IMG/VR virus record: IMGVR_UViG_3300050821_008367
Location: 1-63,902 of that record
DNA: 63,902 nucleotides
Source of the DNA: a virus
Reading direction: 5' to 3' (one strand)
The notes under the pieces were generated by a model that worked only from the letters and a program-made list of their open reading frames with translations, was not told where the DNA came from and did no database searches. Numbering within the stretch: position 1 is the stretch's first letter; each line of letters starts with the position of its first letter. A program made the translations under genes and the position numbers. Below, piece by piece: positions 1-63,902 of this stretch.

Positions 1-96
1 GTGGCGCGGCGAGCGCAACTGGTTGGAGTGGCGCGGCGAGCGCAACTGGTGAGAGGGGCGCGGCGAGCGCAACTGGTGAGAGGGGCGCGGCGAGCG
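1..96. repeat. Left copy of 96-bp terminal direct repeat (contig overlap)
   Basis: Bases 1-96 are identical to bases 63807-63902. Joining the copies keeps one reading frame open across the junction, so the sequence is circular or circularly permuted with a unit length of about 63,806 bp. The overlap lies inside a 27-bp tandem repeat (each unit encodes a 9-residue GAASATG-type motif), so the true number of units could have been collapsed or expanded during assembly. A short exact overlap like this is typical of assembly closure and is not by itself evidence for physical terminal repeats. Confidence 0.95.
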
Positions 97-305
97 CAGA
101 AGGAACCTGCACCGCAGCCGTTGTAACCGGGATTTACGGGAAAGCCAAGGCCGGCGAATTTGGCATGATCGCGCTCGCTTGGTGGAACAAATCCGCAGAG
201 CGATCCGAGATGCGCTGTGCTCGCACCGGTAAGGGCTGCAAGTGCAAGGCTAACACCTGGTACACGCTCGACGACAAGGGCGAGTTTGTCGAGGTGAAGC
301 CGTGA
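3..305 (+). CDS. C-terminal part of GAASATG-repeat protein (continues from window end)
   Basis: This is the in-frame continuation of the gene that starts at 63371. Joined across the overlap the protein is 246 residues. This part holds about four 9-residue repeats (SGAASATGW, ERGAASATG) and then a C-terminal cap with the motif FGMIALAWW and a Cys pair near GKGCKCKAN. Such xASATGxxG arrays are known from phage proteins resembling the DUF7666 group, where they probably form a regular beta solenoid. Its biochemical role is unknown. The stop codon (303-305) overlaps the GTG start of the nuclease gene at 302. Confidence 0.85.
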   Translation, partial: GAASATGWSGAASATGERGAASATGERGAASAEGTCTAAVVTGIYGKAKAGEFGMIALAWWNKSAERSEMRCARTGKGCKCKANTWYTLDDKGEFVEVKP

Positions 306-1444
306 CCATCCCCGCCCTTCGTCAATCGCTCGTAGAAACCGCTTCATGCCCACAGTCCTACCAGATGCAAGTTATCGAGGGCCACAAGATGCCCGGGGGC
401 ATGCAGTCCGCGCGCGGCACGGAAATCCATCACGTGATGTCCGAGTACATCCGCCACTGCGCCACTCGCAAGGTTCCCGCTGACTGGGCGAAGTTTGACG
501 AACTCGCGCTCGGCGCCGGTGAGGAAGCTTCCCAGATCCTTGACGGCCTCCGCGACAGCTACACAGTCGACTGGGAGCACGTTCTCGAAACGGAGTTCAC
601 CCTCGGCTGGCACAGCGACAACGGGAACGATGCCGAGGGCACGCTTGACGGCCTCTACTTCCTGACGCCGGCGCACGCCAAGATCGAGGACTTTAAATCG
701 CACCCGCGGCCTTTCGATGCCGACAAGCACTTTCAGGCAAAGCTCTATAGCTTCCTGGTGCTCGCGAACTACCTCGAAGTACAGGAAGTCACCTTCGAAC
801 TGATCTTCGTGCGCTACACCAACTGCCGGCGTTCCGTCACCTACACTCGCGACGACTTACCCGCGTTGCGCCAACAGGTCATCAATGCCCGTGCGCGCCA
901 GGTGCGTCTGCATGAACGCCATGCGGCTGGTGAGCAGCTGGAGGCGTTGCCCGGGGCGCATTGCCAGTACTGTCCGCTGATCAAGGCTTTCGATTGCCCC
1001 ATTGCACAGTTCAACGAGCACGCCACTCTAACCCTTGAGGAGCGCGCCCGGTTCGCGATCTGGGTCGAGCAGGTGAACAAGGTCAACAAGCAGGTGCTGC
1101 GCGACGCCGTGGATGCGAGCGGCAAGAACATCTGGGTGCAGGACGGCAACGGCCGAGTGTACGAATTCGGCTTCAACGACCGCGAGACTAAGCAATTTCC
1201 GCTACTGGCCACGCTGCCGTTTCTGTTCGAGCACCGCGACACCTATGAGAACGATGTCGAGTGGATCGGGAAGCTGCTGATCTCTTCAACCAAGCTCAAG
1301 AGCGCGCTGGGTGCAAAGAAGCGGGCGATCACCCATCAGGCGGTCATGGACAATGCGGCCGTAAGTGTAACCAAGACTAAGTTCGGCGTGACGCTGCCGG
1401 CGGAGACCGATGAGACGCCGGAAGTTATGGAGTGGGAGGACTGA
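302..1444 (+). CDS. PD-(D/E)XK exonuclease, Cas4/AddB-like with Fe-S cysteines
   Basis: 380 residues, GTG start overlapping the previous stop. The PD-(D/E)XK nuclease core is visible: GTEIHH (His about 43), LDG (Asp about 116), IEDFK (Glu/Asp 129-130 and Lys 132) and FQAKLY (Gln about 145). One Cys near residue 16 and three in the C-terminal CQYC...C group match the 4Fe-4S arrangement of the Cas4/AddB/RecB-type family. It is probably a DNA exonuclease used in phage recombination or replication. It lies two genes downstream of the recombination-associated protein at 62165-63250 (across the joined ends), a pairing common in phages with an exonuclease-annealing system. The family call is firm; the exact polarity of the nuclease is unknown. 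Confidence 0.85.
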   Translation: MTIPALRQSLVETASCPQSYQMQVIEGHKMPGGMQSARGTEIHHVMSEYIRHCATRKVPADWAKFDELALGAGEEASQILDGLRDSYTVDWEHVLETEFTLGWHSDNGNDAEGTLDGLYFLTPAHAKIEDFKSHPRPFDADKHFQAKLYSFLVLANYLEVQEVTFELIFVRYTNCRRSVTYTRDDLPALRQQVINARARQVRLHERHAAGEQLEALPGAHCQYCPLIKAFDCPIAQFNEHATLTLEERARFAIWVEQVNKVNKQVLRDAVDASGKNIWVQDGNGRVYEFGFNDRETKQFPLLATLPFLFEHRDTYENDVEWIGKLLISSTKLKSALGAKKRAITHQAVMDNAAVSVTKTKFGVTLPAETDETPEVMEWED

Positions 1445-1908
1445 TGCGAATTTATGTCGCCAGTAGTTGGCGCTGCCCCTATCAGTCAGAAGCGGTTCAG
1501 AAGCTTCGCGCATTGGGCCATGAGGTCTATGACTTTCGCGGACCGGGTACCGGATGGGGTGAAGTAGAGGGCTCTGATGGAGGTTTCCGGTGGATGGAGG
1601 TGGATCCCGAATGGCAGAGCTGGGCGGATGATGTGCCGCGATACCTGCAGGGATTGAATCATCCACGGGCAATTGAAGGGTACAACCGCGACATGGATGC
1701 GCTCAAACGAGCTGATGCGTGCATCCTGGTCAACCCTTGCGGACAAAGTGCCCACGCAGAACTTGGCTGGGCGGCAGGGGCAGGCAAGCTCACTGCTGCA
1801 TGGTGCCCGGCCATTCGAGAGCCGGATCTCATGCTCAAGATGGCCGAATACATCACCGACCGCTGGGATCAGATTGAGTTCTGGCTCCGCGTCCCACTGG
1901 AGCTCTAA
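1444..1908 (+). CDS. Nucleoside 2-deoxyribosyltransferase-like protein
   Basis: 154 residues, ATG in an ATGA overlap with the previous stop; an in-frame start at 1432 is less likely. The N-terminus MRIYVASSWR, the central RDMDALKRADACILV and the HAELGWA segment match the Rossmann-like nucleoside 2-deoxyribosyltransferase superfamily, whose catalytic nucleophile is the Glu of the HAE segment. Members exchange or hydrolyse N-glycosidic bonds of deoxynucleosides. In a phage this suggests nucleotide salvage or modification of the host pool. Substrate cannot be read from sequence. Confidence 0.75.
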   Translation: MRIYVASSWRCPYQSEAVQKLRALGHEVYDFRGPGTGWGEVEGSDGGFRWMEVDPEWQSWADDVPRYLQGLNHPRAIEGYNRDMDALKRADACILVNPCGQSAHAELGWAAGAGKLTAAWCPAIREPDLMLKMAEYITDRWDQIEFWLRVPLEL

Positions 1909-2150
1909 TGTCCTTCGCTAACTACACCATCGAGGCTGGCGAACCGCATCCCGAACCTATGCCGTGCCCGCAGTTCGCCGAGATGGTGCGCAACATCGAC
2001 TTGCACCGGCTCGCGGACTATCAGAACAACACTATCTCGAACCTGCACTTATTCACGCGCCTGGTCTGGGAGAAGGCGCTGGGCAATCACATGGCGGCCT
2101 GCGAGGTCTGCCAGAAAGAGACAAAGGTCGATGTTAATTCTGGGCATTGA
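1908..2150 (+). CDS. Hypothetical protein with C-terminal CxxC
   Basis: 80 residues, start in a TAATG overlap with the preceding gene and 20 nt overlap with the exonuclease that follows, so it is translationally embedded in the operon. It has Cys at about 20 and a CEVCQ motif near the C-terminus that could bind metal. I do not recognise a family. Its place between a nucleotide enzyme and a DnaQ-like nuclease only suggests DNA or nucleotide metabolism. Confidence 0.65.
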   Translation: MSFANYTIEAGEPHPEPMPCPQFAEMVRNIDLHRLADYQNNTISNLHLFTRLVWEKALGNHMAACEVCQKETKVDVNSGH

Positions 2151-2841
2151 TTTCGAAACTACCGGGCTCGACCCGAAGCAAGACCGGATCATCGAGGTTG
2201 GCGCTGTCCTCTGGGACTGGGAAGCCGGAGCACCGCTTCAGCTATTTTCAAGCATCGTCGACCCCGAGAGACCGATACCGGAAGAGATCACCAAGATCAC
2301 TGGGATCACGGATGAGCTTATCGGGAAATATGGACAGACTGAAGCCAAGGGCCTCTCTGATCTTCGGTTCCTGTTCGGCTGTGCTGACTATGCGATGGCC
2401 CACAACGGCACAGCTTTCGACAAGTTGTTCTTCGACGCCGCCATTGAACGCCTGGGATGGATCAATTCGACCAAGACTTGGCTAGACACAAAGACGGACA
2501 TCAAGTACCCCGAGCACATTACCACGCGCAACCTGCGCCATCTGGCGAGCGAGCATGAGTTTCTGAATCCGTTCTCGCACCGTGCCGTGTTCGATGTCCT
2601 GACAATGCTGCGCGTGGCCAGCCAATACAGCCTCAGCGAGATCATCGCGCGCGCCAACGAGCCGACGCTGTTCGTGCAGGCTCTTGTGAGCTTCAACGAG
2701 AAAGATCTAGCGAAGGCACGCGGCTATTACTGGTGCGCCCCACAGAAGGTGTGGTGGAGAACCTTCAAGCAGTCCGACTATATGGCCGAGCGGGATACCT
2801 GCGGTTTCCAAACGGCCATCTTGCCCGGTTCGCCGGAATAA
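2131..2841 (+). CDS. DnaQ-like 3'-5' exonuclease (DEDDh)
   Basis: 236 residues. Exo I is LGIDFETTG (Asp7, Glu9), Exo II lies in AHNGTAFDK, and Exo III is SHRAVFD with the His and Asp expected of the DEDDh class. This is the catalytic layout of proofreading-type and RNase T-like exonucleases that degrade DNA or RNA 3'-5' with two metal ions. The C-terminal 50 residues (ARGYYWCAPQKVWWRTF) form an extra segment also seen in other phage exonucleases. No polymerase gene is visible in the window, so it may act in recombination or nucleotide recycling rather than as a polymerase subunit. Confidence 0.88.
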   Translation: MLILGIDFETTGLDPKQDRIIEVGAVLWDWEAGAPLQLFSSIVDPERPIPEEITKITGITDELIGKYGQTEAKGLSDLRFLFGCADYAMAHNGTAFDKLFFDAAIERLGWINSTKTWLDTKTDIKYPEHITTRNLRHLASEHEFLNPFSHRAVFDVLTMLRVASQYSLSEIIARANEPTLFVQALVSFNEKDLAKARGYYWCAPQKVWWRTFKQSDYMAERDTCGFQTAILPGSPE

Positions 2842-2851
2842 AAGGAGCCAC

Positions 2852-4747
2852 ATGAAACTGAACCGCTTGAAACTAATCGACTGGCGCAACATTGTCGAGG
2901 CAGAGTTAGAGTTGAAGCGCCTTGTCGTCATCAGAGGCGCAAACAAGCAAGGCAAGTCCTCGATCCAGCAAGGCATCGAGTACGCCATCACCGGCCGCTG
3001 CGATGGTCTGGACGCCAAGGGCACTGCAGCCGAGCGACTCATCCGCCAGGGCGCAGACAAGGCCGGTATCGGCATCCGCCTGCAGGCCAACAAGGAAGTT
3101 CAACTGCGCTGCACTCTGACGGAGAAGTCAGGCCGCGACGTCAAGTTCAAGGATGACTCCGACCCGACTTATACCGGAGACGTAGTGCGCCAGTGGCTCG
3201 AATCGCAGAAGCCGGTTCTGTCCTGCCTGCTGAATGGCCGCTACTTCATCGGCCTGAAACCTGCCGAACAGAAGACGCTTCTCTCGTCGATCATTCTGCC
3301 CGACACTTACGAATGGCCCGAAGCCATCAAATCTAAGTGCAGCGCCGTCCATATCTCGGCATCGATACCGTGGGATAAGTCGCCATTCGAGATCATCGAG
3401 GCAGCTTATAAGCTTGCCTTCGAGAAACGAACGGACGTTAACCGCGACCTGAAGAACCTCCACATCCCCGATGCGATCGCGGCACCCGAAGGCCTGGGCG
3501 ACATGGCCGCCGTCCGCGAGAAGCTTACTCAACTGCGCGGTGACCTGACCAAGCTCAGCGAAGGCCGCTACGCACAACAGAAGGCGCACTCGAAGGCAGA
3601 GAGCGATATCCGCGTTCTCGAAACCCGCATCGAGAGCCTGACGGCGAAGATCAGGATGGAACAATCGGCGCTCTCGACAACCGACATCAGCATTCTAAGC
3701 GGCAAGGCGTTGAAGGATGCGCAGACCACGGCGGGCAACGAAAAGCGCCTGGGCAAGATGGAGAAGGAGCTTGAGGCCGTCCGCGCTGAAATCGCCGGCG
3801 TTAAGGCCATCCTCAAGACCTTCGATTCGCTCGATGGAAAGAGAGCCTGCCCGACCTGCAAGCGCGATGTCACGGACGAATGGCTGCTCTCCGCGATGGA
3901 GCCCCACGTCACCCGCAATAACAACCTGATGGTGTCGGAGAACAACATCATGCGCGAGCAGGGCGGCCTAGGAGATGTCGCGGCGGCCAAGCGGAAGCTT
4001 GAGGACCATGAACGCGCCCTGGCTTCCCAGAAGCGCTCGCAGGCGATCCTGGCCGAGACGGAATCGCTCTTGAAGACGGCGCGCGAAGAGTTGGATGCAC
4101 TGAACGCTGCGATGCCGCCAAAGCCATCCGAAGGCGACGACCCGCAGTCGATTGTGATGCGCGAAGAGATGCGCAACCTTGAATCGAAGCTCGAAGCCGT
4201 AGCCGTTGCCGAAGCCCGGGCCAAGGAGATCGAACGCGCGAATGAGCAACACAAGAAGCTCGCGCAGGCCTCTGGGGTGCTCGATAGCCTGGTCACTTAC
4301 TTCGGAAAGGACGGCGTCAAGGCCGAACTGCTGAAGGAGCACATCGGCGGATTCACCTCCGCGATGAACGAAGCCCTTGCGTCATGGGGTTACGCCTGCA
4401 GCTTCGAGATCGAGCCCTACGGGTTCCGCGTCACCAACATGGCGAAGAACACGACGCACGCCATTGAGTTGCTCTCCGGATCGGAGAAGCTGCGGTTCTC
4501 GGTTGCGTTCCAGGTCGCCCTGGCGCAGGTGAGCGGCATCCGGATGGTGGTAGTGGATGAGTGCGATGTCCTCGACTCGGAGGGAAGAGGAGCGCTCTAC
4601 CCGATGTTACTGAGCGCCGACATCGACCAAGCGATTGTCATAGGCACAAATGAAAGTCGCGAAGTGCCTGATGTTGATGGCGCGATCTTCTACATGATGG
4701 TCGATGGCAAGGCGGAATTATTGGTGCCCGCAGAGGTAGCCGCCTGA
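2852..4747 (+). CDS. SbcC/Rad50-like SMC-type ATPase
   Basis: 631 residues, preceded by AAGGAG. Walker A is GANKQGKS (residues about 29-36). Coiled-coil arms surround a central CPTC zinc hook, followed by the LSGSEKLR signature and Walker B VVVDECDVLD. This is the SbcC/Rad50 half-ATPase plan, shorter than bacterial SbcC (about 1000 residues) and closer to phage gp46-like proteins. The usual partner SbcD-like nuclease is not adjacent. The nearest metallophosphoesterase is at 15415-16566 on the other strand, so its partner may be one of the neighbouring nucleases. Likely role: DNA end processing and recombination. Confidence 0.88.
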   Translation: MKLNRLKLIDWRNIVEAELELKRLVVIRGANKQGKSSIQQGIEYAITGRCDGLDAKGTAAERLIRQGADKAGIGIRLQANKEVQLRCTLTEKSGRDVKFKDDSDPTYTGDVVRQWLESQKPVLSCLLNGRYFIGLKPAEQKTLLSSIILPDTYEWPEAIKSKCSAVHISASIPWDKSPFEIIEAAYKLAFEKRTDVNRDLKNLHIPDAIAAPEGLGDMAAVREKLTQLRGDLTKLSEGRYAQQKAHSKAESDIRVLETRIESLTAKIRMEQSALSTTDISILSGKALKDAQTTAGNEKRLGKMEKELEAVRAEIAGVKAILKTFDSLDGKRACPTCKRDVTDEWLLSAMEPHVTRNNNLMVSENNIMREQGGLGDVAAAKRKLEDHERALASQKRSQAILAETESLLKTAREELDALNAAMPPKPSEGDDPQSIVMREEMRNLESKLEAVAVAEARAKEIERANEQHKKLAQASGVLDSLVTYFGKDGVKAELLKEHIGGFTSAMNEALASWGYACSFEIEPYGFRVTNMAKNTTHAIELLSGSEKLRFSVAFQVALAQVSGIRMVVVDECDVLDSEGRGALYPMLLSADIDQAIVIGTNESREVPDVDGAIFYMMVDGKAELLVPAEVAA

Positions 4748-5136
4748 TGCCCCTACTCAATTTCAAATCGCAGTTTGTTGACCCTATCCGCAGTGGGCGG
4801 AAGCACCACACCATCCGCGCCAAGCGTAAGGTGCCGGTCAAGGTCGGCGACCTGCTCTATCTCTACTGCGGCCTGCGCCAGGCGGGCGCTTACCGCATCC
4901 TGCCAGAGCCGGTGCGGTGCACGAAGGTGTTGCCGATCAGCATCGAGATTAAGACGCGGCCTGAGTACCAGCTAATTTGCGTGCTGATAGATGGCGAGAT
5001 GCTCGACTCGGATGAGGCGGAGCAGTTAGCGCATGCAGATGGCTTCGATAACTTCGCCGCGATGATGAAGTTCTGGGAAGGTCGCTTGCCGTTCAGAGGC
5101 GAGATCATCCACTGGCAACTCCCGGAGGTGCGGTGA
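4747..5136 (+). CDS. ASCH-domain protein
   Basis: 129 residues, TGATG overlap with the ATPase gene. The opening LNFKSQFVDPIRSGRKHHTIRAKR, read as FKxQFxxxIxxGxKxxTIRxKR, followed by VKVGDLLYLY is characteristic of small phage ASCH-domain proteins (PUA-like fold). ASCH proteins bind RNA or modified nucleosides, and some are amidohydrolases acting on N4-acetylcytidine. Here the role is open. The tight overlaps on both sides place it in the early DNA-metabolism operon. Confidence 0.8.
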   Translation: MPLLNFKSQFVDPIRSGRKHHTIRAKRKVPVKVGDLLYLYCGLRQAGAYRILPEPVRCTKVLPISIEIKTRPEYQLICVLIDGEMLDSDEAEQLAHADGFDNFAAMMKFWEGRLPFRGEIIHWQLPEVR

Positions 5137-5252
5137 TGAGAAAAATCGACTGGCGCGCGATCTTTGCCAGGGACAACAAGGGCCTGCCCACCAAGCCGCC
5201 GGGCAGCAACCTGGACCAGCTATGGAAACGCAGACCGAAGGAGGTGCGGTGA
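5136..5252 (+). CDS. Small basic hypothetical protein (38 aa)
   Basis: 38 residues (starts MRKIDWRAIF, ends KRRPKEVR), ATG overlapping the previous TGA and its own TGA overlapping the next ATG. The perfect overlap pattern is the main argument that it is real. It is rich in Lys and Arg. The last codons and the junction are nearly identical in DNA to those of the gene before it (see findings). Confidence 0.6.
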   Translation: MRKIDWRAIFARDNKGLPTKPPGSNLDQLWKRRPKEVR

Positions 5253-5473
5253 TGGCATTCCCTGCAACGCGCGCAGCCCTGAAGGCCTCCGGTTACCGCT
5301 TCGAAAATCACTCCATCTGCCGTGGCTGCAAAGAGCCTATCGAATGGTGGACTAGCCCGAAGGGAAGGAAGATGCCCTTTCAGCTTATGGCGGTTGATGA
5401 TAGCCCGGCGCTCGCTCACTTCGTCTACTGCCCGAACGCCGAAGACTTCCGCAGCGGGAGCACGGGCCGATGA
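5252..5473 (+). CDS. Small zinc-ribbon-like protein
   Basis: 73 residues starting MAFPATRAAL. CRGC near residue 24 and a later single Cys (FVYCPNAEDF) suggest metal binding; the WWTSPKGRKMPF segment is typical of small phage zinc-binding proteins of unknown role. The start at 5252 is chosen for the TGATG overlap; an in-frame ATG at 5222 would overlap the upstream gene. Confidence 0.65.
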   Translation: MAFPATRAALKASGYRFENHSICRGCKEPIEWWTSPKGRKMPFQLMAVDDSPALAHFVYCPNAEDFRSGSTGR

Positions 5474-5880
5474 GGCCCCGTAAGGTAGTTCTCATTATCG
5501 ATCCGCAAGAGGATCGTCGCGGCATAACCCGGTTCACGCTCTGGACTAACTTCTTCAACGCTGTTGGTGTCGCTTCCATCCATGAAGCGCGGTTGTTTAT
5601 AGGTGAAGGTCTGAGCGCTGATGTGATACTCGGCTACTGGCCGATTGACGAAGCATGGTTCGCTCAGCTGGGTCACGAGTTCGGCGTCCCTACGCTCTAC
5701 ATGGTTGACCAGGAGTCGCACGGTCACCGCTTGTCGAACGCAACTCTCCACGCCGTGCACACAGCGACGTTCGAGCTGGTCGAGCGCATCAAGATCCTTA
5801 CCGCCCGCAAGCGCGGCCCGAAGCCGAAGCCGGTCATCAGCGCGCAACCGCAGATCGAGGTGGCCAGTGCCGGAGCTTGA
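5470..5880 (+). CDS. Receiver-like (CheY-fold) protein with basic tail
   Basis: 136 residues. KVVLIIDPQEDRR at the N-terminus followed by alternating hydrophobic strands resembles the start of a response-regulator receiver fold, although I do not see a clear phospho-acceptor Asp-Lys set, so phosphorylation is doubtful. The C-terminus has an RKRGPKPKP basic run like an AT-hook that could contact DNA. It precedes an XRE regulator, so a regulatory role is an inference. Family assignment is tentative. Confidence 0.55.
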   Translation: MRPRKVVLIIDPQEDRRGITRFTLWTNFFNAVGVASIHEARLFIGEGLSADVILGYWPIDEAWFAQLGHEFGVPTLYMVDQESHGHRLSNATLHAVHTATFELVERIKILTARKRGPKPKPVISAQPQIEVASAGA

Positions 5881-6070
5881 ATCGATTCGCGACATCGCCA
5901 GGCGTCTCCTTGCCGACATCAACCGCAAGCGCATCGAGCGCGGGCAAACTAAGTTGGTCAGAGAAGTCCCACCAGCAGTCCAACCTATCTACGCAAAGCA
6001 GGAATGGCCCTTCGCTCTCGATGAATTCGATAAAGAGTTCCTTCGCAAACAAAGGATCCGATATCTATGA
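5867..6070 (+). CDS. Hypothetical protein (67 aa)
   Basis: 67 residues from a GTG start (PELESIRDIARRLL...), overlapping the previous gene by 14 nt and ending in an ATGA overlap with the XRE gene. Helical and charged, no family recognised. The choice of this frame rests on the overlaps at both ends. Confidence 0.55.
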   Translation: MPELESIRDIARRLLADINRKRIERGQTKLVREVPPAVQPIYAKQEWPFALDEFDKEFLRKQRIRYL

Positions 6071-6360
6071 AGCTCAAGCGTACTGAGAAAGAAATTGCCT
6101 TTGCCCGCACCCAAGGTCGGAAGTTGTACGACATTCGAAAAGCCAGGAAGTTATCGCGCCGCCAACTCGCGAAGGCGTGCGGCCTGAACCCGGCCATGAT
6201 CTACCGCATTGAGATGGGGGACACGACGGCGACTGCATTTGTACTCGATGCCGTTGCGGACGCGCTTGGTGCCACTGCCGATGATCTATTCCCGCGCCCC
6301 TGCCGCATGGTTCCGATTTCGATGGCGGCCACGTTTGGAGAAAGCAGAGCCTACGCATGA
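6067..6360 (+). CDS. XRE-family HTH transcriptional regulator
   Basis: 97 residues. RQLAKACGLNPAMIYRIEMG is a standard XRE/Cro-C1 helix-turn-helix in the middle of the protein, followed by the LDAVADALGATADDLF helix typical of the family. There is no dimerisation or protease domain, so it is a short Cro-like or antirepressor-type regulator rather than a full CI. It sits inside an early operon, where it may tune early transcription. Its operator is unknown. Confidence 0.85.
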   Translation: MKLKRTEKEIAFARTQGRKLYDIRKARKLSRRQLAKACGLNPAMIYRIEMGDTTATAFVLDAVADALGATADDLFPRPCRMVPISMAATFGESRAYA

Positions 6361-6896
6361 TCACTGTCGAGCAGTTCAAAGAGCGCGTCACGGCGCTATG
6401 GGAAAGCCAGAAGCGTATGGCCGCTCCGAAGAAATGGCATTCGGGGAAGCGCGCCGGCACGATCCGTAAGCCGGCAAGCAACATCCTGTTCACCAAGCAG
6501 GAGCTTGGGCAGTGGCTGTGGCAGCAAGTTGGCCTGAACGCCATCTTGTGCCCGTATTGCAATCTTCCCATCGACATCATCTCGCTGACGCTTGACCACA
6601 TCCTGCCGCGCTCCGTTGGTGGCGAGTTCTCCCTACCGAACATGCAGGTAACTTGCAAAGACGACAACGAGCGCAAGGGGAACCTTACCCACGAGGCCTA
6701 TCTCGCCCTGCTGAAGTTCATGCGCGGCGAGCTTTCACCGTACGATCAGGGCATTTTGCTTACCCGCCTGAAGGCCGCAAATGCCGGCTCCGGAGCGCGC
6801 TTCTTCCGCAACAAGCAAGCGCAGGAGCGTAAACCGCAACCACCGGTGCCCCCACCGGCAAAACAGCCCGCCCTCGATTTGTTGGGCGAGTTCTAA
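6357..6896 (+). CDS. HNH endonuclease
   Basis: 179 residues. CPYC, then TLDHILPRSVGGEFSLPNMQ and TCKDDNERKGN form a complete HNH beta-beta-alpha-metal site with a structural CxxC. The N-terminal 60 residues are basic and the C-terminus is Pro-rich. HNH proteins in phages act as homing nucleases or as packaging or restriction nucleases. It is placed within the early operon and not next to the terminase, so a free-standing homing or DNA-processing nuclease is more likely. Confidence 0.85.
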   Translation: MITVEQFKERVTALWESQKRMAAPKKWHSGKRAGTIRKPASNILFTKQELGQWLWQQVGLNAILCPYCNLPIDIISLTLDHILPRSVGGEFSLPNMQVTCKDDNERKGNLTHEAYLALLKFMRGELSPYDQGILLTRLKAANAGSGARFFRNKQAQERKPQPPVPPPAKQPALDLLGEF

Positions 6897-6909
6897 CCAA
6901 GGAGATTCT

Positions 6910-7536
6910 GTGGCCAAAAGGTCTAAAAAAACGGATTTCTTCCCGGGCATCCGGCGGGAATGCACCCTCAGCAAGTACGAGCTGCTCGAAACCACCGGTG
7001 AAGAGAAGCGCTCGAAACTCACCATCGACATCCCGCTTTCGGATCGCGACCTGAAGGGAATCCCGGATTGGGTCGCAGGTCCATTCAGCGAGATGGCCAA
7101 AGCCGAATCGCTCACCGGGCGTTCCGCCATTGAAGCCATATGCGACGGCATGACGCTTGAAATCTTCTCTACCGACAAAGTCAAGCGCCGCACCCTGATG
7201 TCTACAGGCGTCATGATCACCGGCTTCAGCCTCGTGGCCACCGGAGACGGCGACAAGCGCGACATTGCGCTCAGCGCCGTGATCTATGTCCCGGCCAACA
7301 TCACGCTGCACCAGTGGGCATGGGATCACATCCACAAGACATTCTTCGCCGCTTTCGAATACTCGCAGACCGAGATGGACTTCCAGGCCGCGGGCGATTC
7401 CGATGCCGACGAAGAGAACGACGAAGAACAGCAAACGCCGGAAGGCGATGAACCGGAAGCCATCGAAGGCGATGACGAGTACTCCGCGCCCGCAGTGGCC
7501 GCCAGGGCACGCCGCAACATCGCCAGCGTCCAGTAA
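6910..7536 (+). CDS. Hypothetical acidic-tail protein, possibly DNA metabolism
   Basis: 208 residues from a GTG start 5 nt after AAGGAG. The body is a mixed alpha/beta domain without motifs I recognise. Residues about 160-195 form a strongly acidic stretch (DADEENDEEQQ) followed by a short basic end. Acidic tails are common on phage ssDNA-binding proteins, and the position between nucleases and DnaB would fit that role, but the core does not show an OB signature I can name. Treat as unknown. Confidence 0.6.
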   Translation: MAKRSKKTDFFPGIRRECTLSKYELLETTGEEKRSKLTIDIPLSDRDLKGIPDWVAGPFSEMAKAESLTGRSAIEAICDGMTLEIFSTDKVKRRTLMSTGVMITGFSLVATGDGDKRDIALSAVIYVPANITLHQWAWDHIHKTFFAAFEYSQTEMDFQAAGDSDADEENDEEQQTPEGDEPEAIEGDDEYSAPAVAARARRNIASVQ

Positions 7537-7587
7537 AGGGAATTCACTCCACCAGGAGGTGCGCAAAGCCGTACAAGGAGTCTTACC

Positions 7588-7953
7588 TTGAATATCTTTG
7601 CCGCCTCCCTTGCGCTCTGCCTAACTTGCGTCATCATAGCCCGCGCGCAGCAACCGGAATGCGCACCACACCTGGATGTTCCACCTATCCGATTGGAGCA
7701 GTTATGGCTTCCGCCGGTCGACTTACCGCAACAAGGCAAGCTGATCATCACGCTGCGGGTCTGCGCGCCAAGCGATGGAGACCCTGGGTGCCAAATACGC
7801 CGCGCCGAATGGCAACGGGTCAAGGACGAAGTAGACCTGCACGGGCTGATCCTTGAAGACCTGCGCAACACAAAGGCTGGCCGGGTGGATTACTCGCTGC
7901 GCAGCCGCATCAAGGCCATCAGTAGGCGCCTGGCCGACAACCGCTACGAATGA
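7588..7953 (+). CDS. Secreted hypothetical protein
   Basis: 121 residues from TTG with AAGGAG 7 nt upstream. The N-terminus NIFAASLALCLTCVIIARAQ is a Sec signal peptide with cleavage after ARA. The mature part has paired cysteines (PECAPH, LRVCAPSDGDPGCQ) that could form disulfides, and a charged helical C-terminus. No family recognised. It is the first of two secreted proteins in the early operon. Confidence 0.6.
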   Translation: MNIFAASLALCLTCVIIARAQQPECAPHLDVPPIRLEQLWLPPVDLPQQGKLIITLRVCAPSDGDPGCQIRRAEWQRVKDEVDLHGLILEDLRNTKAGRVDYSLRSRIKAISRRLADNRYE

Positions 7954-7964
7954 AGGGGTCTAAC

Positions 7965-8072
7965 ATGCGCAAGTTCTGGATCAAGGTCGCACAGATCGCC
8001 GCCGGCATCGTGCTGGCAATTGTAAGCCTCGGGTTCTTCGCAGGACTGCTGCTGGTCTTCGCTGGACTCTAA
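7965..8072 (+). CDS. Small single-span membrane protein (35 aa)
   Basis: 35 residues: MRKFWIKVAQ followed by a hydrophobic stretch of about 22 residues ending LLLVFAGL. One transmembrane helix with a basic N-terminus. Placed between two secreted-protein genes. A role in membrane modification or superinfection control is possible but not shown. Confidence 0.5.
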   Translation: MRKFWIKVAQIAAGIVLAIVSLGFFAGLLLVFAGL

Positions 8073-8109
8073 ACATAACCGGCTTCATCAAAGCAAGGAG
8101 ATTACGCTC

Positions 8110-8760
8110 GTGAGAAAGCTCTCCCTTTTCCTTCTCGCCGCCATGTTGTTCGTGGCAGGTACGGCAGTAACAAGCGCACAAACCTATACCGGCACCGTCG
8201 GGCAGTTCAACTGCGGTCAGTTGGCCGTCAGTTGCGACGGCCTGCCGCTGCTACTCAACAACGGGACCGAACTGGTGAACGAATCAATTTGGTTCGATCA
8301 GAACGTAGAGGCAGATTTTGTCGTGTTCCCGCTCGATCCCCTTGGCTTGGACACCTCGAACCCGAACCTCCTTGCCAAGATCACCAGCCCCATCCAGCAA
8401 CTCAGCACCGCCAAGGGAACGCAGACCATCTACCTGATGTTCAGCGGCACAGACAGTAAAGGCAAAGCGTACTCGGGGGCAATGAATTTGCACTACACCA
8501 CCTACTTGGTTGTCGGGCGCGGTGGCGGTGGGTGGCATTGGGTCGTGACCGGGGGAACAGTGGCGATCACTTATCCGCCAAGCTCCAGCGGCCTCACTGT
8601 GCGTCCCATGGCCAATGATCCCTGCTTTGGTGGCCAGATAATTCCCGGCCCTTACCAACCAACGGGCTGGCGTCTCTTGATTGCTGACTGGTGGTGGGGA
8701 GAAGCCTGTTGGGTGGATGGTTCAGTTAAGTATGTGATCTACGATTACCCTCTCTTGTAG
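8110..8760 (+). CDS. Secreted beta-rich hypothetical protein
   Basis: 216 residues from GTG, with AAGGAG about 10 nt upstream. MRKLSLFLLAAMLFVAGTAV then SAQ is a clear Sec signal peptide with an AxA-type site. The mature protein is rich in Thr, Gly and aromatic residues with several Cys, suggesting an extracytoplasmic beta domain. No family recognised. Its location in the early rather than the structural region suggests a host-surface modification or lysogenic conversion function, which is inference. Confidence 0.65.
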   Translation: MRKLSLFLLAAMLFVAGTAVTSAQTYTGTVGQFNCGQLAVSCDGLPLLLNNGTELVNESIWFDQNVEADFVVFPLDPLGLDTSNPNLLAKITSPIQQLSTAKGTQTIYLMFSGTDSKGKAYSGAMNLHYTTYLVVGRGGGGWHWVVTGGTVAITYPPSSSGLTVRPMANDPCFGGQIIPGPYQPTGWRLLIADWWWGEACWVDGSVKYVIYDYPLL

Positions 8761-8783
8761 CCTGCGCAGATTAGGATATTGGC

Positions 8784-8927
8784 ATGACCGAACTGCGTTG
8801 GACACTAGAAAGTGTTTTATTCATCGTGGTTGTCTTAGGGTCAGCTTTCGTGCTTGGATGGCTGATCCGAGACCTTCAGATACGGCGAGTTAAAAGACAA
8901 AGAAACAAGCCGCCAAGGTCGCAGTAA
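8784..8927 (+). CDS. Small single-span membrane protein (47 aa)
   Basis: 47 residues, N-out short segment MTELRWTLES, a hydrophobic helix (VLFIVVVLGSAFVLGWLI) and a strongly basic tail (RRVKRQRNKPPRSQ), giving an N-out/C-in topology by the positive-inside rule. It lies directly before a terminator. Function unknown. Confidence 0.5.
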   Translation: MTELRWTLESVLFIVVVLGSAFVLGWLIRDLQIRRVKRQRNKPPRSQ

Positions 8928-8951
8928 CCATAAACTAACGATTTGCCTCCG

Positions 8952-8981
8952 GGGAGGTGTGGAAGCGCCTCCCTTCTTTTT
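8952..8981 (+). terminator. Rho-independent terminator before DnaB gene
   Basis: An 8-bp stem GGGAGGTG/CGCCTCCC (one G-T pair) with a 6-nt loop is followed by TTCTTTTT. It ends transcription of the 1-8.9 kb operon, or attenuates entry into the replication genes that start at 9001. An upstream GCCTCC at 8945-8950 could pair with the left arm as an antiterminator. Confidence 0.75.
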
Positions 8982-9000
8982 GCTCTTCTGGGGATAGAAA

Positions 9001-10374
9001 TTGTCTACGAACGCCACACCAATTCCAACCTCAATCGACGCAGAGCGCGCACTGCTGGGCGCCGTCATCCTGGACGAAAGCTCCCTCTGCGAGATCGAGG
9101 AGCAGATATGCCCAGAGGACCTTTACCTTGATTCTCACCAGCGCATCTTGCGGCGCATGATCGAGCTTTCGAAAGATAAGCGGGCAATTGACATCGTGAC
9201 GCTCTCGGAACTTCTGAGCCGGCACAAGGAAATTGAAGCTGTCGGCGGTGTGGCCTTTCTAGCCAGCCTGACAGAAGGGCTTCCGCGCCGGCCAGTCATC
9301 ACCGAGTACATTGCCATCGTCAAGAACAAGGCCCTTCTGCGCCGACTCATGATGATCGGCACAGCGACCGTAGAGCGCGCCGCCGATCAATCGGAGAGCG
9401 CCCTCGAAGTCGGGCAGGCAATCGCATCGCAGCTCGAACAGACCATCGCCGCCGGGGCTGTACGCCGCCTTGTGCGCGCCGGTGACTTCCTTTCCGACAA
9501 GTTCCCCACTGCGGAATCCATGGTGGAGCACGCCGCCCGTACGCAGGGTGTAAAGACAGGCTTCGATGAGTTCGACGCGCTGACATGCGGGCTGCAGAAA
9601 GAAGAGATGGTGATCGTGGCTGCAAGGCCATCGATTGGTAAGACGGCCTGGCTTGGCAACGTCCTCGAACATATCTCGGTCAACCAAAACAAGCCGACGG
9701 CGTTCTTCTCTGTAGAGATGTCTAAGCAGGCGGTCCTCACGCGCATGGTCTGCTCCCGCGGCCACGTGCCGCTGCAGACGTTTCGCAAGGGCCGTGTAAG
9801 CCCTGAAGAGATGGCGTACTTCCGCAACGCCAAGCAGGAGATCGAGGACGCGCCGCTCTACATCGATGACACGCCGCGCATCACCCTTTCGCAAGTTCGC
9901 TCGCAGGCTTTGTGGCTGAAGAACAAGGTGGACTTTGTCCTGCTGGCAGTAGACCACTTGGGCAAGATGTCGACCGATGACGCACCCCGCCGCTATTCGC
10001 GCGAACAGGAAGTGGCGTGGCTGAGCGCCGGGCTGGCCGCCTTGAGCAAGGAATTGAAGATCCCGGTCGTAGTGCTCTGCCAGCTTTCGCGCGAACTTAC
10101 GAAACGGGATGACAAGCGGCCAAAGTTGTCCGACCTGCGCGAGTCGGGATCGATCGAGCAGGATGCGGACCTGGTGGCGTTCCTGCACCGGCCGGAGTAC
10201 TACGACCCGGAGGACGCGACCCTCAAGGGAAAGGGCGAAATCATCGTTGCGAAGCAGCGGCAGGGTCCGACCGGCACGCTTGAGGTCCGCTACGAGGGCT
10301 CCATCACGCGCTGGAGCGATGTGAACAAGTACCAGGAACAGACTTCTTTTATGCAGGAATGGATGCGGTCATGA
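9001..10374 (+). CDS. Replicative DNA helicase, DnaB-like
   Basis: 457 residues from TTG. The N-terminal domain (SIDAERALLGAVILD...) is the DnaB_N fold, and the C-terminal RecA-like domain has Walker A ARPSIGKT, a Walker B region VLLAVDHLGKM and the DLRESGSIEQDAD segment of DnaB-family helicases. Length matches bacterial DnaB. It unwinds DNA at the fork as a hexamer. Loader-like proteins are encoded far away at 56.7-57.8 kb on the minus strand. Confidence 0.95.
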   Translation: MSTNATPIPTSIDAERALLGAVILDESSLCEIEEQICPEDLYLDSHQRILRRMIELSKDKRAIDIVTLSELLSRHKEIEAVGGVAFLASLTEGLPRRPVITEYIAIVKNKALLRRLMMIGTATVERAADQSESALEVGQAIASQLEQTIAAGAVRRLVRAGDFLSDKFPTAESMVEHAARTQGVKTGFDEFDALTCGLQKEEMVIVAARPSIGKTAWLGNVLEHISVNQNKPTAFFSVEMSKQAVLTRMVCSRGHVPLQTFRKGRVSPEEMAYFRNAKQEIEDAPLYIDDTPRITLSQVRSQALWLKNKVDFVLLAVDHLGKMSTDDAPRRYSREQEVAWLSAGLAALSKELKIPVVVLCQLSRELTKRDDKRPKLSDLRESGSIEQDADLVAFLHRPEYYDPEDATLKGKGEIIVAKQRQGPTGTLEVRYEGSITRWSDVNKYQEQTSFMQEWMRS

Positions 10375-12977
10375 CTCTTACTTACGAAGACTTTTTGCGG
10401 GCCAAGGTTCTCTCTACGCCGGATATGGGCATCTCCGTCACCGATGACGAGATCAATCCGATCCTCAAGCCACACCAGCGCGCCATCGTGAAATGGGCAC
10501 TGCGCCGCGGCCGTGCGGCCATCTTTGCAGCATTCGGGCTTGGGAAGTCGGTGATGCAATTGGAAGTCTTGCGGCTGCTGATCAAGCACATGGGTGGACG
10601 TGGGTTGATAGTGGCGCCGCTCGGTGTGCGCCAGGAGTTCATGCGCGATGCGCAGATGTTGGGGATTGGACTCACATTCATCCGCTCTGTCGAGGATGCT
10701 AGTCTCGTCGGACTCTTCATCACCAACTACGAAACGGTTCGCGATGGCAAGCTGGACCCGCGGCAGTTCACCGCTGTCTCACTCGATGAGGCGGCCTGCC
10801 TCCGCGGTTTCGGCGGCACGAAGACCTTCCGGCAGATGATGGGTTACTTCGAAGGCAGCGGCATGTACCGCTTCGTGGCCACGGCGACGCCATCGCCGAA
10901 TGACTTCATCGAACTGCTGGCCTACTCGGCATTCCTCGACGTGATGGATGTCTCGGCCGCGAAGACCAAGTTCTTCAAGCGCAACTCAGAGAAGGCCGAC
11001 GAGCTCACGCTCCTGCCCCACCGTGAACAGGACTTCTGGCTTTGGTGCTCGACCTGGGCAGTCTTTCTCCAAAGCCCTGCGGACCTTGGCTTCGACGCGA
11101 CGGGCTACACGATGCCACCGATGGAAGTTGTGTGGCACGAGATTCCATCCGACCATGAGAACGCCGGCATGGACCCAAGCGGCCAGGGTCGCCTGTTGCG
11201 GAATGCCGCCATCGGCCTGGGCCCGGCCGCCAGCGAGAAGCGCGACAGCCTGACGCGCCGGGTCGAGAAGATGGCCCAGATCGTGGTTTCGAAGGATGAC
11301 GACATCTTCGAGCGCGATCAGTTCATCGTATGGTGCGACCTGAACGACGAGCAGCATGCGGTGGACGCAACGCTGCGCGGCATGGGCATCACGTTCTCTT
11401 CGCTCTATGGCAGCCAGGATATAGACAAGCGCGAACCACTGATGTCCCAGTGGCGCAATCGGGAAACGACGGCCTTTGTCAGTAAGCCTTCGATGTATGG
11501 CGCCGGCGTCAACCTTCAGCAGTGTCACCACGCGATCTTTCTCGGCGTCGGGTACAAGTTCTTCGACTTCGTACAGGCTATCCACCGGATTCAAAGGTTC
11601 CTGCAGAAGCATCCAGTACGGATCGAGATCATCTACACCGAAGCTGAGCGCGAAATCCGCCGGGCCCTTGAAGAGAAGTGGGAGCAGCACAAAGAACTTG
11701 TCTCCAACATGACGGCGATTATCCGCAAGTACGGCCTCGGGGCGAACGCGCTGGCTGATGAAGCGGTCCGAAAGATGGAGATCGAGCGGGTGGAATGCCG
11801 CGGCGACAACTGGATCATGGTGAACAATGACTGCGTTCCCGAGACGGCCAACGTCATGGCTCCGGACAGCGTGCACCTGATCCTGACTTCGATTCCCTTT
11901 TCCACGCAATACGAGTACTCGCCAAGCTTCCGGGACTTCGGCCACACTGAAGACAACGAACACTTCTGGACGCAGATGGACTTCCTGATCCCGAACCTGC
12001 TGCGAGTACTCCAGCCGGGCCGTGTGGCTGCCATCCACGTCAAGGACCGGATCACGCCTGGCGGGTTGACCGGCCGCGGGTACCAGACGGTCTCAAGGTT
12101 CTCAGATGCCTGCTGCGATCGCTTCGAGAAGCACGGCTTCGGATTCCTCGGCCGCAAGACCATCGTCACCGATGTCGTCAGGGAAAACAATCAAACTTAC
12201 CGCCTCGGATGGACGGAACAGTGTAAGGACGGATCGCGCATGGGCGCCGGGATGCCGGAGTACTTACTCCTGTTCCGCAAGGATCCTTCCGACACGTCGA
12301 ACGGGTACGCTGATGTGCCCGTGGTGAAGGACAAAGCCAGTTACACGCGATCACGCTGGCAGATTGATGCCCACGGCTTCATGCGTTCGAATGGCAATCG
12401 CTGTCTGGCACCAGAGGACCTGGAGAGCGTTCCGCACGAACGCATCTTCAAGCTGTTTCGTCAGGACTCGATGCGCCAGGTGTACGACTTCGAGCGCCAT
12501 GTGCAGTTGAGCGAGTCGATGGAGCGCTGCCAGGAGTGCGGGCACATCCACGTGGGTGACCGGAAGTGTGGCCAGTGCCCCTGCAAGATCGCGGGCAGCC
12601 GACTGCCGTCAACGTTCATGCTGCTGCAGCCGCAAAGCTGGCATGAAGACGTGTGGACCGATGTGGCCAGGATGCGCACGCTGAACGGCGCGCAGCACTC
12701 CGCCGGGCGCGAGCTCCATGTTTGCCCTCTCCAGTTCGATATCGCGGACCGGGTCATAACTCAGTTCTCAATGGAAGGTGAGGTTGTGCTCGATCCCTTC
12801 TCGGGGATTGGAACAGTGCCGATGCGGGCGGTCGCCTTGGGCCGCAAAGGGTACGGCATCGAGTTGGCAACCAACTACCACCTTGACGGCGTGATGTACG
12901 TGGGCGAGTCCGAACGCAAGCTTGCGGTGCCGACGCTGTTCGACCTGCTGGACATGGAAGAGGAGAGTGTCGCATGA
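10371..12977 (+). CDS. Helicase-DNA methyltransferase fusion
   Basis: 868 residues from the ATGA overlap at 10371 (an in-frame ATG at 10359 also exists). The N-terminal half is an SF2 helicase: FGLGKS Walker A, SLDEAACL in place of DEAD/H, and QAIHRIQRF as motif VI. The C-terminal half is an amino-methyltransferase: LTSIPF in the position of the (D/N)PPY catalytic loop, VLQPGRVAAIHVKD, a zinc-ribbon-like CQEC...CGQC insert, and DPFSGIGTVPM as the SAM-binding motif near the C-terminus. Motif IV before motif I fits the beta-class order. Such fusions are known in phages and resemble parts of Type III/ISP-like restriction enzymes. Possible role: protecting phage DNA while remodelling it. TSIPF is a variant, so activity should not be assumed. 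Confidence 0.85.
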   Translation: MTLTYEDFLRAKVLSTPDMGISVTDDEINPILKPHQRAIVKWALRRGRAAIFAAFGLGKSVMQLEVLRLLIKHMGGRGLIVAPLGVRQEFMRDAQMLGIGLTFIRSVEDASLVGLFITNYETVRDGKLDPRQFTAVSLDEAACLRGFGGTKTFRQMMGYFEGSGMYRFVATATPSPNDFIELLAYSAFLDVMDVSAAKTKFFKRNSEKADELTLLPHREQDFWLWCSTWAVFLQSPADLGFDATGYTMPPMEVVWHEIPSDHENAGMDPSGQGRLLRNAAIGLGPAASEKRDSLTRRVEKMAQIVVSKDDDIFERDQFIVWCDLNDEQHAVDATLRGMGITFSSLYGSQDIDKREPLMSQWRNRETTAFVSKPSMYGAGVNLQQCHHAIFLGVGYKFFDFVQAIHRIQRFLQKHPVRIEIIYTEAEREIRRALEEKWEQHKELVSNMTAIIRKYGLGANALADEAVRKMEIERVECRGDNWIMVNNDCVPETANVMAPDSVHLILTSIPFSTQYEYSPSFRDFGHTEDNEHFWTQMDFLIPNLLRVLQPGRVAAIHVKDRITPGGLTGRGYQTVSRFSDACCDRFEKHGFGFLGRKTIVTDVVRENNQTYRLGWTEQCKDGSRMGAGMPEYLLLFRKDPSDTSNGYADVPVVKDKASYTRSRWQIDAHGFMRSNGNRCLAPEDLESVPHERIFKLFRQDSMRQVYDFERHVQLSESMERCQECGHIHVGDRKCGQCPCKIAGSRLPSTFMLLQPQSWHEDVWTDVARMRTLNGAQHSAGRELHVCPLQFDIADRVITQFSMEGEVVLDPFSGIGTVPMRAVALGRKGYGIELATNYHLDGVMYVGESERKLAVPTLFDLLDMEEESVA

Positions 12978-13195
12978 CGAAAGACAGATTGGCTGCCCTT
13001 GACCGGGCATTCAAGGCAATCAGCGCCGCGCGGAGGCATGCGCACAGGACTCTTGGCTCCGGCACACCTGGAACGGGGCAGGTCGTCTGCCCGGCCTGTT
13101 GGCGCGGCATCATCACCTATTCCGTGATCGCGCCAAGGGGCCGCATGGACGGTAGTTGCACCACGGAAGGCTGCGTGCGATGGACCAATCAGTGA
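12974..13195 (+). CDS. Zinc-finger-like hypothetical protein
   Basis: 73 residues, ATGA overlap with the methyltransferase gene. CPAC and a later CTTEGC give a possible four-Cys zinc site. The N-terminal 35 residues are helical and basic. Unknown function; possibly an accessory of the helicase-methyltransferase by position. Confidence 0.6.
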   Translation: MTKDRLAALDRAFKAISAARRHAHRTLGSGTPGTGQVVCPACWRGIITYSVIAPRGRMDGSCTTEGCVRWTNQ

Positions 13196-13392
13196 AGGTC
13201 TGTCCGGCATGCGGGCAGCCGCTTCCGCAAGCGCGTGGCAAGCGAGTCTGCTGCGACTGCCAGAAGCCGATTCGCCGCCACGATAAGTGGTTTATCGGAA
13301 CCGACGGCAAGTTGCACCACAAGAGTTGCGAGAACCCGGAAGATGTGCACGGTGAGCCGATAAGGTCCGCAACGCTGGAGTTATTGCCATGA
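13180..13392 (+). CDS. Double CxxC zinc-ribbon protein
   Basis: 70 residues starting MDQSVKVCPACGQPL. Two CxxC pairs (CPAC, CCDC) plus a His/Cys pair (LHHKSC) suggest two zinc sites. It overlaps the genes before and after it. Unknown function. Confidence 0.6.
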   Translation: MDQSVKVCPACGQPLPQARGKRVCCDCQKPIRRHDKWFIGTDGKLHHKSCENPEDVHGEPIRSATLELLP

Positions 13393-13853
13393 TCCTGAAC
13401 AAGCGAGAACGCGAGATGTTGCGTATGAAGTTCGGCGGCAAGTGCGCCTACTGCGGTTGCGACTTGAACGGTAAATGGCACGCTGATCACGTTGAGCCGG
13501 TGAATCGCAAACTAAAGAGCGTGCGCGATGAAAAGAGGAATGTGAGCCGGATGGTTGCGGCGGGTGGATTCTGGAGCCCTCAGAACAACAGACCGGACAA
13601 TCTATTTCCATCTTGCCCCGCATGCAATATCGACAAGGGAGCTAATACGCTCGAAGGCTGGCGCGAATACCTGCACTATCGGATTGTAGATCGGTTGCGG
13701 GAAAACTCATCCACATTCCGTCATGCTGAACGATTTGGAGTCGTTAGCATCAACCCGGCCCCGCTAGTGTTCTGGTTTGAGCAGTTCCGCGCCGCGCTCT
13801 CCGCTGCCCCGCCCCCAGCTGAGCAGATCCTCGACGAAGTCCATCACTCCTAA
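13389..13853 (+). CDS. HNH endonuclease
   Basis: 154 residues. KCAYCGC, WHADHVEPVNRK and NLFPSCPACNIDKG form a typical HNH site with two CxxC pairs. It is the last plus-strand gene of the early region before convergence with the leftward operon, a common insertion place for free-standing HNH nucleases. Homing or DNA processing is likely. Confidence 0.88.
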   Translation: MILNKREREMLRMKFGGKCAYCGCDLNGKWHADHVEPVNRKLKSVRDEKRNVSRMVAAGGFWSPQNNRPDNLFPSCPACNIDKGANTLEGWREYLHYRIVDRLRENSSTFRHAERFGVVSINPAPLVFWFEQFRAALSAAPPPAEQILDEVHHS

Positions 13854-13881
13854 AACAAGAAGGCCGCCCTCTCGGACGGCC
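13851..13881 (-). terminator. Terminator at convergence (leftward operon)
   Basis: The minus strand reads a GGCCGTCC/GGGCGGCC stem (one mismatch) with a short AGA-type loop followed by TTCTTGTTTT. It lies just downstream of the last leftward gene (ends 13937) and just after the last rightward gene (ends 13853), so it closes the leftward transcript. Confidence 0.7.
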
Positions 13882-13936
13882 ACTTGTGCTCTGGCAACTA
13901 ACGCGATCTCCTTTCTTCTCCGTAATTCGTACCCAA

Positions 13937-14629
13937 CTAAGGTGTGTGCCGCGCCAAAAGCGCCGCGAAATCCCAAAAGTCCGAAGAATAGGCGCGCAGT
14001 TTTATGTACCAGGGCTTGGGTGCCAGGTAATCGCTGGTCGCCTTGTCCGAGACCCGCATGGCATCTGCCGTGATCCCGTCAATGTTTCCCGTGGTCGCAT
14101 CGAGGTGCACCATCAGCGATGTCAGATGCGGATCGTTGATTCGGTCATTCAGGGAGTCGATTGCTGCTTTTCCTGATACCGTGGCCGCGTCCAGGCTGCT
14201 TATGAGCGGCTTTGTCGCCTGCAGGGTGGCCTTACCCTCACCTACGGTCTCCGTGAGCGCCTGAGCCGTCCCTGTAAGCGCCGTGAGGGTAGATTGCGCA
14301 TCCTTGGCAGTCCCGTGCAGGTCTGCGAACAGTTGGCGCTCCTGAGCGTCCAGGATGCCGAGCTGCTGGTCTTCATGCCGCGCCGCCATGTCGATATGGA
14401 CCGTGGTGCTCTTGAGGGCGAGCAGAAGCTTGTCGGTCTCCGTAATGGTGCCGGTGGGCCCGTTGACCCGCTTGAGGGTCGCGTCCAGGTCCTTGGCCGC
14501 CTGGGTGGCCGCGGCGCCGGCGTTGGCAACCTGCTTGAGCGCAACGCAGCCGTACCAGGAGAGTGCGGCAACGGCAAAGGTCGCCGTCAGGGTCAGCATG
14601 GAGAGCGCGAGGCGGATGAAGCGGTACAT
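13937..14629 (-). CDS. Membrane-anchored helical protein
   Basis: 230 residues. Start MYRFIRLALS preceded by AAGGAG. A single N-terminal transmembrane helix (about 8-30) is followed by a long Ala/Thr/Asp-rich helical region like a coiled coil (TQAAKDLDATLKRV...). A periplasmic or extracytoplasmic rod anchored in the inner membrane is the likely shape. Position at the end of the lysis region would allow a spanin-like job, but I see no lipobox partner. Function unknown. Confidence 0.6.
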   Translation of the reverse strand: MYRFIRLALSMLTLTATFAVAALSWYGCVALKQVANAGAAATQAAKDLDATLKRVNGPTGTITETDKLLLALKSTTVHIDMAARHEDQQLGILDAQERQLFADLHGTAKDAQSTLTALTGTAQALTETVGEGKATLQATKPLISSLDAATVSGKAAIDSLNDRINDPHLTSLMVHLDATTGNIDGITADAMRVSDKATSDYLAPKPWYIKLRAYSSDFWDFAALLARHTP

Positions 14630-14633
14630 GGGC

Positions 14634-15335
14634 TTACTCCTTCGGCCGGTACGGATCGATCTTTTCGAAGTGGCAGAGAAACGCAGCGTTGCAGATGATG
14701 GCGTCGGTGTTCGCGTCGTTCGCGTTCCCGTTCTCCATGTAGTCCAGCAGGTGCCCCATGAGATGACTGATGGTCGCCTTGCGGAATTCCTTGCCACCGC
14801 TGCGCCAGTTATTCTCGCCATGCTTGGTAGCGCCCAACGTCAGGCGTCGAGCTAGTCCTTCGACCGCAGCGCGCGGCACAAGATCGAAACGCACCTCCAT
14901 CGAAGACCGTGTTGCACCACCCTCGAAGGCAACCTTCCCAGACTCGATACTGGCAATCTGATTCGCCACGGCATCCCAGTTGTTTTCGAATCGGATCGCC
15001 TTGTCGTCTATATAGAACGCCGCGTAGGGCTTGCCTTTTGTTCCGTCATCGATCTCGTCGTAGGGGACATGGTTGTCATCGAGGAAACCGATCATGTCTC
15101 TGACCACGCCACGATTCATGTCGAGTGTCTCGCCGTCCGACGCGAACACTTCGGGGAAGAATTTGCAGGTCCGGCATGACCAAATAATGATCCAGTAACC
15201 AAGCGACCGGATCTTAGCTAGCGCCTCACAGGCACCTGGCTTCAAAGACCCGATGGCTGGGTAGCTGGAATCACAGATGGTTTTGTCGAAGTCCACGGCA
15301 ACAATCTTTTCGATGTTCGGTGGCGTCTTATCCAT
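14634..15335 (-). CDS. HAD-like hydrolase fused to MazG-like dNTP pyrophosphohydrolase domain
   Basis: 233 residues from MDKTPPNI (an in-frame TTG lies at 15347). The N-terminal half carries the HAD motif VDFDKTI and a later YIDDKAIRFE, typical of small HAD phosphatases. The C-terminal half (FDLVPRAAVEGLARRLTLGA then KHGENNWRSG and HLMGHLLDYMENG) resembles the DUF5664/MazG-like dATP/dGTP pyrophosphohydrolase group. Both halves suggest nucleotide hydrolysis in one polypeptide. No PurZ or DatZ homologue is present, so I do not infer 2-aminoadenine DNA. Confidence 0.75.
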   Translation of the reverse strand: MDKTPPNIEKIVAVDFDKTICDSSYPAIGSLKPGACEALAKIRSLGYWIIIWSCRTCKFFPEVFASDGETLDMNRGVVRDMIGFLDDNHVPYDEIDDGTKGKPYAAFYIDDKAIRFENNWDAVANQIASIESGKVAFEGGATRSSMEVRFDLVPRAAVEGLARRLTLGATKHGENNWRSGGKEFRKATISHLMGHLLDYMENGNANDANTDAIICNAAFLCHFEKIDPYRPKE

Positions 15336-15414
15336 TTTCTTTTCCAATCGGGACTCCCAAACAAATCGCCTATATCGTCATCGTCATCGAAGTCGAGCGT
15401 CCACTCGAACACGG

Positions 15415-16566
15415 CTATCTGTACCGGCGTTCGTAGAACCCACGATCAAAGAAGGGGAAGAACTCGTGGCGCACGCGGTCAATGTGGCCGTCCGACTTGT
15501 CCTGCTGAATCTCCACAATGAGGAAACCCACCATGGCCTGCAGGCGCTTCTTTCGCATGAAGAGCGTCTGGTCACACGTGCATCCAGCCTGGACGGTCGT
15601 TACTTCGCGCGGGTACCCGACGTTGTATTTGTGGTAGTGGCCGACAAGTTCGATCGAGGGCTTCTCGCCGCCCTGGTAGCTCTCGACGCGCTTCTGGTCG
15701 GTGTAGGAGATGGCGTAAGCCGAGCCCCCCCCCGGATGCACCACGCGCATCACTGCGGATCCGCCAGGCGACTTCAATTCAACGTCAGCCTCGGCATATC
15801 CCAAGTACTTGAGGTCCTCGCGCCCGCCCTGTTCCGCCCGAAGCTGCAGGTAGCGCCCGATTTCGATGCACTCGCGCTGCTGATACCACCCTTCGTGGTC
15901 ATCACCGGCGATGTAGCGCGTCGTGATGCCCTTGCGTTGCGGGTAGTTCTCGAGCATGTAATCGATCTGCGCGTCCATCCCGGGACGCACGATGCATTCG
16001 GGTTTGGTGAACCGGTGCTCTCCATCGATCCAATTGCCCGGGTTGAAGACTGTTGTGATGCCCTCGCGCTCAAAGGCGTCGTAGGCGGCCGTCAGTACGT
16101 CCAGCCGGCTATGCTTGTTGCACAGGTGATTGTCAGAAACCACGCCGAACCGGTGATTCCACTTCTCGGTCGTCGCCGCCACTGGCGTTACGGTGCGCTC
16201 GACATGCTCCACTGACTGCATGGCCCAGCGATCATCAAAGGACTTGCCAACCAGGACGCCGCGGCCCTGCATGGCGACAATGGCTTCTTCGACGCGCCGC
16301 GGACTCCAGTCAAGCACATCTGCCAGTTCGACGGTGGTCATTGGGTGGCTTTTAAGCGCCTTGATGACTTCCTGATGGGTAGCCGGTTCGTCAGCCTTCT
16401 TTGGCTCAGGAGCAGCGGCCACGCTGCCAACAAACTTTTGTCGGTAGCTCAGTACGGTAGAGTGATTGATGCCAAGACGGGCGCCTATCTTGCGGTCAGA
16501 CAATCCCTGCCCGACAAGTTCAACGATCTTTTTCTGTATAGCTTGATCGAGCGGTCTGGTTGGCAT
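15415..16566 (-). CDS. HTH domain fused to calcineurin-like metallophosphoesterase
   Basis: 383 residues. Residues 1-50 form a resolvase/Hin-like helix-turn-helix (SDRKIGARLGINHSTVLSYR) and about 65-115 a second winged-helix-like segment. The rest is a metallophosphoesterase: VVSDNHL (DxH variant), NPGNWIDG, AGDDHEGW and GHYHKYN (GHxH). Known members hydrolyse phosphodiesters, often in DNA or nucleotides, and SbcD-like nucleases use this fold. DNA-binding modules on the same chain suggest a site-directed phosphatase or nuclease. The first motif has Asn rather than a second Asp, so metal binding needs checking. Confidence 0.8.
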   Translation of the reverse strand: MPTRPLDQAIQKKIVELVGQGLSDRKIGARLGINHSTVLSYRQKFVGSVAAAPEPKKADEPATHQEVIKALKSHPMTTVELADVLDWSPRRVEEAIVAMQGRGVLVGKSFDDRWAMQSVEHVERTVTPVAATTEKWNHRFGVVSDNHLCNKHSRLDVLTAAYDAFEREGITTVFNPGNWIDGEHRFTKPECIVRPGMDAQIDYMLENYPQRKGITTRYIAGDDHEGWYQQRECIEIGRYLQLRAEQGGREDLKYLGYAEADVELKSPGGSAVMRVVHPGGGSAYAISYTDQKRVESYQGGEKPSIELVGHYHKYNVGYPREVTTVQAGCTCDQTLFMRKKRLQAMVGFLIVEIQQDKSDGHIDRVRHEFFPFFDRGFYERRYR

Positions 16567-16568
16567 CG

Positions 16569-16859
16569 TTACTCCCAGTCTGGGATGTCTACCGTTTGGC
16601 CTGCGAGCTTATGGGTTGAGTCGGGAAGGAACTGAATCCTGCCGCCGTTCACAAACGAATGGCATTCACCAGGGATGTTCAGCGATGGCGTCAGCGTCGG
16701 GGCTTCGAGGCTCCCGTTCCACTGCCAGACGTGATGGCCAATCGGATTCGGCGGCATGGGACCACCAACAGCCTGCACCAGGATGCGATGGCCGCATTCA
16801 CAGCCGGGGCAGTGGAATACCGCCCACCCGCTTTCGCTGACCCGCATCTTGGCCGCCAT
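16569..16859 (-). CDS. DUF6527-like protein (copy 1)
   Basis: 96 residues. FHCPGC, HVWQWNGSLEAPTLTPS, CHSFVNGGRIQFLPDSTH and LAGQTVDIP match the small phage DUF6527 family. The conserved Cys, Trp and His suggest a metal-binding beta fold. Function unknown. A clear paralogue lies at 40455-40745. The start codon precedes a strong terminator of the upstream gene, so this gene may begin its own transcript. Confidence 0.8.
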   Translation of the reverse strand: MAAKMRVSESGWAVFHCPGCECGHRILVQAVGGPMPPNPIGHHVWQWNGSLEAPTLTPSLNIPGECHSFVNGGRIQFLPDSTHKLAGQTVDIPDWE

Positions 16860-16870
16860 ATGCTCACCTG

Positions 16871-16901
16871 AAAAATCGGGCCGACCCTTTCGGACCGGCC
16901 C
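16871..16901 (-). terminator. Strong rho-independent terminator (leftward)
   Basis: On the minus strand a 10-bp stem GGGCCGGTCC/GGGTCGGCCC with a GAAA tetraloop is followed by GATTTTT. It lies between the genes starting at 17210 and 16859, so it separates the lysis cassette from the downstream group. Confidence 0.88.
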
Positions 16902-16931
16902 AGTTGCGTTCTCTCTGTTACGAGAGTCTGT

Positions 16932-17210
16932 TTAGATGTTGATCCCCAGCGTCTTCGCGAATGCCTGCACTTCGGGCCACACCGCCTTGATGTCGCTGAT
17001 CTGCGCCGGCAGTAGGGTCAGGTTAACGGGGTTCGACACATCGGCCGACACGTCCGAGACGACCTTCTGAATGCCGCCAAGAATCACGCCGAGCGCGGCA
17101 ACGGCCGCCGGGGCCACGGTGATCTTCTGCTCTGCCTTGTTGAGCCATCCGAGCACGTCTTCGGCCGCTACTTCGATTCCTTTTTCCACGTTAAGAAAGA
17201 TGTTGGGCAC
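16932..17210 (-). CDS. Small hypothetical protein of the lysis region
   Basis: 92 residues. Charged N-terminus (MPNIFLNVEKGIEVAAEDVL), a moderately hydrophobic central helix (AVAALGVILGGIQKVV) and an amphipathic C-terminus. It could be a weak membrane protein. It is encoded directly downstream of the holin candidates. Unknown function. Confidence 0.6.
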   Translation of the reverse strand: MPNIFLNVEKGIEVAAEDVLGWLNKAEQKITVAPAAVAALGVILGGIQKVVSDVSADVSNPVNLTLLPAQISDIKAVWPEVQAFAKTLGINI

Positions 17211-17223
17211 TAGAACATTCTCC

Positions 17224-17451
17224 TTACTGCTTGGGTTCGTTCCCCGGAAGCTGCACCGTTGGGGACTGGGTTGCGTTGATGGCGCCGGCGTGGCCTACAA
17301 AGGCTCCAAGGGCGCCCGAAACAAGATTGCTTGCGATCGCCAGAATGGCCAGGACGATCTTCTCCTCGGTCGGGTGGAACAGGCATGCGATGGCCAGCAC
17401 GACGCCCAGCACTGCCAGAATGACGGCCCAGAATGGCTGCGGAAGCGTCAT
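17224..17451 (-). CDS. Two-span membrane protein, holin candidate
   Basis: 75 residues starting MTLPQPFWAV. Two hydrophobic helices (about 7-27 and 33-55) separated by a short charged turn (HPTEEKIV) give a class II holin-like topology. It overlaps by ATGA with a 32-residue membrane peptide and lies next to the endolysin. Context supports a holin; sequence alone does not prove it. Confidence 0.6.
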   Translation of the reverse strand: MTLPQPFWAVILAVLGVVLAIACLFHPTEEKIVLAILAIASNLVSGALGAFVGHAGAINATQSPTVQLPGNEPKQ

Positions 17452-17546
17452 AGCATCCCCAATACGAACTTCCCGATCAGGAAGCCGAAGACGAACCCAA
17501 TAGGCCACAGCGCGAGATAGGCGAGACGCTTCATTGACGCCTTCAT
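17448..17546 (-). CDS. Small membrane peptide (32 aa)
   Basis: 32 residues: MKASMKRLAY then a single hydrophobic helix ending GKFVLGML. Its TGA overlaps the ATG of the two-span protein, so the two are translationally coupled. It may be an antiholin or a second holin subunit. Very short, so confidence is limited. Confidence 0.45.
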   Translation of the reverse strand: MKASMKRLAYLALWPIGFVFGFLIGKFVLGML

Positions 17547-17569
17547 TGTCGAGATAGATCGTTTGTAAG

Positions 17570-18070
17570 TCAACCAACTACCGTCATGTCGCTTGATAAC
17601 ATCAGCGCCACATCATGCGCCCTCTTGCCCACCTGCTCGGCCCACTTAGACGCAAGCGCCTCATTGGAAGCAGAAATCCAGTCACCATCTTTAACATCAG
17701 CGATGAAGTGGTGAAAGGTCAGGAAGTGGCCTTCCCCCATGAAGGCCATGTCGATAAGAGCCACCTGGCGATTGACGGAATAGGTTGAAAACTCAGGGAA
17801 TACGTTGGTCAACCACTCGATGGTGGAGATGATGCACTGGGACAGAAGGTGGTCGCACTGCTCGGGCGTAAGATCCGCGGTGCCGGCCAGCAGAGCATCG
17901 TAATCGGCGCCGATCCGCATGACCATTTCGCGCGCGCCAGGCTGCGCGAGATTGAAGCCGACGCCGATGGTCCAGATGCCTAGAGAGTCACGGTAGCGGC
18001 GCAGTCTTTTGCCTTCATGCTTGATAAGAAGCGCGCATGCTGATTCGATAACGTTCGGCTCGGTGGGCAT
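17570..18070 (-). CDS. Endolysin, GH24 T4-type lysozyme
   Basis: 166 residues from MPTEPNVIES, preceded by GAGGTT. LLIKHEGKRLRRYRDSLG followed by IWTIGVGFN is the GH24 catalytic signature: Glu in HEG, Asp in RDSLG, Thr in TIG. It cleaves the muramic acid-N-acetylglucosamine bond of peptidoglycan. It has no signal peptide or anchor, so release should depend on a holin. The holin candidates are downstream and a coiled-coil/TM protein upstream. Two TTGATAA heptamers (17593-17599 and 18021-18027) fall in this gene. Confidence 0.93.
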   Translation of the reverse strand: MPTEPNVIESACALLIKHEGKRLRRYRDSLGIWTIGVGFNLAQPGAREMVMRIGADYDALLAGTADLTPEQCDHLLSQCIISTIEWLTNVFPEFSTYSVNRQVALIDMAFMGEGHFLTFHHFIADVKDGDWISASNEALASKWAEQVGKRAHDVALMLSSDMTVVG

Positions 18071-18080
18071 CAGGGTAACC

Positions 18081-18341
18081 TCACTTGTGGAAGTATGGCG
18101 CCAGAGCGCGCGCGATTTCACAGACCCCCGCGCACACTCCAACGGTCGTCGCTACGATCTTCACGAACTTCACTATGCCAGCTATCTGCATCTCAATCCT
18201 CTCGAACGCCGCGATTTTCTCTGCGTGTTCCTTAAGGGCCGGATCGACGACCAGCGTCCGCCAACTTTCAAGATCGCCGAGGCGATGGTCAACCGTGTTG
18301 TGAGATTCCGGCATTTCTGCTCCCCAATTTGAAGTGGTCAT
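18081..18341 (-). CDS. Coiled-coil plus transmembrane small protein, XhlA-like
   Basis: 86 residues (alternative start at 18314). A charged helical N-terminal half (HRLGDLESWRTLV...KIAAFERIEMQIA) is followed by one hydrophobic helix and a short end. This layout resembles XhlA-type haemolysin or holin accessory proteins. It sits directly upstream of the endolysin and is probably part of the lysis cassette. Confidence 0.55.
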   Translation of the reverse strand: MTTSNWGAEMPESHNTVDHRLGDLESWRTLVVDPALKEHAEKIAAFERIEMQIAGIVKFVKIVATTVGVCAGVCEIARALAPYFHK

Positions 18342-18381
18342 GGCTTTGTGTCGGGTATCGAAGCGTATTCAACTGCGGTGC

Positions 18382-21258
18382 TTAGAACTGAGTTCCCTGT
18401 GAGTGGCCCTCAATCGGCCCGATTCTGACGTGCGTCGCTGCAGCCGTCAAGGTTGTGTTAGCGAAAAAGTCGTACATCTGCTCCCCGGTCCCTATGAGTT
18501 TGGTGGAGTTAGTCACACAAGTTCCGCTGGTTGCGGGGGTGGTTGTGTTGAGACACGCCGTTACACTGGCCATCGACGCCGCCCACGTCATGGACGCAAA
18601 CACTGTAGCCACTGTGGGCGCAACCGATCCGATGGCGGTACAAGCCGGGGTTCCGGTGTCGTTGTCGGTGCAGAGCAGGTAGGTGGTGTCGCTCAGGGAA
18701 GTGTCGTAGCGAATGAATGCGTAGTCACAGGAGGCTGGATTGCTTCCCGACGCCACGGCCACGATGGTGCTCATGGCGCAGGTATGAGTGCCCCCCACCA
18801 CGCCCATCTGAATACGTGCATTCGAGGAATAATCCCCGCTGGCCGAGAAAGACCATGACCATAAAAGCTGCGGTTGACTTCCGGCACGCCACTCATACAC
18901 AGGTGTGGTGGCGGAAATTTGGGAGGCAAACCCAGCGCAATTTCCACTGGTGCCTCCCGATGTCCACTGATCCTGCACCGGGCCGCTGGCCGTGGCGGAG
19001 GTTACACCTATAGATGCCGTGCTAGCACAAGGGATGAAAGTTGACCCTGCAATCGTCGTAGTCGTCGCGCCGCCAGGATACCAACGCTCAACCAGTCCGG
19101 CATAAGGTATCTGCGTTCCTGCACCCGCCGGAATTGTGCATGTGTTGGTATCACCTTCCAGGTAGCAGCCTGTGGTCGTAGAGCCATACAGTGAGGTCAC
19201 GTTAGCAGCGGTCGCAGTGGTTGTCTGCCCGGCAGCGGTGCGCCTTACGATTCCGTTTGCGCCCGAATCCTGCAAGACGGATACAGACCCGCAATTGGTC
19301 GTTGTGGTGACACCCACGCACACGTTCCCGATCATCTGCGGAGCGCCGGTCGTGCCGCTAGTGAGCACAAAGGCGGTCGGCATGTTGTAAATGGTGTTGT
19401 GACTCAGATCGCCACCGGGGGCTGGGGAAAAGAATCCAAAGCCCGCGCCAAGAGCACCGTTGATCCCGAAGACTTGGTTGTTGTTGACAATAGCCTGCGC
19501 GTCGGCGGTGTTTGAGCCGTCTACTAATATGCCGTAAGCAAGGGAACTTGTCGTTGCGTCTAGTGTGATCTTATTGCCAATGGCCACTGATTGCGGGAAA
19601 ACAGTCGTCGCTCCGTGCAGCTGAATTCCAACGGTCCTGCCGCCAATCATGTGAACTGTGTTGTTAGAAATGGTGGCACCCGTGCTCTGATCGCTGATCC
19701 CGGCATCGCTTGCGGTCGTAGAGCCGTTGTTAACAAGGATGTTATTACCATTGAAGACGCACTCCGTACAGTGTCCGTTCCCCGAGCCTGTTTGAATCGC
19801 ATTCGTAGCTGTGCTCGCGGTTCCATTCGACACGACAATATCGTTGTTTGTAACGCTTACTCGATAAGACGTGGCGAACAAAATTCCGGCTATGTTACCA
19901 GCGCTACCTGAAGGCAGCGTAAGGTAAATTTTGTTGCGGTCAATGCTGGTGTTAACCACACCCTGTGATGGATTGATGGCGTTATTTGCGTAGGGGGATT
20001 TAATGGTGTTGTCGTGTATCCACCCGTTTTGATTGCCCCATGCAAGCTGCGTGAACGTGCTCAATCCAGCCTCATAGTAGTTTCCTGAAAGCTCGAAGTG
20101 ATCCAGCATGAAGGATGGATTCATTACAAGCCCAACACCTGTAGGCTGCATGGAAATTATGTTGTTCTTTATCTTTAGATACTTTACGGGTCCATCTACA
20201 AACACGAAGTCACGCGGGGTGTTGATGACCGTGCAGCCCTCAACGGATAGGTCGGTGCGGTATCCGCTTGCTCCCGAAGGGACAGGTATCGCCGCCACTG
20301 TCGTCAGTGGAATGCCATTGAATGAACTGGCATTCCCGGTATAAGGCTTGCTAGTAGGATGATCTAGGCCCACAACTCCCGTTCCAGAATTAATCGATGT
20401 GATGGTGAATTGCTCCCCATCCCACCCCGCTTCAGTTCCGGGAGCGCCAAATAAATACAAATCCTGACCAACCGTGAAATTGGATGTGTCTGTAGGCGTG
20501 GGAAATGTGATCGATTGCGCTCCCGGAGCACTTATTGGTGTCACGTTGTAGTAGGTCTGCGAAGAGGGGAATGCCCATGTGGTCGCGTCGAGATGAAGTA
20601 CCGCTGGCGCACTAGAACCACCAGCGAAGTCCTGCATGTCGATTACCGCACCCACCGCACACTGCACATGTAAGTGATCCGCAGAAGCAAACACGATGCC
20701 GTTTGAGTGGCCCGGAGCATATGAAGATATTCGATAAGTCCCGCGCGGGAAGTACACCGTTCCGTGGCCCGCTGATACGACGGCGGCAAAAGCCGCTCTA
20801 ATGGCTGGAGCAGCGTCAGTGGTGTCGTTTCCGATTGCCCCATAAGTGGGGTTGGTAATGTCGGAAACGGGCAGCAACGCGGGAACCGTAGCGTTGGCCG
20901 CGACGTTGCCTGGAACGTTCAGGTTGTTTCCGGTAGAATCCGAGGTTATGTTGCACGGTGCAAGGGTCGCCCCGGACAAAAGTGGATAGCAGGGCACCTG
21001 GTAAGTAGCCCCCGGGTTGACCGTTCCGCCGCCGCCCGCGCCATGCTTCACCCACCCGCTGACTGCGCACTTATAATCATCCCCGGTCGTGATGTCGGTG
21101 TACGGCTGCCCGTAGTTGACGCTCGTGCAGGATATAGTAGGCGCGCCAGATCCAGTTAGTGTTGTCCACTTGACCTGCGTGAGGGGATTGATCTGGGTCT
21201 GGGCAGAAGCCAGCAGCGAGCTTCCGATGAGCAGCACGGCGGTAATTAGTCGTTTCAT
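18382..21258 (-). CDS. Secreted pectate-lyase-like beta-helix (tail-spike-like) protein
   Basis: 958 residues from MKRLITAVLL. A Sec signal peptide ends in LLASAQ. Residues about 20-75 form a module shared with the SGNH protein at 22074 (TQINPLTQVKW, CTSVNYGQPYTDI). From about residue 135 the sequence YGAIGNDTTDAAPAIRAAF and GTVYFPRGTYRIS match the Pectate_lyase_3 start of phage tail spikes, followed by a long parallel beta-helix region of NNxI/V-type coils and a beta-rich C-terminus. Position downstream of tail protein I suits a receptor-binding depolymerase; the signal peptide argues for export. Which is true is open. Confidence 0.8.
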   Translation of the reverse strand: MKRLITAVLLIGSSLLASAQTQINPLTQVKWTTLTGSGAPTISCTSVNYGQPYTDITTGDDYKCAVSGWVKHGAGGGGTVNPGATYQVPCYPLLSGATLAPCNITSDSTGNNLNVPGNVAANATVPALLPVSDITNPTYGAIGNDTTDAAPAIRAAFAAVVSAGHGTVYFPRGTYRISSYAPGHSNGIVFASADHLHVQCAVGAVIDMQDFAGGSSAPAVLHLDATTWAFPSSQTYYNVTPISAPGAQSITFPTPTDTSNFTVGQDLYLFGAPGTEAGWDGEQFTITSINSGTGVVGLDHPTSKPYTGNASSFNGIPLTTVAAIPVPSGASGYRTDLSVEGCTVINTPRDFVFVDGPVKYLKIKNNIISMQPTGVGLVMNPSFMLDHFELSGNYYEAGLSTFTQLAWGNQNGWIHDNTIKSPYANNAINPSQGVVNTSIDRNKIYLTLPSGSAGNIAGILFATSYRVSVTNNDIVVSNGTASTATNAIQTGSGNGHCTECVFNGNNILVNNGSTTASDAGISDQSTGATISNNTVHMIGGRTVGIQLHGATTVFPQSVAIGNKITLDATTSSLAYGILVDGSNTADAQAIVNNNQVFGINGALGAGFGFFSPAPGGDLSHNTIYNMPTAFVLTSGTTGAPQMIGNVCVGVTTTTNCGSVSVLQDSGANGIVRRTAAGQTTTATAANVTSLYGSTTTGCYLEGDTNTCTIPAGAGTQIPYAGLVERWYPGGATTTTIAGSTFIPCASTASIGVTSATASGPVQDQWTSGGTSGNCAGFASQISATTPVYEWRAGSQPQLLWSWSFSASGDYSSNARIQMGVVGGTHTCAMSTIVAVASGSNPASCDYAFIRYDTSLSDTTYLLCTDNDTGTPACTAIGSVAPTVATVFASMTWAASMASVTACLNTTTPATSGTCVTNSTKLIGTGEQMYDFFANTTLTAAATHVRIGPIEGHSQGTQF

Positions 21259-21275
21259 GGATATATTCGATCCCT

Positions 21276-22061
21276 TCACTTACCGACCCAGCAGTTATAG
21301 TTATCCACGTACATCGTGACCGTGGCGTTGGCGTTTGAATCTTCCTGCACCTGGCAACCGTAGACGGCCGAGAATCCAGAGTTTAGCGTCGTCGCCGGCA
21401 TGGTGGCGCCGCCCCATGAGGCGGTCACTCCGTCAACCGTCACCGTGCCGAAGTGCTCACACGGCACGCCACCGGTGCAGGCTGTGTCGGTGGGCAGGTA
21501 CCAGTCGTAAAATATGACGTGATGCCAGGCGCCCGCAGTGAGCGCTGCGCATGACATTGAGGTATCAGTCCACGAGCTCGTCTGGTTGGCATATTGCCAG
21601 TGCCCCGTGGTCGTGTTGCATTGATGCCCAAACATGGCATCCCAATTCCCGTTAGTTTTGTTGAAGATGAACGAGTCGGCTTCGTGATTGGCTGCCGAGC
21701 TTGAGACGTACCACTGAAAGTCGTAGAGGATCCACGTGCAGGTATCGCACGCGCCGGGCTTCATATAGAACAGGCCGTTGTTTCCGCTGGCTGGCGACGA
21801 GAATGAGAGTTGCAGGCTCGCGCCGCTCACCGAAGGCGACGCTACGCCGGTCGTCATCGTGAAACTGGCCGAGTTGCCGGCTCCGCCGGCGCACGCAGTC
21901 GAGCCGCAGTTGCCCCAATTCGATGTCGATACCTGCTGGCTAGTCGAAAGCCCTATGTGGGTCTGTGTCGGAATCGTTTGGGCGCAAGCCACCACGCCGA
22001 ATAGAGCTAAGAACGAGAGAGCGAACTTTACCAATTGCCACCCCTTTTTCAGTTCAGTCAT
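21276..22061 (-). CDS. Secreted LamG/concanavalin-like protein
   Basis: 261 residues from ATG at 22061 (GGGGAT just upstream; in-frame ATG at 22070). A signal peptide ends near VVACAQ. The mature part is a beta-sandwich candidate with disulfide-type cysteines and the segments FQWYVSSSAA, GAWHHVIFYDWYLP and GTVTVDGV typical of LamG-like lectin folds. It probably binds glycans. It is one of four consecutive genes with signal peptides. Confidence 0.65.
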   Translation of the reverse strand: MTELKKGWQLVKFALSFLALFGVVACAQTIPTQTHIGLSTSQQVSTSNWGNCGSTACAGGAGNSASFTMTTGVASPSVSGASLQLSFSSPASGNNGLFYMKPGACDTCTWILYDFQWYVSSSAANHEADSFIFNKTNGNWDAMFGHQCNTTTGHWQYANQTSSWTDTSMSCAALTAGAWHHVIFYDWYLPTDTACTGGVPCEHFGTVTVDGVTASWGGATMPATTLNSGFSAVYGCQVQEDSNANATVTMYVDNYNCWVGK

Positions 22062-22073
22062 GATCCCCATAGC

Positions 22074-25000
22074 TCAGTGGAGCGTCCAAACTCCCACCTG
22101 CGTGTATGCTTCCCACTGTGTTGTCGAGATTCCCACCAGGCACGCCGCATCGCCAGCCGCGCCCGAAGAGATGATGTAGCCGCTCGATGATTTCGTGCCG
22201 TTTAAGACAATCGACTGCGTGCCCGTGTTGGCGACAAGAAGCTCTAACGTCCCCGTGTCCGCCGCCGATCCGTTATTCGAATTCTTGAAGCACAACTGCG
22301 CTCCGGCAGTCGGGGCGGGGAGTGTGTAGGTGATGGCTGCTGCCGCCGTAGCGTCCTGGTTGTAGTAGTAGCCCGCCGTGGCGGATACCGCGTTGGTGGT
22401 CGTGATGGTTACAGTCACCGCGCCCGTGCCGCAGTCCGCGCCCGTGCCGCCGAGTACTCCGCTCACCGAATGAATGCACTGCGTCCCGGAAAGGTTTAGG
22501 TTTCCGCCTCCCGGTGGCAGCGTCACGACCGCATGTCCTGATGGAGAACCTGTCAGGCGGAAGTAATTCGTCGCGGATGAGAGTCCATCAAGGTAGATAT
22601 CGCCGAAGAACTGGCCGCCGGTCGCGTTGAATGCATACTGATCAGGCGGTGTCGATCCACCGCCATAGATCAGCAGGCCACCAGTGCCGCTATTGGTGCG
22701 CGCGTTGATCTCAACCACGTTGGCCCCTGCGCCACTGTTGATCTCCGTGGCGCCGTTCTGTGTGGCCAAGTAGCGAATCAGGTTGTTGGTGAAATCGATC
22801 AGCCGGAAGCTGTTATCCGACTCTTTATAGAGGCCCCACCGCGAGGCGTTCAGGTAGTCGTAGAAGTAGTATCCGCACCGCTGGTCTGCCGTAAGGCCCG
22901 CGCGGCAAAGGATTGTGTTGGTCGCATCCGCGCCGTTGTAGAAGGTGTTCAGCGAGTTCGCGAAGACCATCTGCTGCGAAATAGTCCCCGACGTATGGCC
23001 AAAGTTCGAGGTTGAAGAACCGAAGAACGTCGCGAACGGCGCAGGGCTGGTACCGGCCGGTGCGTAGAACAAGCTCCATCCGTTACCGGTCAACTGCATG
23101 GTGTAAGAAGCGATAGCCGAGGAGCCCTGGCACCAGAGGTCGATCCCGGCGCCACCGCACTGGTAGGCGTTGAACGTCGTGTCAAACGCCGAGCCATACT
23201 GCGAGCCAATCGAGTTCGAAACAATCGGCCAGCCGAAAGCGATCTGGTTGCCATTCGAGGCATTGCCGGCAAGCGCGTAGGCGTTCATCACGGTATTGCC
23301 GCCCGCCTGGATGCCGCGGCGGAAGGGATTGGTCACCAGGAAGTTCCCCACCGTGGTCCCTGATCCGGTCATGTTGACCGCCTGGCTCTTCAGCGCGCGC
23401 ACTGCAGCCGCGACGGCATTCGCGATGATCTGATACCCGTACTGATTGAGGTGGGTGCCATCGCTCGATGTCCAGCCGCCGCCGGCCGTGTGGCTCACTG
23501 CAGAGCCCGCAGATGCGCCGTAGTTGCGCACGCAAGTGCCCGGCGTGCCGCCCGTATAGCCTGTTACCTGAACGTTCTCGGCATTGGTTGTTCCGGCATC
23601 GAGCGTCACGTACCCGCCCAAGGCGCCGTTGGTGATCGTGAGCGTCGGGCAGCCGGTGGTTCCAAGATTGCTGGTCAGGGTTCCGTAAGCGACCACATCG
23701 CGCTCTGACGTGCACGGGATGCCGTTGTTGTGGTCCACCACGTCGGTCGGAAGGTTAAGGTTGCAGCCGTTAAGTAGCGCGCCCCATGTGTCCACGAAGG
23801 TCCAGTTGGGATGGCTGACCGAAGTTGTGTACAGGGCCGAAAGGTCATTCTTGTAAGTCGTGAAGGTCGCATAACTCCCGCCACTCGACCACTGCGAAGA
23901 CACGTTGGCCGGGAAGGTATCCATCACCACCAGGTAGCCATTAGAAGGCGTCTGCGCCGCCACTGCCGCGACGCTACCCTCAACCACCGACAGGCCGAAC
24001 GGATAAGAGCCATTCGCAAACAGGTTGTTGGTCCCCGTCATGATGGCGAGATTGCATCCCGGGCAGGGATTGTCGACTGTGAAGGCGGGCGTGCCTGTGA
24101 GGGTCGCGCCCGGCGTTCCGGCATCTGGCGTGAAGTACATCAGCGCCACATATGATCCAGACGCCGGCAGGTTGCCGCTCCCGTTGGCACATCCCGTCAC
24201 GGCGAACGACACCGAGGTCGTTGAGCCGCCGGTGAGCGTCTGTGGGCCGTTCAGGCTTCCACTGCACCCCGTGGGCCCGGTCAGGCTAGAGACGTTCACC
24301 AGCATGCCTGACGTGAAGGTTGTAGTGGATCCGGAGATCAGCACCAGGTTGCTCAACGTGACAACGCCGCCACTCACGGACCATGCCCCGGTAAAGGTGC
24401 CGGAGAACAGGCCTTCCATCTGAGCCTGGAGAATGCAGGTGCCGTGGATGTTCGCGCTGCCGGCAACTGTTCCGGTCACGGGCGGCAGGTTGTTGTAAGA
24501 GGTCGAAACGGTGGTGCATTCGTATCCGGGCGCAAACGTCACGCTGATGGGCGTGCAGGGTGCCACGGTGCAGGCCGGTACGTTGCCGCTGAACATGGCG
24601 AAGGCCGATGCTGTCGCGCCGTTCTTGACCGCCGCCTGCGTAGATGTGGAACCGCCAACGCCCGTGTTGAGAACCGGGCCTATCTCGGTCTGAAGGATCG
24701 AAGGGTAGCTGTCGGGCGCGGGCCACAGGCCACCGGAGTTGACGCCCTCAAAGCCTGCCGTGAGCGAGTCGCCCGGCGTGTTCAGGATGCCGAAGTTCTG
24801 GACTGGACTCGGGACATTGACCGGCTCTGTCGATGTAACTACACCCCCTGCATCAGTCAGGTGCGACTGCGCGCCGATGACGGTGGAAGCTGTGCCCAAG
24901 GGGACCACGTTGTTTGCCTGGCCAGATATGGATCCGCCCGAGCCGCCGACCGTCTCCCATCCTGCCGGCGTGCACTGGTAATAAACCGGCGTGGCAGGAA

Positions 25001-25178
25001 TGGATATGTCCGTGTAGGGTTGGCCGTAATTGAGAGATGTGCATGGGCCCGTTGGGACGCCGATGCCCGTCACCAGAGCCCAGTCGATCTGGCTTGCCGG
25101 ACTGATCTTCGTTTGCGCCAGAACTGCGGTTGCGCTGAGAAAAATCAAGGAACCGAATTTCGAAGCGCAGGCCCGCAT
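22074..25178 (-). CDS. Secreted SGNH/GDSL esterase-type fibre protein
   Basis: 1034 residues from MRACASKFGS, preceded by AGGAGAT. Signal peptide ending AVLAQ, then the N-terminal module shared with the 18382 gene (SPASQIDW, CTSLNYGQPYTDI). The SGNH hydrolase blocks are visible: TPGDSLTAG (block I Ser), TGVGGST (block II), TGTNNL (block III) and SDGTHLNQYG (block V Asp-His). The C-terminal half is Gly/Ala/Thr-rich and fibre-like. Likely a deacetylase or esterase acting on host polysaccharide, either on the virion or secreted. Confidence 0.78.
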   Translation of the reverse strand: MRACASKFGSLIFLSATAVLAQTKISPASQIDWALVTGIGVPTGPCTSLNYGQPYTDISIPATPVYYQCTPAGWETVGGSGGSISGQANNVVPLGTASTVIGAQSHLTDAGGVVTSTEPVNVPSPVQNFGILNTPGDSLTAGFEGVNSGGLWPAPDSYPSILQTEIGPVLNTGVGGSTSTQAAVKNGATASAFAMFSGNVPACTVAPCTPISVTFAPGYECTTVSTSYNNLPPVTGTVAGSANIHGTCILQAQMEGLFSGTFTGAWSVSGGVVTLSNLVLISGSTTTFTSGMLVNVSSLTGPTGCSGSLNGPQTLTGGSTTSVSFAVTGCANGSGNLPASGSYVALMYFTPDAGTPGATLTGTPAFTVDNPCPGCNLAIMTGTNNLFANGSYPFGLSVVEGSVAAVAAQTPSNGYLVVMDTFPANVSSQWSSGGSYATFTTYKNDLSALYTTSVSHPNWTFVDTWGALLNGCNLNLPTDVVDHNNGIPCTSERDVVAYGTLTSNLGTTGCPTLTITNGALGGYVTLDAGTTNAENVQVTGYTGGTPGTCVRNYGASAGSAVSHTAGGGWTSSDGTHLNQYGYQIIANAVAAAVRALKSQAVNMTGSGTTVGNFLVTNPFRRGIQAGGNTVMNAYALAGNASNGNQIAFGWPIVSNSIGSQYGSAFDTTFNAYQCGGAGIDLWCQGSSAIASYTMQLTGNGWSLFYAPAGTSPAPFATFFGSSTSNFGHTSGTISQQMVFANSLNTFYNGADATNTILCRAGLTADQRCGYYFYDYLNASRWGLYKESDNSFRLIDFTNNLIRYLATQNGATEINSGAGANVVEINARTNSGTGGLLIYGGGSTPPDQYAFNATGGQFFGDIYLDGLSSATNYFRLTGSPSGHAVVTLPPGGGNLNLSGTQCIHSVSGVLGGTGADCGTGAVTVTITTTNAVSATAGYYYNQDATAAAAITYTLPAPTAGAQLCFKNSNNGSAADTGTLELLVANTGTQSIVLNGTKSSSGYIISSGAAGDAACLVGISTTQWEAYTQVGVWTLH

Positions 25179-25186
25179 TGAATCTC

Positions 25187-26263
25187 CTATGGGTGGTAAG
25201 TGAAGACATCGGCCTGCACGGTGCCGTAGCTGCCGCAATTGAATGTGCAGTAGACGCTGTAGCTGATGGTCGTAGCGGTTTTGGAGGTGACAACGATGCC
25301 GATGGAAGCCGCTGCGCTACTGGTCACCTGGAGAAGGGCCGCATATGCACTGTCAGCGTACCCGCCACCCGAAAGCGTGATAGATCCTGTGCAGTTCGCG
25401 TCAGTGGAAGTCGTAGGCGTGCACACGCTCGTGTTGACCATCACGATGGTCTTGCTTGCCAACAGCGGCGCGAAGCACCCCTGCGCCGTTCCGTTCGCCG
25501 CTATGCCGGTCGTCGCATTGTTGGCGGAGCAGTTCGAGGGAGACGCGGCCAGCGCGCTCGCCGTAGCGGCATTCGAGCTGATGTTCGCCGCCAGGTCGAC
25601 ATTGGTCCGAGACGGGGACGGGGAATCGGACAACACAAAGTTCGTGCTGAAGTTGTTCACCGACTCCTGCGGCATCGGCGTGCCATTGGTTTCATCGGTC
25701 TGGTAGTAGAGCGTCGCCGGCGTCGGGAGATTGAAACAGAGGGCATTCCAGTGGATATCGAGCCCGTAGGCATACTGGGTCGATGGATTGCAGGCCGCGC
25801 CAAGGGTCTGCTCCGCAGTCGCAGTGCTTGAGTTCCCCGTAAGTGGGCCGACAAAGCTTGTTGCCTGCCATGTGCCGGTGACCACGCCGCCCGCGGCCCA
25901 GTTGTCGGCGAGTGTCACGTCCGGAACAAAGTAGCTTCCGTAAGATGATCCGATCAGTAGGCCGTAATGGCCGACCGGCGCACAGAAGTAGTAATTGCCG
26001 CCGACGTCCGAGGTGTACGGCGTCAATGCAGTAGTCGGCGAAAAGGTCGTCAGCGTCGTATCGGCGTATGTCTGAACGATGTGCGCGGAGCAGTTTGAAA
26101 TCGTCGAACCCGGCGTACAGAGCGTGATGGTGGCAAACGGAATCGGAGCAATCAGGCCGTTCGATATGGTCTGGGCAACATTGTTGATGCACACGCCCAC
26201 CGGCGCCGCGACCGCGACAAGTTGCGCCGCGAAGAGCAGCGCGAGGCTGAGAAGCTTTTTCAT
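25187..26263 (-). CDS. Secreted Cys-containing fibre-like protein
   Basis: 358 residues from MKKLLSLALL (TGATG overlap with the upstream gene; a GTG lies one codon earlier). Signal peptide ending VAVAA. The mature part begins with a transthyretin/carboxypeptidase-regulatory-like segment (TITLCTPGS...YTSDVGGNYYFCAPVGHYGL) and continues as a low-complexity Ala/Ser/Thr region, ending in a beta domain. No enzyme motif seen. Probably a structural surface or fibre component. Confidence 0.65.
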   Translation of the reverse strand: MKKLLSLALLFAAQLVAVAAPVGVCINNVAQTISNGLIAPIPFATITLCTPGSTISNCSAHIVQTYADTTLTTFSPTTALTPYTSDVGGNYYFCAPVGHYGLLIGSSYGSYFVPDVTLADNWAAGGVVTGTWQATSFVGPLTGNSSTATAEQTLGAACNPSTQYAYGLDIHWNALCFNLPTPATLYYQTDETNGTPMPQESVNNFSTNFVLSDSPSPSRTNVDLAANISSNAATASALAASPSNCSANNATTGIAANGTAQGCFAPLLASKTIVMVNTSVCTPTTSTDANCTGSITLSGGGYADSAYAALLQVTSSAAASIGIVVTSKTATTISYSVYCTFNCGSYGTVQADVFTYHP

Positions 26264-26529
26264 CACACGATCCTTGGCTTGTCAGGATGGACGATGCGCC
26301 CCTGCTGTTCCTGGCCCACAATCTGCACGGTCAACGTTTTGCGGCAGGCCGGGTTTCCGCAGAAGGCGAGCGAAGCAATCTGACCCTTGGGGAAGACCTG
26401 GAACATCAGCGACAGCTTGAGCGGATCTTCACCGCAATAGGGGCAGACTGGCAGTACTACGGGCGGTGCAGCGGGTGCTTCCTGCGCTGCTTCCTGGACC
26501 AGACCTTGAACTTCGGCGACTTCCTGCAT
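26263..26529 (-). CDS. Small zinc-ribbon protein
   Basis: 88 residues from MQEVAEVQGL, with GGGGAG 10 nt upstream. VCPYCGEDP and FCGNPACRK give a four-Cys zinc site; the N-terminus is Ala/Pro/Gln-rich. Unknown role. It lies right after a terminator hairpin, so it may open the transcript of the secreted-protein module. Confidence 0.65.
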   Translation of the reverse strand: MQEVAEVQGLVQEAAQEAPAAPPVVLPVCPYCGEDPLKLSLMFQVFPKGQIASLAFCGNPACRKTLTVQIVGQEQQGRIVHPDKPRIV

Positions 26530-26540
26530 GCGTTTCTCTC

Positions 26541-26600
26541 CCCAAAAAGAAACGGCTCGCCAAAGTGCCACTCTTGATAAGTGAGCACTCTGACGAGCCG
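26541..26600 (-). terminator. Terminator hairpin with TTATCAA in the loop
   Basis: Outer stem CGGCTCG/CGAGCCG (26553-26559 with 26594-26600), middle stem AGTGC/GCACT, inner stem CACT/AGTG, and an apical loop containing the TTGATAA heptamer (26574-26580). The minus strand continues with TTTCTTTTT, giving a leftward terminator after tail gene I. The plus strand also has CGGTTTTT, so it may work both ways. Confidence 0.75.
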
Positions 26601-26642
26601 CGGTTTTTCCGCTTGCTCTTCGGGGTGATTATAGCCCAGCTT

Positions 26643-27770
26643 TTAGTAGCGGTAGAAGGCTAAGTGGACCGTGCTGGTCGGGGGCGCCGTGGTGTAAGTT
26701 ATCGTGGCTCCGGAAAGGGTGTAATCGAGGCCCTGTTTCATGAGTTGATAACCCGTGTAAAGCTTCAGGCTAAGTGCCGGGTTCGGCGCCTGCGGGAGGG
26801 TGAAAACCGTGTTCGAACCGTTGACCAGGCCTGCCGGCGTGATGTAATCCGCGAAGTTTGGCGTCGTGCCGGCGCCCGCATAGGTTCCGAAGGCCAGGAA
26901 GGAATCAGTGCCGATTGGCACCGTCGGCGTGATCACATTGCCCGAGATCGTGTAGTCCGCCGAAGAGGAGAGCGTTACGGCATCGAGCACGCTGCGCGCT
27001 GGTTTGAAGAAGTTCGCGATCGCGGTGACGAAGCCAAGTTGAGCCGTCGTCAGGCCTGGAGTCTGCAACAAGCCGTTGCGGTAGAGTTCGAGGTTGATTG
27101 GAACTTGCGGCAGGACTAACGTTGGACCCGAGACCGTCGGCACCACGGAATCAAAGTAGAGCGGCGTCGAAGTGCCGGACCGGTAGAGGCTCGATACCAG
27201 CGACCCCAAGACCGGTGCGAAGGTTGTCGTGAGGGCAAGCGACGAGACGGTGTAATCAGTGGTCGGCCGGAGCATCAGCCCGTTGTAGAACGCTCGCAGT
27301 GAATTGCCCGTCGGAAGCGCCCGCAACGTAAAGTTCCGGTTCACGCCATTGATAAGCCCGATGGGTGCCTGAAATGAACCACTGACCCCGACCCGGAATG
27401 CGGCCCATCCCTGGCTGGACGGGTAAGAGGATCCGCCCCATGAGGCCTGGCCCTCGAGTAGCGTCGCATAAACGCCGCACAGCGCGAGCGCTGTCTTCAG
27501 CGCCCATGGCGTTCCCAAGCGCTGGTGCAGCGGGATCGCGTTCTGGAGAATCGCCTGCTGTGTTGCCCCGAGGCTCTGCATGGCGGGCGCCGGAATGCTC
27601 ATGTCCAACTGCCATGTCATGTAGGGCAGGATCGATGCCGGCAGGTTGTTGCCCAGCGTCATCACCAGCAGTGGCGTCAGGTCCAAAGCCTGAAGGCGCG
27701 CCGAAAGTTGCAGATGCGCCTGGGTGCGCTGGTCATTGATGACGGATGCCGGAGTGAGGGTCGTCGCCAT
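26643..27770 (-). CDS. I: Tail protein I (P2 gpI-like) with extra C-terminal domains
   Basis: 375 residues. The first 120 residues match P2 gpI (ILPYMTWQLD, ...PLHQRLGTPWALKTALALCG). The remaining 250 residues contain repeated segments of the type xPxGxINGxNxxFTLxxxP...LxxYxNG, usually seen on phage receptor-binding or capsid-decorating proteins. Baseplate component between J and fibres. P2 gpI is about 176 residues, so this protein is fused to additional beta domains that may do receptor binding themselves. Confidence 0.85.
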   Translation of the reverse strand: MATTLTPASVINDQRTQAHLQLSARLQALDLTPLLVMTLGNNLPASILPYMTWQLDMSIPAPAMQSLGATQQAILQNAIPLHQRLGTPWALKTALALCGVYATLLEGQASWGGSSYPSSQGWAAFRVGVSGSFQAPIGLINGVNRNFTLRALPTGNSLRAFYNGLMLRPTTDYTVSSLALTTTFAPVLGSLVSSLYRSGTSTPLYFDSVVPTVSGPTLVLPQVPINLELYRNGLLQTPGLTTAQLGFVTAIANFFKPARSVLDAVTLSSSADYTISGNVITPTVPIGTDSFLAFGTYAGAGTTPNFADYITPAGLVNGSNTVFTLPQAPNPALSLKLYTGYQLMKQGLDYTLSGATITYTTAPPTSTVHLAFYRY

Positions 27771-27774
27771 GGCG

Positions 27775-29055
27775 TTAGCTCACCGGCTGGTTCTTTGTTC
27801 CGAGAACAATCGTCAGGTTGATGGTGGTACAGTTCGCCCACTGGCCTGCAGTCAGGACAAAGCTGCCGTCCGAGGATGGCGTTAGAGGCGATCCTCCGAT
27901 GTTCGCCGTCAGGGTGAGCTGCATGTCGTATACGCCGGCGACCGAAAGCGCTGCGGTCCACTGGGCCGGCACGATGTCCTGTGCGATGCGGGCGGCGAGG
28001 GAAAGCATCATGGCCTGCGCCGCCGCAGTGATGCCTGCCGCCACGGTGGCGTAGTCGACGTTCGCGTAAAGCGTGATGGCACCCGTCACGGTGTAATCGA
28101 CTTCGGTGACCGGAAGCACCGAAACGGTGTCGCAGATCGGACGGACCGTATCGGCATTGAGGGTCGACTGGACAGCCGAGAGCAGCGCACCTGAAGGGAT
28201 TCCAGTGTTGTTTGGATAGGCCGCCGGCTGCGTTGCCGGGCCTGTGAGGATGTAGACGTTCACGGTACCGGGTACCGGCGTCACGACCTGCGCGTCGACG
28301 ATAGTCGAGCTGACGCCAAGCGCCAGGGATCGGTACTGCCCCGACGGGCCCGCAGTCGTGAGGTTGTTCGGCGCCGCCTGGATCCGCGAGCGGTAGTGGT
28401 TGTCGCCGGCGGTTGTTCCGGCCGTTTCCCCGTCCGATCCGTTGCCCGTCGTGGCCGTATTCGAAACCGAGGCCACCAGCGCATTGGTCGTCAGAGGGAT
28501 GTTGACCGTTCCGGCCAGGTATCCGTTGCCTGCAGCGCCGGGCGTTGCGCAGGTTGCCGCCACGGTGCCGGTGGTCTGCCCGGCCGGGATCACCAGCGCG
28601 GCCGTGGTCGAGAACGTGAAGGCGCCGTCGCTGGTGCCGGCGTTGTATCCGGCGGCGATTGTGGTCGAAGTTCCCTGTGGACCGGTGAGGGTGATCAGAA
28701 GCGTAGTCGTCGCCGGCTGGGCCGGTTGCCGGGGCACGTTGAAGAGCTGCCCGATGTAGTCGAGCATCGGATACACGGCAAACGCGAGCAGGTTCTGCTG
28801 GCCGCAGTACTGGACTGCGTTCCGGATCAGCGATTCGCGGTAAGCATACAGGTTGATAAGCAGCTGCTCGACCTGCGCGGGGTAGAGGGTGCGGCCGGTT
28901 GCGCTCTCGAAAGAGGCGATCATGTCATTCAGGATCGAAGTTACATTCAGGCCGTCCGCGTCATTTACGAAGGTCGGCGAGGGAAGGTTGACCGGGACCT
29001 TTTGAGGGGTTCCACTTACGGCCGGGATCGAATTGCTCGGGACTATTACGGGCAA
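27775..29055 (-). CDS. J: Baseplate protein J
   Basis: 426 residues. TGRTLYPAQVEQLLINLYAY, LLAFAVYPMLDYIGQLFNVP and the two beta domains followed by GDNHYRSRIQAAP identify the P2 gpJ/Mu gp47 baseplate wedge family. Longer than P2 J (302 residues) owing to a Thr/Gly-rich middle part. It precedes I in the normal P2 order (W, J, I). Confidence 0.92.
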   Translation of the reverse strand: MPVIVPSNSIPAVSGTPQKVPVNLPSPTFVNDADGLNVTSILNDMIASFESATGRTLYPAQVEQLLINLYAYRESLIRNAVQYCGQQNLLAFAVYPMLDYIGQLFNVPRQPAQPATTTLLITLTGPQGTSTTIAAGYNAGTSDGAFTFSTTAALVIPAGQTTGTVAATCATPGAAGNGYLAGTVNIPLTTNALVASVSNTATTGNGSDGETAGTTAGDNHYRSRIQAAPNNLTTAGPSGQYRSLALGVSSTIVDAQVVTPVPGTVNVYILTGPATQPAAYPNNTGIPSGALLSAVQSTLNADTVRPICDTVSVLPVTEVDYTVTGAITLYANVDYATVAAGITAAAQAMMLSLAARIAQDIVPAQWTAALSVAGVYDMQLTLTANIGGSPLTPSSDGSFVLTAGQWANCTTINLTIVLGTKNQPVS

Positions 29056-29056
29056 C

Positions 29057-29503
29057 TTATCCCCCTACCGCAACGGTCGTTGTTTGCGTCCCAATGATAG
29101 CATTTGGCTGACTTATCAACCCCAAGTTAGGCTTCCACGTGATGGTCACGGTAAGTTGGCCGATCTGCTGAAGATTCGCCTGCACGGCAACGCTTTCGAC
29201 CGTGATTCGCGGCTCCCAGGTTGCAACCGCGCCATAGACTGCCGCCACGATGGCCGGGGTTGCCGCCGGAATCGGCATGTCGAGGAATTGCGTCAGGTCG
29301 CAGCCGAACGTGGGCCGGAAGGGGTCTTCGCCGGGGATCGTTCCGAAGATGATCTTGAGGCACTGATGCACGTCCGCGAGCGACTGCGTTACCTTGCCGA
29401 CGCCGGAGCCCGGGCCCGCGCCGGCCGTCGAGTCGAGCATCAGCGACCAGCTCGAGGACTGGATACTGCCGAGGGTCGCGTAGGGAAGCGTGGGCGTGCT
29501 CAT
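29057..29503 (-). CDS. W: Baseplate protein W (gp25-like)
   Basis: 148 residues. The segment DVHQCLKIIFGTIPGEDPFR then PTFGCDLTQFLD is the core of the GPW/gp25 family, the conserved baseplate wedge component that nucleates sheath assembly in contractile tails. Stop is 2 nt before the start of J. Confidence 0.93.
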   Translation of the reverse strand: MSTPTLPYATLGSIQSSSWSLMLDSTAGAGPGSGVGKVTQSLADVHQCLKIIFGTIPGEDPFRPTFGCDLTQFLDMPIPAATPAIVAAVYGAVATWEPRITVESVAVQANLQQIGQLTVTITWKPNLGLISQPNAIIGTQTTTVAVGG

Positions 29504-30141
29504 CAGTTGCTCACCTTCAGGAGCGCGCTCTCAACGGTGGCCGGTGTCCACGGAACCGTAGGCGTCGGGCCTGGCACGACACCGTGTGTATGGGCATTGA
29601 ATGCGGTCACCAACTTGCTCACCAGCGCCAACGCATCCGAAGCGATCGAGGATCCCTGCGCTAGAGAAACCGACGCCGCGGCCTTGATCTCGACGTTGCC
29701 GCTTGAGTCTAACTGGATCTGCCCGCCGGACGGTTGAGTGATCGAGGCCTGGCCGCCGGTGCCCAGCGTGATCTGCAGCTGGTGCGTGGACCGGTTGTAG
29801 TGCAGCGTCGTGCCATCCTCGAACTTGATGAGGTAGTCGGCAGGCGTGAGGCCCGCCTGAGGTGCGTCGACCGTGGACGCCACACTTCCGAGCACGCAGC
29901 CGTTTTCATCATGCTCATCCATCAGGCAAACGACCTGCTCACCGATGTCGGGCTGCCAAAAGAACTTGTCGTTTTGCGTCTTGGGCACGCAGACCGGAAG
30001 CCACCAGGAGATTACATTGTCGCGGTCCGGAAACTGCACCTGGACCCGGTAGGGAACAACCGACTCGAGCGCGTACACGATGCCCGTCCGGTAAGCCGGG
30101 TGCATCTGTTCCGTGTACGGCCCTGTGATCCTGTCTGCCAT
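29503..30141 (-). CDS. V: Baseplate spike protein V (gp45-like)
   Basis: 212 residues. An OB-fold N-terminal domain (GIVYALESVVPYRVQVQFPD, ISWWLPV, GEQVVCLMDE) is followed by a beta-helix and the C-terminal NAHTHG, the HxH motif that binds iron at the tip of P2 V/phi92-type spikes. This is the membrane-piercing spike. TGATG-type junctions with D and W. Confidence 0.92.
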   Translation of the reverse strand: MADRITGPYTEQMHPAYRTGIVYALESVVPYRVQVQFPDRDNVISWWLPVCVPKTQNDKFFWQPDIGEQVVCLMDEHDENGCVLGSVASTVDAPQAGLTPADYLIKFEDGTTLHYNRSTHQLQITLGTGGQASITQPSGGQIQLDSSGNVEIKAAASVSLAQGSSIASDALALVSKLVTAFNAHTHGVVPGPTPTVPWTPATVESALLKVSN

Positions 30142-31196
30142 CAGCCCCCGAACTCGTCCGAGATCAACTGCGATGCGTTTCCTGTGATTGTAGTGCGGAT
30201 TTCGAGCGCGGTGCGGTACCCGTCGCTCCGAAGCCGATGCTTGGCTTCCTGCACGATGAACTTGACCGAGTCGAAGGCGCCGAAGCCCGATAGCGAGACA
30301 GTGTTCCCGGCCCTGTAGAGCATCGTCCCGGGGATCACGATTTCGCCTTTGATCTGCTGCATGTTGGCTGAGTGAAGATGGGCCTGCGCGCGAAGGGTTG
30401 CCTGCTGCTGGTTTTCGATGCGCTCGACGATCTTCAGCGTGTCTTTCGAGGTGGAGTTATTCACCGGATCGGTGGCGAGCGCAGAAAGCAATTGCTTTGA
30501 CAACGGATCAAAGTAGGTAACAGCGCATGCTTGATAACTGAGCTTGCCGACGTGCTGCTTGTGAATGCGGAACTTAATGACGTTTGTCTTGTCGATAACG
30601 GCCGCTCCGGTAGGTGGCGGTTTGCTTTCTAACTGCGGCCGGCTATAAAACACCATCTGGTTCCCGCGGATGTTGAAGTCGTAGTTGTGCATGTTGGCCA
30701 CGCGATGCAGGAACTGAAGGTCATTTTCAAGCCGTTGCGTGACGCGCTGGTAGATCACGTCCGGGGTTACCGCATCCACTACGGTGGTCATCCCGTAGCG
30801 GCCTGCAATGGTGGAAGCGATCGAGGTCAGCGATTGCCCCTCCCAGGCGAAGGACTTGACCGTGCGGATCGGGCGCGTGATGCCGGCTTGAATGGCGCGC
30901 AATTTGAACTTGTCCGGCGGCCCTTCGAATTCCCACTCGTCCACTTCGAACAGGCCGCAGTTTGTCAGGTTTGGCGCGCCGCTGCTCTGGTAGCCGATGG
31001 AAAGGCTGACGGCCTTCCCTGCTGTCGGTGGATTGTTTTGGAATGCCTTCGAAGAGTCTTCGAGCATGACCTCAAGCACACTGGCCTTGCCGCCGATCGC
31101 TTCTGAGTAATCCACGTGTTCGGCGTGGGCCACCAGGTTGCCTGTGATGTTGATGCCGCCGTAGATCAGTTGCCATGCCGGGATTAAATTGGCCAT
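30141..31196 (-). CDS. D: Baseplate hub protein D (late control D family)
   Basis: 351 residues. LFEVDEWEFEGPPDKFKLRA, WEGQSLTSIASTIAGRYGM and LENDLQFLHRVANMHNYDF are signatures of Phage_GPD, the hub homologous to T4 gp27. It forms the ring between tube and spike. A TTGATAA heptamer lies within the gene at 30531-30537. Confidence 0.93.
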   Translation of the reverse strand: MANLIPAWQLIYGGINITGNLVAHAEHVDYSEAIGGKASVLEVMLEDSSKAFQNNPPTAGKAVSLSIGYQSSGAPNLTNCGLFEVDEWEFEGPPDKFKLRAIQAGITRPIRTVKSFAWEGQSLTSIASTIAGRYGMTTVVDAVTPDVIYQRVTQRLENDLQFLHRVANMHNYDFNIRGNQMVFYSRPQLESKPPPTGAAVIDKTNVIKFRIHKQHVGKLSYQACAVTYFDPLSKQLLSALATDPVNNSTSKDTLKIVERIENQQQATLRAQAHLHSANMQQIKGEIVIPGTMLYRAGNTVSLSGFGAFDSVKFIVQEAKHRLRSDGYRTALEIRTTITGNASQLISDEFGG

Positions 31197-31200
31197 TCGG

Positions 31201-31488
31201 CTAACCCCATGGAGTCGAAGTGGTCACCGGAACCGGTGGCGTGATCAGTGGCACGAACACCTGGACGCCCGCGACCACCAGGTCCGTAACGGCAATGCCC
31301 GGGTTGTTCAGGATCAGGTTGCCGAGCGCCGTTGGGTCGCCGTACATCTTGAACGCGACGCTGTCCCACCGCTCCCCCACGGATGGGTAGATGATGCCGC
31401 TGCCTGGTTGCGCCGGGTTGATGTATTCGGAGACGAGCCCGGGCTGAATGACACCGACGCCGCCGACGGGGATCACGACATTGGGCAC
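31201..31488 (-). CDS. X: Tail protein X (LysM-like)
   Basis: 95 residues. GERWDSVAFKMYGDPTALGN followed by LILNNPGI and VFVPL is the LysM-like GpX fold that stabilises the hub. Order U-X-D matches P2-like tails. Confidence 0.9.
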   Translation of the reverse strand: MPNVVIPVGGVGVIQPGLVSEYINPAQPGSGIIYPSVGERWDSVAFKMYGDPTALGNLILNNPGIAVTDLVVAGVQVFVPLITPPVPVTTSTPWG

Positions 31489-31489
31489 G

Positions 31490-32326
31490 CTACACCTCCC
31501 TCGCGATCAGGCTGGCCGCGATCGATGTGAAGGGGATCAGGTTCAGGCCGGCCTGCATAGCGGTAGAGTTGGCCAGCGTGGCCGTCAGAAGCGCCGCATA
31601 GGATGGCGCGGAGCTGATGCCGCTCACGTATGCCGCCGCTGCGGCGCCGGCTGTTGCGAGCGCTGCCGGAATGGTGCCGCCGGTCCAGCCGTTGGCTGCG
31701 GCCTCAAGGGTCGCAAGGCTGCTGGCCAATCCCGGGGCCCAGGACTCGCTGAGAGCACTTCCGATGGTGCGGAGTTGGTTTGCCACGGTGGTGAACCGCG
31801 AGACCGATACCGGCCCAGTCACGGCCGCTGGCGCTGCGGTTGCCGGCGATACCACCAGCGTCGAGCCGAGGGAGGCAACCTGCGAAGTCGTCAGGCCGGG
31901 CGGGTTTCCAACGGAAATGTCCTGCGGGTAGTTGACGACGGCCGCGGTAACCGCCGGGATCTCCGCAAGCTCGATCTCAAGTTCCGTGGCCACGATGGTC
32001 CCGTCGTCGGCCTGCCATACCATCTTGTCGCGCATTTCGATCACAACGTAGTTGCCAAGATTCTGACCGTTGCCGAACACGAGCGCTTGTGGCGTATGCA
32101 GTTCGGCCAATTGGGTCAGAGTGTCGAGCGCGGTCTGCGGGTCGCACCAAAGCTGGTGGAAGGTGATGCATAGCTGGATGTGTCGCTCTCCGTCCCATAT
32201 CCATTGGGCGATTGGAGGGGCACCGATGACGTACAGATATTCCCATTTATATTTCTTGCTCCGCTCCAGTTTGGTGGGCGAAGCGATGACCTGAAACGTC
32301 AATGGGCCGTACGCAGCGTAGCTCAT
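31490..32326 (-). CDS. U: Tail protein U-like
   Basis: 278 residues. The N-terminal 140 residues (SYAAYGPLTFQVIASPTKLE, IEMRDKMVWQADDGTIVATE) match the P2 GpU family. The C-terminal half is an Ala-rich extension. P2 U is about 159 residues. Located between the tape measure and X as in P2. Confidence 0.85.
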   Translation of the reverse strand: MSYAAYGPLTFQVIASPTKLERSKKYKWEYLYVIGAPPIAQWIWDGERHIQLCITFHQLWCDPQTALDTLTQLAELHTPQALVFGNGQNLGNYVVIEMRDKMVWQADDGTIVATELEIELAEIPAVTAAVVNYPQDISVGNPPGLTTSQVASLGSTLVVSPATAAPAAVTGPVSVSRFTTVANQLRTIGSALSESWAPGLASSLATLEAAANGWTGGTIPAALATAGAAAAAYVSGISSAPSYAALLTATLANSTAMQAGLNLIPFTSIAASLIAREV

Positions 32327-32328
32327 GG

Positions 32329-34167
32329 CTAGTATCCACCGCCGCCCGAAGGCTCAAGCCTTCCACGGAAACTTCTCCGCTCGTTGTCGCGGCCGTGCTC
32401 TTTAAGCCAATCCTCGAAGTCATCGGAATGGCTACGCAGCACCTGATGAAACAACTGCGCGGCCGCGGCGGCATCTGTGCCAGGGGCCACATTCACGGTA
32501 ACGCTTGGGTTGTACGTGAAATGCGGCGCGCTCGATGATTGAGAATTGATGCTCGCGGGATGCCCCTGAGTGGCTATATCAGTTATGGCTCCGTACGGAT
32601 TTCCGGTGATCACATCGCCGACGAAGTGTCCCCAATCGCCGATGCCCCAACTGCGCATGCTATCGACAGCCCATTTAGCGGACTCTACCACTTCATGGAT
32701 GGTGTCCTTGATCTTGTCCCAGTTCTTCCAAACTTCGTAGCCGACAAAGGCTACTGCGGCGAGGGCTGTGATGATCCATCCGATGGGGTTCGACTCGATC
32801 ATAAGACCAAGCGCCGCGCCCACCGATCCAATTCCCTCAGTGGCTATGAGGCTCATGGCTGCCCAGGCGTTGCCGAGCATTTCCAGGATGACCGGAAGTC
32901 TAATCAATACTCCGGCGAGCTTCACAAGACCGACGGTTATCTGTCCAAACTTGACGATACCGGCTATCGAGAGTAGGGCGGCAAAGCCCGTTATGAGGCC
33001 GCCGAGCGCGTGAGCTACGCGCGGATGGGCCGATAGAAAGTGATCGGCAATCTGCACAAAATGCGTCATGCCCTTGACAAGTTTAGTGAGATTTTCAAGC
33101 AGTCCGCTACTTGCAATCGTATCCTTTAGATTTTTGAAGGAATTTTCCAGCAACTGCATTTGCTGGTCGAAGGTCTTGGTGTGGGCATCAGAGCTTTTGG
33201 CTAATTCGCCTCCTGCATTATCGACTTCCCCATATGCCTTCTTCCAGTCATCCAGGTGGTTGATCACGAGGCCAATCGCTTGGGCCTGCGCTGGAAGGTG
33301 TCGCGTGAATTCTCGGACAGCGGCTGGCCCCTTCTCCTTCAACTTCTCAAGAGTTGCTATGAGATTAACGTGTCCATCGTTTGTTTTGACGACTTGAAGG
33401 CCATAGCGAGCCATTTCAGTCTGTCCGTCCTTACCAACTTTCAGCAATCCCTCGACTATTTGCTGCAGGATCGGACCGGCTCCGCGTATACCGCCAAGAT
33501 GCAGCCGGTTCGCCTCAGCTAGAAGAGAAATCATCTCAATTTGCCCGACGTTGTAAGTCTTCTGAACCGTTCCGAGCATCCTGAGGTCCATGGCCATGCG
33601 CTGTAAACCGGTAGAACCGGCCGGGAATCGATCACGCAGCACCGCCAGGCGGTCTCCAAGGAGTTGCATCTGCTCTGTGACCGGCTTGCTGGCATCGCCT
33701 AGGTTTTGCACGCCAGAGGCGAGAATCATTGCAGCTGTGGCGGCATCGCCCTTCATTACCACCGCCAAGCGTGCGGCGATCTCGGTCTGCTCTTTGAGTG
33801 ATCCGGAATCACCGAAGGTCTTATAGAGTTCAGCCATAGTATCGGCTATCTCTTCGGCCCCACCCTTAACCGGGAATACGGTGGCGAGTTCTTCGGCTTG
33901 CTCCTTGAAGCGAACTAATTCCTCTGTCCCGGCATGTGTAGCAAGTGCCAGGTCGGCCATGTGTTCCTGCATGGCTGCGGCCGGCTCTACCAATCCCTCG
34001 ATTGTTTCGTACCCAGCGAAGATCTCGGCCGCCGCGGTCCACCAACCGCGCGCGCTATTTGAGAATTCCTCGAAGCTCTCGTTGATTTTATGGAGCGGTT
34101 CCGTGATCTGATCGACGAGTTCGACCAGAACCTTGAGAACGGACTGTTGCTCATCGGCCATCGGCAT
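32329..34167 (-). CDS. T: Tail tape measure protein
   Basis: 612 residues (starts MPMADEQQSV; ATG at 34161 also possible). Long amphipathic helices, central hydrophobic segments (LGGLITGFAALLSIAGIVKF, IGWIITALAAVAFVGYEVW) and the TP901/P2 gpT-type N-terminal TAMP region (ELATVFPVKGGAEEIADTMA) support a tape measure. At about 0.15 nm per residue it implies a tail near 90 nm. Base composition here is more AT-rich than in neighbouring genes. Confidence 0.88.
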   Translation of the reverse strand: MPMADEQQSVLKVLVELVDQITEPLHKINESFEEFSNSARGWWTAAAEIFAGYETIEGLVEPAAAMQEHMADLALATHAGTEELVRFKEQAEELATVFPVKGGAEEIADTMAELYKTFGDSGSLKEQTEIAARLAVVMKGDAATAAMILASGVQNLGDASKPVTEQMQLLGDRLAVLRDRFPAGSTGLQRMAMDLRMLGTVQKTYNVGQIEMISLLAEANRLHLGGIRGAGPILQQIVEGLLKVGKDGQTEMARYGLQVVKTNDGHVNLIATLEKLKEKGPAAVREFTRHLPAQAQAIGLVINHLDDWKKAYGEVDNAGGELAKSSDAHTKTFDQQMQLLENSFKNLKDTIASSGLLENLTKLVKGMTHFVQIADHFLSAHPRVAHALGGLITGFAALLSIAGIVKFGQITVGLVKLAGVLIRLPVILEMLGNAWAAMSLIATEGIGSVGAALGLMIESNPIGWIITALAAVAFVGYEVWKNWDKIKDTIHEVVESAKWAVDSMRSWGIGDWGHFVGDVITGNPYGAITDIATQGHPASINSQSSSAPHFTYNPSVTVNVAPGTDAAAAAQLFHQVLRSHSDDFEDWLKEHGRDNERRSFRGRLEPSGGGGY

Positions 34168-34783
34168 TTGTCAAGAGAAGGCACTCCATCAGCTGTGGAC
34201 TACCGAGTACCATCTCTGCCCTCTCGCAATTAACGCTCAGTTTTTGTCCTGTAACAAGGTTTGCGGCATCTTCATCTTGACCCGAGTAGAGATGGGCTCC
34301 CACTCGCAGGAATTCGTTTGGGGAATAAAACGACACAACCACGTCCCCTTTAAAGTCTCTGCGAATACCAGCCACGGTTCCCGTCACCACAATCGCGTTG
34401 CCAGCCAACTCCTGCTCGGCCTTCACTTCATTGGCATGAAACTTCAAATAAAGGTTCGACGCGGTCGTCCTGTAGGGCTGACGGTAGTTTGCCGATTCGA
34501 CCGGCTTCCCGGTTGGGTGATGGTCCGCAGTGCAGGCCTCGGTATACATATCGCTAATAATGCTCCCGGGGTGCTTCGGGTCGGCGTGTCCACTCTCAGA
34601 ACAGTCAGGATGATCTGGATTCCCGTCCCAACTGGGTGCCTGGGCTACCGGCGTGGCCTTATTTTCTGCCAGCTTGTGGTCTGGTAGAAGCTGAATCAAG
34701 ATACCCAGAAAAAGGCATATTGCAATTGTCGAAAACACCGCTATAGAAAACCTTTCTTTTCCCTTCACTCCGATTGGTTTCAC
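34151..34783 (-). CDS. Membrane-anchored OB-fold (tRNA_anti-like) protein, putative moron
   Basis: 210 residues. N-terminal transmembrane helix (FSTIAICLFLGILIQLL) after a basic start, a linker with Cys/His/Pro, then SNLYLKFHANEVKAEQEL followed by NAIVVTGTVAGIRRDF, which fits the OB-fold tRNA_anti-like family seen in bacterial lipoproteins and membrane proteins. It overlaps the tape measure by 17 nt and interrupts the conserved chaperone-tape measure pair. Not needed for a tail, so a lysogenic-conversion or exclusion function is a reasonable inference. Confidence 0.65.
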   Translation of the reverse strand: MKPIGVKGKERFSIAVFSTIAICLFLGILIQLLPDHKLAENKATPVAQAPSWDGNPDHPDCSESGHADPKHPGSIISDMYTEACTADHHPTGKPVESANYRQPYRTTASNLYLKFHANEVKAEQELAGNAIVVTGTVAGIRRDFKGDVVVSFYSPNEFLRVGAHLYSGQDEDAANLVTGQKLSVNCERAEMVLGSPQLMECLLLTNADGR

Positions 34784-34786
34784 GGT

Positions 34787-34936
34787 TCAGGACTCCTTCT
34801 GGTTATGCTTATCAACTTCCTTTTGATAATGCACCAGAACTGAGTACCATGACACCAAATCCTCGATGGCCATTGCGTCGATCTCCCCCGGAGAAATGCC
34901 CTTGGTCACCATCCAGCCAAGGGCCGGCAACGTCAT
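34787..34936 (-). CDS. Tail assembly chaperone C-terminal frame (E'-like)
   Basis: 49 residues (MTLPALGWMVTKGISPGEID...). The PGEIDAMAIEDLVSWYSVL segment is the pattern of the short GpE-type frame that in P2-like phages is joined to the E chaperone by a -1 frameshift. It starts 2 nt after the stop of the upstream gene and is in the -1 frame, which stays open well back into that gene. I could not find a classic slippery heptamer, so it may be independently translated. Contains an inverted pair of TTATCAA/TTGATAA heptamers. Confidence 0.7.
   Translation of the reverse strand: MTLPALGWMVTKGISPGEIDAMAIEDLVSWYSVLVHYQKEVDKHNQKES
34809..34829. promoter_or_regulatory. Inverted pair of TTATCAA/TTGATAA boxes
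   Basis: TTATCAA at 34809-34815 and TTGATAA at 34823-34829 are separated by 7 nt and form an inverted repeat about 14 bp centre to centre, which would place both on one DNA face after slightly more than one turn. It is the only head-to-head pair I found and lies upstream of the OB-fold moron gene, where a promoter for a lysogenically expressed gene would be expected. Confidence 0.35.
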
Positions 34937-34938
34937 AA

Positions 34939-35301
34939 TCAATCGTTGTCGGTCGGTTCCTCTGTCGCTTCCTCCATCTGGGCCTGGGCCAGCTTGGCCC
35001 TCTTCACTAAAGGGATGAGAGACTCGCCACCCTCCCCTAGAAGCTGCTGCGCGTCGTCAAAGTCAAGCGTATCTATGCTTTCCATCGCGATCTTCTGGCC
35101 ATCGATTGTTGCCAGACGGGCAATGATTGCAAAGACAATGCGGTAATGGTCGGCCTTGGGACCGGCCGCCATGAGCGCCAAACGCAGGTCGCGGCCATTA
35201 CCCCGATGGATTACCACATGCTTTCCGGATGGAAGGTTGAATTCGGCGCGGATGTCAGGCTGGACGGCTGCGGGGGCGACTGCTGGAATGGTGTTGTGCA
35301 T
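34939..35301 (-). CDS. Tail assembly chaperone (E-like)
   Basis: 120 residues. FNLPSGKHVVIHRGNGRDLR followed by RLATIDGQKIAMESIDTLDF resembles Mu gp41/P2 E tail assembly proteins, with an acidic C-terminus (EEATEEPTDND). It lies between the tube and tape measure genes. It should bind the tape measure before tube polymerisation. Confidence 0.8.
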   Translation of the reverse strand: MHNTIPAVAPAAVQPDIRAEFNLPSGKHVVIHRGNGRDLRLALMAAGPKADHYRIVFAIIARLATIDGQKIAMESIDTLDFDDAQQLLGEGGESLIPLVKRAKLAQAQMEEATEEPTDND

Positions 35302-35340
35302 TTCTTCTCCACCGGGTTCTTCCCGTAGGGGTTGGTTCGG

Positions 35341-35625
35341 TTATGTCCCTTGCGAGACGTTAAGGCGCGCATACGCCCGATCGGTGATGTAGCCCATGAA
35401 AGTGTTGGCGCCGACCGTGATGAATTCTGGCGGCCCACCTGGCTTGATGGCCAGGCCGGTCTGCGGCGTCACGGCAACCGGCTGCGAAGAGCCCAGCGCG
35501 ATGTAGGCGACATCCGGTCCCAGGTTGATGATCCGGAGCGTTGTGCCCGAGATTGCGACACTCTGCGCGGCCACGGTGGCGACCACCTGCTGCGTAGAGG
35601 TCGGTGCATATCCGTTTGCGGCCAT
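35341..35625 (-). CDS. Small beta-rich hypothetical tail-region protein
   Basis: 94 residues. AISGTTLRIINLGPDVAYIA and PPEFITVGANTFMGYITD suggest a small all-beta domain. Located between the tube and chaperone genes, so probably a virion component. No family recognised. Confidence 0.6.
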   Translation of the reverse strand: MAANGYAPTSTQQVVATVAAQSVAISGTTLRIINLGPDVAYIALGSSQPVAVTPQTGLAIKPGGPPEFITVGANTFMGYITDRAYARLNVSQGT

Positions 35626-35641
35626 CGACTAACCTCCGAGA

Positions 35642-36160
35642 TCAATTCCCGGTATTTGCGCGGAAGGTGGCGAGTTGATCGACGCCACCGACAACGTACT
35701 GATTCGAGAACACGTCATAGAGGTAGGCGAGTTCTCCGCCGATATAAAGTTCGACGTGGTACACGTCCAGGGTGGTCGTATATTCAACTAGCTCTTGGGC
35801 TTTGGCGGTGATCGGTCCGATATCCAAGGGCATGCCGGTGAAGTTATAGATAACGGGCTGTTCGAGCACTTCACCCGCAGCCGTCAGGGTTTGCAGGTCG
35901 CCCAGCGCAGAGAACTGCGACATCTGAACAACTGATAGCTGGCTCAGCGTCGAAGAGTCGAACGAACTCCATTTTATTGATCCCTCGAGCGCTTCCATGC
36001 CGGTCGGGATCTTGAGCTTGCCGAACATGCCCAGGCCGCGGTAATCAGCCCGCATGCCCTTGGGTTGAGGGATCTTGATCTCGGCCGCGCGCCCGAGAAG
36101 ACTGGTTCCCGCTAAATACACGTTCAAATTTGCGAGACTGTTGACGCTAAGGTTAGCCAT
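35642..36160 (-). CDS. FII: Major tail tube protein (FII-like)
   Basis: 172 residues. VYLAGTSLLGRAAEIKIPQP at the start, GMEALEGSIKWSSFDSSTL and DVYHVELYIGGELAYLYDVF match P2 FII tube proteins; length is as in P2 (172 residues). It forms the inner tube of the contractile tail. Confidence 0.92.
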   Translation of the reverse strand: MANLSVNSLANLNVYLAGTSLLGRAAEIKIPQPKGMRADYRGLGMFGKLKIPTGMEALEGSIKWSSFDSSTLSQLSVVQMSQFSALGDLQTLTAAGEVLEQPVIYNFTGMPLDIGPITAKAQELVEYTTTLDVYHVELYIGGELAYLYDVFSNQYVVGGVDQLATFRANTGN

Positions 36161-36611
36161 AGATCACCATTTCCTTCTTGGTCTCTTTCGGGTGGCACGA
36201 AGAGCAAAGCGTCTGCCCATTGTCCACGTCATAACGTAATTCAGGGAAAACTCTGACGGGCAACTTGTGGTGTGCGTGTTCCTCAAGGCCTGACAGGTTA
36301 GTTTTGCCGCACACTTGGCATGTGTGGTTGTCGCGCTGTTTGACTTTCCGACGCCAGGCGAGATCGTGCGAGTTGCCCCGGTTCTTGCCGTGCTTTGTTT
36401 TGATTTTGGCGAGGACCAAACGCCGCAAGCAACCGCAACTCTGACTCAGACCCCATCGAAGAGCATAGCCAATGATGACTTTCGTGTTTCCGCAGTCGCA
36501 CGCACATAGCCAGCGGAGATGCGGTGACCCATCGGCTGGCGCGACCATGCTGAGGGCTATGAGCCTCCCAAAGCGTCGTCCAGTCAGATCGATAAGCTTA
36601 TTGCTGCCCAC
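36153..36611 (-). CDS. HNH homing-type endonuclease inserted between sheath and tube
   Basis: 152 residues from GTG at 36611, 10 nt after the sheath stop and preceded by GGGG. An N-terminal DLTGRRFGRLIALS...CACDCGN...SCGC zinc module and a C-terminal HNH site (CQVCGKTN, EEHAHHKLPVRV, NGQTLCSSCHPKE) match phage homing nucleases. It ends with an 8-nt overlap with the tube gene. Sheath and tube are normally adjacent, so this is a clean insertion. Confidence 0.9.
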   Translation of the reverse strand: MGSNKLIDLTGRRFGRLIALSMVAPADGSPHLRWLCACDCGNTKVIIGYALRWGLSQSCGCLRRLVLAKIKTKHGKNRGNSHDLAWRRKVKQRDNHTCQVCGKTNLSGLEEHAHHKLPVRVFPELRYDVDNGQTLCSSCHPKETKKEMVIYG

Positions 36612-36621
36612 CTGATTACCC

Positions 36622-38931
36622 CTATGCTGTCGGCAAAACTTGCTGCGCATTATTGTTGCTGGTTACGGTCGGCCCGAGATTAGACAACAGAGCCGTGTCT
36701 ACAAAAAATTGGTACACAATCTGCTCCGCGGGCGGCGGCGGCATTACGTTCACTTCGAACGTCAACTGGCCGGCCTGCAGGCTGGGCACCGGGTTATCCG
36801 CGGGGTTGTAGATAATCGCGCTGCCCGGCAACAGGGCGCCCTGCTGGATCAGCTTGCGCAGGAAGCCGTTCACTGCAGTCAGAATGCTGTTTATCAGGCC
36901 GTTGGTGATCGGCTGATCGACGAACGGCAGGCTCGCGACCTGGATGCTCTGTTCGATAACGTCCAGCGTGCGGCGGACCGGAATGAAGGTCGTCACCGCA
37001 GTGCTAGACGGGAACGAGCTTGCCCGGTTGCCCCACACACGGTATCCGGTCCCGAAGCCGTTGAACTCGGTCAGGATGCCGGCGGCATTGAGTGTGTTGG
37101 TGTCGGAGCCGGGATCGTAGGCGCTCATGTAGAGTGAAACGTCCGGTCCGAGGGTCCCGACAATAGCCGTATTCGACGGGCTGAACCAGAAGCCGCTTGC
37201 GAGGTCCTTGGCCGATGTGGCGCCCGCCACCCACTGGCTGTACGGGCTTTCGACCGTCCCGGTGGCGTAGGTGTAGCCGATGACGCCTTGCGGGCTGATG
37301 GTCACGCCGGTGGGCAAGAGCGCGATGGCGGTTTTCAACTGGTACGGGAAGCAGAGCACCAGCCGGTCCGACGCCTGATTGAACGCGTTGCCCTGGACGC
37401 CACGGTTGGCAACCGCTGTGGCCACGCTGGTCTGCTGTGGCGCGTCAGTGAATGCGATCGCGCGGATCTTGTTCGCCATCGAGAGCAATGCCGCGCTGGT
37501 GGCCGTATCGGTGAAGGTCGGCGTGATGAGCAGCTTCGCGAAGATGCCCATAGTCTGGAAGGTCGTTTGCAGCGCCTGGATGCCGGTGTAAACGCCGGCG
37601 GTGACGCTTCCTATGATGTCGCTCGATGCAACCTTAGACGGGTCGCAGTAGGAGCCGGCCACCTGAAGCGACTGCGCGGACGTGATGGCGCCGCCGGCCT
37701 TGGTGTAGAGCAGGCCGTTGACGTAATCGATGGTGTAGTCGGTGTTCTCGACGTAGGTCGTCGAGCCGGCTGCGTTCTTTACTACCACTGTGGTTGGAGG
37801 ACCGGCGAACGTTAGGTTGAACAGCGCGCCGGTACCCGATCCCGACGTCGCCGACTGGGAAACAGGATTGGCCGGGATGGCTGAATAGGTGCCCGGGGTC
37901 GAGACCGTCGCGGTCAGGACGCCGAAGATACCGGTATTGAACGTCGCGCCGAGGCCGTTGCCGGTGCTGCTCGCCTGCGTGAAGGTTGCGCTGTTCACCG
38001 TGAAGCTTCCGGGGTTCACGATGTTGAAGGTGTTCACCCCCATGATGACGTTGAGTTCGGCGCCGACCAGGCCTGCGCCGGTTACCGGCTCTGTGGCCAA
38101 GGCTGTCGGGTTGGTCGTGTAGGAGCCCGCAAGCGAGATCGAGAGAACTGCCGTGATGGCGCCGCCGGAGACGGTCACCGAGGCCTGGAAGCGCGTCCCG
38201 GTGCCGGTGGTGCCCGTAACGGTTTGGGTTCCGTTGGTGCCGCCGGATCCGCCGGCCGCGACCGTTGCCGATACGACCTTGGTCGACGTGACGGCCAGGA
38301 CGGGCGCAACCGAGGAGGTGCCGCCCGTCAGCGTGATGCCATCGCCTGGCGCGTAGCTGTGCGATGCCGAGCCGCCGGCCGCGTTCAGGGCAAGGGAGAC
38401 TAGTTGTGTGGTCGCGACGGTGAGTACGGCCGCCACCGAGAACGTTCCGCCACCGACCGTGATGGTGTCACCCGTCGCGTAGCTTGCGCCCGCCGCGCCG
38501 CCAGGGTAGAACACTGAATCCATCGAGAGCGTGGACAGTGGCGTGTTCGGCAGGCCCGGGCCGATCAGGCCCATGTGGCCAAGGCTGATGGGGACTGCAT
38601 TCGAGACTGGTCCGGTGATTGGGTTGATCGAGAAGGAGCTTTGATGCACCAGCGGGTTGAACACGTCGATCACGATCACGGCACCCGCACCCTGTTCCTG
38701 GATGTCCACCAGTGCACCCGGGATCGTGTAGCCGGCAATGACCTTTCCGAACTTCGACGCCTGATTCTGCGACGTCACTAGCGTCGGGGCATTGACGCCG
38801 GGGCCGGTGCCCGAAGGGACGGACCACTGCGGAGCGGAGCCGATCAGCCCGATAACGGCAGAGTTGACGACCTGGACAGTTACGCCGCCGTTCGAGACCT
38901 CAGTTACGGTGATCCCATGAAAGAAGGCCAT
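36622..38931 (-). CDS. FI: Tail sheath protein with large inserted domain
   Basis: 769 residues against about 390-500 for usual P2-like sheaths. The N-terminus (FFHGITVTEVSNGG) and the last 370 residues (DIIGSVTAGVYTGIQALQTT, ...FGTGYRVWGNRASSFPSS, FIPVRRTLDVIEQSIQVA) are standard sheath. Between about residues 130 and 375 lies a Gly/Ser/Thr/Val-rich beta region with repeats such as YATGDTITVGGGTFSVAAVL and YAPGDGITLTGGTSSVAPVL. The insert would decorate the tail outside. Sheath contraction drives DNA injection. Confidence 0.93.
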   Translation of the reverse strand: MAFFHGITVTEVSNGGVTVQVVNSAVIGLIGSAPQWSVPSGTGPGVNAPTLVTSQNQASKFGKVIAGYTIPGALVDIQEQGAGAVIVIDVFNPLVHQSSFSINPITGPVSNAVPISLGHMGLIGPGLPNTPLSTLSMDSVFYPGGAAGASYATGDTITVGGGTFSVAAVLTVATTQLVSLALNAAGGSASHSYAPGDGITLTGGTSSVAPVLAVTSTKVVSATVAAGGSGGTNGTQTVTGTTGTGTRFQASVTVSGGAITAVLSISLAGSYTTNPTALATEPVTGAGLVGAELNVIMGVNTFNIVNPGSFTVNSATFTQASSTGNGLGATFNTGIFGVLTATVSTPGTYSAIPANPVSQSATSGSGTGALFNLTFAGPPTTVVVKNAAGSTTYVENTDYTIDYVNGLLYTKAGGAITSAQSLQVAGSYCDPSKVASSDIIGSVTAGVYTGIQALQTTFQTMGIFAKLLITPTFTDTATSAALLSMANKIRAIAFTDAPQQTSVATAVANRGVQGNAFNQASDRLVLCFPYQLKTAIALLPTGVTISPQGVIGYTYATGTVESPYSQWVAGATSAKDLASGFWFSPSNTAIVGTLGPDVSLYMSAYDPGSDTNTLNAAGILTEFNGFGTGYRVWGNRASSFPSSTAVTTFIPVRRTLDVIEQSIQVASLPFVDQPITNGLINSILTAVNGFLRKLIQQGALLPGSAIIYNPADNPVPSLQAGQLTFEVNVMPPPPAEQIVYQFFVDTALLSNLGPTVTSNNNAQQVLPTA

Positions 38932-38943
38932 TTGAGTTACTCC

Positions 38944-39579
38944 TTACCCGCCATTCAGCGGTGAGGTTTGTCCCGGCGTGACGATAACCTGATCGCCAGA
39001 CGGCTGAACGTTCACTATCTCTTTGATCAGGTTCGCCAGTGCATATTGTGGCAGAAGTTTCGGCCGGAGGGTTACGACATTAAGCGTCATATCGTAGAGC
39101 CACACGCGGCCTTGCGAGTCCTGCTCGTTGAACCGTTCTTCGGTGAAGTAGGCGTTGCGGCAGCCCTGCGGCTGGAAGCCTTCAAGCGCGGCCTCGATGG
39201 CGTCGATCAGGGCATACACGGAACCTGCTCCGCTCAATGCCCATGCGGTTTGCCGCGCTTCGACGTGCACCTTGAACTGAAGGGTGCGCTCCTGGACCAT
39301 GGACGACGTTGCGAGCGGCTTTGAGAAAGTCGTATTGCTGTAGGAGATCAGCACGAACGCGATCTTGGTCAGATCGGCCCACCAGGTGTCGAGATCGAAG
39401 TTGGGGAAAACGTAGATGGGGATTGATAAGACAGGAGACAGCGCGGCGAAGAAGCTGGTCAGCTGCGCGGCAATCTGATTTTGGATGGTGTCGACCGTAA
39501 GGGACGCGGATTCCGTGCGCCCCGCCCATGCGGTGGGGTCGATGACAACCGGAAGCGATCCATAGGGCGGCAGTGGCAT
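38944..39579 (-). CDS. Gp37-like tail protein (Mu gp37/DUF1834-like)
   Basis: 211 residues. ALIDAIEAALEGFQPQGCRN, EERFNEQDSQGRVWLYDMTL match the DUF1834/Gp37 group, which lies just before the sheath gene in Mu-like tails and is thought to be a tail terminator. Order and spacing (12 nt) to the sheath support this. Confidence 0.75.
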   Translation of the reverse strand: MPLPPYGSLPVVIDPTAWAGRTESASLTVDTIQNQIAAQLTSFFAALSPVLSIPIYVFPNFDLDTWWADLTKIAFVLISYSNTTFSKPLATSSMVQERTLQFKVHVEARQTAWALSGAGSVYALIDAIEAALEGFQPQGCRNAYFTEERFNEQDSQGRVWLYDMTLNVVTLRPKLLPQYALANLIKEIVNVQPSGDQVIVTPGQTSPLNGG

Positions 39580-39585
39580 TTCTGT

Positions 39586-39996
39586 TTAGGCGACTCCCAA
39601 TTCCTGCGACATCTTGTTGGCCGAAGCGGCTTTCTTCTGCGCGATCTTCATGTGCTCTGAGGCTCCCATCGGCAGGCCGTCGCGAAAAGAGCGTGCGGCA
39701 TCCTGGAAGTGGTCCGCGGCATCACGGTGCATCGATTGCGCCTGAAGGTGCTGCGCTTTCTGGTCGACGGTCAGGGTTGCCGGCTGTGTCCCTTCGCGGT
39801 AATACCCGTACGCCTTGCTCGAATGCTTGTCGGCCATCTCGCGGTGGTGCATGGCGTGCGCGGTAGCCAGGTGCATCTGCTCATCGTTCTTGCCGTCACT
39901 CTTCGCGGATTTCGCGACCCGGCAAAGGTGGCAGCGGCAGCTGGTGACGTGCTTGGCGATCGATCCTGCGCGGTCGTGATTGATGGTTCCGAACAT
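39586..39996 (-). CDS. Helical His-rich hypothetical protein
   Basis: 136 residues. CRCHLCRV near residue 20 is a possible metal site, followed by His/Ala/Lys-rich helices (HAMHHREMADKHSSKA, SMHRDAADHFQDAARSF). It resembles part of the His-rich scaffold region in the protease protein at 45469. Unknown role in head-tail region. Confidence 0.55.
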   Translation of the reverse strand: MFGTINHDRAGSIAKHVTSCRCHLCRVAKSAKSDGKNDEQMHLATAHAMHHREMADKHSSKAYGYYREGTQPATLTVDQKAQHLQAQSMHRDAADHFQDAARSFRDGLPMGASEHMKIAQKKAASANKMSQELGVA

Positions 39997-39999
39997 GTC

Positions 40000-40464
40000 T
40001 TACCTCGAATGTGGCAGCACGATCTCTACGCCAAAGTTCATCTTGCTCTGCCGCTGGGGATAGCTACCGGTGATCACCAGCGTCCGGTGGTTGATCCAGG
40101 CCTCTTGCACCAGGCCGCTAAGGGTGTTCTGTGCCGTGGGCCCGCATGCGCCCTGGATTGCATTTTCGACCGCATCGGCCAGGTTATTGAGGTTCGAGAT
40201 GGCGGTTTCGTCGGGGACTTCGCCCTGCATCGAGACGACCGAGAGGTTGCACAGGAGTGACACTTTCGCGGGTGCGAACCGGACGCTGCGGTCGTAGATT
40301 TCTCCGGTCTCGAGCATGAAGAACGCCGGGTACTGCTCCGCGGCAAGCTGTGAATCAGGAACGGGGCGCCGCCCACCGTAGTTGAACGGCTTGCCCGTGC
40401 CCAGCAGCGCGGCAGAGAGCTGTGTGAAGAAAGCGGAGTAAATCGCCTCTCTGCCTAAGGCCAT
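40000..40464 (-). CDS. Putative tail terminator/completion protein
   Basis: 154 residues from MALGREAIYS, overlapping the DUF6527 gene by 10 nt. AIYSAFFTQLSAALLGTGKP, ...EQYPAFFMLETGE and NNLADAVENAIQG have the layout of small phage tail-terminator proteins. Family assignment is tentative; position between virion morphogenesis and Gp37-like genes fits. Confidence 0.6.
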   Translation of the reverse strand: MALGREAIYSAFFTQLSAALLGTGKPFNYGGRRPVPDSQLAAEQYPAFFMLETGEIYDRSVRFAPAKVSLLCNLSVVSMQGEVPDETAISNLNNLADAVENAIQGACGPTAQNTLSGLVQEAWINHRTLVITGSYPQRQSKMNFGVEIVLPHSR

Positions 40465-40745
40465 AATCCACCCCACTCTGGAATATCGACCGTCTGGCCA
40501 GCGAGCGCGTGCGTGCAATCAGCAAGAAACTGGATGCGTCCATCAGTTACAAAGGAATGGCAAATCGGAACAGTGGGATTCAAACCGCCAACGTTGTAAA
40601 GAATTGAGGGCTGCAGTGTTGGTGTCTCCAGTGAGCCATTCCACTGCCAGGCGTGCGAACCTTCGACGGGAACCACGTGCGCAGTATTGCACCCGGGGCA
40701 ATGAAATCCGATGTGGCCGGCGGAGACTTTTTCCAGTTTCGCCAT
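40455..40745 (-). CDS. DUF6527-like protein (copy 2)
   Basis: 96 residues. FHCPGCNTAH, HAWQWNGSLETPTLQPS, CHSFVTDGRIQFLADCTH and LAGQTVDIPEWG are nearly colinear with the copy at 16569-16859. Two paralogues in one phage, one in the tail region and one near the lysis genes, suggest gene duplication or two separate acquisitions. Function unknown. Confidence 0.8.
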   Translation of the reverse strand: MAKLEKVSAGHIGFHCPGCNTAHVVPVEGSHAWQWNGSLETPTLQPSILYNVGGLNPTVPICHSFVTDGRIQFLADCTHALAGQTVDIPEWGGLWP

Positions 40746-41326
40746 TACTCACCCGCCTCCTTGAGCGCTTCATTGATCGCCTCGTGCAACTGGTTCTCAA
40801 TCCAGTCTCGGTTCGCATCGCGGGTCGGCCCAACGGTCGGCCGTGCAGGGATCGTCACTGAATCGACCAGCACGAACAGCGGGAACAGCTGACCGTCTCT
40901 GGTGCCGTACATGATCTTGCCGCGCACAAACGTTTTGTAACCGGCCGCCTCGGCATCACGGGGGCTGAACCGTGCGACGCCGGCATCGGTCAGCGCGGCA
41001 TCGAGCGGGATTGCCAGGTGCTGCGCTGTCTTCGGCGTGATGGTGGCGCCGAACTCCTGAACGGGCGGGTAAGGCAGGCCTTGGCCGACCAGCAGGCCGC
41101 CGCGCAAACCATATTCGTCTTCTTCGACCGCCATCATGGCGCCGGACCGCCGCATGTCACCGCTGCGCACATGGAGGCCTGATTCTTCGAAGTGCTCCCG
41201 GTAGTATGTCGCAAGGTGCTCACCGACAATGCCCAACCTCTTCCGCGCAGAGCGGCGCACGGCCGGGCCAAGATTCTTCACTTTGGCCGCGATCGTGTCT
41301 TTGCCCTGAATGGAGAAGTTGATCAT
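40745..41326 (-). CDS. Virion morphogenesis/tail completion protein (S-like)
   Basis: 193 residues. The segment HVRSGDMRRSGAM, QEFGATITPKTAQHLAIPLD and PARPTVGPTRDAN are typical of P2 S/HK97 gp10-like virion morphogenesis proteins that complete the head-tail junction. Confidence 0.82.
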   Translation of the reverse strand: MINFSIQGKDTIAAKVKNLGPAVRRSARKRLGIVGEHLATYYREHFEESGLHVRSGDMRRSGAMMAVEEDEYGLRGGLLVGQGLPYPPVQEFGATITPKTAQHLAIPLDAALTDAGVARFSPRDAEAAGYKTFVRGKIMYGTRDGQLFPLFVLVDSVTIPARPTVGPTRDANRDWIENQLHEAINEALKEAGE

Positions 41327-41328
41327 CG

Positions 41329-42084
41329 TTAGCTCAGCGTGACTCCGACGTTGGTGGTCGAGTACCAGATGCCATTGAAGGCGCGGAAGGTGATCGCGTT
41401 GCCGATGGCCGCGGCAAAGGTCGCGATATGGAGCGAACCATTGATCTTGTTCGCCGGCGTGGTGACGGTGTGAGCCGCAGCCGTGGTCGAGATGAACGAA
41501 ATAGTCATGCCGTCCTGACCGCCGGCCGAAGGCGCGCCCGCGATCGGAGCCGCCATGGTCAGCGCAGCAGCCGAAGCGTCGGTGATCATCACCAACCCGG
41601 GAGCAGTAACGGCGCCCGATACGGCAGCGGCCGTGACCGGTTCCTGGACCGCAACAACCTGCAGCTGTGTCGTGTTGAAGGGCGGCGTAGTCGGCGCCGT
41701 ATTGGCCACCAGGCCGTTATCGACCAGCGACGTCGCGGTCAGGTTCGACGCGATCAGTCCTTGCGCCGCGCCACCGACGGTGCGGTAGACGTCGTACGTC
41801 ACCGGCGTCTGCGCACCCTGGTTTTGCGGAGCCGTCCAGCTGATCGTGTTGAAGGCCGTAGCCGACAGCGTAGCCGCGCCGACCGTGGTCGAAGTGGCTG
41901 CTGATGGAGCAACGCCGCCATTGGTCTTCGCGACCACCACATAGGTTTGCGTGGTAGCGCTGCCGCCGGTGGGCGTGACGGTAACCACGGGAGGAACGAT
42001 CGGGTTCGCCAGAGCCGATGCAAGCAATGCTGCAATGACGTCGGACTGCTGAGCCGATGGGCTAGGAAGCTGGAGGTTTGCCAT
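41329..42084 (-). CDS. Fibronectin-III/Ig-like decorating protein
   Basis: 251 residues. PVVTVTPTGGSATTQTYVVV, NTISWTAPQNQGAQTPVTYD and VYRTVGG form an FN3-like domain, followed by a Thr/Ala-rich second beta domain (ISFISTTAAAHTVTTPANK). Probably a capsid or connector decoration. No head-specific signature. Confidence 0.6.
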   Translation of the reverse strand: MANLQLPSPSAQQSDVIAALLASALANPIVPPVVTVTPTGGSATTQTYVVVAKTNGGVAPSAATSTTVGAATLSATAFNTISWTAPQNQGAQTPVTYDVYRTVGGAAQGLIASNLTATSLVDNGLVANTAPTTPPFNTTQLQVVAVQEPVTAAAVSGAVTAPGLVMITDASAAALTMAAPIAGAPSAGGQDGMTISFISTTAAAHTVTTPANKINGSLHIATFAAAIGNAITFRAFNGIWYSTTNVGVTLS

Positions 42085-42119
42085 GATTGAAAAGTCTCCC
42101 TTCGATTACCTGAAGCTGG

Positions 42120-42500
42120 TTACTGCAATGCGCAAAGAAGTACGGCGCCCTGCATCGGCGCGAGGTAGAACGTGATCTGCCTTCCGAGTTGCGTGTAATC
42201 TGTGCCCAGAAACTGCAGGATGCCCCCCTGCCAGATGTTGAATAGGGCAGACGGCGATGGATTGAACGGCAGATAGAAGATTTGGTTGGTGCCGTCCGCG
42301 ACGCCCACCAGTTGGCTTATCGTGCCGCTCGATGGATTGGTCGGCGGCGGCGCGCTGGCGAAGCGCACGAATCCGTCCGCAAACAGGCGCGCGATCTGAT
42401 TGGGATCGCTCACCGTGAACGCTCCGCTCGATACGGGATAGTTCACCCCAAGGACCGTAACCGAAGTTACGCCCGCGGGTGCCGCGAACGTTACGCTCAT
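42120..42500 (-). CDS. Hypothetical head-region beta protein
   Basis: 126 residues. VTSVTVLGVNYPVSSGAFTV and DPNQIARLFADGFVRFA in the first half, then NQIFYLPFNPSPSALFNIW, with a design like small capsid-associated proteins. The start ATG overlaps the TGA of the upstream small gene. Function unknown. Confidence 0.6.
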   Translation of the reverse strand: MSVTFAAPAGVTSVTVLGVNYPVSSGAFTVSDPNQIARLFADGFVRFASAPPPTNPSSGTISQLVGVADGTNQIFYLPFNPSPSALFNIWQGGILQFLGTDYTQLGRQITFYLAPMQGAVLLCALQ

Positions 42501-42663
42501 TTCTCATCCTTCAGCACTTCCTGTGCCTGCTCTTCCACGGTCACTTCGTTCGCGGCACGTTCTTTGTCGGCCTCTTCGGCAGAGGCGCCATGGTTCTTGT
42601 CAAGCGGGCCGCCGTGGCCGGATCGAGCGGCGTCAGGCCGCCATTGTCGGTCGTAGTGCTCAT
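42497..42663 (-). CDS. Small head-region gene split over two frames
   Basis: ATG at 42663 overlaps the stop of the connector gene and opens a frame MSTTTDNGGLTPLDPATAAR that stops at 42541. A -1 frame, open through the whole region, gives an acidic helical end (AEEADKERAANEVTVEEQAQ... DEK) whose TGA overlaps the ATG of the next gene. Both junctions are the ATGA type used across this operon, so one gene interrupted by a frameshift, real or from sequencing, is likely. Confidence 0.45.
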
Positions 42664-43502
42664 TGGACCCCCATCCCTTCTGTCGGAAACACTTCCCGGT
42701 ATGGCTTGATTTTGTCGATCGTGGACGGAAGCGCGCCCTTCAGGAAGTAATTGACTCGATCAGGGCCCACACCCGAGCTGGTGTCGCCAACCCGGGTGCG
42801 GTTCTTGAATAACAACGCACTCTGCTCAAGGCACGCTTCGACAAGGCTGTAAGGTGCAAGGGATGCCAGCGCGGGCAGCGTCGGCACCGGGCCCAGGCAG
42901 AGCCACATGACGCCGTTGTCGTTGGTGACACTGTTGGTCAAGATCAGCCAGGCTGGCGCGCCAGAGCCGCTGGTGCCTGAGTTGATGGCTTGATAAACGT
43001 ACCCCGCGTTCTGGACCTGCTGGTTCTGAGTTACACCGCCGGCACTTACCCATGCGGGCAATGCCAGGAGCTGAAGCTGGCCAGGGGTGATATATCCGGC
43101 GGTGTAGTTCAGTGTCACGTTCTGCTTGCCTTCCGGGAAACAGTTTGCGAAGAACCCGCTGTGCAGGTTGATGAACCACTTGTCGTTTGTAAGCGCCGGC
43201 ACCTGGCTTCCGTTGGCCGGCAGGATGGTGGTCCCTGGCTGGCCGAAGTTCGGCGTGATCACGACAGACTGGACGGAGATGATGGGATAGACAAGGGTAC
43301 GGATCGAGTCGCGGCCGTTGCCGTTCCTGACCTCGGAGAACTGGCCAACTGCGACCGAACGCGATAAGTAGCGGTTGATCCCATCCGAAACTGCCGTGAT
43401 GATCCTGATCAGCGGACCGTCAGACGCGGTAGTCGCGGCCAAAGTCGGACTGATGAAGTTCTTCAGATCCGTCAATGTGGTCAGGTCTACCGCGTTCGGC
43501 AT
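42660..43502 (-). CDS. Head-tail connector (gp6-like)
   Basis: 280 residues. DLTTLTDLKNFISPTLAATT then PLIRIITAVSDGINRYLSRS and VYPIISVQSVVITPNF match gp6-like head-tail connector proteins; an inserted Gly/Ser/Asn-rich segment makes it longer than usual (about 100-200). It should sit under the portal. Confidence 0.75.
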   Translation of the reverse strand: MPNAVDLTTLTDLKNFISPTLAATTASDGPLIRIITAVSDGINRYLSRSVAVGQFSEVRNGNGRDSIRTLVYPIISVQSVVITPNFGQPGTTILPANGSQVPALTNDKWFINLHSGFFANCFPEGKQNVTLNYTAGYITPGQLQLLALPAWVSAGGVTQNQQVQNAGYVYQAINSGTSGSGAPAWLILTNSVTNDNGVMWLCLGPVPTLPALASLAPYSLVEACLEQSALLFKNRTRVGDTSSGVGPDRVNYFLKGALPSTIDKIKPYREVFPTEGMGVQ

Positions 43503-43524
43503 TGGAGATCAACCCCTTGCGTTT

Positions 43525-43749
43525 CTAAGTCGTTGCATCTGGATCAAGCGCCGGGCGGGTGCCCGTGCTCTTGATCGCCTGGCCCATTTCTTCCGACACC
43601 GTGATCGCGCCCGTAATGCGGAAGCCGATTGCTTCAAGGCGCGGGACGAAGTTGTCGGGCACCGTGACGATCCCGTCCTTGTTCTTCTTGAAATTCTGTT
43701 GCTCTACGCTGACTTGGTCGACGTCTTTCGGTGCAAGCATCTTCACCAT
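43525..43749 (-). CDS. Small hypothetical head-region protein
   Basis: 74 residues (MVKMLAPKDVDQVSVEQQNF...). GIVTVPDNFVPRLEAIGFR followed by a helical end. The pattern resembles small proteins encoded next to capsid genes. Lies just downstream of the capsid terminator. No family recognised. Confidence 0.55.
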   Translation of the reverse strand: MVKMLAPKDVDQVSVEQQNFKKNKDGIVTVPDNFVPRLEAIGFRITGAITVSEEMGQAIKSTGTRPALDPDATT

Positions 43750-43770
43750 TGGTTTCGTATCTCCTCATCT

Positions 43771-43810
43771 CAAAAATGGGGCTGCTGAGTGATTAACTCT
43801 TGGCAGCCCC
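43771..43810 (-). terminator. Terminator downstream of major capsid gene
   Basis: Minus strand: outer stem GGGGCTGC/GCAGCCCC with a long loop that itself contains a small GAGT/ACTC stem, followed by ATTTTTGAG. Its two-tier design is like the hairpins at 26541 and 47162, but the apical loop reads TAATC rather than TTATCAA. It would reduce transcription after the highly expressed capsid gene. Confidence 0.75.
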
Positions 43811-43831
43811 AAGTTAAACCTCGGCTTCGGG

Positions 43832-45418
43832 TTAGATAGTCGGGGTTCCGTTTGGTGAATTGATGTTCGACAGCACCGCAAAGGCCGGCAGGAAGTAACC
43901 GGAGAACACCTCGTCGACATACACGCCGTACTCGTACCGGCGGGTACGCGGCGGCCAGTCGATCTGGGTGTAATCCATCCGGGTCCTGACCTCGAGGATG
44001 TTTGCCACGCCCGACAGCTCGTATGGGCAGTTGTCGGACCAGAAGATGATGGTGCCCGGCGGCAGATACGGGTGAATCTCGATGTCGAGCGTGTTGCCGT
44101 AGTACTTGTTGAGATACGACGTCACGCGCCGGCCGGCCACGATGCGCCCGCTGGCCTGATCAGCTTCGAACGTGATGCGGAACAGTTGCGTTGCCGCGGA
44201 GCCAAGCAGCGGAGCCAGCTGCGCCACGATATCGGCCGAACTCATCAGGATCCGGTTGAACCCGATCTTGTACTTGTCATAGGCGGTCTGGAGCACATCG
44301 TCGAACTCCGCGATGTTGACGCCGCTCACGGTCAGGCCGGTATTGCCGCTCGCGCCGGTGAACGTAATCGAACCGCTCGACGCCAGCGCCAGGGTGCCGC
44401 TCGAAACGGACGGGAGCGTCGGATTGGTCTGCATCGCCGTGCCGGGCGCCGAGCCGAACACGCTGCCGTACATCTGCGACAGAATGCCGTCCGGCACCAG
44501 CGGATTGGTCGAGTTGTCCTGGTAGGCGCTTGCAACCTGAAGAGCCGTGATGAGCTGGTTTGTGCTCGACGGCACTGCGGAAAATTTAACCTGGTTGCCA
44601 GATGTAATGGCCTGCAGGCGGGTTGCGCCGGTCGTGGTGCCGAAGTACCAGGCGTACGCGACGGCGTTTGCCACCGGCGTTACGGTCGCGGTGATGACCT
44701 GACCAGCGGTCGGCGTGATGGTGGCTTGCGCCGAGGGCTGCGCTGATCCGCCGCCGAAGGTGTCAATCGATCCATCGGTATTGGTCTTGGTGATCTGCCC
44801 GGGAATGCCGCCCGCAACCGAACCGGCCAGCCATGCTGCATGCGCCAAGGCTACGCACACGACGTAGTAGGCCACATTCGACAGCGCTGACCCGGAGCCG
44901 CCGGCCGTTAGAGTCGGGGTCGGTGTGGTGCCGAGCGCCGTTGAAGCATTGCCGCCAATCAGCGTCTGCTCTTCGCCAATCATGACGGAGCGCAACGTCG
45001 ACTGGATGGTATTGCCGAGCGCGTCGGGCCGCAGATTCAGGGCCGCGAGGCGCGCTTCCCAAGAAGCCGAGCCTTCAAGGCCGAGCGTCTTGTAATTGGC
45101 GCTCTGGTTCTGCAGCGTGACGCTGATGCCGCCGCCGCGGTTGCCTTCTGACACGCCCACGGAGACGTTGTTCACGTTGATGGCGACAATTCGCTTCCAA
45201 TTGTGGCCGGTACCGCCATCGCCTTTGACGCGCGGCAGCTTCGAGATCAACGGCATCAACTGCTTGAACGGATACATCAGCTGCACGATCGGCGAGAGGT
45301 CAAACCACACCAAGCCGGTGGACTGGTCGAACGTGTCGGCCTTGTTGATCGAGGCGACCTTCGCAGCTAGAGCGTCGATGTACGCCTTATCGTTAAGAAC
45401 TTTTTCGAGGTCGGTCAT
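43832..45418 (-). CDS. Major capsid protein
   Basis: 528 residues. FDLSPIVQLMYPFKQLMPLI at the N-terminus, IMIGEEQ-like loop (SVMIGEEQTLIGGNA), and C-terminal YGNTLDIEIHPYLPPGTIIF with WPPRTRRYEYGVYVDEVFSG fit an HK97-fold capsid protein. About 170 residues (165-345) form a Thr/Ala/Gly-rich Ig-like insertion (VANAVAYAWYFGTTTGATRL). Located between protease-scaffold and a terminator. Confidence 0.85.
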   Translation of the reverse strand: MTDLEKVLNDKAYIDALAAKVASINKADTFDQSTGLVWFDLSPIVQLMYPFKQLMPLISKLPRVKGDGGTGHNWKRIVAINVNNVSVGVSEGNRGGGISVTLQNQSANYKTLGLEGSASWEARLAALNLRPDALGNTIQSTLRSVMIGEEQTLIGGNASTALGTTPTPTLTAGGSGSALSNVAYYVVCVALAHAAWLAGSVAGGIPGQITKTNTDGSIDTFGGGSAQPSAQATITPTAGQVITATVTPVANAVAYAWYFGTTTGATRLQAITSGNQVKFSAVPSSTNQLITALQVASAYQDNSTNPLVPDGILSQMYGSVFGSAPGTAMQTNPTLPSVSSGTLALASSGSITFTGASGNTGLTVSGVNIAEFDDVLQTAYDKYKIGFNRILMSSADIVAQLAPLLGSAATQLFRITFEADQASGRIVAGRRVTSYLNKYYGNTLDIEIHPYLPPGTIIFWSDNCPYELSGVANILEVRTRMDYTQIDWPPRTRRYEYGVYVDEVFSGYFLPAFAVLSNINSPNGTPTI

Positions 45419-45468
45419 CTGATTTCCTTTCGGGAGGTTGCTGCGATTTCAGGTCGTGCTCTGTCGTG

Positions 45469-47136
45469 TTACTTCGTGCCCACGGAGCCCTGGTAATCGG
45501 GATCGTCGAACGACTTGCCGAAGATCCGCGGGTGGGCCGCGCGGGTGCCGAGAATGGTCGCGATTGCCTGCGTGGCGGTGTCCGGATCATCTGGATCGAT
45601 CGCGCGATAGGCCTTGGTGATGGCTTCGTTGGCCTTCGCCTTGGGGTCTTTGCCGTATAGGTCATCCACCGTGATGGCGCTGCTGCCAGAACCCGTCATG
45701 AGCCGCGGGCGCGGTCCTCCCGAAGGCAGGCGCTCGATCACGGCCATCTGGCCCTTCTGGAATGCGAGATCCTTTTCGGTCTCGGCCAGCTTGGCCTGGA
45801 GGGGCGCCGTGGCCGCGGCGACGGCCGCCGTAACTTGCTTCGTGATCTCTGCCGCCATTGCCGCAGCCGAGTAAGGCGAGTCGCCGGCGCCCTGGTAATC
45901 GGAGCCTTCGACGTGACCTTCGGTCATGCGCGACTGCGGGTGCAGCGTAATCAGGCTCGCCGTTGCGGCCGGTACATCGCCACCCTCGGTAGCCTTGGGT
46001 GACTCGCCGCCCTCGCCAGCCCAGCCGGCAGAGGCTTTGCTAAGCGAATGCATCGCCAGATCGTGATGGTCCGACATCTTCTCGAGGTGGGAAGCCGCAG
46101 CACGGATGTGCTTGTCGCTTTCGCCGTCTCCGGCAGCCTTGCCCATGCACTTGTGAAGAGCGTTGATGGCTTCACAGGCCTTGCCGTGGCACTCCATGGC
46201 TTTGCCGATGTGGTGCTTGGCTTTTTCGATGGCAGCCTTCGAGGCCGCGGCGAAGCGCTTCTGCATTTCCTGGTCCATAACGGTGCTCTCCTTTTTCGTG
46301 CTGCCCGGCCAGTCGGCTGGCAGAAGATGTGTGGCGTTCAAGGCTTTAGCCCTGGAGATGATGTGCTTCTTGGTGGCTTCGTCAGGCGAGCGGCCGTATG
46401 CGTGGACCGCGTTTTCGAGGTCCTTGACGGTCACGACAGGGTAGGAACCATCGGACATCGCGGCGCCGGTGCCGGCCAGGTGCTTGCGCTCTTTGGTGCT
46501 AAACTCGCGCTTCTCAAACTCGACATCGGCCAGCTTGCGGTTGAGGTCGGCGAGTTCCGCGTCAGTAAGTGCCGGCGTCTCACTCGTTACTGCAGCTTCT
46601 GGCGTTACCTTGATAAGTTCCGCTGCCGGTTTGCCCGTCAGGCCTTTGAAGATATCCAGCATCTTGTCGAACATCGCGGCAAGGCCGGCTTGTTCGGGTG
46701 CCACGATCGGTACCACGCCAGCAACCTTGCAAACATCGATCCGCGCGTCGGGATTTGCTGGGCGGTCCACGATGCTGATCTCGGTCAGGCGCAGTTCCTT
46801 GATCGTGTCGCCGACCTTTTGCAGCTTCGATCCGCCGATACTGAAGCCCTTGTAAACCTGCTCTTTACATTTCTTCCAGGCATCGTCATCGACGATCTTC
46901 GCGCCAATGTAGAGGCCTTTTTCGTCAACGTGCGCTTCCTTGGTGACGCCCACCGCCGAAGAGGTGTGCATCTCCCGGATGTTGGCCCACTGCATGTAAT
47001 CGGGGAGAGCTGCCTTGATGGCGTCGAGCGTGACAATCTCACCTTGCAGGTCTTTGGTTGGCGTTGAGGCATAACCCCAAACCATCCGCTTCTCTTCATC
47101 GACCTTCTCGATCGGAAGGAATACCTGAAAGTCCAC
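45469..47136 (-). CDS. XkdF-type prohead protease fused to scaffold region
   Basis: 555 residues from GTG at 47136 (GGAG 5 nt upstream; in-frame starts at 47142 and 47163 also exist). Residues 1-140 match XkdF-like phage serine protease (VDEEKRMVWGYASTPTKDLQ, GFSIGGSKLQ, LTEISIVDRPANPDARI). A DUF6582-type segment follows (YPVVTVKDLENAVHAYGRSP, LLPADW), then a His-rich helical stretch and an Ala-rich coiled coil with a disordered end, acting as scaffold. It should cleave itself and the capsid delta region during maturation. Confidence 0.85.
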   Translation of the reverse strand: MDFQVFLPIEKVDEEKRMVWGYASTPTKDLQGEIVTLDAIKAALPDYMQWANIREMHTSSAVGVTKEAHVDEKGLYIGAKIVDDDAWKKCKEQVYKGFSIGGSKLQKVGDTIKELRLTEISIVDRPANPDARIDVCKVAGVVPIVAPEQAGLAAMFDKMLDIFKGLTGKPAAELIKVTPEAAVTSETPALTDAELADLNRKLADVEFEKREFSTKERKHLAGTGAAMSDGSYPVVTVKDLENAVHAYGRSPDEATKKHIISRAKALNATHLLPADWPGSTKKESTVMDQEMQKRFAAASKAAIEKAKHHIGKAMECHGKACEAINALHKCMGKAAGDGESDKHIRAAASHLEKMSDHHDLAMHSLSKASAGWAGEGGESPKATEGGDVPAATASLITLHPQSRMTEGHVEGSDYQGAGDSPYSAAAMAAEITKQVTAAVAAATAPLQAKLAETEKDLAFQKGQMAVIERLPSGGPRPRLMTGSGSSAITVDDLYGKDPKAKANEAITKAYRAIDPDDPDTATQAIATILGTRAAHPRIFGKSFDDPDYQGSVGTK

Positions 47137-47161
47137 GCTCACTCCGGGAAGGCTGCCGGGC

Positions 47162-47214
47162 AAACGAAAAGGCCGCCAGGGAGTGAGTCTTGATAACTCA
47201 CGCCCTTAGCGGCC
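47162..47214 (-). terminator. Terminator/attenuator hairpin with TTATCAA in the loop, before head operon
   Basis: Outer stem GGCCGC/GCGGCC (47171-47176 with 47209-47214), then GGG/CCC and inner stem GTGAG/CTCAC (47183-47187 with 47197-47201), with an apical loop holding TTGATAA (47190-47196). The minus strand continues with TTTTCGTTT. It lies between a candidate promoter at 47243-47271 and the first head gene, so it may act as an attenuator rather than a simple end. Confidence 0.65.
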
Positions 47215-47242
47215 TCTGTTGTCAGTCAGCCTGTCGATGGTG

Positions 47243-47271
47243 AGATTAGGAGATAGTCGCTTCTAAGTCAA
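47243..47271 (-). promoter_or_regulatory. Candidate promoter for head operon
   Basis: Minus strand -35 TTGACT (47271-47266), 17-nt spacer, -10 TAATCT (47248-47243). The -35 is 5 of 6 to consensus, the -10 weaker. A TTGATAA box lies 12 bp upstream of the -35. Confidence 0.4.
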
Positions 47272-47282
47272 GCGCGGCTTTC

Positions 47283-47289
47283 TTATCAA
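47283..47289 (-). promoter_or_regulatory. TTGATAA box after stop codon
   Basis: Minus strand reads TAA stop of the 47291 gene, C, then TTGATAAGAAAGC. Non-coding copy of the dispersed heptamer, just upstream of the candidate head promoter. Confidence 0.4.
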
Positions 47290-47290
47290 G

Positions 47291-47779
47291 TTACGCCGGA
47301 CATTGAGGCAAAGCGTCGAGGTCATTTCCGAATCGAGCGTCGGGACCGTACCTCGCCAGATCGATGTGCCAGCTTGGCCAGCCCTTCTCAATACGCTCAA
47401 GCGCGCCATTCCAGGCTGCTTCCATGGTGTCGTAAAACGTGTGGTTCGCGCTGACCACAAGATAGCTCCCGCCCTCAACGCCTTCCGGGATATCTTCCCC
47501 CAGAATGACGAATCCAAGTTCTCCTATCTTTTTCGCGTGAGCTTGCGGAAACTGTTCACCTACTCGATTACCCGCAATGAGCGCGCGACGTTCGCGCACC
47601 AGGTGCTGGTCGCACACGTGTGGATGCCATTCGGTGTTGGGGTAGATAGGTCCTTCGGGGTTGGTGAAAGCTGTGCCGCCCCATTCGCGTCCCATCTTGA
47701 CGATGTTGACGCCGCAGTTTTCACACTGGTGGGGACCGTAGTAGACGATCTTCGAGTTTCGAAAGGTGATTGGTGTCAC
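47291..47779 (-). CDS. Zinc-finger-like hypothetical protein
   Basis: 162 residues from GTG at 47779 (GGAG 8 nt upstream). CENCGVN and a later HVCDQH could bind zinc; RALIAGNRVGEQFPQ and GGSYLVVSANHTFYDTMEAA suggest an alpha/beta domain. No family recognised. A longer open frame upstream to 48004 exists but lacks a ribosome site and overlaps the neighbouring gene. Confidence 0.6.
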   Translation of the reverse strand: MTPITFRNSKIVYYGPHQCENCGVNIVKMGREWGGTAFTNPEGPIYPNTEWHPHVCDQHLVRERRALIAGNRVGEQFPQAHAKKIGELGFVILGEDIPEGVEGGSYLVVSANHTFYDTMEAAWNGALERIEKGWPSWHIDLARYGPDARFGNDLDALPQCPA

Positions 47780-47858
47780 TGATTTTTCTCCTGCGTAGGT
47801 AAGTTGCCCGGCTCGTACCCGGACGCACTTACTATAAGGCCGAATCAATGACAGAGGG

Positions 47859-47865
47859 TTATCAA
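47859..47865 (-). promoter_or_regulatory. TTGATAA box over a stop codon
   Basis: The stop TGA of the 47862 gene lies inside the heptamer (CATTGATAACCC on the minus strand). Immediately before it is a 12-bp palindrome TTCCACGTGGAA in the end of the coding region. Non-coding copy upstream of the 47779 start. Confidence 0.35.
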
Positions 47866-48032
47866 TGTTGTTCCACGTGGAACTTATCCGCTTTAGCGCG
47901 CTCCTGGTCGAGCAGTTTCTGGTAGCAGCGCATGCATAGCGTATGTTTCTTGTCGATGCGCATCCTGCGATTCCGCGGGGAGCGGAACAGGGCGGGGCGG
48001 CCACAGCCTGCGCAGTGCTTTAGTGTCGCCAT
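47862..48032 (-). CDS. Small zinc-ribbon protein
   Basis: 56 residues from ATG at 48032 (MATLKHCAGCGRP). Two CxxC pairs (CAGC, CMRC) make a zinc ribbon; basic middle segment (RSPRNRRMRIDKKH) suggests nucleic-acid binding. Common in regulatory regions of phages; possibly late transcription regulator. Longer start at 48107 less likely. Confidence 0.6.
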   Translation of the reverse strand: MATLKHCAGCGRPALFRSPRNRRMRIDKKHTLCMRCYQKLLDQERAKADKFHVEQH

Positions 48033-48150
48033 GACCACACCGATGGTTCCACGGGAAAGCCAGCAGGACGCCGCATGATCTCCATGCATAGCGAGATTTT
48101 CTTCCAATCAACTTGGCAGCCGTAGTGCGTCAGGCGCCAGCGTACCCGTG

Positions 48151-48157
48151 TTGATAA
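48151..48157 (+). promoter_or_regulatory. TTGATAA box in intergenic region
   Basis: CCGTGTTGATAAGGCAGGC lies in the 164-bp gap between the CRP-like regulator gene (ends 48197) and the zinc-ribbon gene (starts 48032). I see no clear promoter or gene in the rest of this gap. Confidence 0.4.
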
Positions 48158-48196
48158 GGCAGGCTTCCGCTTGCGGACGTAGCGAAGGTTCGGCAT

Positions 48197-48808
48197 TCAG
48201 AACACCCTGCGCGGGACTTGCACATAGGCTCCCGGCTGGTCCGTGTTGATGCAGACTCGGGCGGCGCCGCGCAGGGCATCGGCATCGAGCACCTCAGGAA
48301 AGCGAAACGGTGCCCCGGTCCGAACAGTGTGGTTGGTTTTTACGAGGCGCAATACCCCGAGCTTTGACCAATAGTTGAAGGCGCGGTTGACCGTATGAAG
48401 CGTGGAACCTACGGAATGGGCCAACTCCTCTTGCGATACCGGCACGAGGGCCGAACCGCTGCGGTCAGCAATGTCCAGCAGCATATCGGCAATCCGCTCG
48501 GCTACCGGGCAGGTGGCATTCAGGATGGCGCGCCGTTCGAGGTCCGCCAGGCGCCGCTCGGTCAGGGATAGCAGTGCCAGGGGGATTGTTTCAGTGTCAC
48601 GCAACACGGCGTCCGTGACGGCTACGGTATGGCACCGCTCATACGGAAGGCCAACGATCTCGCCTATGCAGTGGAAGTGCAGGATGACCTCCGCGCCTTC
48701 TTTGGTGACAATGAAGGACTTCAGCAGCCCCTTCATGATCACGGTGGGGACGCGACCCGTAGCGCCCTGACGCCAGAGCGACTTACCGGCCCTAAGGTCA
48801 CGGTGCAT
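48197..48808 (-). CDS. CRP/FNR-family transcriptional regulator
   Basis: 203 residues. The N-terminal part has the jelly-roll effector-domain pattern (GRVPTVIMKGLLKSFIVTKE, EVILHFHCIGEIVGLP), a dimer helix (VLRDTETIPLALLSLTERRL) and a C-terminal HTH_Crp (VSQEELAHSVGSTLHTVNRA then FNYWSKLGVLRL). The Cys residues expected of an Fe-S FNR are not arranged canonically, and the cAMP-contact Arg-Ser pair is not obvious, so the effector is unknown. FNR-type proteins read TTGAT half-sites, the core of the dispersed heptamer, but the recognition helix here (TLHTVNR) lacks the usual Glu. Confidence 0.85.
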   Translation of the reverse strand: MHRDLRAGKSLWRQGATGRVPTVIMKGLLKSFIVTKEGAEVILHFHCIGEIVGLPYERCHTVAVTDAVLRDTETIPLALLSLTERRLADLERRAILNATCPVAERIADMLLDIADRSGSALVPVSQEELAHSVGSTLHTVNRAFNYWSKLGVLRLVKTNHTVRTGAPFRFPEVLDADALRGAARVCINTDQPGAYVQVPRRVF

Positions 48809-48811
48809 GTC

Positions 48812-49219
48812 TTACTTGGCCCGCTCTAGCCGGAAGTAGAGCGTCTTGCCGCCGTTGGCCTTGCTGGAGGAAAGGAGTTGTTTGTCCCGCTTGGCCATCT
48901 TGCGCAGACAGCTCCTTCCGTAGAACGCAACCTTCTCGTTCTCGGAGCGGATCGGCGCCGGGATGCTATCGATGGAAACGACCTTGCCCGTCGTAATCCG
49001 GACCACCGGAGCACTTACCGTAGTAGCGGGCGTATTGATAACACTGCTCATAACACTGCTCACGTTGGCCACTTTGATTCCCTCCCTCTCCTTTGCCCAC
49101 TGCTTCGGTTCGAGTCCAAGCTTCTTGCGCCTGCGGTCAGCTTCCTGGTGCGCCCACTCGATCAGGTCATCCGCATAGGGACCGAGCATTTCGTACGCCG
49201 GGCCGGGATTCTTCACCAT
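48812..49219 (-). CDS. Basic hypothetical protein
   Basis: 135 residues. Charged helix (DLIEWAHQEADRRRKKLG), a Val/Ser/Thr-rich middle, and a C-terminal domain GRSCLRKMAKRDKQLLSS with LYFRLERAK that may contact nucleic acid. No family recognised. A TTGATAA heptamer is in its coding region (49035-49041). Confidence 0.55.
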   Translation of the reverse strand: MVKNPGPAYEMLGPYADDLIEWAHQEADRRRKKLGLEPKQWAKEREGIKVANVSSVMSSVINTPATTVSAPVVRITTGKVVSIDSIPAPIRSENEKVAFYGRSCLRKMAKRDKQLLSSSKANGGKTLYFRLERAK

Positions 49220-49222
49220 GCG

Positions 49223-49399
49223 TCATTGCTTTCTCGACCCAACCGATGTGCCCAGCGTAGGCCGCACCACGAACTGCTCAAGTCCTTCATTGATAAGCCG
49301 GGCCGCAACTTCTTCGACGTTCGAGCCCCAGATGCCGCGCTCTGCGATCTGCTGCATAAGCTGCACGGCCTGCCATGAAAGCGCTACCTGGATCTTCAC
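49223..49399 (-). CDS. Ribbon-helix-helix-like small protein
   Basis: 58 residues from GTG (KIQVALSWQAVQLMQQIAER...). A short beta start followed by IWGSNVEEVAARLINEGLEQ matches the layout of RHH/CopG-like DNA-binding proteins (xGSxxxEVAxxLIxxGL). Overlaps both neighbours. Likely a small regulator. Confidence 0.6.
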   Translation of the reverse strand: MKIQVALSWQAVQLMQQIAERGIWGSNVEEVAARLINEGLEQFVVRPTLGTSVGSRKQ

Positions 49400-49695
49400 G
49401 ATCCCACCTCGACGCTGGCCACTTCCCCGACCGCCATGCCGCCGACCAAGAGTGTTGCGGGATCGACCGGCTTCTTGCCCACGTGCACGAAGTTGAATTC
49501 CCCGCGTGCGAGTTGTTTGAGCGCGAACTCATCGTTGGGGTACGCCTTTTCGATCTCATCCGCGAATTGCCGGAGCACGATCTCTTCACCGCCATCCCGG
49601 TATTGCATGCCCTTCGGTACGCGCATGTGGATGGTTTTGAAAGCCTTGTTGCCGGGCGTGAAGACTTTTATTTTGAGTTGGCGGAGGGGTTTCAC
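49396..49695 (-). CDS. Hypothetical protein (99 aa)
   Basis: 99 residues from GTG in a GTGA overlap. LRQLKIKVFTPGNKAFKTIH, EEIVLRQFADEIEKAYPNDE and FNFVHVGKKPVDP suggest a small alpha/beta domain. No family recognised. Confidence 0.6.
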   Translation of the reverse strand: MKPLRQLKIKVFTPGNKAFKTIHMRVPKGMQYRDGGEEIVLRQFADEIEKAYPNDEFALKQLARGEFNFVHVGKKPVDPATLLVGGMAVGEVASVEVGS

Positions 49696-49907
49696 GCGAC
49701 CACCTTCCCGTTCCCAGCCGCCAACGCCGGCGCAACCACTCGCCGCATGTGCTCCTCGCAGGTGCTCCGGTTGGCCCAACACTTGTCGCAAAAGAAGAAC
49801 AGGATCTTCCGCATCACCCGCGATGTGCCGCCGCTCTTGAAGGTCCGCAGGCACCAGTTGCACTTGATGGGCCGCCCGTGGCCTGTTGCCTTTACTCTGG
49901 GTCTCAT
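49692..49907 (-). CDS. Zinc-binding small protein
   Basis: 71 residues. CNWCLRTF, FFFCDKCWANRSTCEEH give five or six zinc-ligand residues; N-terminus basic (MRPRVKATGHGRPIK). Unknown, probably nucleic-acid binding. Confidence 0.6.
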   Translation of the reverse strand: MRPRVKATGHGRPIKCNWCLRTFKSGGTSRVMRKILFFFCDKCWANRSTCEEHMRRVVAPALAAGNGKVVA

Positions 49908-50410
49908 GCTGGGTGCTCGATTCTGCGCTTGCGGCGTTCAAGGAACTCGTTGAATAGGTTCAGCAGCGTGATCGGTGACGGCAGGTGGATAAAGTCGCAC
50001 TCTTCCTCGGTGAGGGGCTCAAGCGCGGCTTTGTAGTTCGCCAAACAGAGTTCATAGGCCTGCGTGGCGTCGGAGGACTTCAGGCGCTCATTGTCCAGTT
50101 CGGCCTGCAGTTTCTGCTCGCGGGTCAGTTCGCCTTCAAGAGCTTGAACGTCACCGCGATCAGTGGCGCGGAGCAGTTCGACTTGCTCGCGCAATCCAAT
50201 AACTTCTTTCAGTAAGTCCGCCGGGACGGCAGCCGTGCCCTTTTTGAATGCGGCATTGAGCATATCTGCCACATCCTGCGCGTGTTCCTTGTTGTCGTAA
50301 AAGGTGGATTCGAAGCAATCGTCAGGCGTGAAGCAGACGCCCCACACACCGCCGGCGCCGCAGTGATCACACCCGACGCTTTCGAGTTCGACCTTGTATG
50401 GCTCGCTCAC
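49904..50410 (-). CDS. Zinc-ribbon plus coiled-coil hypothetical protein
   Basis: 168 residues from GTG in a GTGA overlap with the upstream gene. VGCDHCGAGGVWGVCF at the N-terminus, then a long coiled coil (LLKEVIGLREQVELLRATDR...) and a C-terminal helix. Unknown role. Confidence 0.6.
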   Translation of the reverse strand: MSEPYKVELESVGCDHCGAGGVWGVCFTPDDCFESTFYDNKEHAQDVADMLNAAFKKGTAAVPADLLKEVIGLREQVELLRATDRGDVQALEGELTREQKLQAELDNERLKSSDATQAYELCLANYKAALEPLTEEECDFIHLPSPITLLNLFNEFLERRKRRIEHPA

Positions 50411-50871
50411 GCCTGCACCTCTTCCTTCCATCGCCCAATCTTCTTCGCGATCTTGATCGTCGCCAGAGTCACGCTGCGCACAACCGTGACGGTCTGATTG
50501 CTGTGCAGATGCTTCGGGTCCCAGCCTTGCTCGGACAACTGGCGCAGGATTTCATCGCGGCTGGAGTCTGGATTCAGCAGGACGGCCGTGCGGACTGCTT
50601 CAGTCAGGCCGTTGTTATCGGGCACCAGATGGGCTTCGACGGCCTCGTCATAGCCGGGGCAGCTTTCGACCGGCAGGCGCGCGTTGATCCGGCGGGCAGA
50701 TTCGATGTACCACCTCTGCGCCGGCTCCGTGAGCGACTCCCAAACCGTCTTGTCGGCCTTGTAGACCGCTTTGGTCAGCCGCGCGAGGTAGAGTTCCTTC
50801 GACTCGCTCCGGCTCTTGGGCGCAAAGTCGGTTGTCTCTGCGGCGGCAACTAATTCCTGATAGACGGTCAT
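50407..50871 (-). CDS. Hypothetical protein at divergent promoter region
   Basis: 154 residues from ATG (MTVYQELVAAAETTDF...); a GTG 11 codons upstream (50904) is an alternative that would put a TTGATAA box inside the coding region. Helical; SSRDEILRQLSEQGWDPKHL then VTVVRSVTLATIKIAKKIG looks like a winged-helix or HTH-type domain. First gene of the leftward late transcript, so a regulatory role is possible. Confidence 0.6.
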   Translation of the reverse strand: MTVYQELVAAAETTDFAPKSRSESKELYLARLTKAVYKADKTVWESLTEPAQRWYIESARRINARLPVESCPGYDEAVEAHLVPDNNGLTEAVRTAVLLNPDSSRDEILRQLSEQGWDPKHLHSNQTVTVVRSVTLATIKIAKKIGRWKEEVQA

Positions 50872-50893
50872 GTTGAAAAGAGCATAGCGCGAC

Positions 50894-50900
50894 TTATCAA
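50894..50900 (-). promoter_or_regulatory. TTGATAA box in divergent promoter region
   Basis: Minus strand TGATTGATAAGTCGCGC. It lies between the leftward 50871 gene and the rightward terminase genes, close to both starts, where a repressor could shut off both late transcripts. A near copy, TTATTAA, is about 15 bp to the right. Confidence 0.45.
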
Positions 50901-50945
50901 TCACGCAAGGACTTATTAAGTTCCTTCAACACTAATGAGGAATTC

Positions 50946-50974
50946 TTGATTAGATTCCTGGTTCAACCTAGAAT
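50946..50974 (+). promoter_or_regulatory. Candidate rightward promoter for terminase operon
   Basis: TTGATT (50946-50951), 17-nt spacer, TAGAAT (50969-50974). The expected start site is near 50981, almost at the start codon (50983), so the mRNA may be nearly leaderless. Confidence 0.5.
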
Positions 50975-50982
50975 CCGAGGTG

Positions 50983-51495
50983 ATGGACCGCCTTCCCATT
51001 CACGACAGAGTGCCACTGGTAGAAGACCCAAAGCATGCGCCGCGGCCACGCATCAAGGCTCCGAAGCGCGTAGAGGTGCAGAAGCGGCCGGGCGGCAGCA
51101 GGGAGCAGTACCGCATCATCGGGGAGTACGAGCTTTACCAGTTGGGCCGGCTGGGTTGCACAAAGGACGAAGCCGCGCAGTTCTTCGGGCTTTCAAGCTC
51201 TGGGTTGAGCAGCCGCCTGCACAATAACCTCGAACTGCGCCTCGCATGGGAACGCGGTTCCGCGCAAGCAAAGATTGGGTTGCGCCGCCTGCAGTTGCGC
51301 CACGCTGAACAGCTTGGCGACGCCGGCGTAAAGATGACCATCCATATGTCCAAGCACCAACTCGGCGAGGTGGATACACAGGTCGTCACCCATGCCGGCA
51401 GCGAGGCGAACCCGATTCGTGTCAAGGTAGAACGCGAGGAACTCATTGGGCGGATCGTCGGTAATCGAACAATTGAGGCGGGAGAAGGATCTTAG
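50983..51495 (+). CDS. terS: Terminase small subunit-like protein
   Basis: 170 residues (a GTG one codon upstream is also possible). The central helix-turn-helix (LGRLGCTKDEAAQFFGLSSS) followed by SRLHNNLELRLAWERGSAQA fits TerS-type DNA-recognition subunits, which bind the packaging site. It overlaps the large subunit gene by 50 nt. Confidence 0.78.
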   Translation: MDRLPIHDRVPLVEDPKHAPRPRIKAPKRVEVQKRPGGSREQYRIIGEYELYQLGRLGCTKDEAAQFFGLSSSGLSSRLHNNLELRLAWERGSAQAKIGLRRLQLRHAEQLGDAGVKMTIHMSKHQLGEVDTQVVTHAGSEANPIRVKVEREELIGRIVGNRTIEAGEGS

Positions 51496-53014
51496 GCAGC
51501 GGCTCGAAACCCTGTCGGACGAAGAACTCCTGAACCTTGCCTATGATTGGAAGTCCTGGGCGCGCCCTACTCAGCTTGCACCCACATGGGATTGGGCCAC
51601 GTGGCTGGTTCTCGCCGGCCGCGGCTTCGGAAAAACTCGCATCGGCGCCGAACAGGTCCGCCAGTGGATCAAGGACGGCTACAACCGCGTCAACTTCATT
51701 GCGGCCACGGCCGATGACCTTCGCGACATCATGGTTGAGGGCGAGTCGGGCATTCTTGCGGTCTGCCCTCCCGATGAGCGCCCGACCTACCGGGTCAGCA
51801 AGCGCCGACTTGAATGGCCGAATGGTGCGATATCCCTGCTGTTCACAGCCGCTGAACCGGAAAGACTGAGAGGTAAGCAGCATGAGGCTCTGTGGGCGGA
51901 CGAAATCGCAGCCTGGCAGTACGCGCAGGATGCTTGGGATCAGGCCATGTTTGGTTTGCGTCTCGGCCGTAACCCACGGACCATTGCGACGACAACGCCC
52001 AAGCCCACCAAACTTATCCGCGAACTAATTAAAGACCCTACTGTAGCTGTAACTAAGGGCACCACTTACGAGAACAAGACCAACCTTGCTCCAACCTTCT
52101 ATTCGAAGATTATCAAGAAGTACGAGAACACCAGGCTCGGCCGGCAGGAGCTGAATGCCGAGGTCCTTGATGACAACCCCGGCGCGCTCTGGAAGATGGC
52201 CGACATCGAAGAGACGCGCATCACGCATGATGAGTTCAAGAAGCTCGAGCTCTCGCGCATCGTGGTTGCCATCGATCCGGCGGTAACGAGCAACGAAGAG
52301 TCCGACGAGACCGGCATCATCGTGGCCGGACAGGATTTCGGAGACAACACGCATTACTACATCCTCGAGGATGCTTCGGGCATTTACACGCCGGATGGCT
52401 GGGCCAGCAAGGCCGTGCTGCTCTACCACAAGTGGGAAGCAGACCGGATTGTGGGCGAAGTGAACAACGGCGGCGACATGGTCGAGACCACCATCCGCCA
52501 CAAAGATCCGAACGTCTCGTACAAGAGCGTCCATGCGTCCCGCGGCAAGGCGGTGCGCGCCGAACCCGTGAGCGCCCTCTATGAGCAGCACCGGGTTCAC
52601 CATGTGGGCACGCTGGGAACGCTCGAAGATCAGCTTATCAACTGGAATCCCAAGACGGACGATGATTCTCCCGACAGGTTAGACGCTGATGTGTGGGCAC
52701 TTACAGAGCTTGCCGGCGAATGGGAAGGCTGGGAAGGGCTGCTGAAGCACTACCGCGGGGTCGCCACAGCGGCCGTAGAAGATACCAAGAAGCCTGAGCC
52801 GGTACCGAAGGCCGACGGCGTCAGGCCGGCGCCAGAGTCCGTAGAGGCAAAGGTCCCAAAGCCACTGCGCGCCTACAACGAGATGCTCGCTAAGCTCACG
52901 CCGATAGACGCCTGCTCGAAGTGCGGCAAGCCGCTTGGCTCGAATGTGAGCACTGATGGCTTCAATAGCTGGCATCCGGAATGCGACAAGCCGAGTTGGG
53001 CCACTGCCGATTGA
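51446..53014 (+). CDS. terL: Terminase large subunit
   Basis: 522 residues (TTG start). Walker A LAGRGFGKT, Walker B ALWADEIA, and the RNase-H-like nuclease residues VAIDPAVTSNEESDETGI and LDADVWALTEL are clear. A C-terminal zinc-ribbon-like segment (CSKCGKPLG...WHPECD) is an addition. It translocates and cuts DNA at the portal. The stop codon lies inside a TTGATAA box. Confidence 0.95.
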   Translation: MGGSSVIEQLRREKDLRQRLETLSDEELLNLAYDWKSWARPTQLAPTWDWATWLVLAGRGFGKTRIGAEQVRQWIKDGYNRVNFIAATADDLRDIMVEGESGILAVCPPDERPTYRVSKRRLEWPNGAISLLFTAAEPERLRGKQHEALWADEIAAWQYAQDAWDQAMFGLRLGRNPRTIATTTPKPTKLIRELIKDPTVAVTKGTTYENKTNLAPTFYSKIIKKYENTRLGRQELNAEVLDDNPGALWKMADIEETRITHDEFKKLELSRIVVAIDPAVTSNEESDETGIIVAGQDFGDNTHYYILEDASGIYTPDGWASKAVLLYHKWEADRIVGEVNNGGDMVETTIRHKDPNVSYKSVHASRGKAVRAEPVSALYEQHRVHHVGTLGTLEDQLINWNPKTDDDSPDRLDADVWALTELAGEWEGWEGLLKHYRGVATAAVEDTKKPEPVPKADGVRPAPESVEAKVPKPLRAYNEMLAKLTPIDACSKCGKPLGSNVSTDGFNSWHPECDKPSWATAD

Positions 53015-53017
53015 TAA
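53011..53017 (+). promoter_or_regulatory. TTGATAA box over terL stop codon
   Basis: CCGATTGATAAGTCAGCGC; the TGA of the terminase gene is inside the heptamer. It shares the extension TTGATAAGTCAGC with copies at 29113 and 50894. Confidence 0.45.
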
Positions 53018-53063
53018 GTCAGCGCTGCGGTAAGATTCGAGTTAGTTAGATGGGAGTTAGCCC

Positions 53064-54722
53064 ATGAATTTTGACGATAACGAAGAGGTTTCGGACTTCT
53101 TCGGCAAGGCGCCTCTTGGCGGCACTCAGTCGCCGATAAGTCCAGGATTCGGGATGTCTGGTGTTCCAGGTGACTTCCGTGGCGGCCGGCGCGCACCGCA
53201 AAGCTTGCGTGGCTCACGCGCGGATGCTCTTGTGCCGCGTGTGCCAGCGGAACTCTTGGCACCCGACAGCGAGCCCGCTCCCAACCCCAACGACCGCCAG
53301 GGTATGCCGGCGCCGTACATCGATGACATAGACATCGATCGCAACTGGTTTTCTCCCTTCCAGCCGGTCTATCCGTTTGGGCCGCCCTATGTGAACTACC
53401 CGCGCGAATGGGATTACCCGGTCGGCGTCAACCTCGAGTACAACCCGGCGCGGTTCCAGCTTTACTCCATGCTGCGCGCCCTGGCCGAAGGCAGCGGCAT
53501 CATCTCTACGGTCCGCGAAGCCCGCATCGACGAGCTGGTCGGCCTGCCGTGGAAGTTCACCGTGAAGGACACGAAGACCGGTAAAGACTCCGATGACGAC
53601 CCGCGCATCCAGGAGCTGAACGACTTCTTCAAGAAGCCAGACCGCAAGAAGCCCTATCCGATGTGGATGCGGATGATCTTCCGCGACCGCTATACGATCG
53701 ATGCCGCCAGCGCGTACATCTGGCGCAACAAGGCGCAGAACAAACCCTACGCAATAGAGGCATTGGATGGGGCCTCGATTAAGCCGCTGATCGATGACTC
53801 CGGCCGTATCCCCGACTGGCCGAACCCGGCGTACCAACAGATCATCAAAGGCATGCCGATGAACAACTACACCGAGCGGGAGATTATCTACATGCCCGCC
53901 CGGCCGCGGACCGAATTCCCCATCATGGGGTATTCGGAGATCGAGCAGATCCTGATGGAGGCCACCCAACAGGTCCGCAAGACGCTCTACATGTTGAATT
54001 TCTGGAAGGAAGGCACAATTCCCGATGTGATGTTGGGCGTGCCTGAAAGTTGGACTCCCGAACAAATTGCGACCTGGCAGGCATCCTTTGATGCGCTGCT
54101 GTCCGGGAACCTGAAGCTCAAGTCGAAGATCCGGTTCATCCCGGGCGGCATGAAGCCCTTCGAGATGAAGGGATCGGCCGGCGACTTGCTGAAGTCTGAT
54201 TACGACGAGTGGATGGCGCGCATCGTGTTCTTCTGCTTCCGCATGGACCCGAAGCCCATGGTGAAAGAACCGGAGCCGCGGTCGAACGCAGAGCAGATGA
54301 AAGAGCAGATGCGAGCCCAAGGGCTCAACACCGAAATGGTCTGGTGGTCTGCCTTCATGGAAGAGTTGATCCGCGTCGGGTGGGGCTGGACCGACATCAA
54401 GCACGTATTCAACGAAGATGAGGACATTGCGGCGACCGACCAGGCGACGGTGGACGCTTCTAACTTGAAGGTTGGCGCCCGCACCGTGAACGAGTTGCGC
54501 GAGCGCGACGGTCTGGACCCTGTCGACGGCGGCGATGAGCCGATGGTCTATACCGGATCCGGCGCCATGCCGCTGAAGGTTCTGGCGGCCCAAACGGCGC
54601 TTCCGGTGCCCGCCGCGCCCGGTGGTAAGCCTGGTGCAAAAAAATCTGCGGGGGACAAGGGGGCCGGCAAGGCAGCCGACAGCCCTTTAGCAAAGCGGGT
54701 AAGTCGCTGGAACAAATATTAG
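53064..54722 (+). CDS. Portal protein
   Basis: 552 residues. FQLYSMLRALAEGSGIISTV, DAASAYIWRNKAQNKPYAIE, LDGASIKPLIDDSGRIP and IIYMPARPRTEFPIMGYSEI are typical of phage portal clip/stem domains. A Gly/Pro-rich 90-residue N-terminus and a Gly/Lys/Ala-rich C-terminus flank it. The C-terminal region contains A AAA AAA in slippery register (54638-54644), from which the -1 frame runs into the MuF gene. Confidence 0.93.
   Translation: MNFDDNEEVSDFFGKAPLGGTQSPISPGFGMSGVPGDFRGGRRAPQSLRGSRADALVPRVPAELLAPDSEPAPNPNDRQGMPAPYIDDIDIDRNWFSPFQPVYPFGPPYVNYPREWDYPVGVNLEYNPARFQLYSMLRALAEGSGIISTVREARIDELVGLPWKFTVKDTKTGKDSDDDPRIQELNDFFKKPDRKKPYPMWMRMIFRDRYTIDAASAYIWRNKAQNKPYAIEALDGASIKPLIDDSGRIPDWPNPAYQQIIKGMPMNNYTEREIIYMPARPRTEFPIMGYSEIEQILMEATQQVRKTLYMLNFWKEGTIPDVMLGVPESWTPEQIATWQASFDALLSGNLKLKSKIRFIPGGMKPFEMKGSAGDLLKSDYDEWMARIVFFCFRMDPKPMVKEPEPRSNAEQMKEQMRAQGLNTEMVWWSAFMEELIRVGWGWTDIKHVFNEDEDIAATDQATVDASNLKVGARTVNELRERDGLDPVDGGDEPMVYTGSGAMPLKVLAAQTALPVPAAPGGKPGAKKSAGDKGAGKAADSPLAKRVSRWNKY
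54638..54644 (+). other. Slippery heptamer A AAA AAA in portal frame
   Basis: Seven adenines read in the portal frame as GCA AAA AAA TCT, exactly the X XXY YYZ register for -1 frameshifting. The -1 frame has no stop from here to the MuF region at 54767. Confidence 0.5.
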
Positions 54723-54766
54723 CGGCCTACCTCAAGCGCAAGGGCAAGGAAATTGCCGCCTCAATT

Positions 54767-55474
54767 GTGGTCGAAAAACAGGAAACGCCGGATATTATCA
54801 AGGCCGCCGATTTGCCCGACTTTGAGGAGTTATTAAGCCGCCTCGAACTGCACATGGATTGGGGTGACTTGATAAGCGAAGTTACTCCGCATCTGGGCGC
54901 AGACGCCGAAGCCGCGGCGCATGATTTTCTTATCAATCTCGGCATCACGGAAGCCAGAGACAAGGCCCTCTGGACCCGGGTTTCGGAGCACGTCCGGCAG
55001 ATGGCCCAGCAGCGCGCGGCAGAGCTTGTGGGCAAGCGCGTCCTCGAGGATGGCCGCATTGTCGACAATCCCAACGCCGAGTGGGCCATCACGGAGACGA
55101 CGCGCGAAAACCTGCACGACCTGGCCGAAGATGCGATCGCTGAAGGCTGGACCGTTAACCAGCTGCAGCACAAGATCACCGAAAGTGAAGACTTCTCGCC
55201 GGCGCGGGCGCTGAATATAGCGCGGACCGAGAAGGCGTACGCGCAGAACCGGGGAGAGCACACTGCGGCCAAGGATGTTGGGTTCACCCACAAGGAATGG
55301 AACATGGCCGCCGAGGCCTGCGACGAATGCCGTGAAAATGAGGAAGCCGGCCGGATCGGCATTGACGATGTGTTTCCCTCTGGCGATGAAATCCCGCCGG
55401 CGCATCCCGCCTGCAGATGTGATGCGCTGTACTATGAATCAGCCGAAGACGAACCCGAAACCGAAGAGGAGTAA
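54767..55474 (+). CDS. MuF-like minor head protein
   Basis: 235 residues if the GTG at 54767 is used, but the frame is open upstream to the slippery site and encodes a plausible helix (KSLEQILAAYLKRKGKEIAA) with no good ribosome site before the GTG. Motifs: ALNIARTEKAYAQNRGEHTA, KEWNMAAEACDECRENEE, and the HPACRCDALY end, all typical of Mu gpF head-morphogenesis proteins. It may be made as a portal-MuF fusion. Three TTGATAA heptamers occur within 54795-54936. Confidence 0.88.
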   Translation: MVEKQETPDIIKAADLPDFEELLSRLELHMDWGDLISEVTPHLGADAEAAAHDFLINLGITEARDKALWTRVSEHVRQMAQQRAAELVGKRVLEDGRIVDNPNAEWAITETTRENLHDLAEDAIAEGWTVNQLQHKITESEDFSPARALNIARTEKAYAQNRGEHTAAKDVGFTHKEWNMAAEACDECRENEEAGRIGIDDVFPSGDEIPPAHPACRCDALYYESAEDEPETEEE

Positions 55475-55669
55475 ATGCAGCGCATTGAAATAGAGGAACA
55501 CCGTCCGAAGCCCGCCACAGCCTCTATGCCGACCACTGCGGAGGTGATCCAGCGCGCCGCGGCGATGCTGGCCCCTATCCTGCCGCCTGAGTTCTACGGC
55601 CGCATCACGTTCTTCTATGAGCACGGGCGCCCGAAGCGTTACGTCGAAGAGCGGAGCATTCAGCTTTGA
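55475..55669 (+). CDS. Hypothetical protein (64 aa)
   Basis: 64 residues (MQRIEIEEHRPKPATASMPT). PPEFYGRITFFYEHGRPKRY resembles small phage proteins of unknown role. TTGA overlap with the next gene. Confidence 0.55.
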   Translation: MQRIEIEEHRPKPATASMPTTAEVIQRAAAMLAPILPPEFYGRITFFYEHGRPKRYVEERSIQL

Positions 55670-55905
55670 CTTTCATCGTGTCCAAGCCGGCGGCCGACGT
55701 CCTGCGCCAGAGCATGTTCATCTACCACGATGACCTTGGGGTGCGGGTGCCGGAAGGGGTAACGCTCACTCCGGAGATTCAGCAGGAGATCGAGGCTTTT
55801 CTGCGCTCGGTGCGGATTCCCGTGAAAGAGGCTGCAACTTCGGTTTTGGCTGCAGTTCTGGAACAGCAGGGGATTTCTGTGGATTCGAAGCGCGCGGTGC
55901 ACTAG
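55666..55905 (+). CDS. Hypothetical protein (79 aa)
   Basis: 79 residues from TTG overlapping the previous TGA. DVLRQSMFIYHDDLGVRVPE then IQQEIEAFLRSVRIP. Unknown. Its last 140 bp overlap a gene on the other strand. Confidence 0.5.
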   Translation: MTFIVSKPAADVLRQSMFIYHDDLGVRVPEGVTLTPEIQQEIEAFLRSVRIPVKEAATSVLAAVLEQQGISVDSKRAVH

Positions 55906-56146
55906 CGGCGATCTCTTCAAGAGCCTTCTTTGCCTGCCCGTACCGACGTACCAGCGCCATCAACGCCCACCAGGCCGTCACTTCCTTGCCGCAGTCCTCA
56001 CACGTGATGATCTGTCCGTTCTCATCGATCTGCAGGTGGTTGTGGATGCAGCGCGGATGGGGCTTGCCGTTGATCTCTACCTGCGTGTCGGGGGCGGAAT
56101 CCGAGTAGCGGATGCGCAGGTCGCCGAACTGGTAGATTTTGGCCAA
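55766..56146 (-). CDS. Zinc-binding hypothetical protein with Pro-rich tail
   Basis: 126 residues from TTG at 56146 (AKIYQFGDLRIRYSDSAPDT), AAGGA upstream. RCIHNHLQIDENGQIITCED with CGKEVTAWW gives a four-ligand zinc site. The C-terminal 40 residues are Pro/Ser-rich and overlap antisense to the previous gene. Unknown role. Confidence 0.55.
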   Translation of the reverse strand: MAKIYQFGDLRIRYSDSAPDTQVEINGKPHPRCIHNHLQIDENGQIITCEDCGKEVTAWWALMALVRRYGQAKKALEEIAASAPRASNPQKSPAVPELQPKPKLQPLSRESAPSAEKPRSPAESPE

Positions 56147-56148
56147 GG

Positions 56149-56361
56149 TTAATCCTTTGCTCGCGCATTCGGGCAAGTAAAGTTCGCCGGCGTGGTCACC
56201 ATCTCCAGCCGAGTCGACACGATAGCGCAGCGGCCATACCGTTCCGCGCGGTGCCCATCGAATCCGCCTAGGTAGGGATTGTTGACATCCCAATGCAGGC
56301 ATTCACCGCAACGCACTGATGTGTCCGTAATCACCATAGCTTCGGGGAATAAACAGCTCAT
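56149..56361 (-). CDS. Cys-rich small protein
   Basis: 70 residues (MSCLFPEAMVITDTSVRCGE). RCGECLHWD, GRCAIV and FTCPNARAKD place four Cys for a metal site, like other phage small zinc proteins. ATGA overlap with the upstream gene. Confidence 0.6.
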   Translation of the reverse strand: MSCLFPEAMVITDTSVRCGECLHWDVNNPYLGGFDGHRAERYGRCAIVSTRLEMVTTPANFTCPNARAKD

Positions 56362-56534
56362 TGCTGTTCGCCCTCGATCGTCAGCGGTTCGTCCTTCGCT
56401 TCCTGGGCTCCGTGCGCGGCCGCCAGATGGCCTACCTGCTGCTCGAGCTCCTGGGGTGAGTACACCCGGTCCAGATGCGCGAATGCGAGGTCTGACGTCG
56501 GCGCCGCTTCGGGTTGGGCTTTCTTCTTCGCCAT
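56358..56534 (-). CDS. Small hydrophilic hypothetical protein
   Basis: 58 residues (MAKKKAQPEAAPTSDLAFAH...). Charged and Ala/Gln-rich, ends LTIEGEQQ. Start and stop overlaps suggest coupling with the downstream zinc protein. Unknown function. Confidence 0.5.
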   Translation of the reverse strand: MAKKKAQPEAAPTSDLAFAHLDRVYSPQELEQQVGHLAAAHGAQEAKDEPLTIEGEQQ

Positions 56535-56543
56535 CGAGGATTC

Positions 56544-56732
56544 CTATCGTACACCGGCCGCGCCGTTGGTGTCTTTCCCGTTCTTGCGCTGGATCAGATG
56601 GACCAGCAGTGCGGCCTGTGTGGGCTTGAAGTCCGCGAGTCCTGGCCAATTGCGTCGCGCGATGTCGAGGATCTCGAGTTTCGCGAGGTGCGTGCGTTCG
56701 TAGACTTCGTCAACCAGGTCGAGGAGGGTCAC
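56544..56732 (-). CDS. Hypothetical helical protein (62 aa)
   Basis: 62 residues from GTG in a GTGA overlap with the loader-like gene (TLLDLVDEVYERTHLAKLEI...). Helical, last part NGKDTNGAAGVR. An in-frame ATG at 56771 would overlap more. Unknown function. Confidence 0.55.
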   Translation of the reverse strand: MTLLDLVDEVYERTHLAKLEILDIARRNWPGLADFKPTQAALLVHLIQRKNGKDTNGAAGVR

Positions 56733-57073
56733 AGGTGTGATCTTTCCCAAAATCTGCCATTTGGGAACCATTCAGAGGGAGCGTCGAACGTTTCACATTC
56801 AGCGATATACCTCATCTTGGCAGGTGTCGGGAGAGCGTCGCGCTCCATCTGCACGGTAGAGAAGACATTTGCCAAAAGATTCGGGTGAAGTTCTTCCAGC
56901 GCCTCGACGTACAGATCCACCGTCTCAGGCAGCAGGCAGCCGTTCGGGTAGCAGGTGGAAAGCAGGGTTATAGCTTGCGCGATTGCGGCTCTTTTCTCCG
57001 TGGTTTCAAAGAGGATGGCGAGCCGTGGTAGGGCGTAGACTTCGGTTCCGTCTTGTAGTTTTCTGCGGTACAT
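56729..57073 (-). CDS. Helicase-loader-like protein (paralogue A)
   Basis: 114 residues. EKRAAIAQAITLLSTCYPNG, ETVDLYVEALEELHPNLLAN and LPTPAKMRYIAEC follow the pattern of small helical loaders/inhibitors of replicative helicases (G39P-like). It shares this layout with the next upstream gene. Proposed partner: the DnaB at 9001. Assignment by pattern only. Confidence 0.5.
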   Translation of the reverse strand: MYRRKLQDGTEVYALPRLAILFETTEKRAAIAQAITLLSTCYPNGCLLPETVDLYVEALEELHPNLLANVFSTVQMERDALPTPAKMRYIAECETFDAPSEWFPNGRFWERSHL

Positions 57074-57111
57074 AAATCTCCTTTGGGGTTGCCTTTGGTT
57101 GCGACCTGGAT

Positions 57112-57786
57112 CTACGCCAAGTCCATTTCTGGCTGATGTACGAGCGCCGTCTGATTGGCCTTGCGCCAGTGCCTGAGCCAGTAGGCTTCGAACTTCTCGA
57201 TCCCCGAAAGCATAAGCCCCATCCCGTCATGATCCTGGTCTCGCTTAGGGAACTTTTTTGGACTGCGGTAAATGAAGTCCAAGCCATCGTCAAGGGTAAG
57301 TCCCATAGCTTCAAAGGTTTTAAGAATGGTTTCTGGGATATGCCACGGCTCAGTGACTTCGATTACAGGTTTGGTCCACTCTTTGTAACTCAAGCGGCGC
57401 GCGGGCTCTATCTCTTTTTCGACCCTTTTTCTCTCCACACCGAACTTCTTGACGAACTTGTGCAGCCATTCGAGGTCCTCTCCGGCAAGCCGCTCAGAAG
57501 TTTGGGCTTCGGTCTCTGCGCCCGACAACTCGCGCAGCACCGCTCCGCTCGGCCAGAATTTCGCTTCCTTGATCGCCCGGCTGAATCCGAGGGCCAATTG
57601 GGATGGGTTCAGGTCTTCCAGTGCGATCCAGTAGGACGCTTGTGTCTCCTGAGTCAACGGGCGCTCGTAAAAGGCCGAGAGAAGCACCATTGCCAAGGCC
57701 ACAGCTTCTTTCTTCTCGTGAGTTGCGAATATATTCCTCAGTTGCGGCAATGTTGCCGGTGATAACGCTCTGTTTGGTGAATCCAC
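57112..57786 (-). CDS. Helicase-loader-like protein (paralogue B) with long C-terminus
   Basis: 224 residues from GTG at 57786, with a perfect AGGAGG 6 nt upstream. EKKEAVALAMVLLSAFYERP, ETQASYWIALEDLNPSQLAL and FWPSGAVLREL are colinear with paralogue A. The rest is a charged region (KRVEKEIEPARRLSYKEWTK) and a C-terminal helix. Its first 293 nt overlap in another frame with the end of the replication gene. Confidence 0.6.
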   Translation of the reverse strand: MDSPNRALSPATLPQLRNIFATHEKKEAVALAMVLLSAFYERPLTQETQASYWIALEDLNPSQLALGFSRAIKEAKFWPSGAVLRELSGAETEAQTSERLAGEDLEWLHKFVKKFGVERKRVEKEIEPARRLSYKEWTKPVIEVTEPWHIPETILKTFEAMGLTLDDGLDFIYRSPKKFPKRDQDHDGMGLMLSGIEKFEAYWLRHWRKANQTALVHQPEMDLA

Positions 57787-58597
57787 GTTTTTCCTCCTGT
57801 GATCGGACAGGGAACAGGCCCTGCCATGAGTTGAGGATTGATTGTTCGAGCACAGCCGCCGGGCCATGCCCCTGTTTGCGTAATTTGTCGAGAGTTGAGA
57901 CCGCTATTTCCATCGCGCGTGCTGTCATCGGCTTTTTGTTGATTTTCCGCATAGCAACGTAGTCGGCCCAGATCTCAGCAGGGATCCAGTCAGGAAGGCG
58001 GAACTCTTCAGGTGAAGGCTTCTTGCTTTCAGGTTTACGACCAGTGGAGCCTGCCGTTTTTGCAGGCGGAGCAAGGGGTATTTGTATTTGGGGTTGTTCT
58101 TGAATTACTCCTACACCAACACCATCTCCTACACCAACACCTACACCTAGCGGAAATTTTCCAAAATCTTCAGAAATTTTCTGAAAAGGTTGATACGGAA
58201 GGCGGTTATCGTTACGCCACGCGAGAAGTCGATTTTGGAACTGATCGCGAACTTCCCGGCTTGGTGCGGGGGAATTGCGATCCTTCGCGGTTTTATACCG
58301 ACGGAGCCATTTTTCAGAAGTAGCGAATTCGCACCACCAAACCCCTGTAGTTTCTACCTGATACAGAATTGCCAGGCAGTTTTTCTCATATTCCTGAAAG
58401 ACCGCCCACAAAGTGTCCTTTTCGGGAGGTTTCTGAAAATTTCGGAAAATTTTTGAAATGACTGATTTGTAAGAGAGTTCCAGACGAGCGTAGCCATTTG
58501 CGCCAAGAAAACAGCGCGGCCAATAAAGCTGCGCGAGATCGCTGCAAGCAGCAAGTCGTTCACCGGAAAACAAGCCTTCTGGATCAATGATGGCCAC
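57494..58597 (-). CDS. Putative replication initiation protein
   Basis: 367 residues from GTG at 58597 (1-nt overlap with the upstream stop). FSGERLAACSDLAQLYWPRC suggests an N-terminal winged-helix region; a (GV)n linker near the middle and the segment EFRLPDWIPAEIWADYVAMR then LRKQGHGPAAVLEQSILNSW are features of phage O-like or primosomal proteins. The last about 97 residues overlap out of frame with paralogue B and are of low-complexity character, so the natural stop may have been lost. Family call is tentative. Confidence 0.6.
   Translation of the reverse strand: MAIIDPEGLFSGERLAACSDLAQLYWPRCFLGANGYARLELSYKSVISKIFRNFQKPPEKDTLWAVFQEYEKNCLAILYQVETTGVWWCEFATSEKWLRRYKTAKDRNSPAPSREVRDQFQNRLLAWRNDNRLPYQPFQKISEDFGKFPLGVGVGVGDGVGVGVIQEQPQIQIPLAPPAKTAGSTGRKPESKKPSPEEFRLPDWIPAEIWADYVAMRKINKKPMTARAMEIAVSTLDKLRKQGHGPAAVLEQSILNSWQGLFPVRSQEEKRGFTKQSVITGNIAATEEYIRNSREERSCGLGNGASLGLLRAPVDSGDTSVLLDRTGRPEPIPIGPRIQPGDQGSEILAERSGAARVVGRRDRSPNF
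58152..58456. repeat. AT-rich palindromic iterons, candidate origin
   Basis: Four copies of a (G/A)AAATTTTC palindrome: GGAAATTTTCC (58152-58162), CAGAAATTTTCTG (58171-58183), TGAAAATTTCGG (58434-58445) and GGAAAATTTTTGA (58444-58456). They occur in two AT-rich patches inside the replication gene, as lambda iterons lie in gene O. A nearby 6-bp minisatellite (58107-58148) encodes Gly-Val repeats. Confidence 0.4.
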
Positions 58598-58830
58598 TAG
58601 CCCACCCGCCAAACCCTGGTCCCGGCAACGCCGTTTTCTACGACCGAACGGCAGGTGTATTTTCCGCCATGCCTCTTGGCGCGATTGCACGCTTGGCCGG
58701 CAAAAATGTTGATCGCCTTATTTGGAACAAAGAAGGAATCCCCAATCTCCATCTGGTCCCAGGGATATTTGTAAAAACCACCATGGACGCGATTCCGCGG
58801 TGTTAACCGGACGCCGTAATCAACTTGCAT
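58597..58830 (-). CDS. Hypothetical phage protein (77 aa)
   Basis: 77 residues. KYPWDQMEIGDSFFVPNKAI, KRHGGKYTCRSV and GTRVWRV match small phage proteins whose conserved YPWxxMxVGDSF motif is common but of unknown function. First gene of the leftward replication operon. Confidence 0.65.
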   Translation of the reverse strand: MQVDYGVRLTPRNRVHGGFYKYPWDQMEIGDSFFVPNKAINIFAGQACNRAKRHGGKYTCRSVVENGVAGTRVWRVG

Positions 58831-59145
58831 TTCGGGAACGCTCCGCCATGTACCGGAGGCTGGTTTCAGGCAGGCCCAGCGCGGCGAGAGAGGTGCAGCG
58901 GGGGCTCACCGTCTCTCGTCAGTGAACCCACCATGTCCGGATCATGACTCCGGATTGCTGCGTGCAGTTTCTCGGTGGTCGAGGGGGTCTGCGAAAGTTA
59001 TTGAAGCATGACTTTGGGGGACTAAACGGACAATCTTCGGACCTTCAACACTACTGCTTAAAAATCCGTTACCTTCGAGGCAACCCTGGCGGGAATCCTG
59101 ATTTATATATGGGGCGCGAGCGGCCGGCGACCTTGGAGGTGATGC
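58831..59145. other. Intergenic control region between divergent operons
   Basis: About 315 bp between leftward replication genes and rightward genes toward the integrase. I see no well-supported gene; a 29-codon minus-strand frame ending at the 58830 start is possible. The region is mixed AT-rich and GC-rich, and probably holds promoters in both directions and perhaps the phage attachment site, but I could not identify either with confidence. Confidence 0.4.
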
Positions 59146-59379
59146 CTGGCGGAATCACGGAACGTCAGCCGCTCACATCCGAAGCGTACCAGCATCCTGG
59201 CCGATTACAACGATCGGTTTCCGCAATGGTGGTCAATAGAGCCAGGAATTCTTCTCACATCCGGGCGGGGTAACTACCGAATCGCGGGACGGTTTGAAAC
59301 TAAAGTACGGTACCGATGTGGACAAAAGTGTGACGGAGGTTTGGTGGACTATTCCGCACAAGTTATGGCGCTCTATTGA
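59146..59379 (+). CDS. Hypothetical protein with CTG start
   Basis: 77 residues if translation begins at CTG 59146, 6 nt after GGAGG; a TGA lies two codons upstream and no ATG/GTG/TTG is available near the start. Coding-like sequence follows: KRTSILADYNDRFPQWWSIE, GRGNYRIAGRFETKVRYRCG. Could be a gene truncated by a frameshift at its 5' end. Unknown function. Confidence 0.4.
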   Translation: MAESRNVSRSHPKRTSILADYNDRFPQWWSIEPGILLTSGRGNYRIAGRFETKVRYRCGQKCDGGLVDYSAQVMALY

Positions 59380-59446
59380 CTTACAGAAATGCTATGGTTG
59401 AGTCTTGAGGCCTACCTGTGGAACTTTCCCCTCCTGGACAAACCTC

Positions 59447-60511
59447 ATGCAAGAGAACAGCCGCCACGATTCAGGCTATATTGGGGCTCAACACACGCTA
59501 GGGCACGTAGATTGCCCGGCGTGTGAGGGTCTCCGTCAAATGCAGCTTCTTGATGCTTCACTCCCTTTTGTTGCCGCGGTTCGGATTTGGCTTACCAATC
59601 ATTCGCCTTACGTCCGGCCATCGACCCTTCGGATTTACAAGCAGTACGCCGGCCGCCTGGTGGATTTCTTTGGCCAACTGCCGCTGAAGGAATTCCACGT
59701 CGGCCATCTCAGGGCCTACCAGCGACACCGTCTCGAAAGGTGCGCGCCTCACCGGATCAACGGCGAGGTGATCAGTGTTTTGGGCCCAGTGCTCAAAGAG
59801 GCAAACCTCTGGCATCGGATCGGCGATGTCTACCGGCCGCTGCCGGTGCCAAAGAAGAAGGTGCGCCAGAACATGAGCCCCGAGGAGGAGCGCCGGCTTA
59901 TCGCCATTGCGCTTGATGCCTCGAAGCCGCGGCGGCTCCTGGCGGGGCACTGCTTGATAATCATGGCCAATACCGGGATGGGGTTTGGGGAGTTGCGGCA
60001 CCTGAAGCGCGAAGACGTGATCCTGAATGAGTCGAAGCCGTTCGTGACCGTGAATGAAGGCACGAAGAACGACTTCCGCATCCGCACCATCCCACTCAAC
60101 TGGCTGGCGCTCCGGTCGATGCGCTGGCTGCTCCACCGCTGGGAAGACATGGGCGGTTCAGAGCCGGTCGAGTACATCCTGCCGCGGCATGCGAGGCGTG
60201 GCGAAGATCCCAAAGCCAAGTTCATGCAGCCGATGGAAGGGATTCAGCAAGCCGCGAAGGGCATCCTGAAGGAAGCCGGGCTGGCCTCGATGGTGATTTA
60301 CGACATGCGGTCACACTTTGGTACCAAACTGCTGAGCGATCCGAATGTGTCGGACCAGCTTTTCGGGGAGATATTCGGCCACAGCGATACGCGCACCCGC
60401 GACCGTTACTCGAAGCAGCGCATGGAGAAGAAGTCGGTTGCGATCGATAAGCTGTGCCTTGAGGAAGCGCCGACGTCGCGGCTGATTGCGTTCCCTGGTG
60501 GACGAAAATAA
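59447..60511 (+). CDS. int: Tyrosine integrase
   Basis: 354 residues from ATG 59447 (TTG at 59405 possible). An HxxxCxxC zinc-like start (HVDCPACEG) precedes a SAM-like core-binding domain (IWLTNHSPYVRPSTLRIYKQ). The catalytic domain shows NTGMGFGELRHL (Arg I), EGTKNDFRIRTIPL (Lys), YDMRSHFGTKLL (Arg II, with Tyr replacing the usual first His), EIFGHSDTRTRDRYSK (His/Trp position and Tyr nucleophile). It mediates attP x attB recombination; a temperate life style follows. No excisionase gene was recognised. Confidence 0.92.
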   Translation: MQENSRHDSGYIGAQHTLGHVDCPACEGLRQMQLLDASLPFVAAVRIWLTNHSPYVRPSTLRIYKQYAGRLVDFFGQLPLKEFHVGHLRAYQRHRLERCAPHRINGEVISVLGPVLKEANLWHRIGDVYRPLPVPKKKVRQNMSPEEERRLIAIALDASKPRRLLAGHCLIIMANTGMGFGELRHLKREDVILNESKPFVTVNEGTKNDFRIRTIPLNWLALRSMRWLLHRWEDMGGSEPVEYILPRHARRGEDPKAKFMQPMEGIQQAAKGILKEAGLASMVIYDMRSHFGTKLLSDPNVSDQLFGEIFGHSDTRTRDRYSKQRMEKKSVAIDKLCLEEAPTSRLIAFPGGRK

Positions 60512-60528
60512 TTATTCTCCGATTTCAC

Positions 60529-60557
60529 TTGACTGCAAACAGCAGGCATGAGAATGT
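60529..60557 (+). promoter_or_regulatory. Candidate promoter for HTH regulator
   Basis: TTGACT (60529-60534), 17-nt spacer, extended TGA-GAATGT (60552-60557). The expected start site falls in the TTATCAA box at 60560-60566. Confidence 0.4.
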
Positions 60558-60559
60558 GG

Positions 60560-60566
60560 TTATCAA
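60560..60566 (-). promoter_or_regulatory. TTGATAA box at start of HTH gene
   Basis: TTATCAA within TGTGGTTATCAACACA, which has a TGTG/CACA dyad. It lies between the candidate -10 and the ATG at 60571, a textbook position for an autorepressing operator. Confidence 0.45.
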
Positions 60567-60570
60567 CACA

Positions 60571-60777
60571 ATGAAGACTCAGTACACACTGGCAGAGGTT
60601 GTCGAACTCCTCAAGAGAGCAAAGGGCGAAAAGACCCAGCGCGCTTTCGCGACGGAGGTCGGTATATCGAACCAGTTTCTGTGGCAGATACTGAATGGGC
60701 AACGCACTCCCAGCGATGTCGTTCTTCGGTACCTGGGACTTGAGTCCGGATACGTACGCCGCAAAACCGCAGCGTAG
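60571..60777 (+). CDS. Small XRE-like HTH regulator beside integrase
   Basis: 68 residues (MKTQYTLAEVVELLKRAKGE...). TQRAFATEVGISNQFLWQIL then NGQRTPSDVVLRYLGLE is an XRE-type helix-turn-helix; the protein lacks any other domain. Its position next to the integrase and with a TTGATAA box at its start makes it the leading candidate for the lysogeny regulator that binds the dispersed heptamer. Confidence 0.8.
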   Translation: MKTQYTLAEVVELLKRAKGEKTQRAFATEVGISNQFLWQILNGQRTPSDVVLRYLGLESGYVRRKTAA

Positions 60778-60966
60778 ACAGCACCATAACCGAGGCGTTT
60801 GATGATTGGCTCTCCGGCAAAAATCGTTGTAGGCTCGAAACCACAAGAATCTCCGCGGATCTTGAGGTTTGGGCTGTCGGAAACCGCAGAAGTTTACGCC
60901 CGCCAGATTTCAACGCCATAAGGCGCAGAACCAAAGCGGTCCGAGGGATTGGAGCCCTCTTCCCGA

Positions 60967-61254
60967 ATGCGTTACCCATCTTTCTATCCCAGCGATCCCG
61001 AGAAGCACGCCGAACAGGTCGCCCTGGCGCTAGCCCAGCTTGCCCGGCGCGCCGAAAAAGAGCGCAAGGCCCGGCAGCGCCAGTTGGACACGCCCGGCGG
61101 CCGGCTCTGGCGCACCATCTACACCCGCTTCCATGAGATCGAGGCACCCGACATGGTGCCGGTCCACACGGCCACATGCCCGAACTGCGGCTGGGAAGGC
61201 TGCACCGACTGCGCCAACGGGATTGCGCCCGGCGGCGCCATGGGAGGCCTGTGA
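60967..61254 (+). CDS. Zinc-binding hypothetical protein
   Basis: 95 residues (MRYPSFYPSDPEKHAEQVAL...). Charged helix, then ATCPNCGWEGCTDCANG, a four-Cys zinc site. TGATG overlap with the next gene. An in-frame TTG at 60949 is an alternative start. The 190 bp upstream of it contain no other gene I can support. Confidence 0.6.
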   Translation: MRYPSFYPSDPEKHAEQVALALAQLARRAEKERKARQRQLDTPGGRLWRTIYTRFHEIEAPDMVPVHTATCPNCGWEGCTDCANGIAPGGAMGGL

Positions 61255-61661
61255 TGCCAGTTCCCGCCTGCCCCACCTGCAGCAATCCGCACGACCCGGC
61301 GATTGAGTGTCGGCTTGAAGCCCGCCAGTCCATGGCTGAATTCCGCCTGTCGGTAATGCTGGCCGATATCGAGGAAGCGGACGCAAAGCTTGAAACGCTG
61401 CGGACACAGGAAACGGAAGTCCGCGCGATCCTGGTGGCCGCTCTCGGGACACTGGCCTACCGCGCCGAGGAAGCGAAGTTCCGGTTCGAGACCGGCCAAT
61501 GGGCCGACCTTCGGAACCACAACGAGGACCTCGCGAAGGCTGCCCTGACGGTCGGCAATGCCCAAGCAGCGCACGCCGCGATCCTGGACTACATCGCCAC
61601 GGCGGAAGACGAAAAGACGGCGGCCGAGGTTGTGTTCAACGCCATGAAGGCGGGTGCGTGA
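61254..61661 (+). CDS. Coiled-coil hypothetical protein with N-terminal CxxC
   Basis: 135 residues. MPVPACPTCSNPHDPAIECR begins with three Cys, followed by a long helical region (MLADIEEADAKLETLRTQET...). Overlaps the next gene by TGATG. Unknown. Confidence 0.6.
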   Translation: MPVPACPTCSNPHDPAIECRLEARQSMAEFRLSVMLADIEEADAKLETLRTQETEVRAILVAALGTLAYRAEEAKFRFETGQWADLRNHNEDLAKAALTVGNAQAAHAAILDYIATAEDEKTAAEVVFNAMKAGA

Positions 61662-61885
61662 TGCATCACCGCAACGCCATCCACGGCATCGTCTTCGGGC
61701 TGATCCTCGAAGTCACTTTCGTGGTCGCCATCTGTCTGGCGCTCAGCGCCTACCACTTTGTGCGCCCCATTCTGCGTTTGCCGGTAATCGACACCCTTCA
61801 CGCAGCAGTGCTGGCGTTCATCTGCGGGTTCCTAACCTGCGCCGTCCCGGTGTGGATCGCGGTGCGGAAAGGAGACAGCCGCTAA
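61661..61885 (+). CDS. Two-span membrane protein
   Basis: 74 residues. Two hydrophobic helices (IVFGLILEVTFVVAICLALS and AVLAFICGFLTCAVPVWIAV) and a basic C-terminus RKGDSR. TAATG overlap with a 34-residue membrane peptide. Function unknown. Confidence 0.55.
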   Translation: MHHRNAIHGIVFGLILEVTFVVAICLALSAYHFVRPILRLPVIDTLHAAVLAFICGFLTCAVPVWIAVRKGDSR

Positions 61886-61989
61886 TGTCGCTTCTGCTCA
61901 TTTTTTCAATTCCGACGTTCATCGCCGTCGCGCTCTGCATCTGGCGCTACACCGCCGATGTTATCGAGCCGCGCATGGGGGCCGAATAA
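61885..61989 (+). CDS. Small membrane peptide (34 aa)
   Basis: 34 residues: MSLLLIFSIPTFIAVALCIW then a short polar end (RYTADVIEPRMGAE). One membrane helix. Overlaps the previous gene and is followed immediately by GTG of the next. Confidence 0.45.
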   Translation: MSLLLIFSIPTFIAVALCIWRYTADVIEPRMGAE

Positions 61990-62190
61990 GTGATTGCCCT
62001 CAACTCAGCCGCGCTGTGCCTGGATTGCAAAACGATCTTCGCCGGCCTGTCGAAACCCTGTCCCGCCTGCGCCTCGGCTAACAGTATGGCGCTTGCCCCT
62101 GTGCTCAACCGTGAAACGGATGGGTGCGCAACGGAAGCCGAAGTCAACCAAGGAGCCGAAAGCTATGTCTACCAACCCTGCCAATCCTGA
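61990..62190 (+). CDS. Small Cys-containing protein
   Basis: 66 residues from GTG (IALNSAALCLDCKTIFAGLS). CLDC and CPAC give a zinc ribbon. Its end overlaps the next gene by 26 nt. Unknown function. Confidence 0.5.
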   Translation: MIALNSAALCLDCKTIFAGLSKPCPACASANSMALAPVLNRETDGCATEAEVNQGAESYVYQPCQS

Positions 62191-63250
62191 ATATCTGCGC
62201 CCGGGTGAGGACGAAGAGGATGTCGAAGAGATCGAATCGTCATCCGCCCTGACTGCGATCGAGGAAGCTGACCGGTCGCACATGATCCGGACCGCCAAGC
62301 AGAATCCCCGCAGCATCACCAAGTTCATCACCGACCTGAAGGAAATCGCCTGCTTCAACCAGCAGACCGCGATGGAGATGATGTACTCCGTCCCGCGTGA
62401 CGGCAAGCAGCTTATCGGGCCATCGATCGGGTTCGCCGAAGCCGCGCTCGCCGTATGGGGCAATGCCCGCGCCGGGTCCGAAGTAGTCGAAACCAACCCA
62501 CATGAAGGCTATGTGGTCGCAGAAGGCCGCTTCTACGACTGCGAAAAGAACGTGGGGCGCGCCATCCGCAAGCGCCGGCGGATCGTGGCAAAGAAGATCA
62601 CGCCCGATTCGATCCAGGTGACCGGCGACGCGGCGTGCTCAATTGCCACGCGCGAAGCCATCCTGCGCAGCATCCCAAAGCCGTTGTGGAAGCCAGTGTG
62701 GGAACAGGCGAAGGAGACCGCGCTCGGCAAAGCAATGAGCGTCGATCAGGCCCGCAACGCCCTGGTGGACGTGTTCAAGAAGATGGGCATCACTGAGGTT
62801 CAACTGTGCAACGCGCTGCAGGTGGCCGGCATTGCCGACATCGGCGGCGACGAGATCATCGCGCTGCAGGCATGGAAGAAGCAGCTGAACGAAAAGCAGT
62901 GCACCCTCGAGGACCTGTTCGGCTCGCCGCTTGATGCCGAGATCGAGCAGATCATGAACGACCTGCAGTGGAGTTCGACCAAAAAGAACATGAGCCGCGA
63001 TGCCTACAAGGGCCGCCGCGAAGAGCATTTGGCTTACCTGAAGCAACAGGCCGCGGCTGCCGGCAAGACGGTCACCGAGAAGGTCACGCCGATCAAGCAG
63101 ACCGAACCGAAGCCGGAAGCGACAGCCGAGACCAAGCAGGAAGTCGTTCAACAGGAAAGCAAGCCTTTGGTTGACACGGTTGACAAACAGCCCGAAAAGG
63201 GCAAACAGGAGCCGCCCGCCAAAAAGCAGCGCGCAATCAATTGGTCATAG
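62165..63250 (+). CDS. Recombination-associated phage protein
   Basis: 361 residues from ATG, AAGGAG 9 nt upstream. MEMMYSVPRDGKQLIGPSIG then FAEAALAVWGNARAGSEVVE and VVAEGRFYDCEKNVGRAIRK match a widespread phage protein usually encoded just before a PD-(D/E)XK exonuclease. The C-terminal 60 residues are Lys/Glu/Pro-rich and disordered. Here the exonuclease at 302-1444 follows across the joined ends, with one repeat-protein gene between. An annealing role has been suspected for such proteins but I cannot show it from sequence. Confidence 0.7.
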   Translation: MSTNPANPEYLRPGEDEEDVEEIESSSALTAIEEADRSHMIRTAKQNPRSITKFITDLKEIACFNQQTAMEMMYSVPRDGKQLIGPSIGFAEAALAVWGNARAGSEVVETNPHEGYVVAEGRFYDCEKNVGRAIRKRRRIVAKKITPDSIQVTGDAACSIATREAILRSIPKPLWKPVWEQAKETALGKAMSVDQARNALVDVFKKMGITEVQLCNALQVAGIADIGGDEIIALQAWKKQLNEKQCTLEDLFGSPLDAEIEQIMNDLQWSSTKKNMSRDAYKGRREEHLAYLKQQAAAAGKTVTEKVTPIKQTEPKPEATAETKQEVVQQESKPLVDTVDKQPEKGKQEPPAKKQRAINWS

Positions 63251-63254
63251 GTTT

Positions 63255-63338
63255 CCGCAGAGCGACCAGGCTCCGGCGATTCTGCGGGAAAAGGAGCGGG
63301 AGTTAGTGCACCCGAGGTAACGCCCGGGACTCCCGCTC
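63255..63338 (+). other. Two consecutive hairpins, possible structured RNA
   Basis: CCGCAG/CTGCGG (63255-63260 with 63282-63287) is followed by a 10-bp stem GAGCGGGAGT/ACTCCCGCTC (63294-63303 with 63329-63338) whose loop may form CCCG/CGGG. Lies in the 120-bp gap before the repeat-protein gene. No T-run follows on the plus strand, so not a simple terminator. Confidence 0.45.
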
Positions 63339-63370
63339 AACACAAAGGCCGCTGTTGGAGGCGGCGAGAG

Positions 63371-63902
63371 ATGGAAGAAAAGGCAATCATCATTCCGATT
63401 CATCAATGGACCAACGGCGGCGATGAAGTCCTGGTCGTACGGTTCGTGGACAAGCAGGGGCGATCTGCCTCGAAACGCTTGCAGGACGGTCGCTCGGTAG
63501 ATGCGGCTCCGTTTCAGCACCCGATAACCGTAGGCGAATCTGTCACCGCGCCCGACTGGGACCCGCGCGGCGTGTGCGGTGGCGGAATTCATGGCTGGCC
63601 GTGGGCCATGAGCCTCGGTGCCGGAAAGGACCCCGATTGGGGCGCGCTGTGGCAGGTATATGGCGTGAAGCCAGAGGACATCGTTCCGGTTGAAAGTGAC
63701 GGCAAGATCAAGTTCCGCACCGGCATCTTGCGCCACATTGGGACCTGGAACACGGCGACAGATTTCGTTCTCCGTGGCCAGATGGCTTGGGTCCATGCCT
63801 CTGCGAGTGGCGCGGCGAGCGCAACTGGTTGGAGTGGCGCGGCGAGCGCAACTGGTGAGAGGGGCGCGGCGAGCGCAACTGGTGAGAGGGGCGCGGCGAG
63901 CG
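63371..63902 (+). CDS. N-terminal part of GAASATG-repeat protein (continues at window start)
   Basis: Starts MEEKAIIIPIHQWTNGGDEV; continues past the end of the window into 3-305 for a total of 246 residues. The N-terminal 145 residues (PDWDPRGVCGGGIHGWPW, GALWQVYGVKPEDIV) resemble the domain that precedes xASATG repeats in DUF7666-like phage proteins. The repeats then begin (HASASGAASATGW). Unknown role; expressed with early and recombination genes. Confidence 0.85.
   Translation, partial: MEEKAIIIPIHQWTNGGDEVLVVRFVDKQGRSASKRLQDGRSVDAAPFQHPITVGESVTAPDWDPRGVCGGGIHGWPWAMSLGAGKDPDWGALWQVYGVKPEDIVPVESDGKIKFRTGILRHIGTWNTATDFVLRGQMAWVHASASGAASATGWSGAASATGERGAASATGERGAAS
63807..63902. repeat. Right copy of 96-bp terminal direct repeat
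   Basis: Identical to bases 1-96. See the left copy for interpretation. Confidence 0.95.

Follow-up and report, generated by a model that had tools for sequence, protein, structure and literature searches.

Signal peptides on tail fibre proteins of a contractile-tailed phage suggest an export-then-docking route

Introduction

The stretch of DNA analysed here (the window; 63,902 bases) is a contractile-tailed phage record in IMG/VR, and four consecutive genes in its fibre region begin like genes of secreted proteins. We know of no tailed phage that completes its tail outside the cytoplasm, and no exported tail fibre was described in the literature that we searched, which was mostly open-access. 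How, then, are these four proteins to be understood? The initial annotation had pointed to the paradox of receptor-binding-type domains placed behind Sec signal peptides (SPs). This was correctly seen: the SPs were confirmed, and two of the three proposed domain types were supported. Two ways out had been offered: the proteins are exported glycan-modifying enzymes, or their hydrophobic N-terminus is an anchor in the virion. Here, we put forward a third reading, in which exported fibres become parts of the virion. It fits the SPs, the operon position, the fibre tips, the absence of other fibre candidates and the SP-less partner gene alike.

Results

The fibre region of the window

PHROG and Pfam searches recognised a sheath, a tape measure, a D-like baseplate hub, V, W, J, I, portal, terminase and endolysin. 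The four SP genes all lie on the minus strand and run consecutively from 18382 to 26266, each with its open reading frame where it had been annotated. They had been described as following tail gene I; a zinc-ribbon-like gene intervenes, so that the order reads gene I, zinc-ribbon-like gene, four SP genes, endolysin (Table 1). The endolysin is likely part of a lysis cassette.

Likely starts of the SP genes were corrected using ribosome sites. Protein 1 probably begins at ATG 21258, within a long reading frame that opens at GTG 21279. Protein 3 probably begins at ATG 25178, with an AGGAGA ribosome site upstream, and the listed TTG 25238 is too long; the likely start of protein 4 is GTG 26266 or ATG 26263.

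Table 1. Features of the fibre region and its neighbours in the window (^ marks the predicted cut)
Feature	Coordinates	Strand	Remarks
Endolysin	17570..18142	-	directly downstream of the SP genes
Protein 1, putative SP tail spike/fibre	18382..21279	-	predicted SP MKRLITAVLLIGSSLLASA^QT, then the shared module and a pectate-lyase-like beta-helix
Mature N-terminal module of protein 1	20998..21201	-	QTxI.P..Q..W...P...C...YGQPY...Y.C..GW; invariant Cys pair
Protein 2, SP protein	21276..22070	-	predicted SP ...FGVVACA^QT; start ATG 22061 or 22070
Protein 3, putative SP tail fibre/spike	22074..25178	-	predicted SP MRACASKFGSLIFLSATAVLA^QT; shared module; SGNH-esterase-like domain
Protein 4, putative SP tail fibre (family B)	25187..26266	-	predicted SP MKKLLSLALLFAAQLVAVA; base conserved (up to six Cys), C-terminal tip hypervariable
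Zinc-ribbon-like protein, 102 aa	26263..26571	-	separates gene I from the SP genes; synteny kept in relatives
Tail gene I (Tail_P2_I), without SP	26643..27770	-	three ~60-aa beta domain copies in the C-terminal part
Baseplate J	27775..29055	-	relatives 70-73% identical

All four proteins begin with a predicted signal peptide

The first ~35 residues of each protein were scanned with a home-made routine based on a basic n-region, a hydrophobic core and the -3/-1 rule, a score of at least 10.5 counting as a pass. A Sec/SPase I-type SP was predicted at the N-terminus of all four fibre-region proteins, compared with two of 43 other chosen coding genes (8110 and 16932; Fisher p = 8.4e-5), which bears out the row of four SP genes described initially. 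Composition-matched random N-termini passed in 110 of 20,000 cases (0.55%). The pass of 16932 looks like a chance match or a membrane segment. The early-region gene 8110-8760 (+) has a clear SP ending in TSA^QT, and its protein has no relative in IMG/VR at the sensitivity used. It was one of two early proteins thought to be secreted; the other, 7588-7953, is doubtful, having no basic n-region and not passing the scan.

Cleavage had been placed after CAQ, SAQ or LAQ. The -3/-1 rule puts the site one residue earlier, before the glutamine (ASA^QT, ACA^QT and VLA^QT; in general AxA^QT). A search for the lipobox pattern [LVI][ASTVI][GAS]C returned VVAC in protein 2, as an alternative reading of its ACA^QT site; no lipobox was read in the other three sequences. 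A host among the Acidobacteriota, proposed from the AQT cut site alone, is only a guess.

The signal drifts while the mature module is conserved

Proteins 1 and 3 share their N-terminus, as had been noticed, and are 45% identical across ~80 aa, SP included. The mature part of this shared region is a ~55-residue module in which W, P, C, G, C, G and W do not vary, its Cys pair being invariant across homologues. An IMG/VR scan, whose E-values are relative only, found the module in 75 loci. In every homologue whose 5' end is intact, an SP immediately precedes the start of the module or, in L070, an inserted domain; L070 has its own upstream SP, which resolves this apparent exception. Two SPs (L059, L010) are present and were missed by the scan. 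The residue at +1 is Gln in 35 of 43 cases. One truncated copy counts against the pattern: a 440-aa protein (L015:2278-3600, also L012:2697-4019), encoded immediately behind a structural gene, has the latter half of the module and no SP. In a second family, that of protein 4 (family B), SP-type N-termini were found in 33 of 33 distinct proteins, although 24 of these scored only 'sp?' in the scan, which disallowed Trp, and were called by eye.

These alignments bear on the anchor reading, according to which the hydrophobic N-terminus stays uncleaved and plugs the fibre into the baseplate. Such an anchor would need no export and would leave the normal cytoplasmic assembly route intact. However, an anchor that packs against a partner should be held by it, whereas SP-to-SP identity falls to ~20% in pairs that retain 40-65% identity in the mature module, with a constant mature start. 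Because the SP sequence drifts while the module behind it stays conserved, we interpret the segment as a cleaved signal and rejected the uncleaved anchor. The basic n-region, the AxA^Q end and the conserved, Cys-paired mature domain directly behind it, together with the high Cys content, also speak against an anchor, which we consider very unlikely. Export of the SP proteins is well supported by the SP and tail-fibre tests, from which export and cleavage are both predicted.

The mature chains of proteins 1 to 4 contain 20, 10, 22 and 12 cysteines, respectively; even counts in four of four chains are expected by chance in 1 of 16 cases. Cysteines per 100 residues amount to 2.1-4.2 in these proteins versus 0-1.4 in tail genes G-J/I and, across relatives, to 1.87 in SP proteins versus 0.79 in other tail genes (p = 3e-9). 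An AF2 model of the module was of modest quality (pLDDT 71), and a PDB fold search with it gave no significant match, only weak ones to trimerisation and tailspike domains; the AF2 model of family B was too poor to use. Five loci (L066, L067, L068, L071, L072) encode a 132-aa SP protein with little beyond the module, with no gene for the candidate docking domain described below within up to 20 kb.

Sequence features identify the proteins as tail fibres or spikes

Two of the three domain types proposed at first were recovered. Protein 1 is pectate-lyase-like (Pfam 5.4e-6, 0.2 bits under the cut-off) and matches a PHROG tail spike family (1.3e-6), a weak match as for the window proteins in general. 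In protein 3, the SGNH match is below the Pfam cut-off (0.0012), and SGNH blocks I, II, III and V are intact (GDSLT/G/GTNN/DGTH at residues 136/173/382/573). The LamG-like domain suggested for protein 2 was dropped: Pfam and PHROG profile searches found no known domain in this protein, whose sole relative lies on a near-identical contig.

Clearer fibre domains were found in relatives. Behind the SP and module, L041 matches a PHROG tail fibre (1e-24), L028 a tail spike (3e-14) and L003 a tail fibre (1e-9), related to proteins of Klebsiella and Burkholderia phages. Family B, with 51 loci and 33 distinct members, combines a conserved base containing up to six conserved cysteines with swapped C-terminal tips. 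The tip in L019 is Gp53-like_C (PF21882; 7.4e-10, above the curated cut-off) and that in L034 is a weaker match; the tip of protein 4 itself differs from Gp53-like_C. Relative to other carriers of this tip, the SP-fibres are distinguished by its placement behind an SP and a Cys-rich base.

Genomic position provides a further line of evidence. A scan with J found 30 close relatives, and in all 27 with more than 60% identity and enough downstream sequence, the gene that follows J encodes an SP-fibre, mostly after a gap of 12-23 bases. The SP-fibre gene therefore belongs to the baseplate operon, where it separates J from I. The check proposed initially, whether the module always follows gene I, gave a different result: most P2-like relatives have it between J and I, and other tail types have it after other anchors. 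Taken as sequence evidence, these data indicate that the SP proteins are tail fibres or spikes. Among 31 proteins, none had an S74-type chaperone, which counts against exported fibres.

A rival interpretation is that the proteins are exported and never join the virion, acting as free depolymerases, esterases or adhesins that strip colony exopolysaccharide and aid the spread of progeny. This would account for the SPs, the Cys pairs and the enzyme-like domains (pectate-lyase-like, SGNH), and free tailspikes do form plaque halos in some other phages. It accounts less well for SP genes placed between baseplate J and I, for the Gp53-like_C tips and PHROG fibre domains, for the many module or SP proteins without a recognisable enzyme domain and for the conserved SP-less partner gene described below. 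Moreover, PHROG and Pfam searches found no SP-less fibre candidate elsewhere in the window. We regard free enzymes as unlikely.

An SP-less partner carries a candidate docking domain

Gene I contains a ~60-aa beta domain three times (residues 133-192, 204-265 and 306-371). The same domain was found in 75 of 103 module loci, across several tail types and mostly within a few hundred bases of the fibre gene; of the 28 loci lacking it, most are contigs that end close to the fibre. It occurs in the SP-less neighbour in three copies in the window, in one copy in anchor proteins of 126-135 aa, and in two or three copies in others. The domain was present in none of 54 genome loci with related J genes.

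In an independent test, 47 loci were fetched by anchor sequence alone, giving 31 distinct cases with a readable next gene. An SP gene follows the anchor in 28 of these 31 (26 by score, two weaker cases on visual inspection), and the two genes usually share 16-50 bases. Overall, SP genes were seen in several kinds of tail: in myophages, both P2-like ones and others that have a Baseplate_J protein, in one lambda/GTA-like siphophage (L050) and in apparent podophages (L059, L080) with a T7-gp17-like N-terminal anchor.

The domain profile matches stretches of two solved fibre proteins, 8i4m (cyanophage P-SCSP1u gp28; 1.9e-5) and 9k4a (K1 depolymerase; 2.6e-5), as well as PHROG tail fibre and baseplate wedge families. 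8i4m and 9k4a are modular receptor-binding proteins; here, by contrast, an SP-less anchor carries the domain, and a separate protein with an SP forms the distal fibre. From its neighbourhood and this weak homology, we propose the ~60-aa domain of gene I and the anchors as a candidate docking site.

Further loci show unusual arrangements. A 126-aa protein among the head genes of the window (42120-42500, -) has one docking-like domain copy (8e-14), and something may dock on the head as well. In L057 (6528-20168), a 483-aa protein that has three docking-like domains is followed by five consecutive large SP proteins, and L059 (2872-8937) encodes a virion-type protein of 2021 aa that combines a PBECR3 nuclease domain with an LPD22 domain.

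A proposed route of export and docking

The best explanation, which we consider probable, is that receptor-binding fibres or spikes are exported, disulphide-bonded and then docked onto virions at lysis. The four genes would encode fibres or spikes of the contractile-tailed phage, made as preproteins that Sec exports and signal peptidase I cuts at AxA^Q. In the periplasm, outside the cytoplasm, the Cys-rich mature chains would fold and oxidise to disulphides. Heads and tails would meanwhile assemble fibreless in the cytoplasm, the baseplate carrying gene I or the anchor. Once holin and endolysin open the envelope, virions would encounter the periplasmic fibre pool, and the N-terminal module of the fibre would bind the ~60-residue domain found at the C-terminal end of gene I or, in phages of other types, of the SP-less anchor that takes its place. 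The SPs and the fibre nature come from sequence tests; late docking and the role of the docking domain are what we infer from them. Late docking is physically plausible, because, in vitro, tailspikes of P22 can still be attached to heads that lack tails.

Relation to known phages and consequences

The window tail resembles P2/Mu-type tails in having the genes for sheath, tape measure, V, W, J and I in the same order, in fibre genes beside I and in variable C-terminal tips. It differs in that its fibres open with cleavable-type SPs and gene I has three extra C-terminal domain copies. Among the matches listed, no proteobacterial prophage with the same tail type (Pseudomonas, Burkholderia and others) has an SP-fibre at the same position. 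The searched plasmids and cultured phages contain no homologue of protein 1 or of the module, and the searched cultured phages none of family B.

SP-bearing genes of other kinds have been described in phages. Lambda Lom is an SP-bearing outer-membrane protein encoded between the tail spike and tail fibre genes (PMC12309495), and five Porphyromonas (P. gingivalis) phage genes of unknown function have SPs that expose an N-terminal Gln (PMC10367356), as in the Q-rule of Bacteroidetes (PMC5837995). The window proteins could accordingly be lysogenic-conversion or surface proteins in a prophage fibre region, altering the host surface or blocking superinfection. Lom, however, is an outer-membrane barrel expressed in lysogens and no fibre, and the Porphyromonas genes are not described as tail fibres (PMC10367356). 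The window proteins match no beta-barrel family, relatives bear tail-fibre tips, and the genes lie inside the baseplate operon. In addition, the module occurs in 75 viral contigs versus none of 84,980 bacterial genomes scanned, a result on which host-derived secreted genes were also rejected. A Lom-like role is very unlikely.

Exported fibres that dock late remain the preferred reading, and for this soil-type virus and about a hundred related contigs it suggests a route that, to our knowledge, has no description among tailed phages. If it is true, part of tail assembly takes place in the periplasm or at lysis, disulphide-bonded fibres become possible and the fibres of co-infecting phages could mix. 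It would also affect annotation. Lack of an SP has been taken as support for the phage origin of DGR target proteins (PMC6199706); if these fibres are exported, its use sorts receptor-binding proteins wrongly among bacterial or auxiliary metabolic genes, and the misfiled set would include polysaccharide-active proteins of soil viruses.

Related tail clusters in Binatota genomes

The nearest J relatives in genomes belong to Binatota. Metagenome-assembled genomes (MAGs) of this group contain related tail clusters (J 51-58% identical) with an SP protein of 600-1324 aa after the last tail gene, whose Cys-containing N-terminal module differs from that of the window. A whole class of tailed phages may finish their tails outside the cytoplasm, with Sec-exported fibres, periplasmic oxidation and docking at lysis via a dedicated domain pair, and the Binatota clusters would have a similar SP-fibre arrangement with an unrelated module; we lean slightly towards this wider proposal. 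The Binatota-type clusters may be domesticated tailocins with exported fibres. Ten GTDB loci from Binatota-type MAGs (L096, L098, L101, L104-L106, L108, L110, L111 and L133) have P2-like tail clusters with one SP protein each, carrying a Cys-rich QYQxIP or QNLPPP module. Some Binatota-type tail clusters adjoin similar host genes (purE-like, potassium-channel-like).

Follow-up and report, generated by a model that had tools for sequence, protein, structure and literature searches.

How is the MuF minor head protein of this virus made, when its reading frame overlaps the end of the portal gene and opens without a start codon? The window analysed here is the whole of a 63,902-nucleotide stretch of viral DNA (IMG/VR record IMGVR_UViG_3300050821_008367), in which the portal/MuF junction has the following parts.

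53064 to 54722, plus strand: portal open reading frame (552 aa), ending in the 0-frame stop TAG at 54720-54722
About 53544 to 54509, plus strand: Phage_portal domain, PF04860 (Pfam E 2e-15)
54629 to 55474, plus strand: MuF reading frame, stop to stop, -1 relative to the portal
54767 to 54769, plus strand: GTG, the earliest canonical start in the MuF frame
55109 to 55426, plus strand: Phage_Mu_F domain, PF04233 (Pfam E 6.7e-12)

Both domain matches exceed their gathering scores, with 57.2 bits against 39.1 for the portal and 46.6 against 29.6 for MuF. The portal also matches phrog_2662 (E 1.1e-54), a profile that spans both proteins, with the portal on positions 31-441 and MuF on positions 541-714. 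Before 54767 the MuF frame holds no ATG, GTG or TTG. No Shine-Dalgarno sequence was found upstream at a normal distance from the GTG, in agreement with an earlier note on this DNA, which had described the GTG as lacking a ribosome site, and the GTG has no conserved counterpart among relatives. MuF in the window is a downstream reading frame that overlaps in the -1 frame without its own start, the arrangement expected of -1 frameshifting.

We consider it probable, with good confidence from comparison of the sequences, that the portal/MuF junction is a programmed slippage site at which slipping on CCCTTTA yields both portal and a portal-MuF fusion. The majority of ribosomes would terminate at TAG 54720-54722 and release the portal of 552 aa. 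A minority would move back by one base at C CCT TTA (54683-54689) and continue in the -1 frame (PFSKAGKSLEQILAAYLKRKG...), producing a portal-MuF fusion of about 800 aa. A portal ring with a minority of fused subunits would tether a limited number of MuF domains, because portals form rings and few subunits would be fused. We infer slippage itself, its rate and its stoichiometric role, with portal and portal-MuF made in a set ratio.

The overlap contains two in-register slippery heptamers.

54638 to 54644, plus strand: A7, in-register A AAA AAA, seen only in this phage lineage
54683 to 54689, plus strand: CCCTTTA, in-register C CCT TTA, conserved, the most likely -1 frameshift site

The earlier note had proposed that -1 slippage on the A7 run fuses portal and MuF, and had missed CCCTTTA, which lies 45 nt 3' of A7. 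Its description of the run is accurate: portal codons GCA AAA AAA TCT at 54636-54647 put A7 in the X XXY YYZ register. Behind it the -1 frame stays open, first for the 41 codons that separate 54644 from the GTG (54767) and then as far as the stop at 55474. Misassembly does not account for the run length, since two IMG/VR contigs from other metagenomes, L001 and L002, agree with the window over 6026 and 4578 nt without a mismatch. A chance origin of an in-register A7 within the 31-codon overlap is unlikely, though the linker is rich in lysine; in-register A6 heptamers are rare in the portal genes of relatives (5 in 42,221 codon positions). In other branches of the family, too, in-register A-runs recur where portal meets MuF; of 13 one-ORF junctions with A7 or A8, 12 have theirs in register. 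Frameshifting chiefly at A7 is nevertheless unlikely. Within the 60 nt upstream of the conserved heptamer, compared in 27 distinct sequences, a run of at least six A is found only in the lineage of the window (1/27) and is absent from 26 of 26 other distinct near relatives. A7 is also missing in L025, L027, L035, L144, L149 and L156, all six of which keep CCCTTT, and portals about 60% identical to that of the window (L025-L030, L035) have no A7 but C CCT TTA, TTT or TTC at the matching place. The relatives without A7, an outcome that the earlier note had named as refuting its proposal, rule it out as a conserved slip site; the run is a lineage-specific addition that could serve as an extra slip site in this one phage. 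The portal-MuF fusion by -1 slippage that the earlier note foresaw is thus probable on the sequence, whereas A7 as the place of the slip is unsupported.

CCCTTTN, unlike A7, is an in-register slippery heptamer conserved in relatives. It occurs as C CCT TT followed by A, C or T, in register, in 13 clusters, which are 11 of the 37 -1 splits described below plus L025 and L035. CCCTTT sits exactly 21 nt before a conserved S/T-L-E in all nine ungapped members; its six bases are invariant among them. Pairwise comparison of the nine (36 pairs) shows differences at the seventh base in 23 pairs and at the two bases directly 5' of CCC in 26 and 29. Away from this site, 12 of these portals contain 66 Pro-Leu/Phe dipeptides, and C_CCT_TTN encodes none of them. 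A pattern scan returned 48 matches, 27 of them distinct, in which CCCTTT is present by construction, so that the scan is uninformative on CCCTTT conservation. A -1-frame stop lies immediately 5' of CCC in L025 and two codons before CCC in L010; a slip before the heptamer, such as one at the place of A7, therefore cannot reach MuF there. The available text of PMC4066793 describes C_CC.U_UU.A as shift-prone in E. coli without a stimulator, and the H_HH.U_UU.Y class, including C_CC.U_UU.Y, as among the most efficient shifters. CCCTTTA offers no substrate for slippage by RNA polymerase, so the straightforward reading for the window is a -1 slip by the ribosome. A single contig, L036, has CCCTTTC at its junction (5451-5554) in the other register, with MuF +1/-2 to the portal; this is possibly a +1 slip on CCC-U or a sequencing error.

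If there were no frameshift, MuF would have to be made as a separate protein, through termination-reinitiation or from a weak or non-canonical start such as GTG 54767 or a CTG near 54707. The 54707 codon is indeed a leucine CTG or TTG throughout the ungapped clade. Overlap of stop and start, as expected for termination-reinitiation, is absent in the window, where the first canonical start of MuF lies 44 nt past the portal stop. In most of 29 sequences compared, no ATG, GTG or TTG follows the heptamer until the edge of the MuF core or a point within it. The exceptions are the window and L228 (GTG at codon 28), L156 (GTG at codon 29), L210 and L224 (TTG at codon 32), L144 and L146 (TTG at codon 8) and L236, which has no canonical start. 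Between 54722 and about 54761 the same 29 sequences show substitutions of 0.120/0.099/0.369 at -1-frame codon positions 1/2/3. Single-base codon differences over this stretch, counted in pairs that are not independent of each other, number 1299 synonymous to 330 non-synonymous when read in the -1 frame and 58 to 1367 when read in the 0 frame. These counts show coding constraint on the -1 frame starting well before the GTG, which argues against a separate MuF beginning there. We regard a separate MuF in the window as very unlikely.

Two features between the heptamer and the GTG bear on what the slip would produce.

54720 to 54722, plus strand: portal stop, preserved in the clade via TTA/CTA leucine codons of the -1 frame
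About 54707 to 54760, plus strand: predicted helix SLEQILAAYLKRKGKEIA, upstream of the GTG in the -1 frame, conserved among near relatives

The 0-frame stop does not vary among the nine ungapped members and lies 12 codons after the start of the slip site in 27 of 27 distinct scan sequences. TTA and CTA make up 2-7% of leucine codons in these genes, yet are required by this stop. Given the coding constraint on the -1 frame and the retention of the 0-frame stop despite rare leucine codons, selection would seem to maintain the protein that ends at the stop as well as its extended form. AlphaFold models the -1 product (mean pLDDT 88.1) as a helix predicted with confidence (residues 9-26), which a weak linker connects to the MuF domain; a fold search of the PDB with the MuF model gave no match with E ≤ 0.001. 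The MuF frame upstream of the GTG therefore does, as the earlier note had held, encode a predicted helix and evolve as coding sequence. The GTG at 54767 maps to the weak linker, past the helix, so the helix would be joined to the portal by slippage only.

Not all relatives extend the portal as far as MuF. The -1 frame of L025 closes 37 codons past the heptamer and that of L035 about 51, in both after the helix and before MuF, which has its own ATG; in L236 (on the same contig as L137) a -1-frame stop follows after 49 codons. A slip in these three would merely append the helix to the portal. The two junctions with an ATG for MuF fit a separate MuF and count against slippage at A7 and at CCCTTTA alike; they suggest that the helix may matter as a portal extension by itself, or they may be recent breaks. 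L025 also carries a GIY-YIG endonuclease ORF with a NUMOD3 motif (5744-6307) between the -1 portal extension and MuF, directly after the conserved helix. L025 and L027 were scanned against Rfam for an intron surrounding this ORF, with no match at gathering scores.

The frameshift reading was compared with junctions from 210 sources, of which 17 have no MuF match and 11 no portal; the other 182 reduce to 114 non-redundant junction clusters. Six of the surveyed loci come from named phage records. Portal and MuF form one ORF at 72 of the 114 junctions; 37 are split with a -1 overlap, 2 with a +1 overlap (L036, L120) and 3 by a gap (L025, L035, L022). The overlapping splits are thus -1 in 37 of 39 cases. 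An in-register slippery site is present in 35 of the 37 -1 splits, as CCCTTT in 11 and as an A9 or A10 run in 24. The portal-body rate would predict an in-register A6 or CCCTTT in 0.33 of 37, an expectation computed on an earlier set of junctions (70 fused, counting L036 as fused). In 31 of the 35 slippery -1 splits the MuF frame has no canonical start up to the matched region. A separate MuF would leave unexplained both the 35 slippery sites and the common direction of the overlaps. It fits the two -1 splits without a slippery site, L019 (3924-3928) and L189 (2465-2468), in which MuF starts at the portal stop (TAGTG in L019, ATG at the stop in L189). This stop/start overlap is a third way of coupling portal and MuF.

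The slipped product and the in-frame fusions correspond in sequence: KPVP[L/F]RTAAFDRAKK of the slipped L010 product aligns where the fused L018 has KPVPFDRPVTVNARKA. In the tip order of a portal tree (104 sequences, L036 wrongly labelled fused) the CCCTTT junctions cluster together except L010, and the fused or split status switches about 15 times. Scans of genome contigs found no relative, so all split junctions come from uncultured viruses; the one-ORF junctions include cultured phages.

Many junctions carry long A-runs instead of CCCTTT, and these runs are the argument for a different machine, RNA polymerase, as the source of the second product. A9 or A10 lies at the junction in 22 of 72 one-ORF genes, prevailing among their long runs, and the A-runs of -1 splits have solely these lengths (11 and 13 of 24). 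Portal bodies (143,652 nt) hold 13 A6, one A7 and no longer run. Lys-Lys is encoded A_AAA_AAN in 85 of 188 cases at junctions versus 2 of 76 in portal bodies (Fisher p 1.4e-13, with runs counted more than once), and 41 of 72 one-ORF junction intervals hold a common slippery heptamer, versus 22 of 306 body intervals. Taking one-ORF and -1-split junctions together, an A-run or CCCTTT is present in 77 of 109. In 21 one-ORF A9/A10 genes the first +1-frame stop follows at a median of 2 codons, compared with 19 in a background that includes 60 positions from L036 (Mann-Whitney p 2.3e-9), and within three codons in 17 of the 21; early -1-frame stops in these genes showed no such effect (p 0.11). Near-identical contigs agree in run length in each of the 14 clusters with several members, one member being unread. 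We infer from these patterns that slippage in the one-ORF A9/A10 genes would release the portal alone. RNA polymerase slippage is the likelier route there, because ribosomes on A-runs shift -1, and the A9/A10 relatives perhaps make their second product in this way. A precedent is dnaX, which according to the available text of PMC5009743 relies on a ribosomal slip in E. coli and on an RNA polymerase slip on a run of nine in Thermus thermophilus. Like the portal/MuF junction, dnaX gives two products from one gene, and its T. thermophilus type resembles the one-ORF A9/A10 relatives; it differs in being an unrelated gene, and in that the phage family has both slip-to-extend and slip-to-truncate junctions.

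For the window itself polymerase slippage is highly improbable. Instead of a homopolymer of about nine or more, as transcriptional slippage would need, the window has only A7 and CCCTTTA; polymerase slippage is inapplicable to CCCTTT, and A7 is shorter than the runs reported to slip efficiently. In the -1 splits, moreover, ribosomes could just as well slip -1 on A AAA AAG. We give hardly any credence to an artefact of homopolymer miscalls or pseudogenes: these are metagenomic assemblies and homopolymers are error-prone, but sequences are identical in independent metagenomes, 37 of 39 overlapping splits share their direction, CCCTTT is no homopolymer, and the cultured Thermoanaerobacterium phage THSA-485A has A9 at the same place. 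That A9 is the sole run of at least nine A in 6.2 kb, with +1 and -1 stops 2 and 7 codons past it. The C-terminal part of the 789-aa THSA-485A protein matches phrog_2662 and, weakly, head morphogenesis families, and does not match PF04233 at 1e-3. In an A10 subgroup (L011, L094, L108, L121, L124), with one member shifted by 3 nt, the codon-phase signal (0.34/0.44/0.56) is too weak to build on.

Beyond ribosomal slippage at CCCTTTA in the window, we lean slightly towards the wider view that slippage is a general portal/MuF control element of this phage group, in which the element, the slipping machine and the default product have changed repeatedly and the mix of portal and portal-MuF has been kept. 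Two frames would meet at the junction, one leading into MuF and the other to a nearby stop. The link between these frames would be a slippery element (C_CCT_TTN, A_AAA_AAN or A9/A10), and the slipping machine would be the ribosome or RNA polymerase. The retention of slip sites of varied kinds at the portal/MuF junction in many relatives suggests a general way to fix the number of minor head proteins on the ring.

A hairpin is a candidate stimulator of the slip.

54695 to 54737, plus strand: predicted hairpin, 5 nt downstream of CCCTTTA, candidate stimulator

The hairpin has a folding z of -3.5 in the window, the best of four stretches tried; its conservation in the clade is doubtful, with a covariation score equalled by 40 of 500 shuffles and a folding z above -1 over the 60-nt stretch in 11 of 13 members. 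Upstream, a G-rich stretch at 54657-54663 lies about 19 nt before CCC, and AAGGGGG or AAGGAGG recurs in relatives of the clade. This distance is greater than that of known Shine-Dalgarno stimulators, and the stretch may merely reflect the encoded Lys-Gly/Glu residues.

Programmed recoding of structural genes is established in phages. The accessible portions of PMC5009743 and PMC6316719 describe -1 frameshifting in the lambda-type tail chaperones gpG/gpGT and in capsid or tail-tube genes of T3, A2 and A118, and +1 frameshifting in such genes of PSA and SPP1. As in those genes, slipping close to the end of a structural gene would here fix the ratio between a short protein and its extended form. 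Unlike them, the gene is the portal, the extension is the whole MuF minor head protein, and the motif is CCCTTTN. The same heptamer, CCCUUUA, was proposed for -1 frameshifting at the Giardiavirus CP/RdRp junction, and a later paper disputes the site (PMC8230311, in the text available); that case differs in concerning a eukaryotic RNA virus with a proposed pseudoknot. In SPP1 the portal gp6 carries few copies of the MuF protein gp7 into the procapsid, as stated in the available part of PMC6316719. There gp6 and gp7 are separate proteins that bind each other, whereas we propose a covalent fusion made by slippage.

Portal-MuF gene fusions are already in print, as seen in the available portion of PMC7302621. 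In-frame fusions of the same two domains are found in Microbacterium phage clusters EA and EB, Arthrobacter phage Sonali, Brevundimonas phages Strzyga and Polewnik, and Thermoanaerobacterium THSA-485A. In these phages the default reading gives the fusion only, and in the window it gives the portal alone. No report of slippage between portal and MuF was found in the literature searched, and it is not described in the available parts of PMC5009743, PMC7302621, PMC7911831, PMC6316719, PMC3711429, PMC8230311, PMC4066793, PMC2853527, PMC6095929, PMC10299305, PMC10627814, PMC13313380, PMC12846349 and PMC10885494.

The copy number of MuF on the portal, and its control, are unsettled in most phages. 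If our reading is true, a slip site that tethers MuF covalently to part of the portal subunits would settle the copy number for this group and would imply mixed portal rings. Programmed recoding, known for few phage structural genes, would also extend to the portal. The MuF genes that here lack start signals would be accounted for, and many gene calls would be corrected. With ribosomal-type and polymerase-type slip sites replacing each other at a single junction, the family offers a natural experiment on recoding.

Two of the one-ORF fusions carry additional sequence. L004 (2306-5578) has a long extra insert in the last Cys-rich motif of MuF, ending in VVVKNC, which resembles an intein; the insert gave no Pfam intein match at 1e-3. 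In Arthrobacter phage Mufasa8 (L209, 2134-5136) a NUDIX domain lies between the portal and MuF parts, and the fusion is annotated in RefSeq as a MutT/NUDIX hydrolase.
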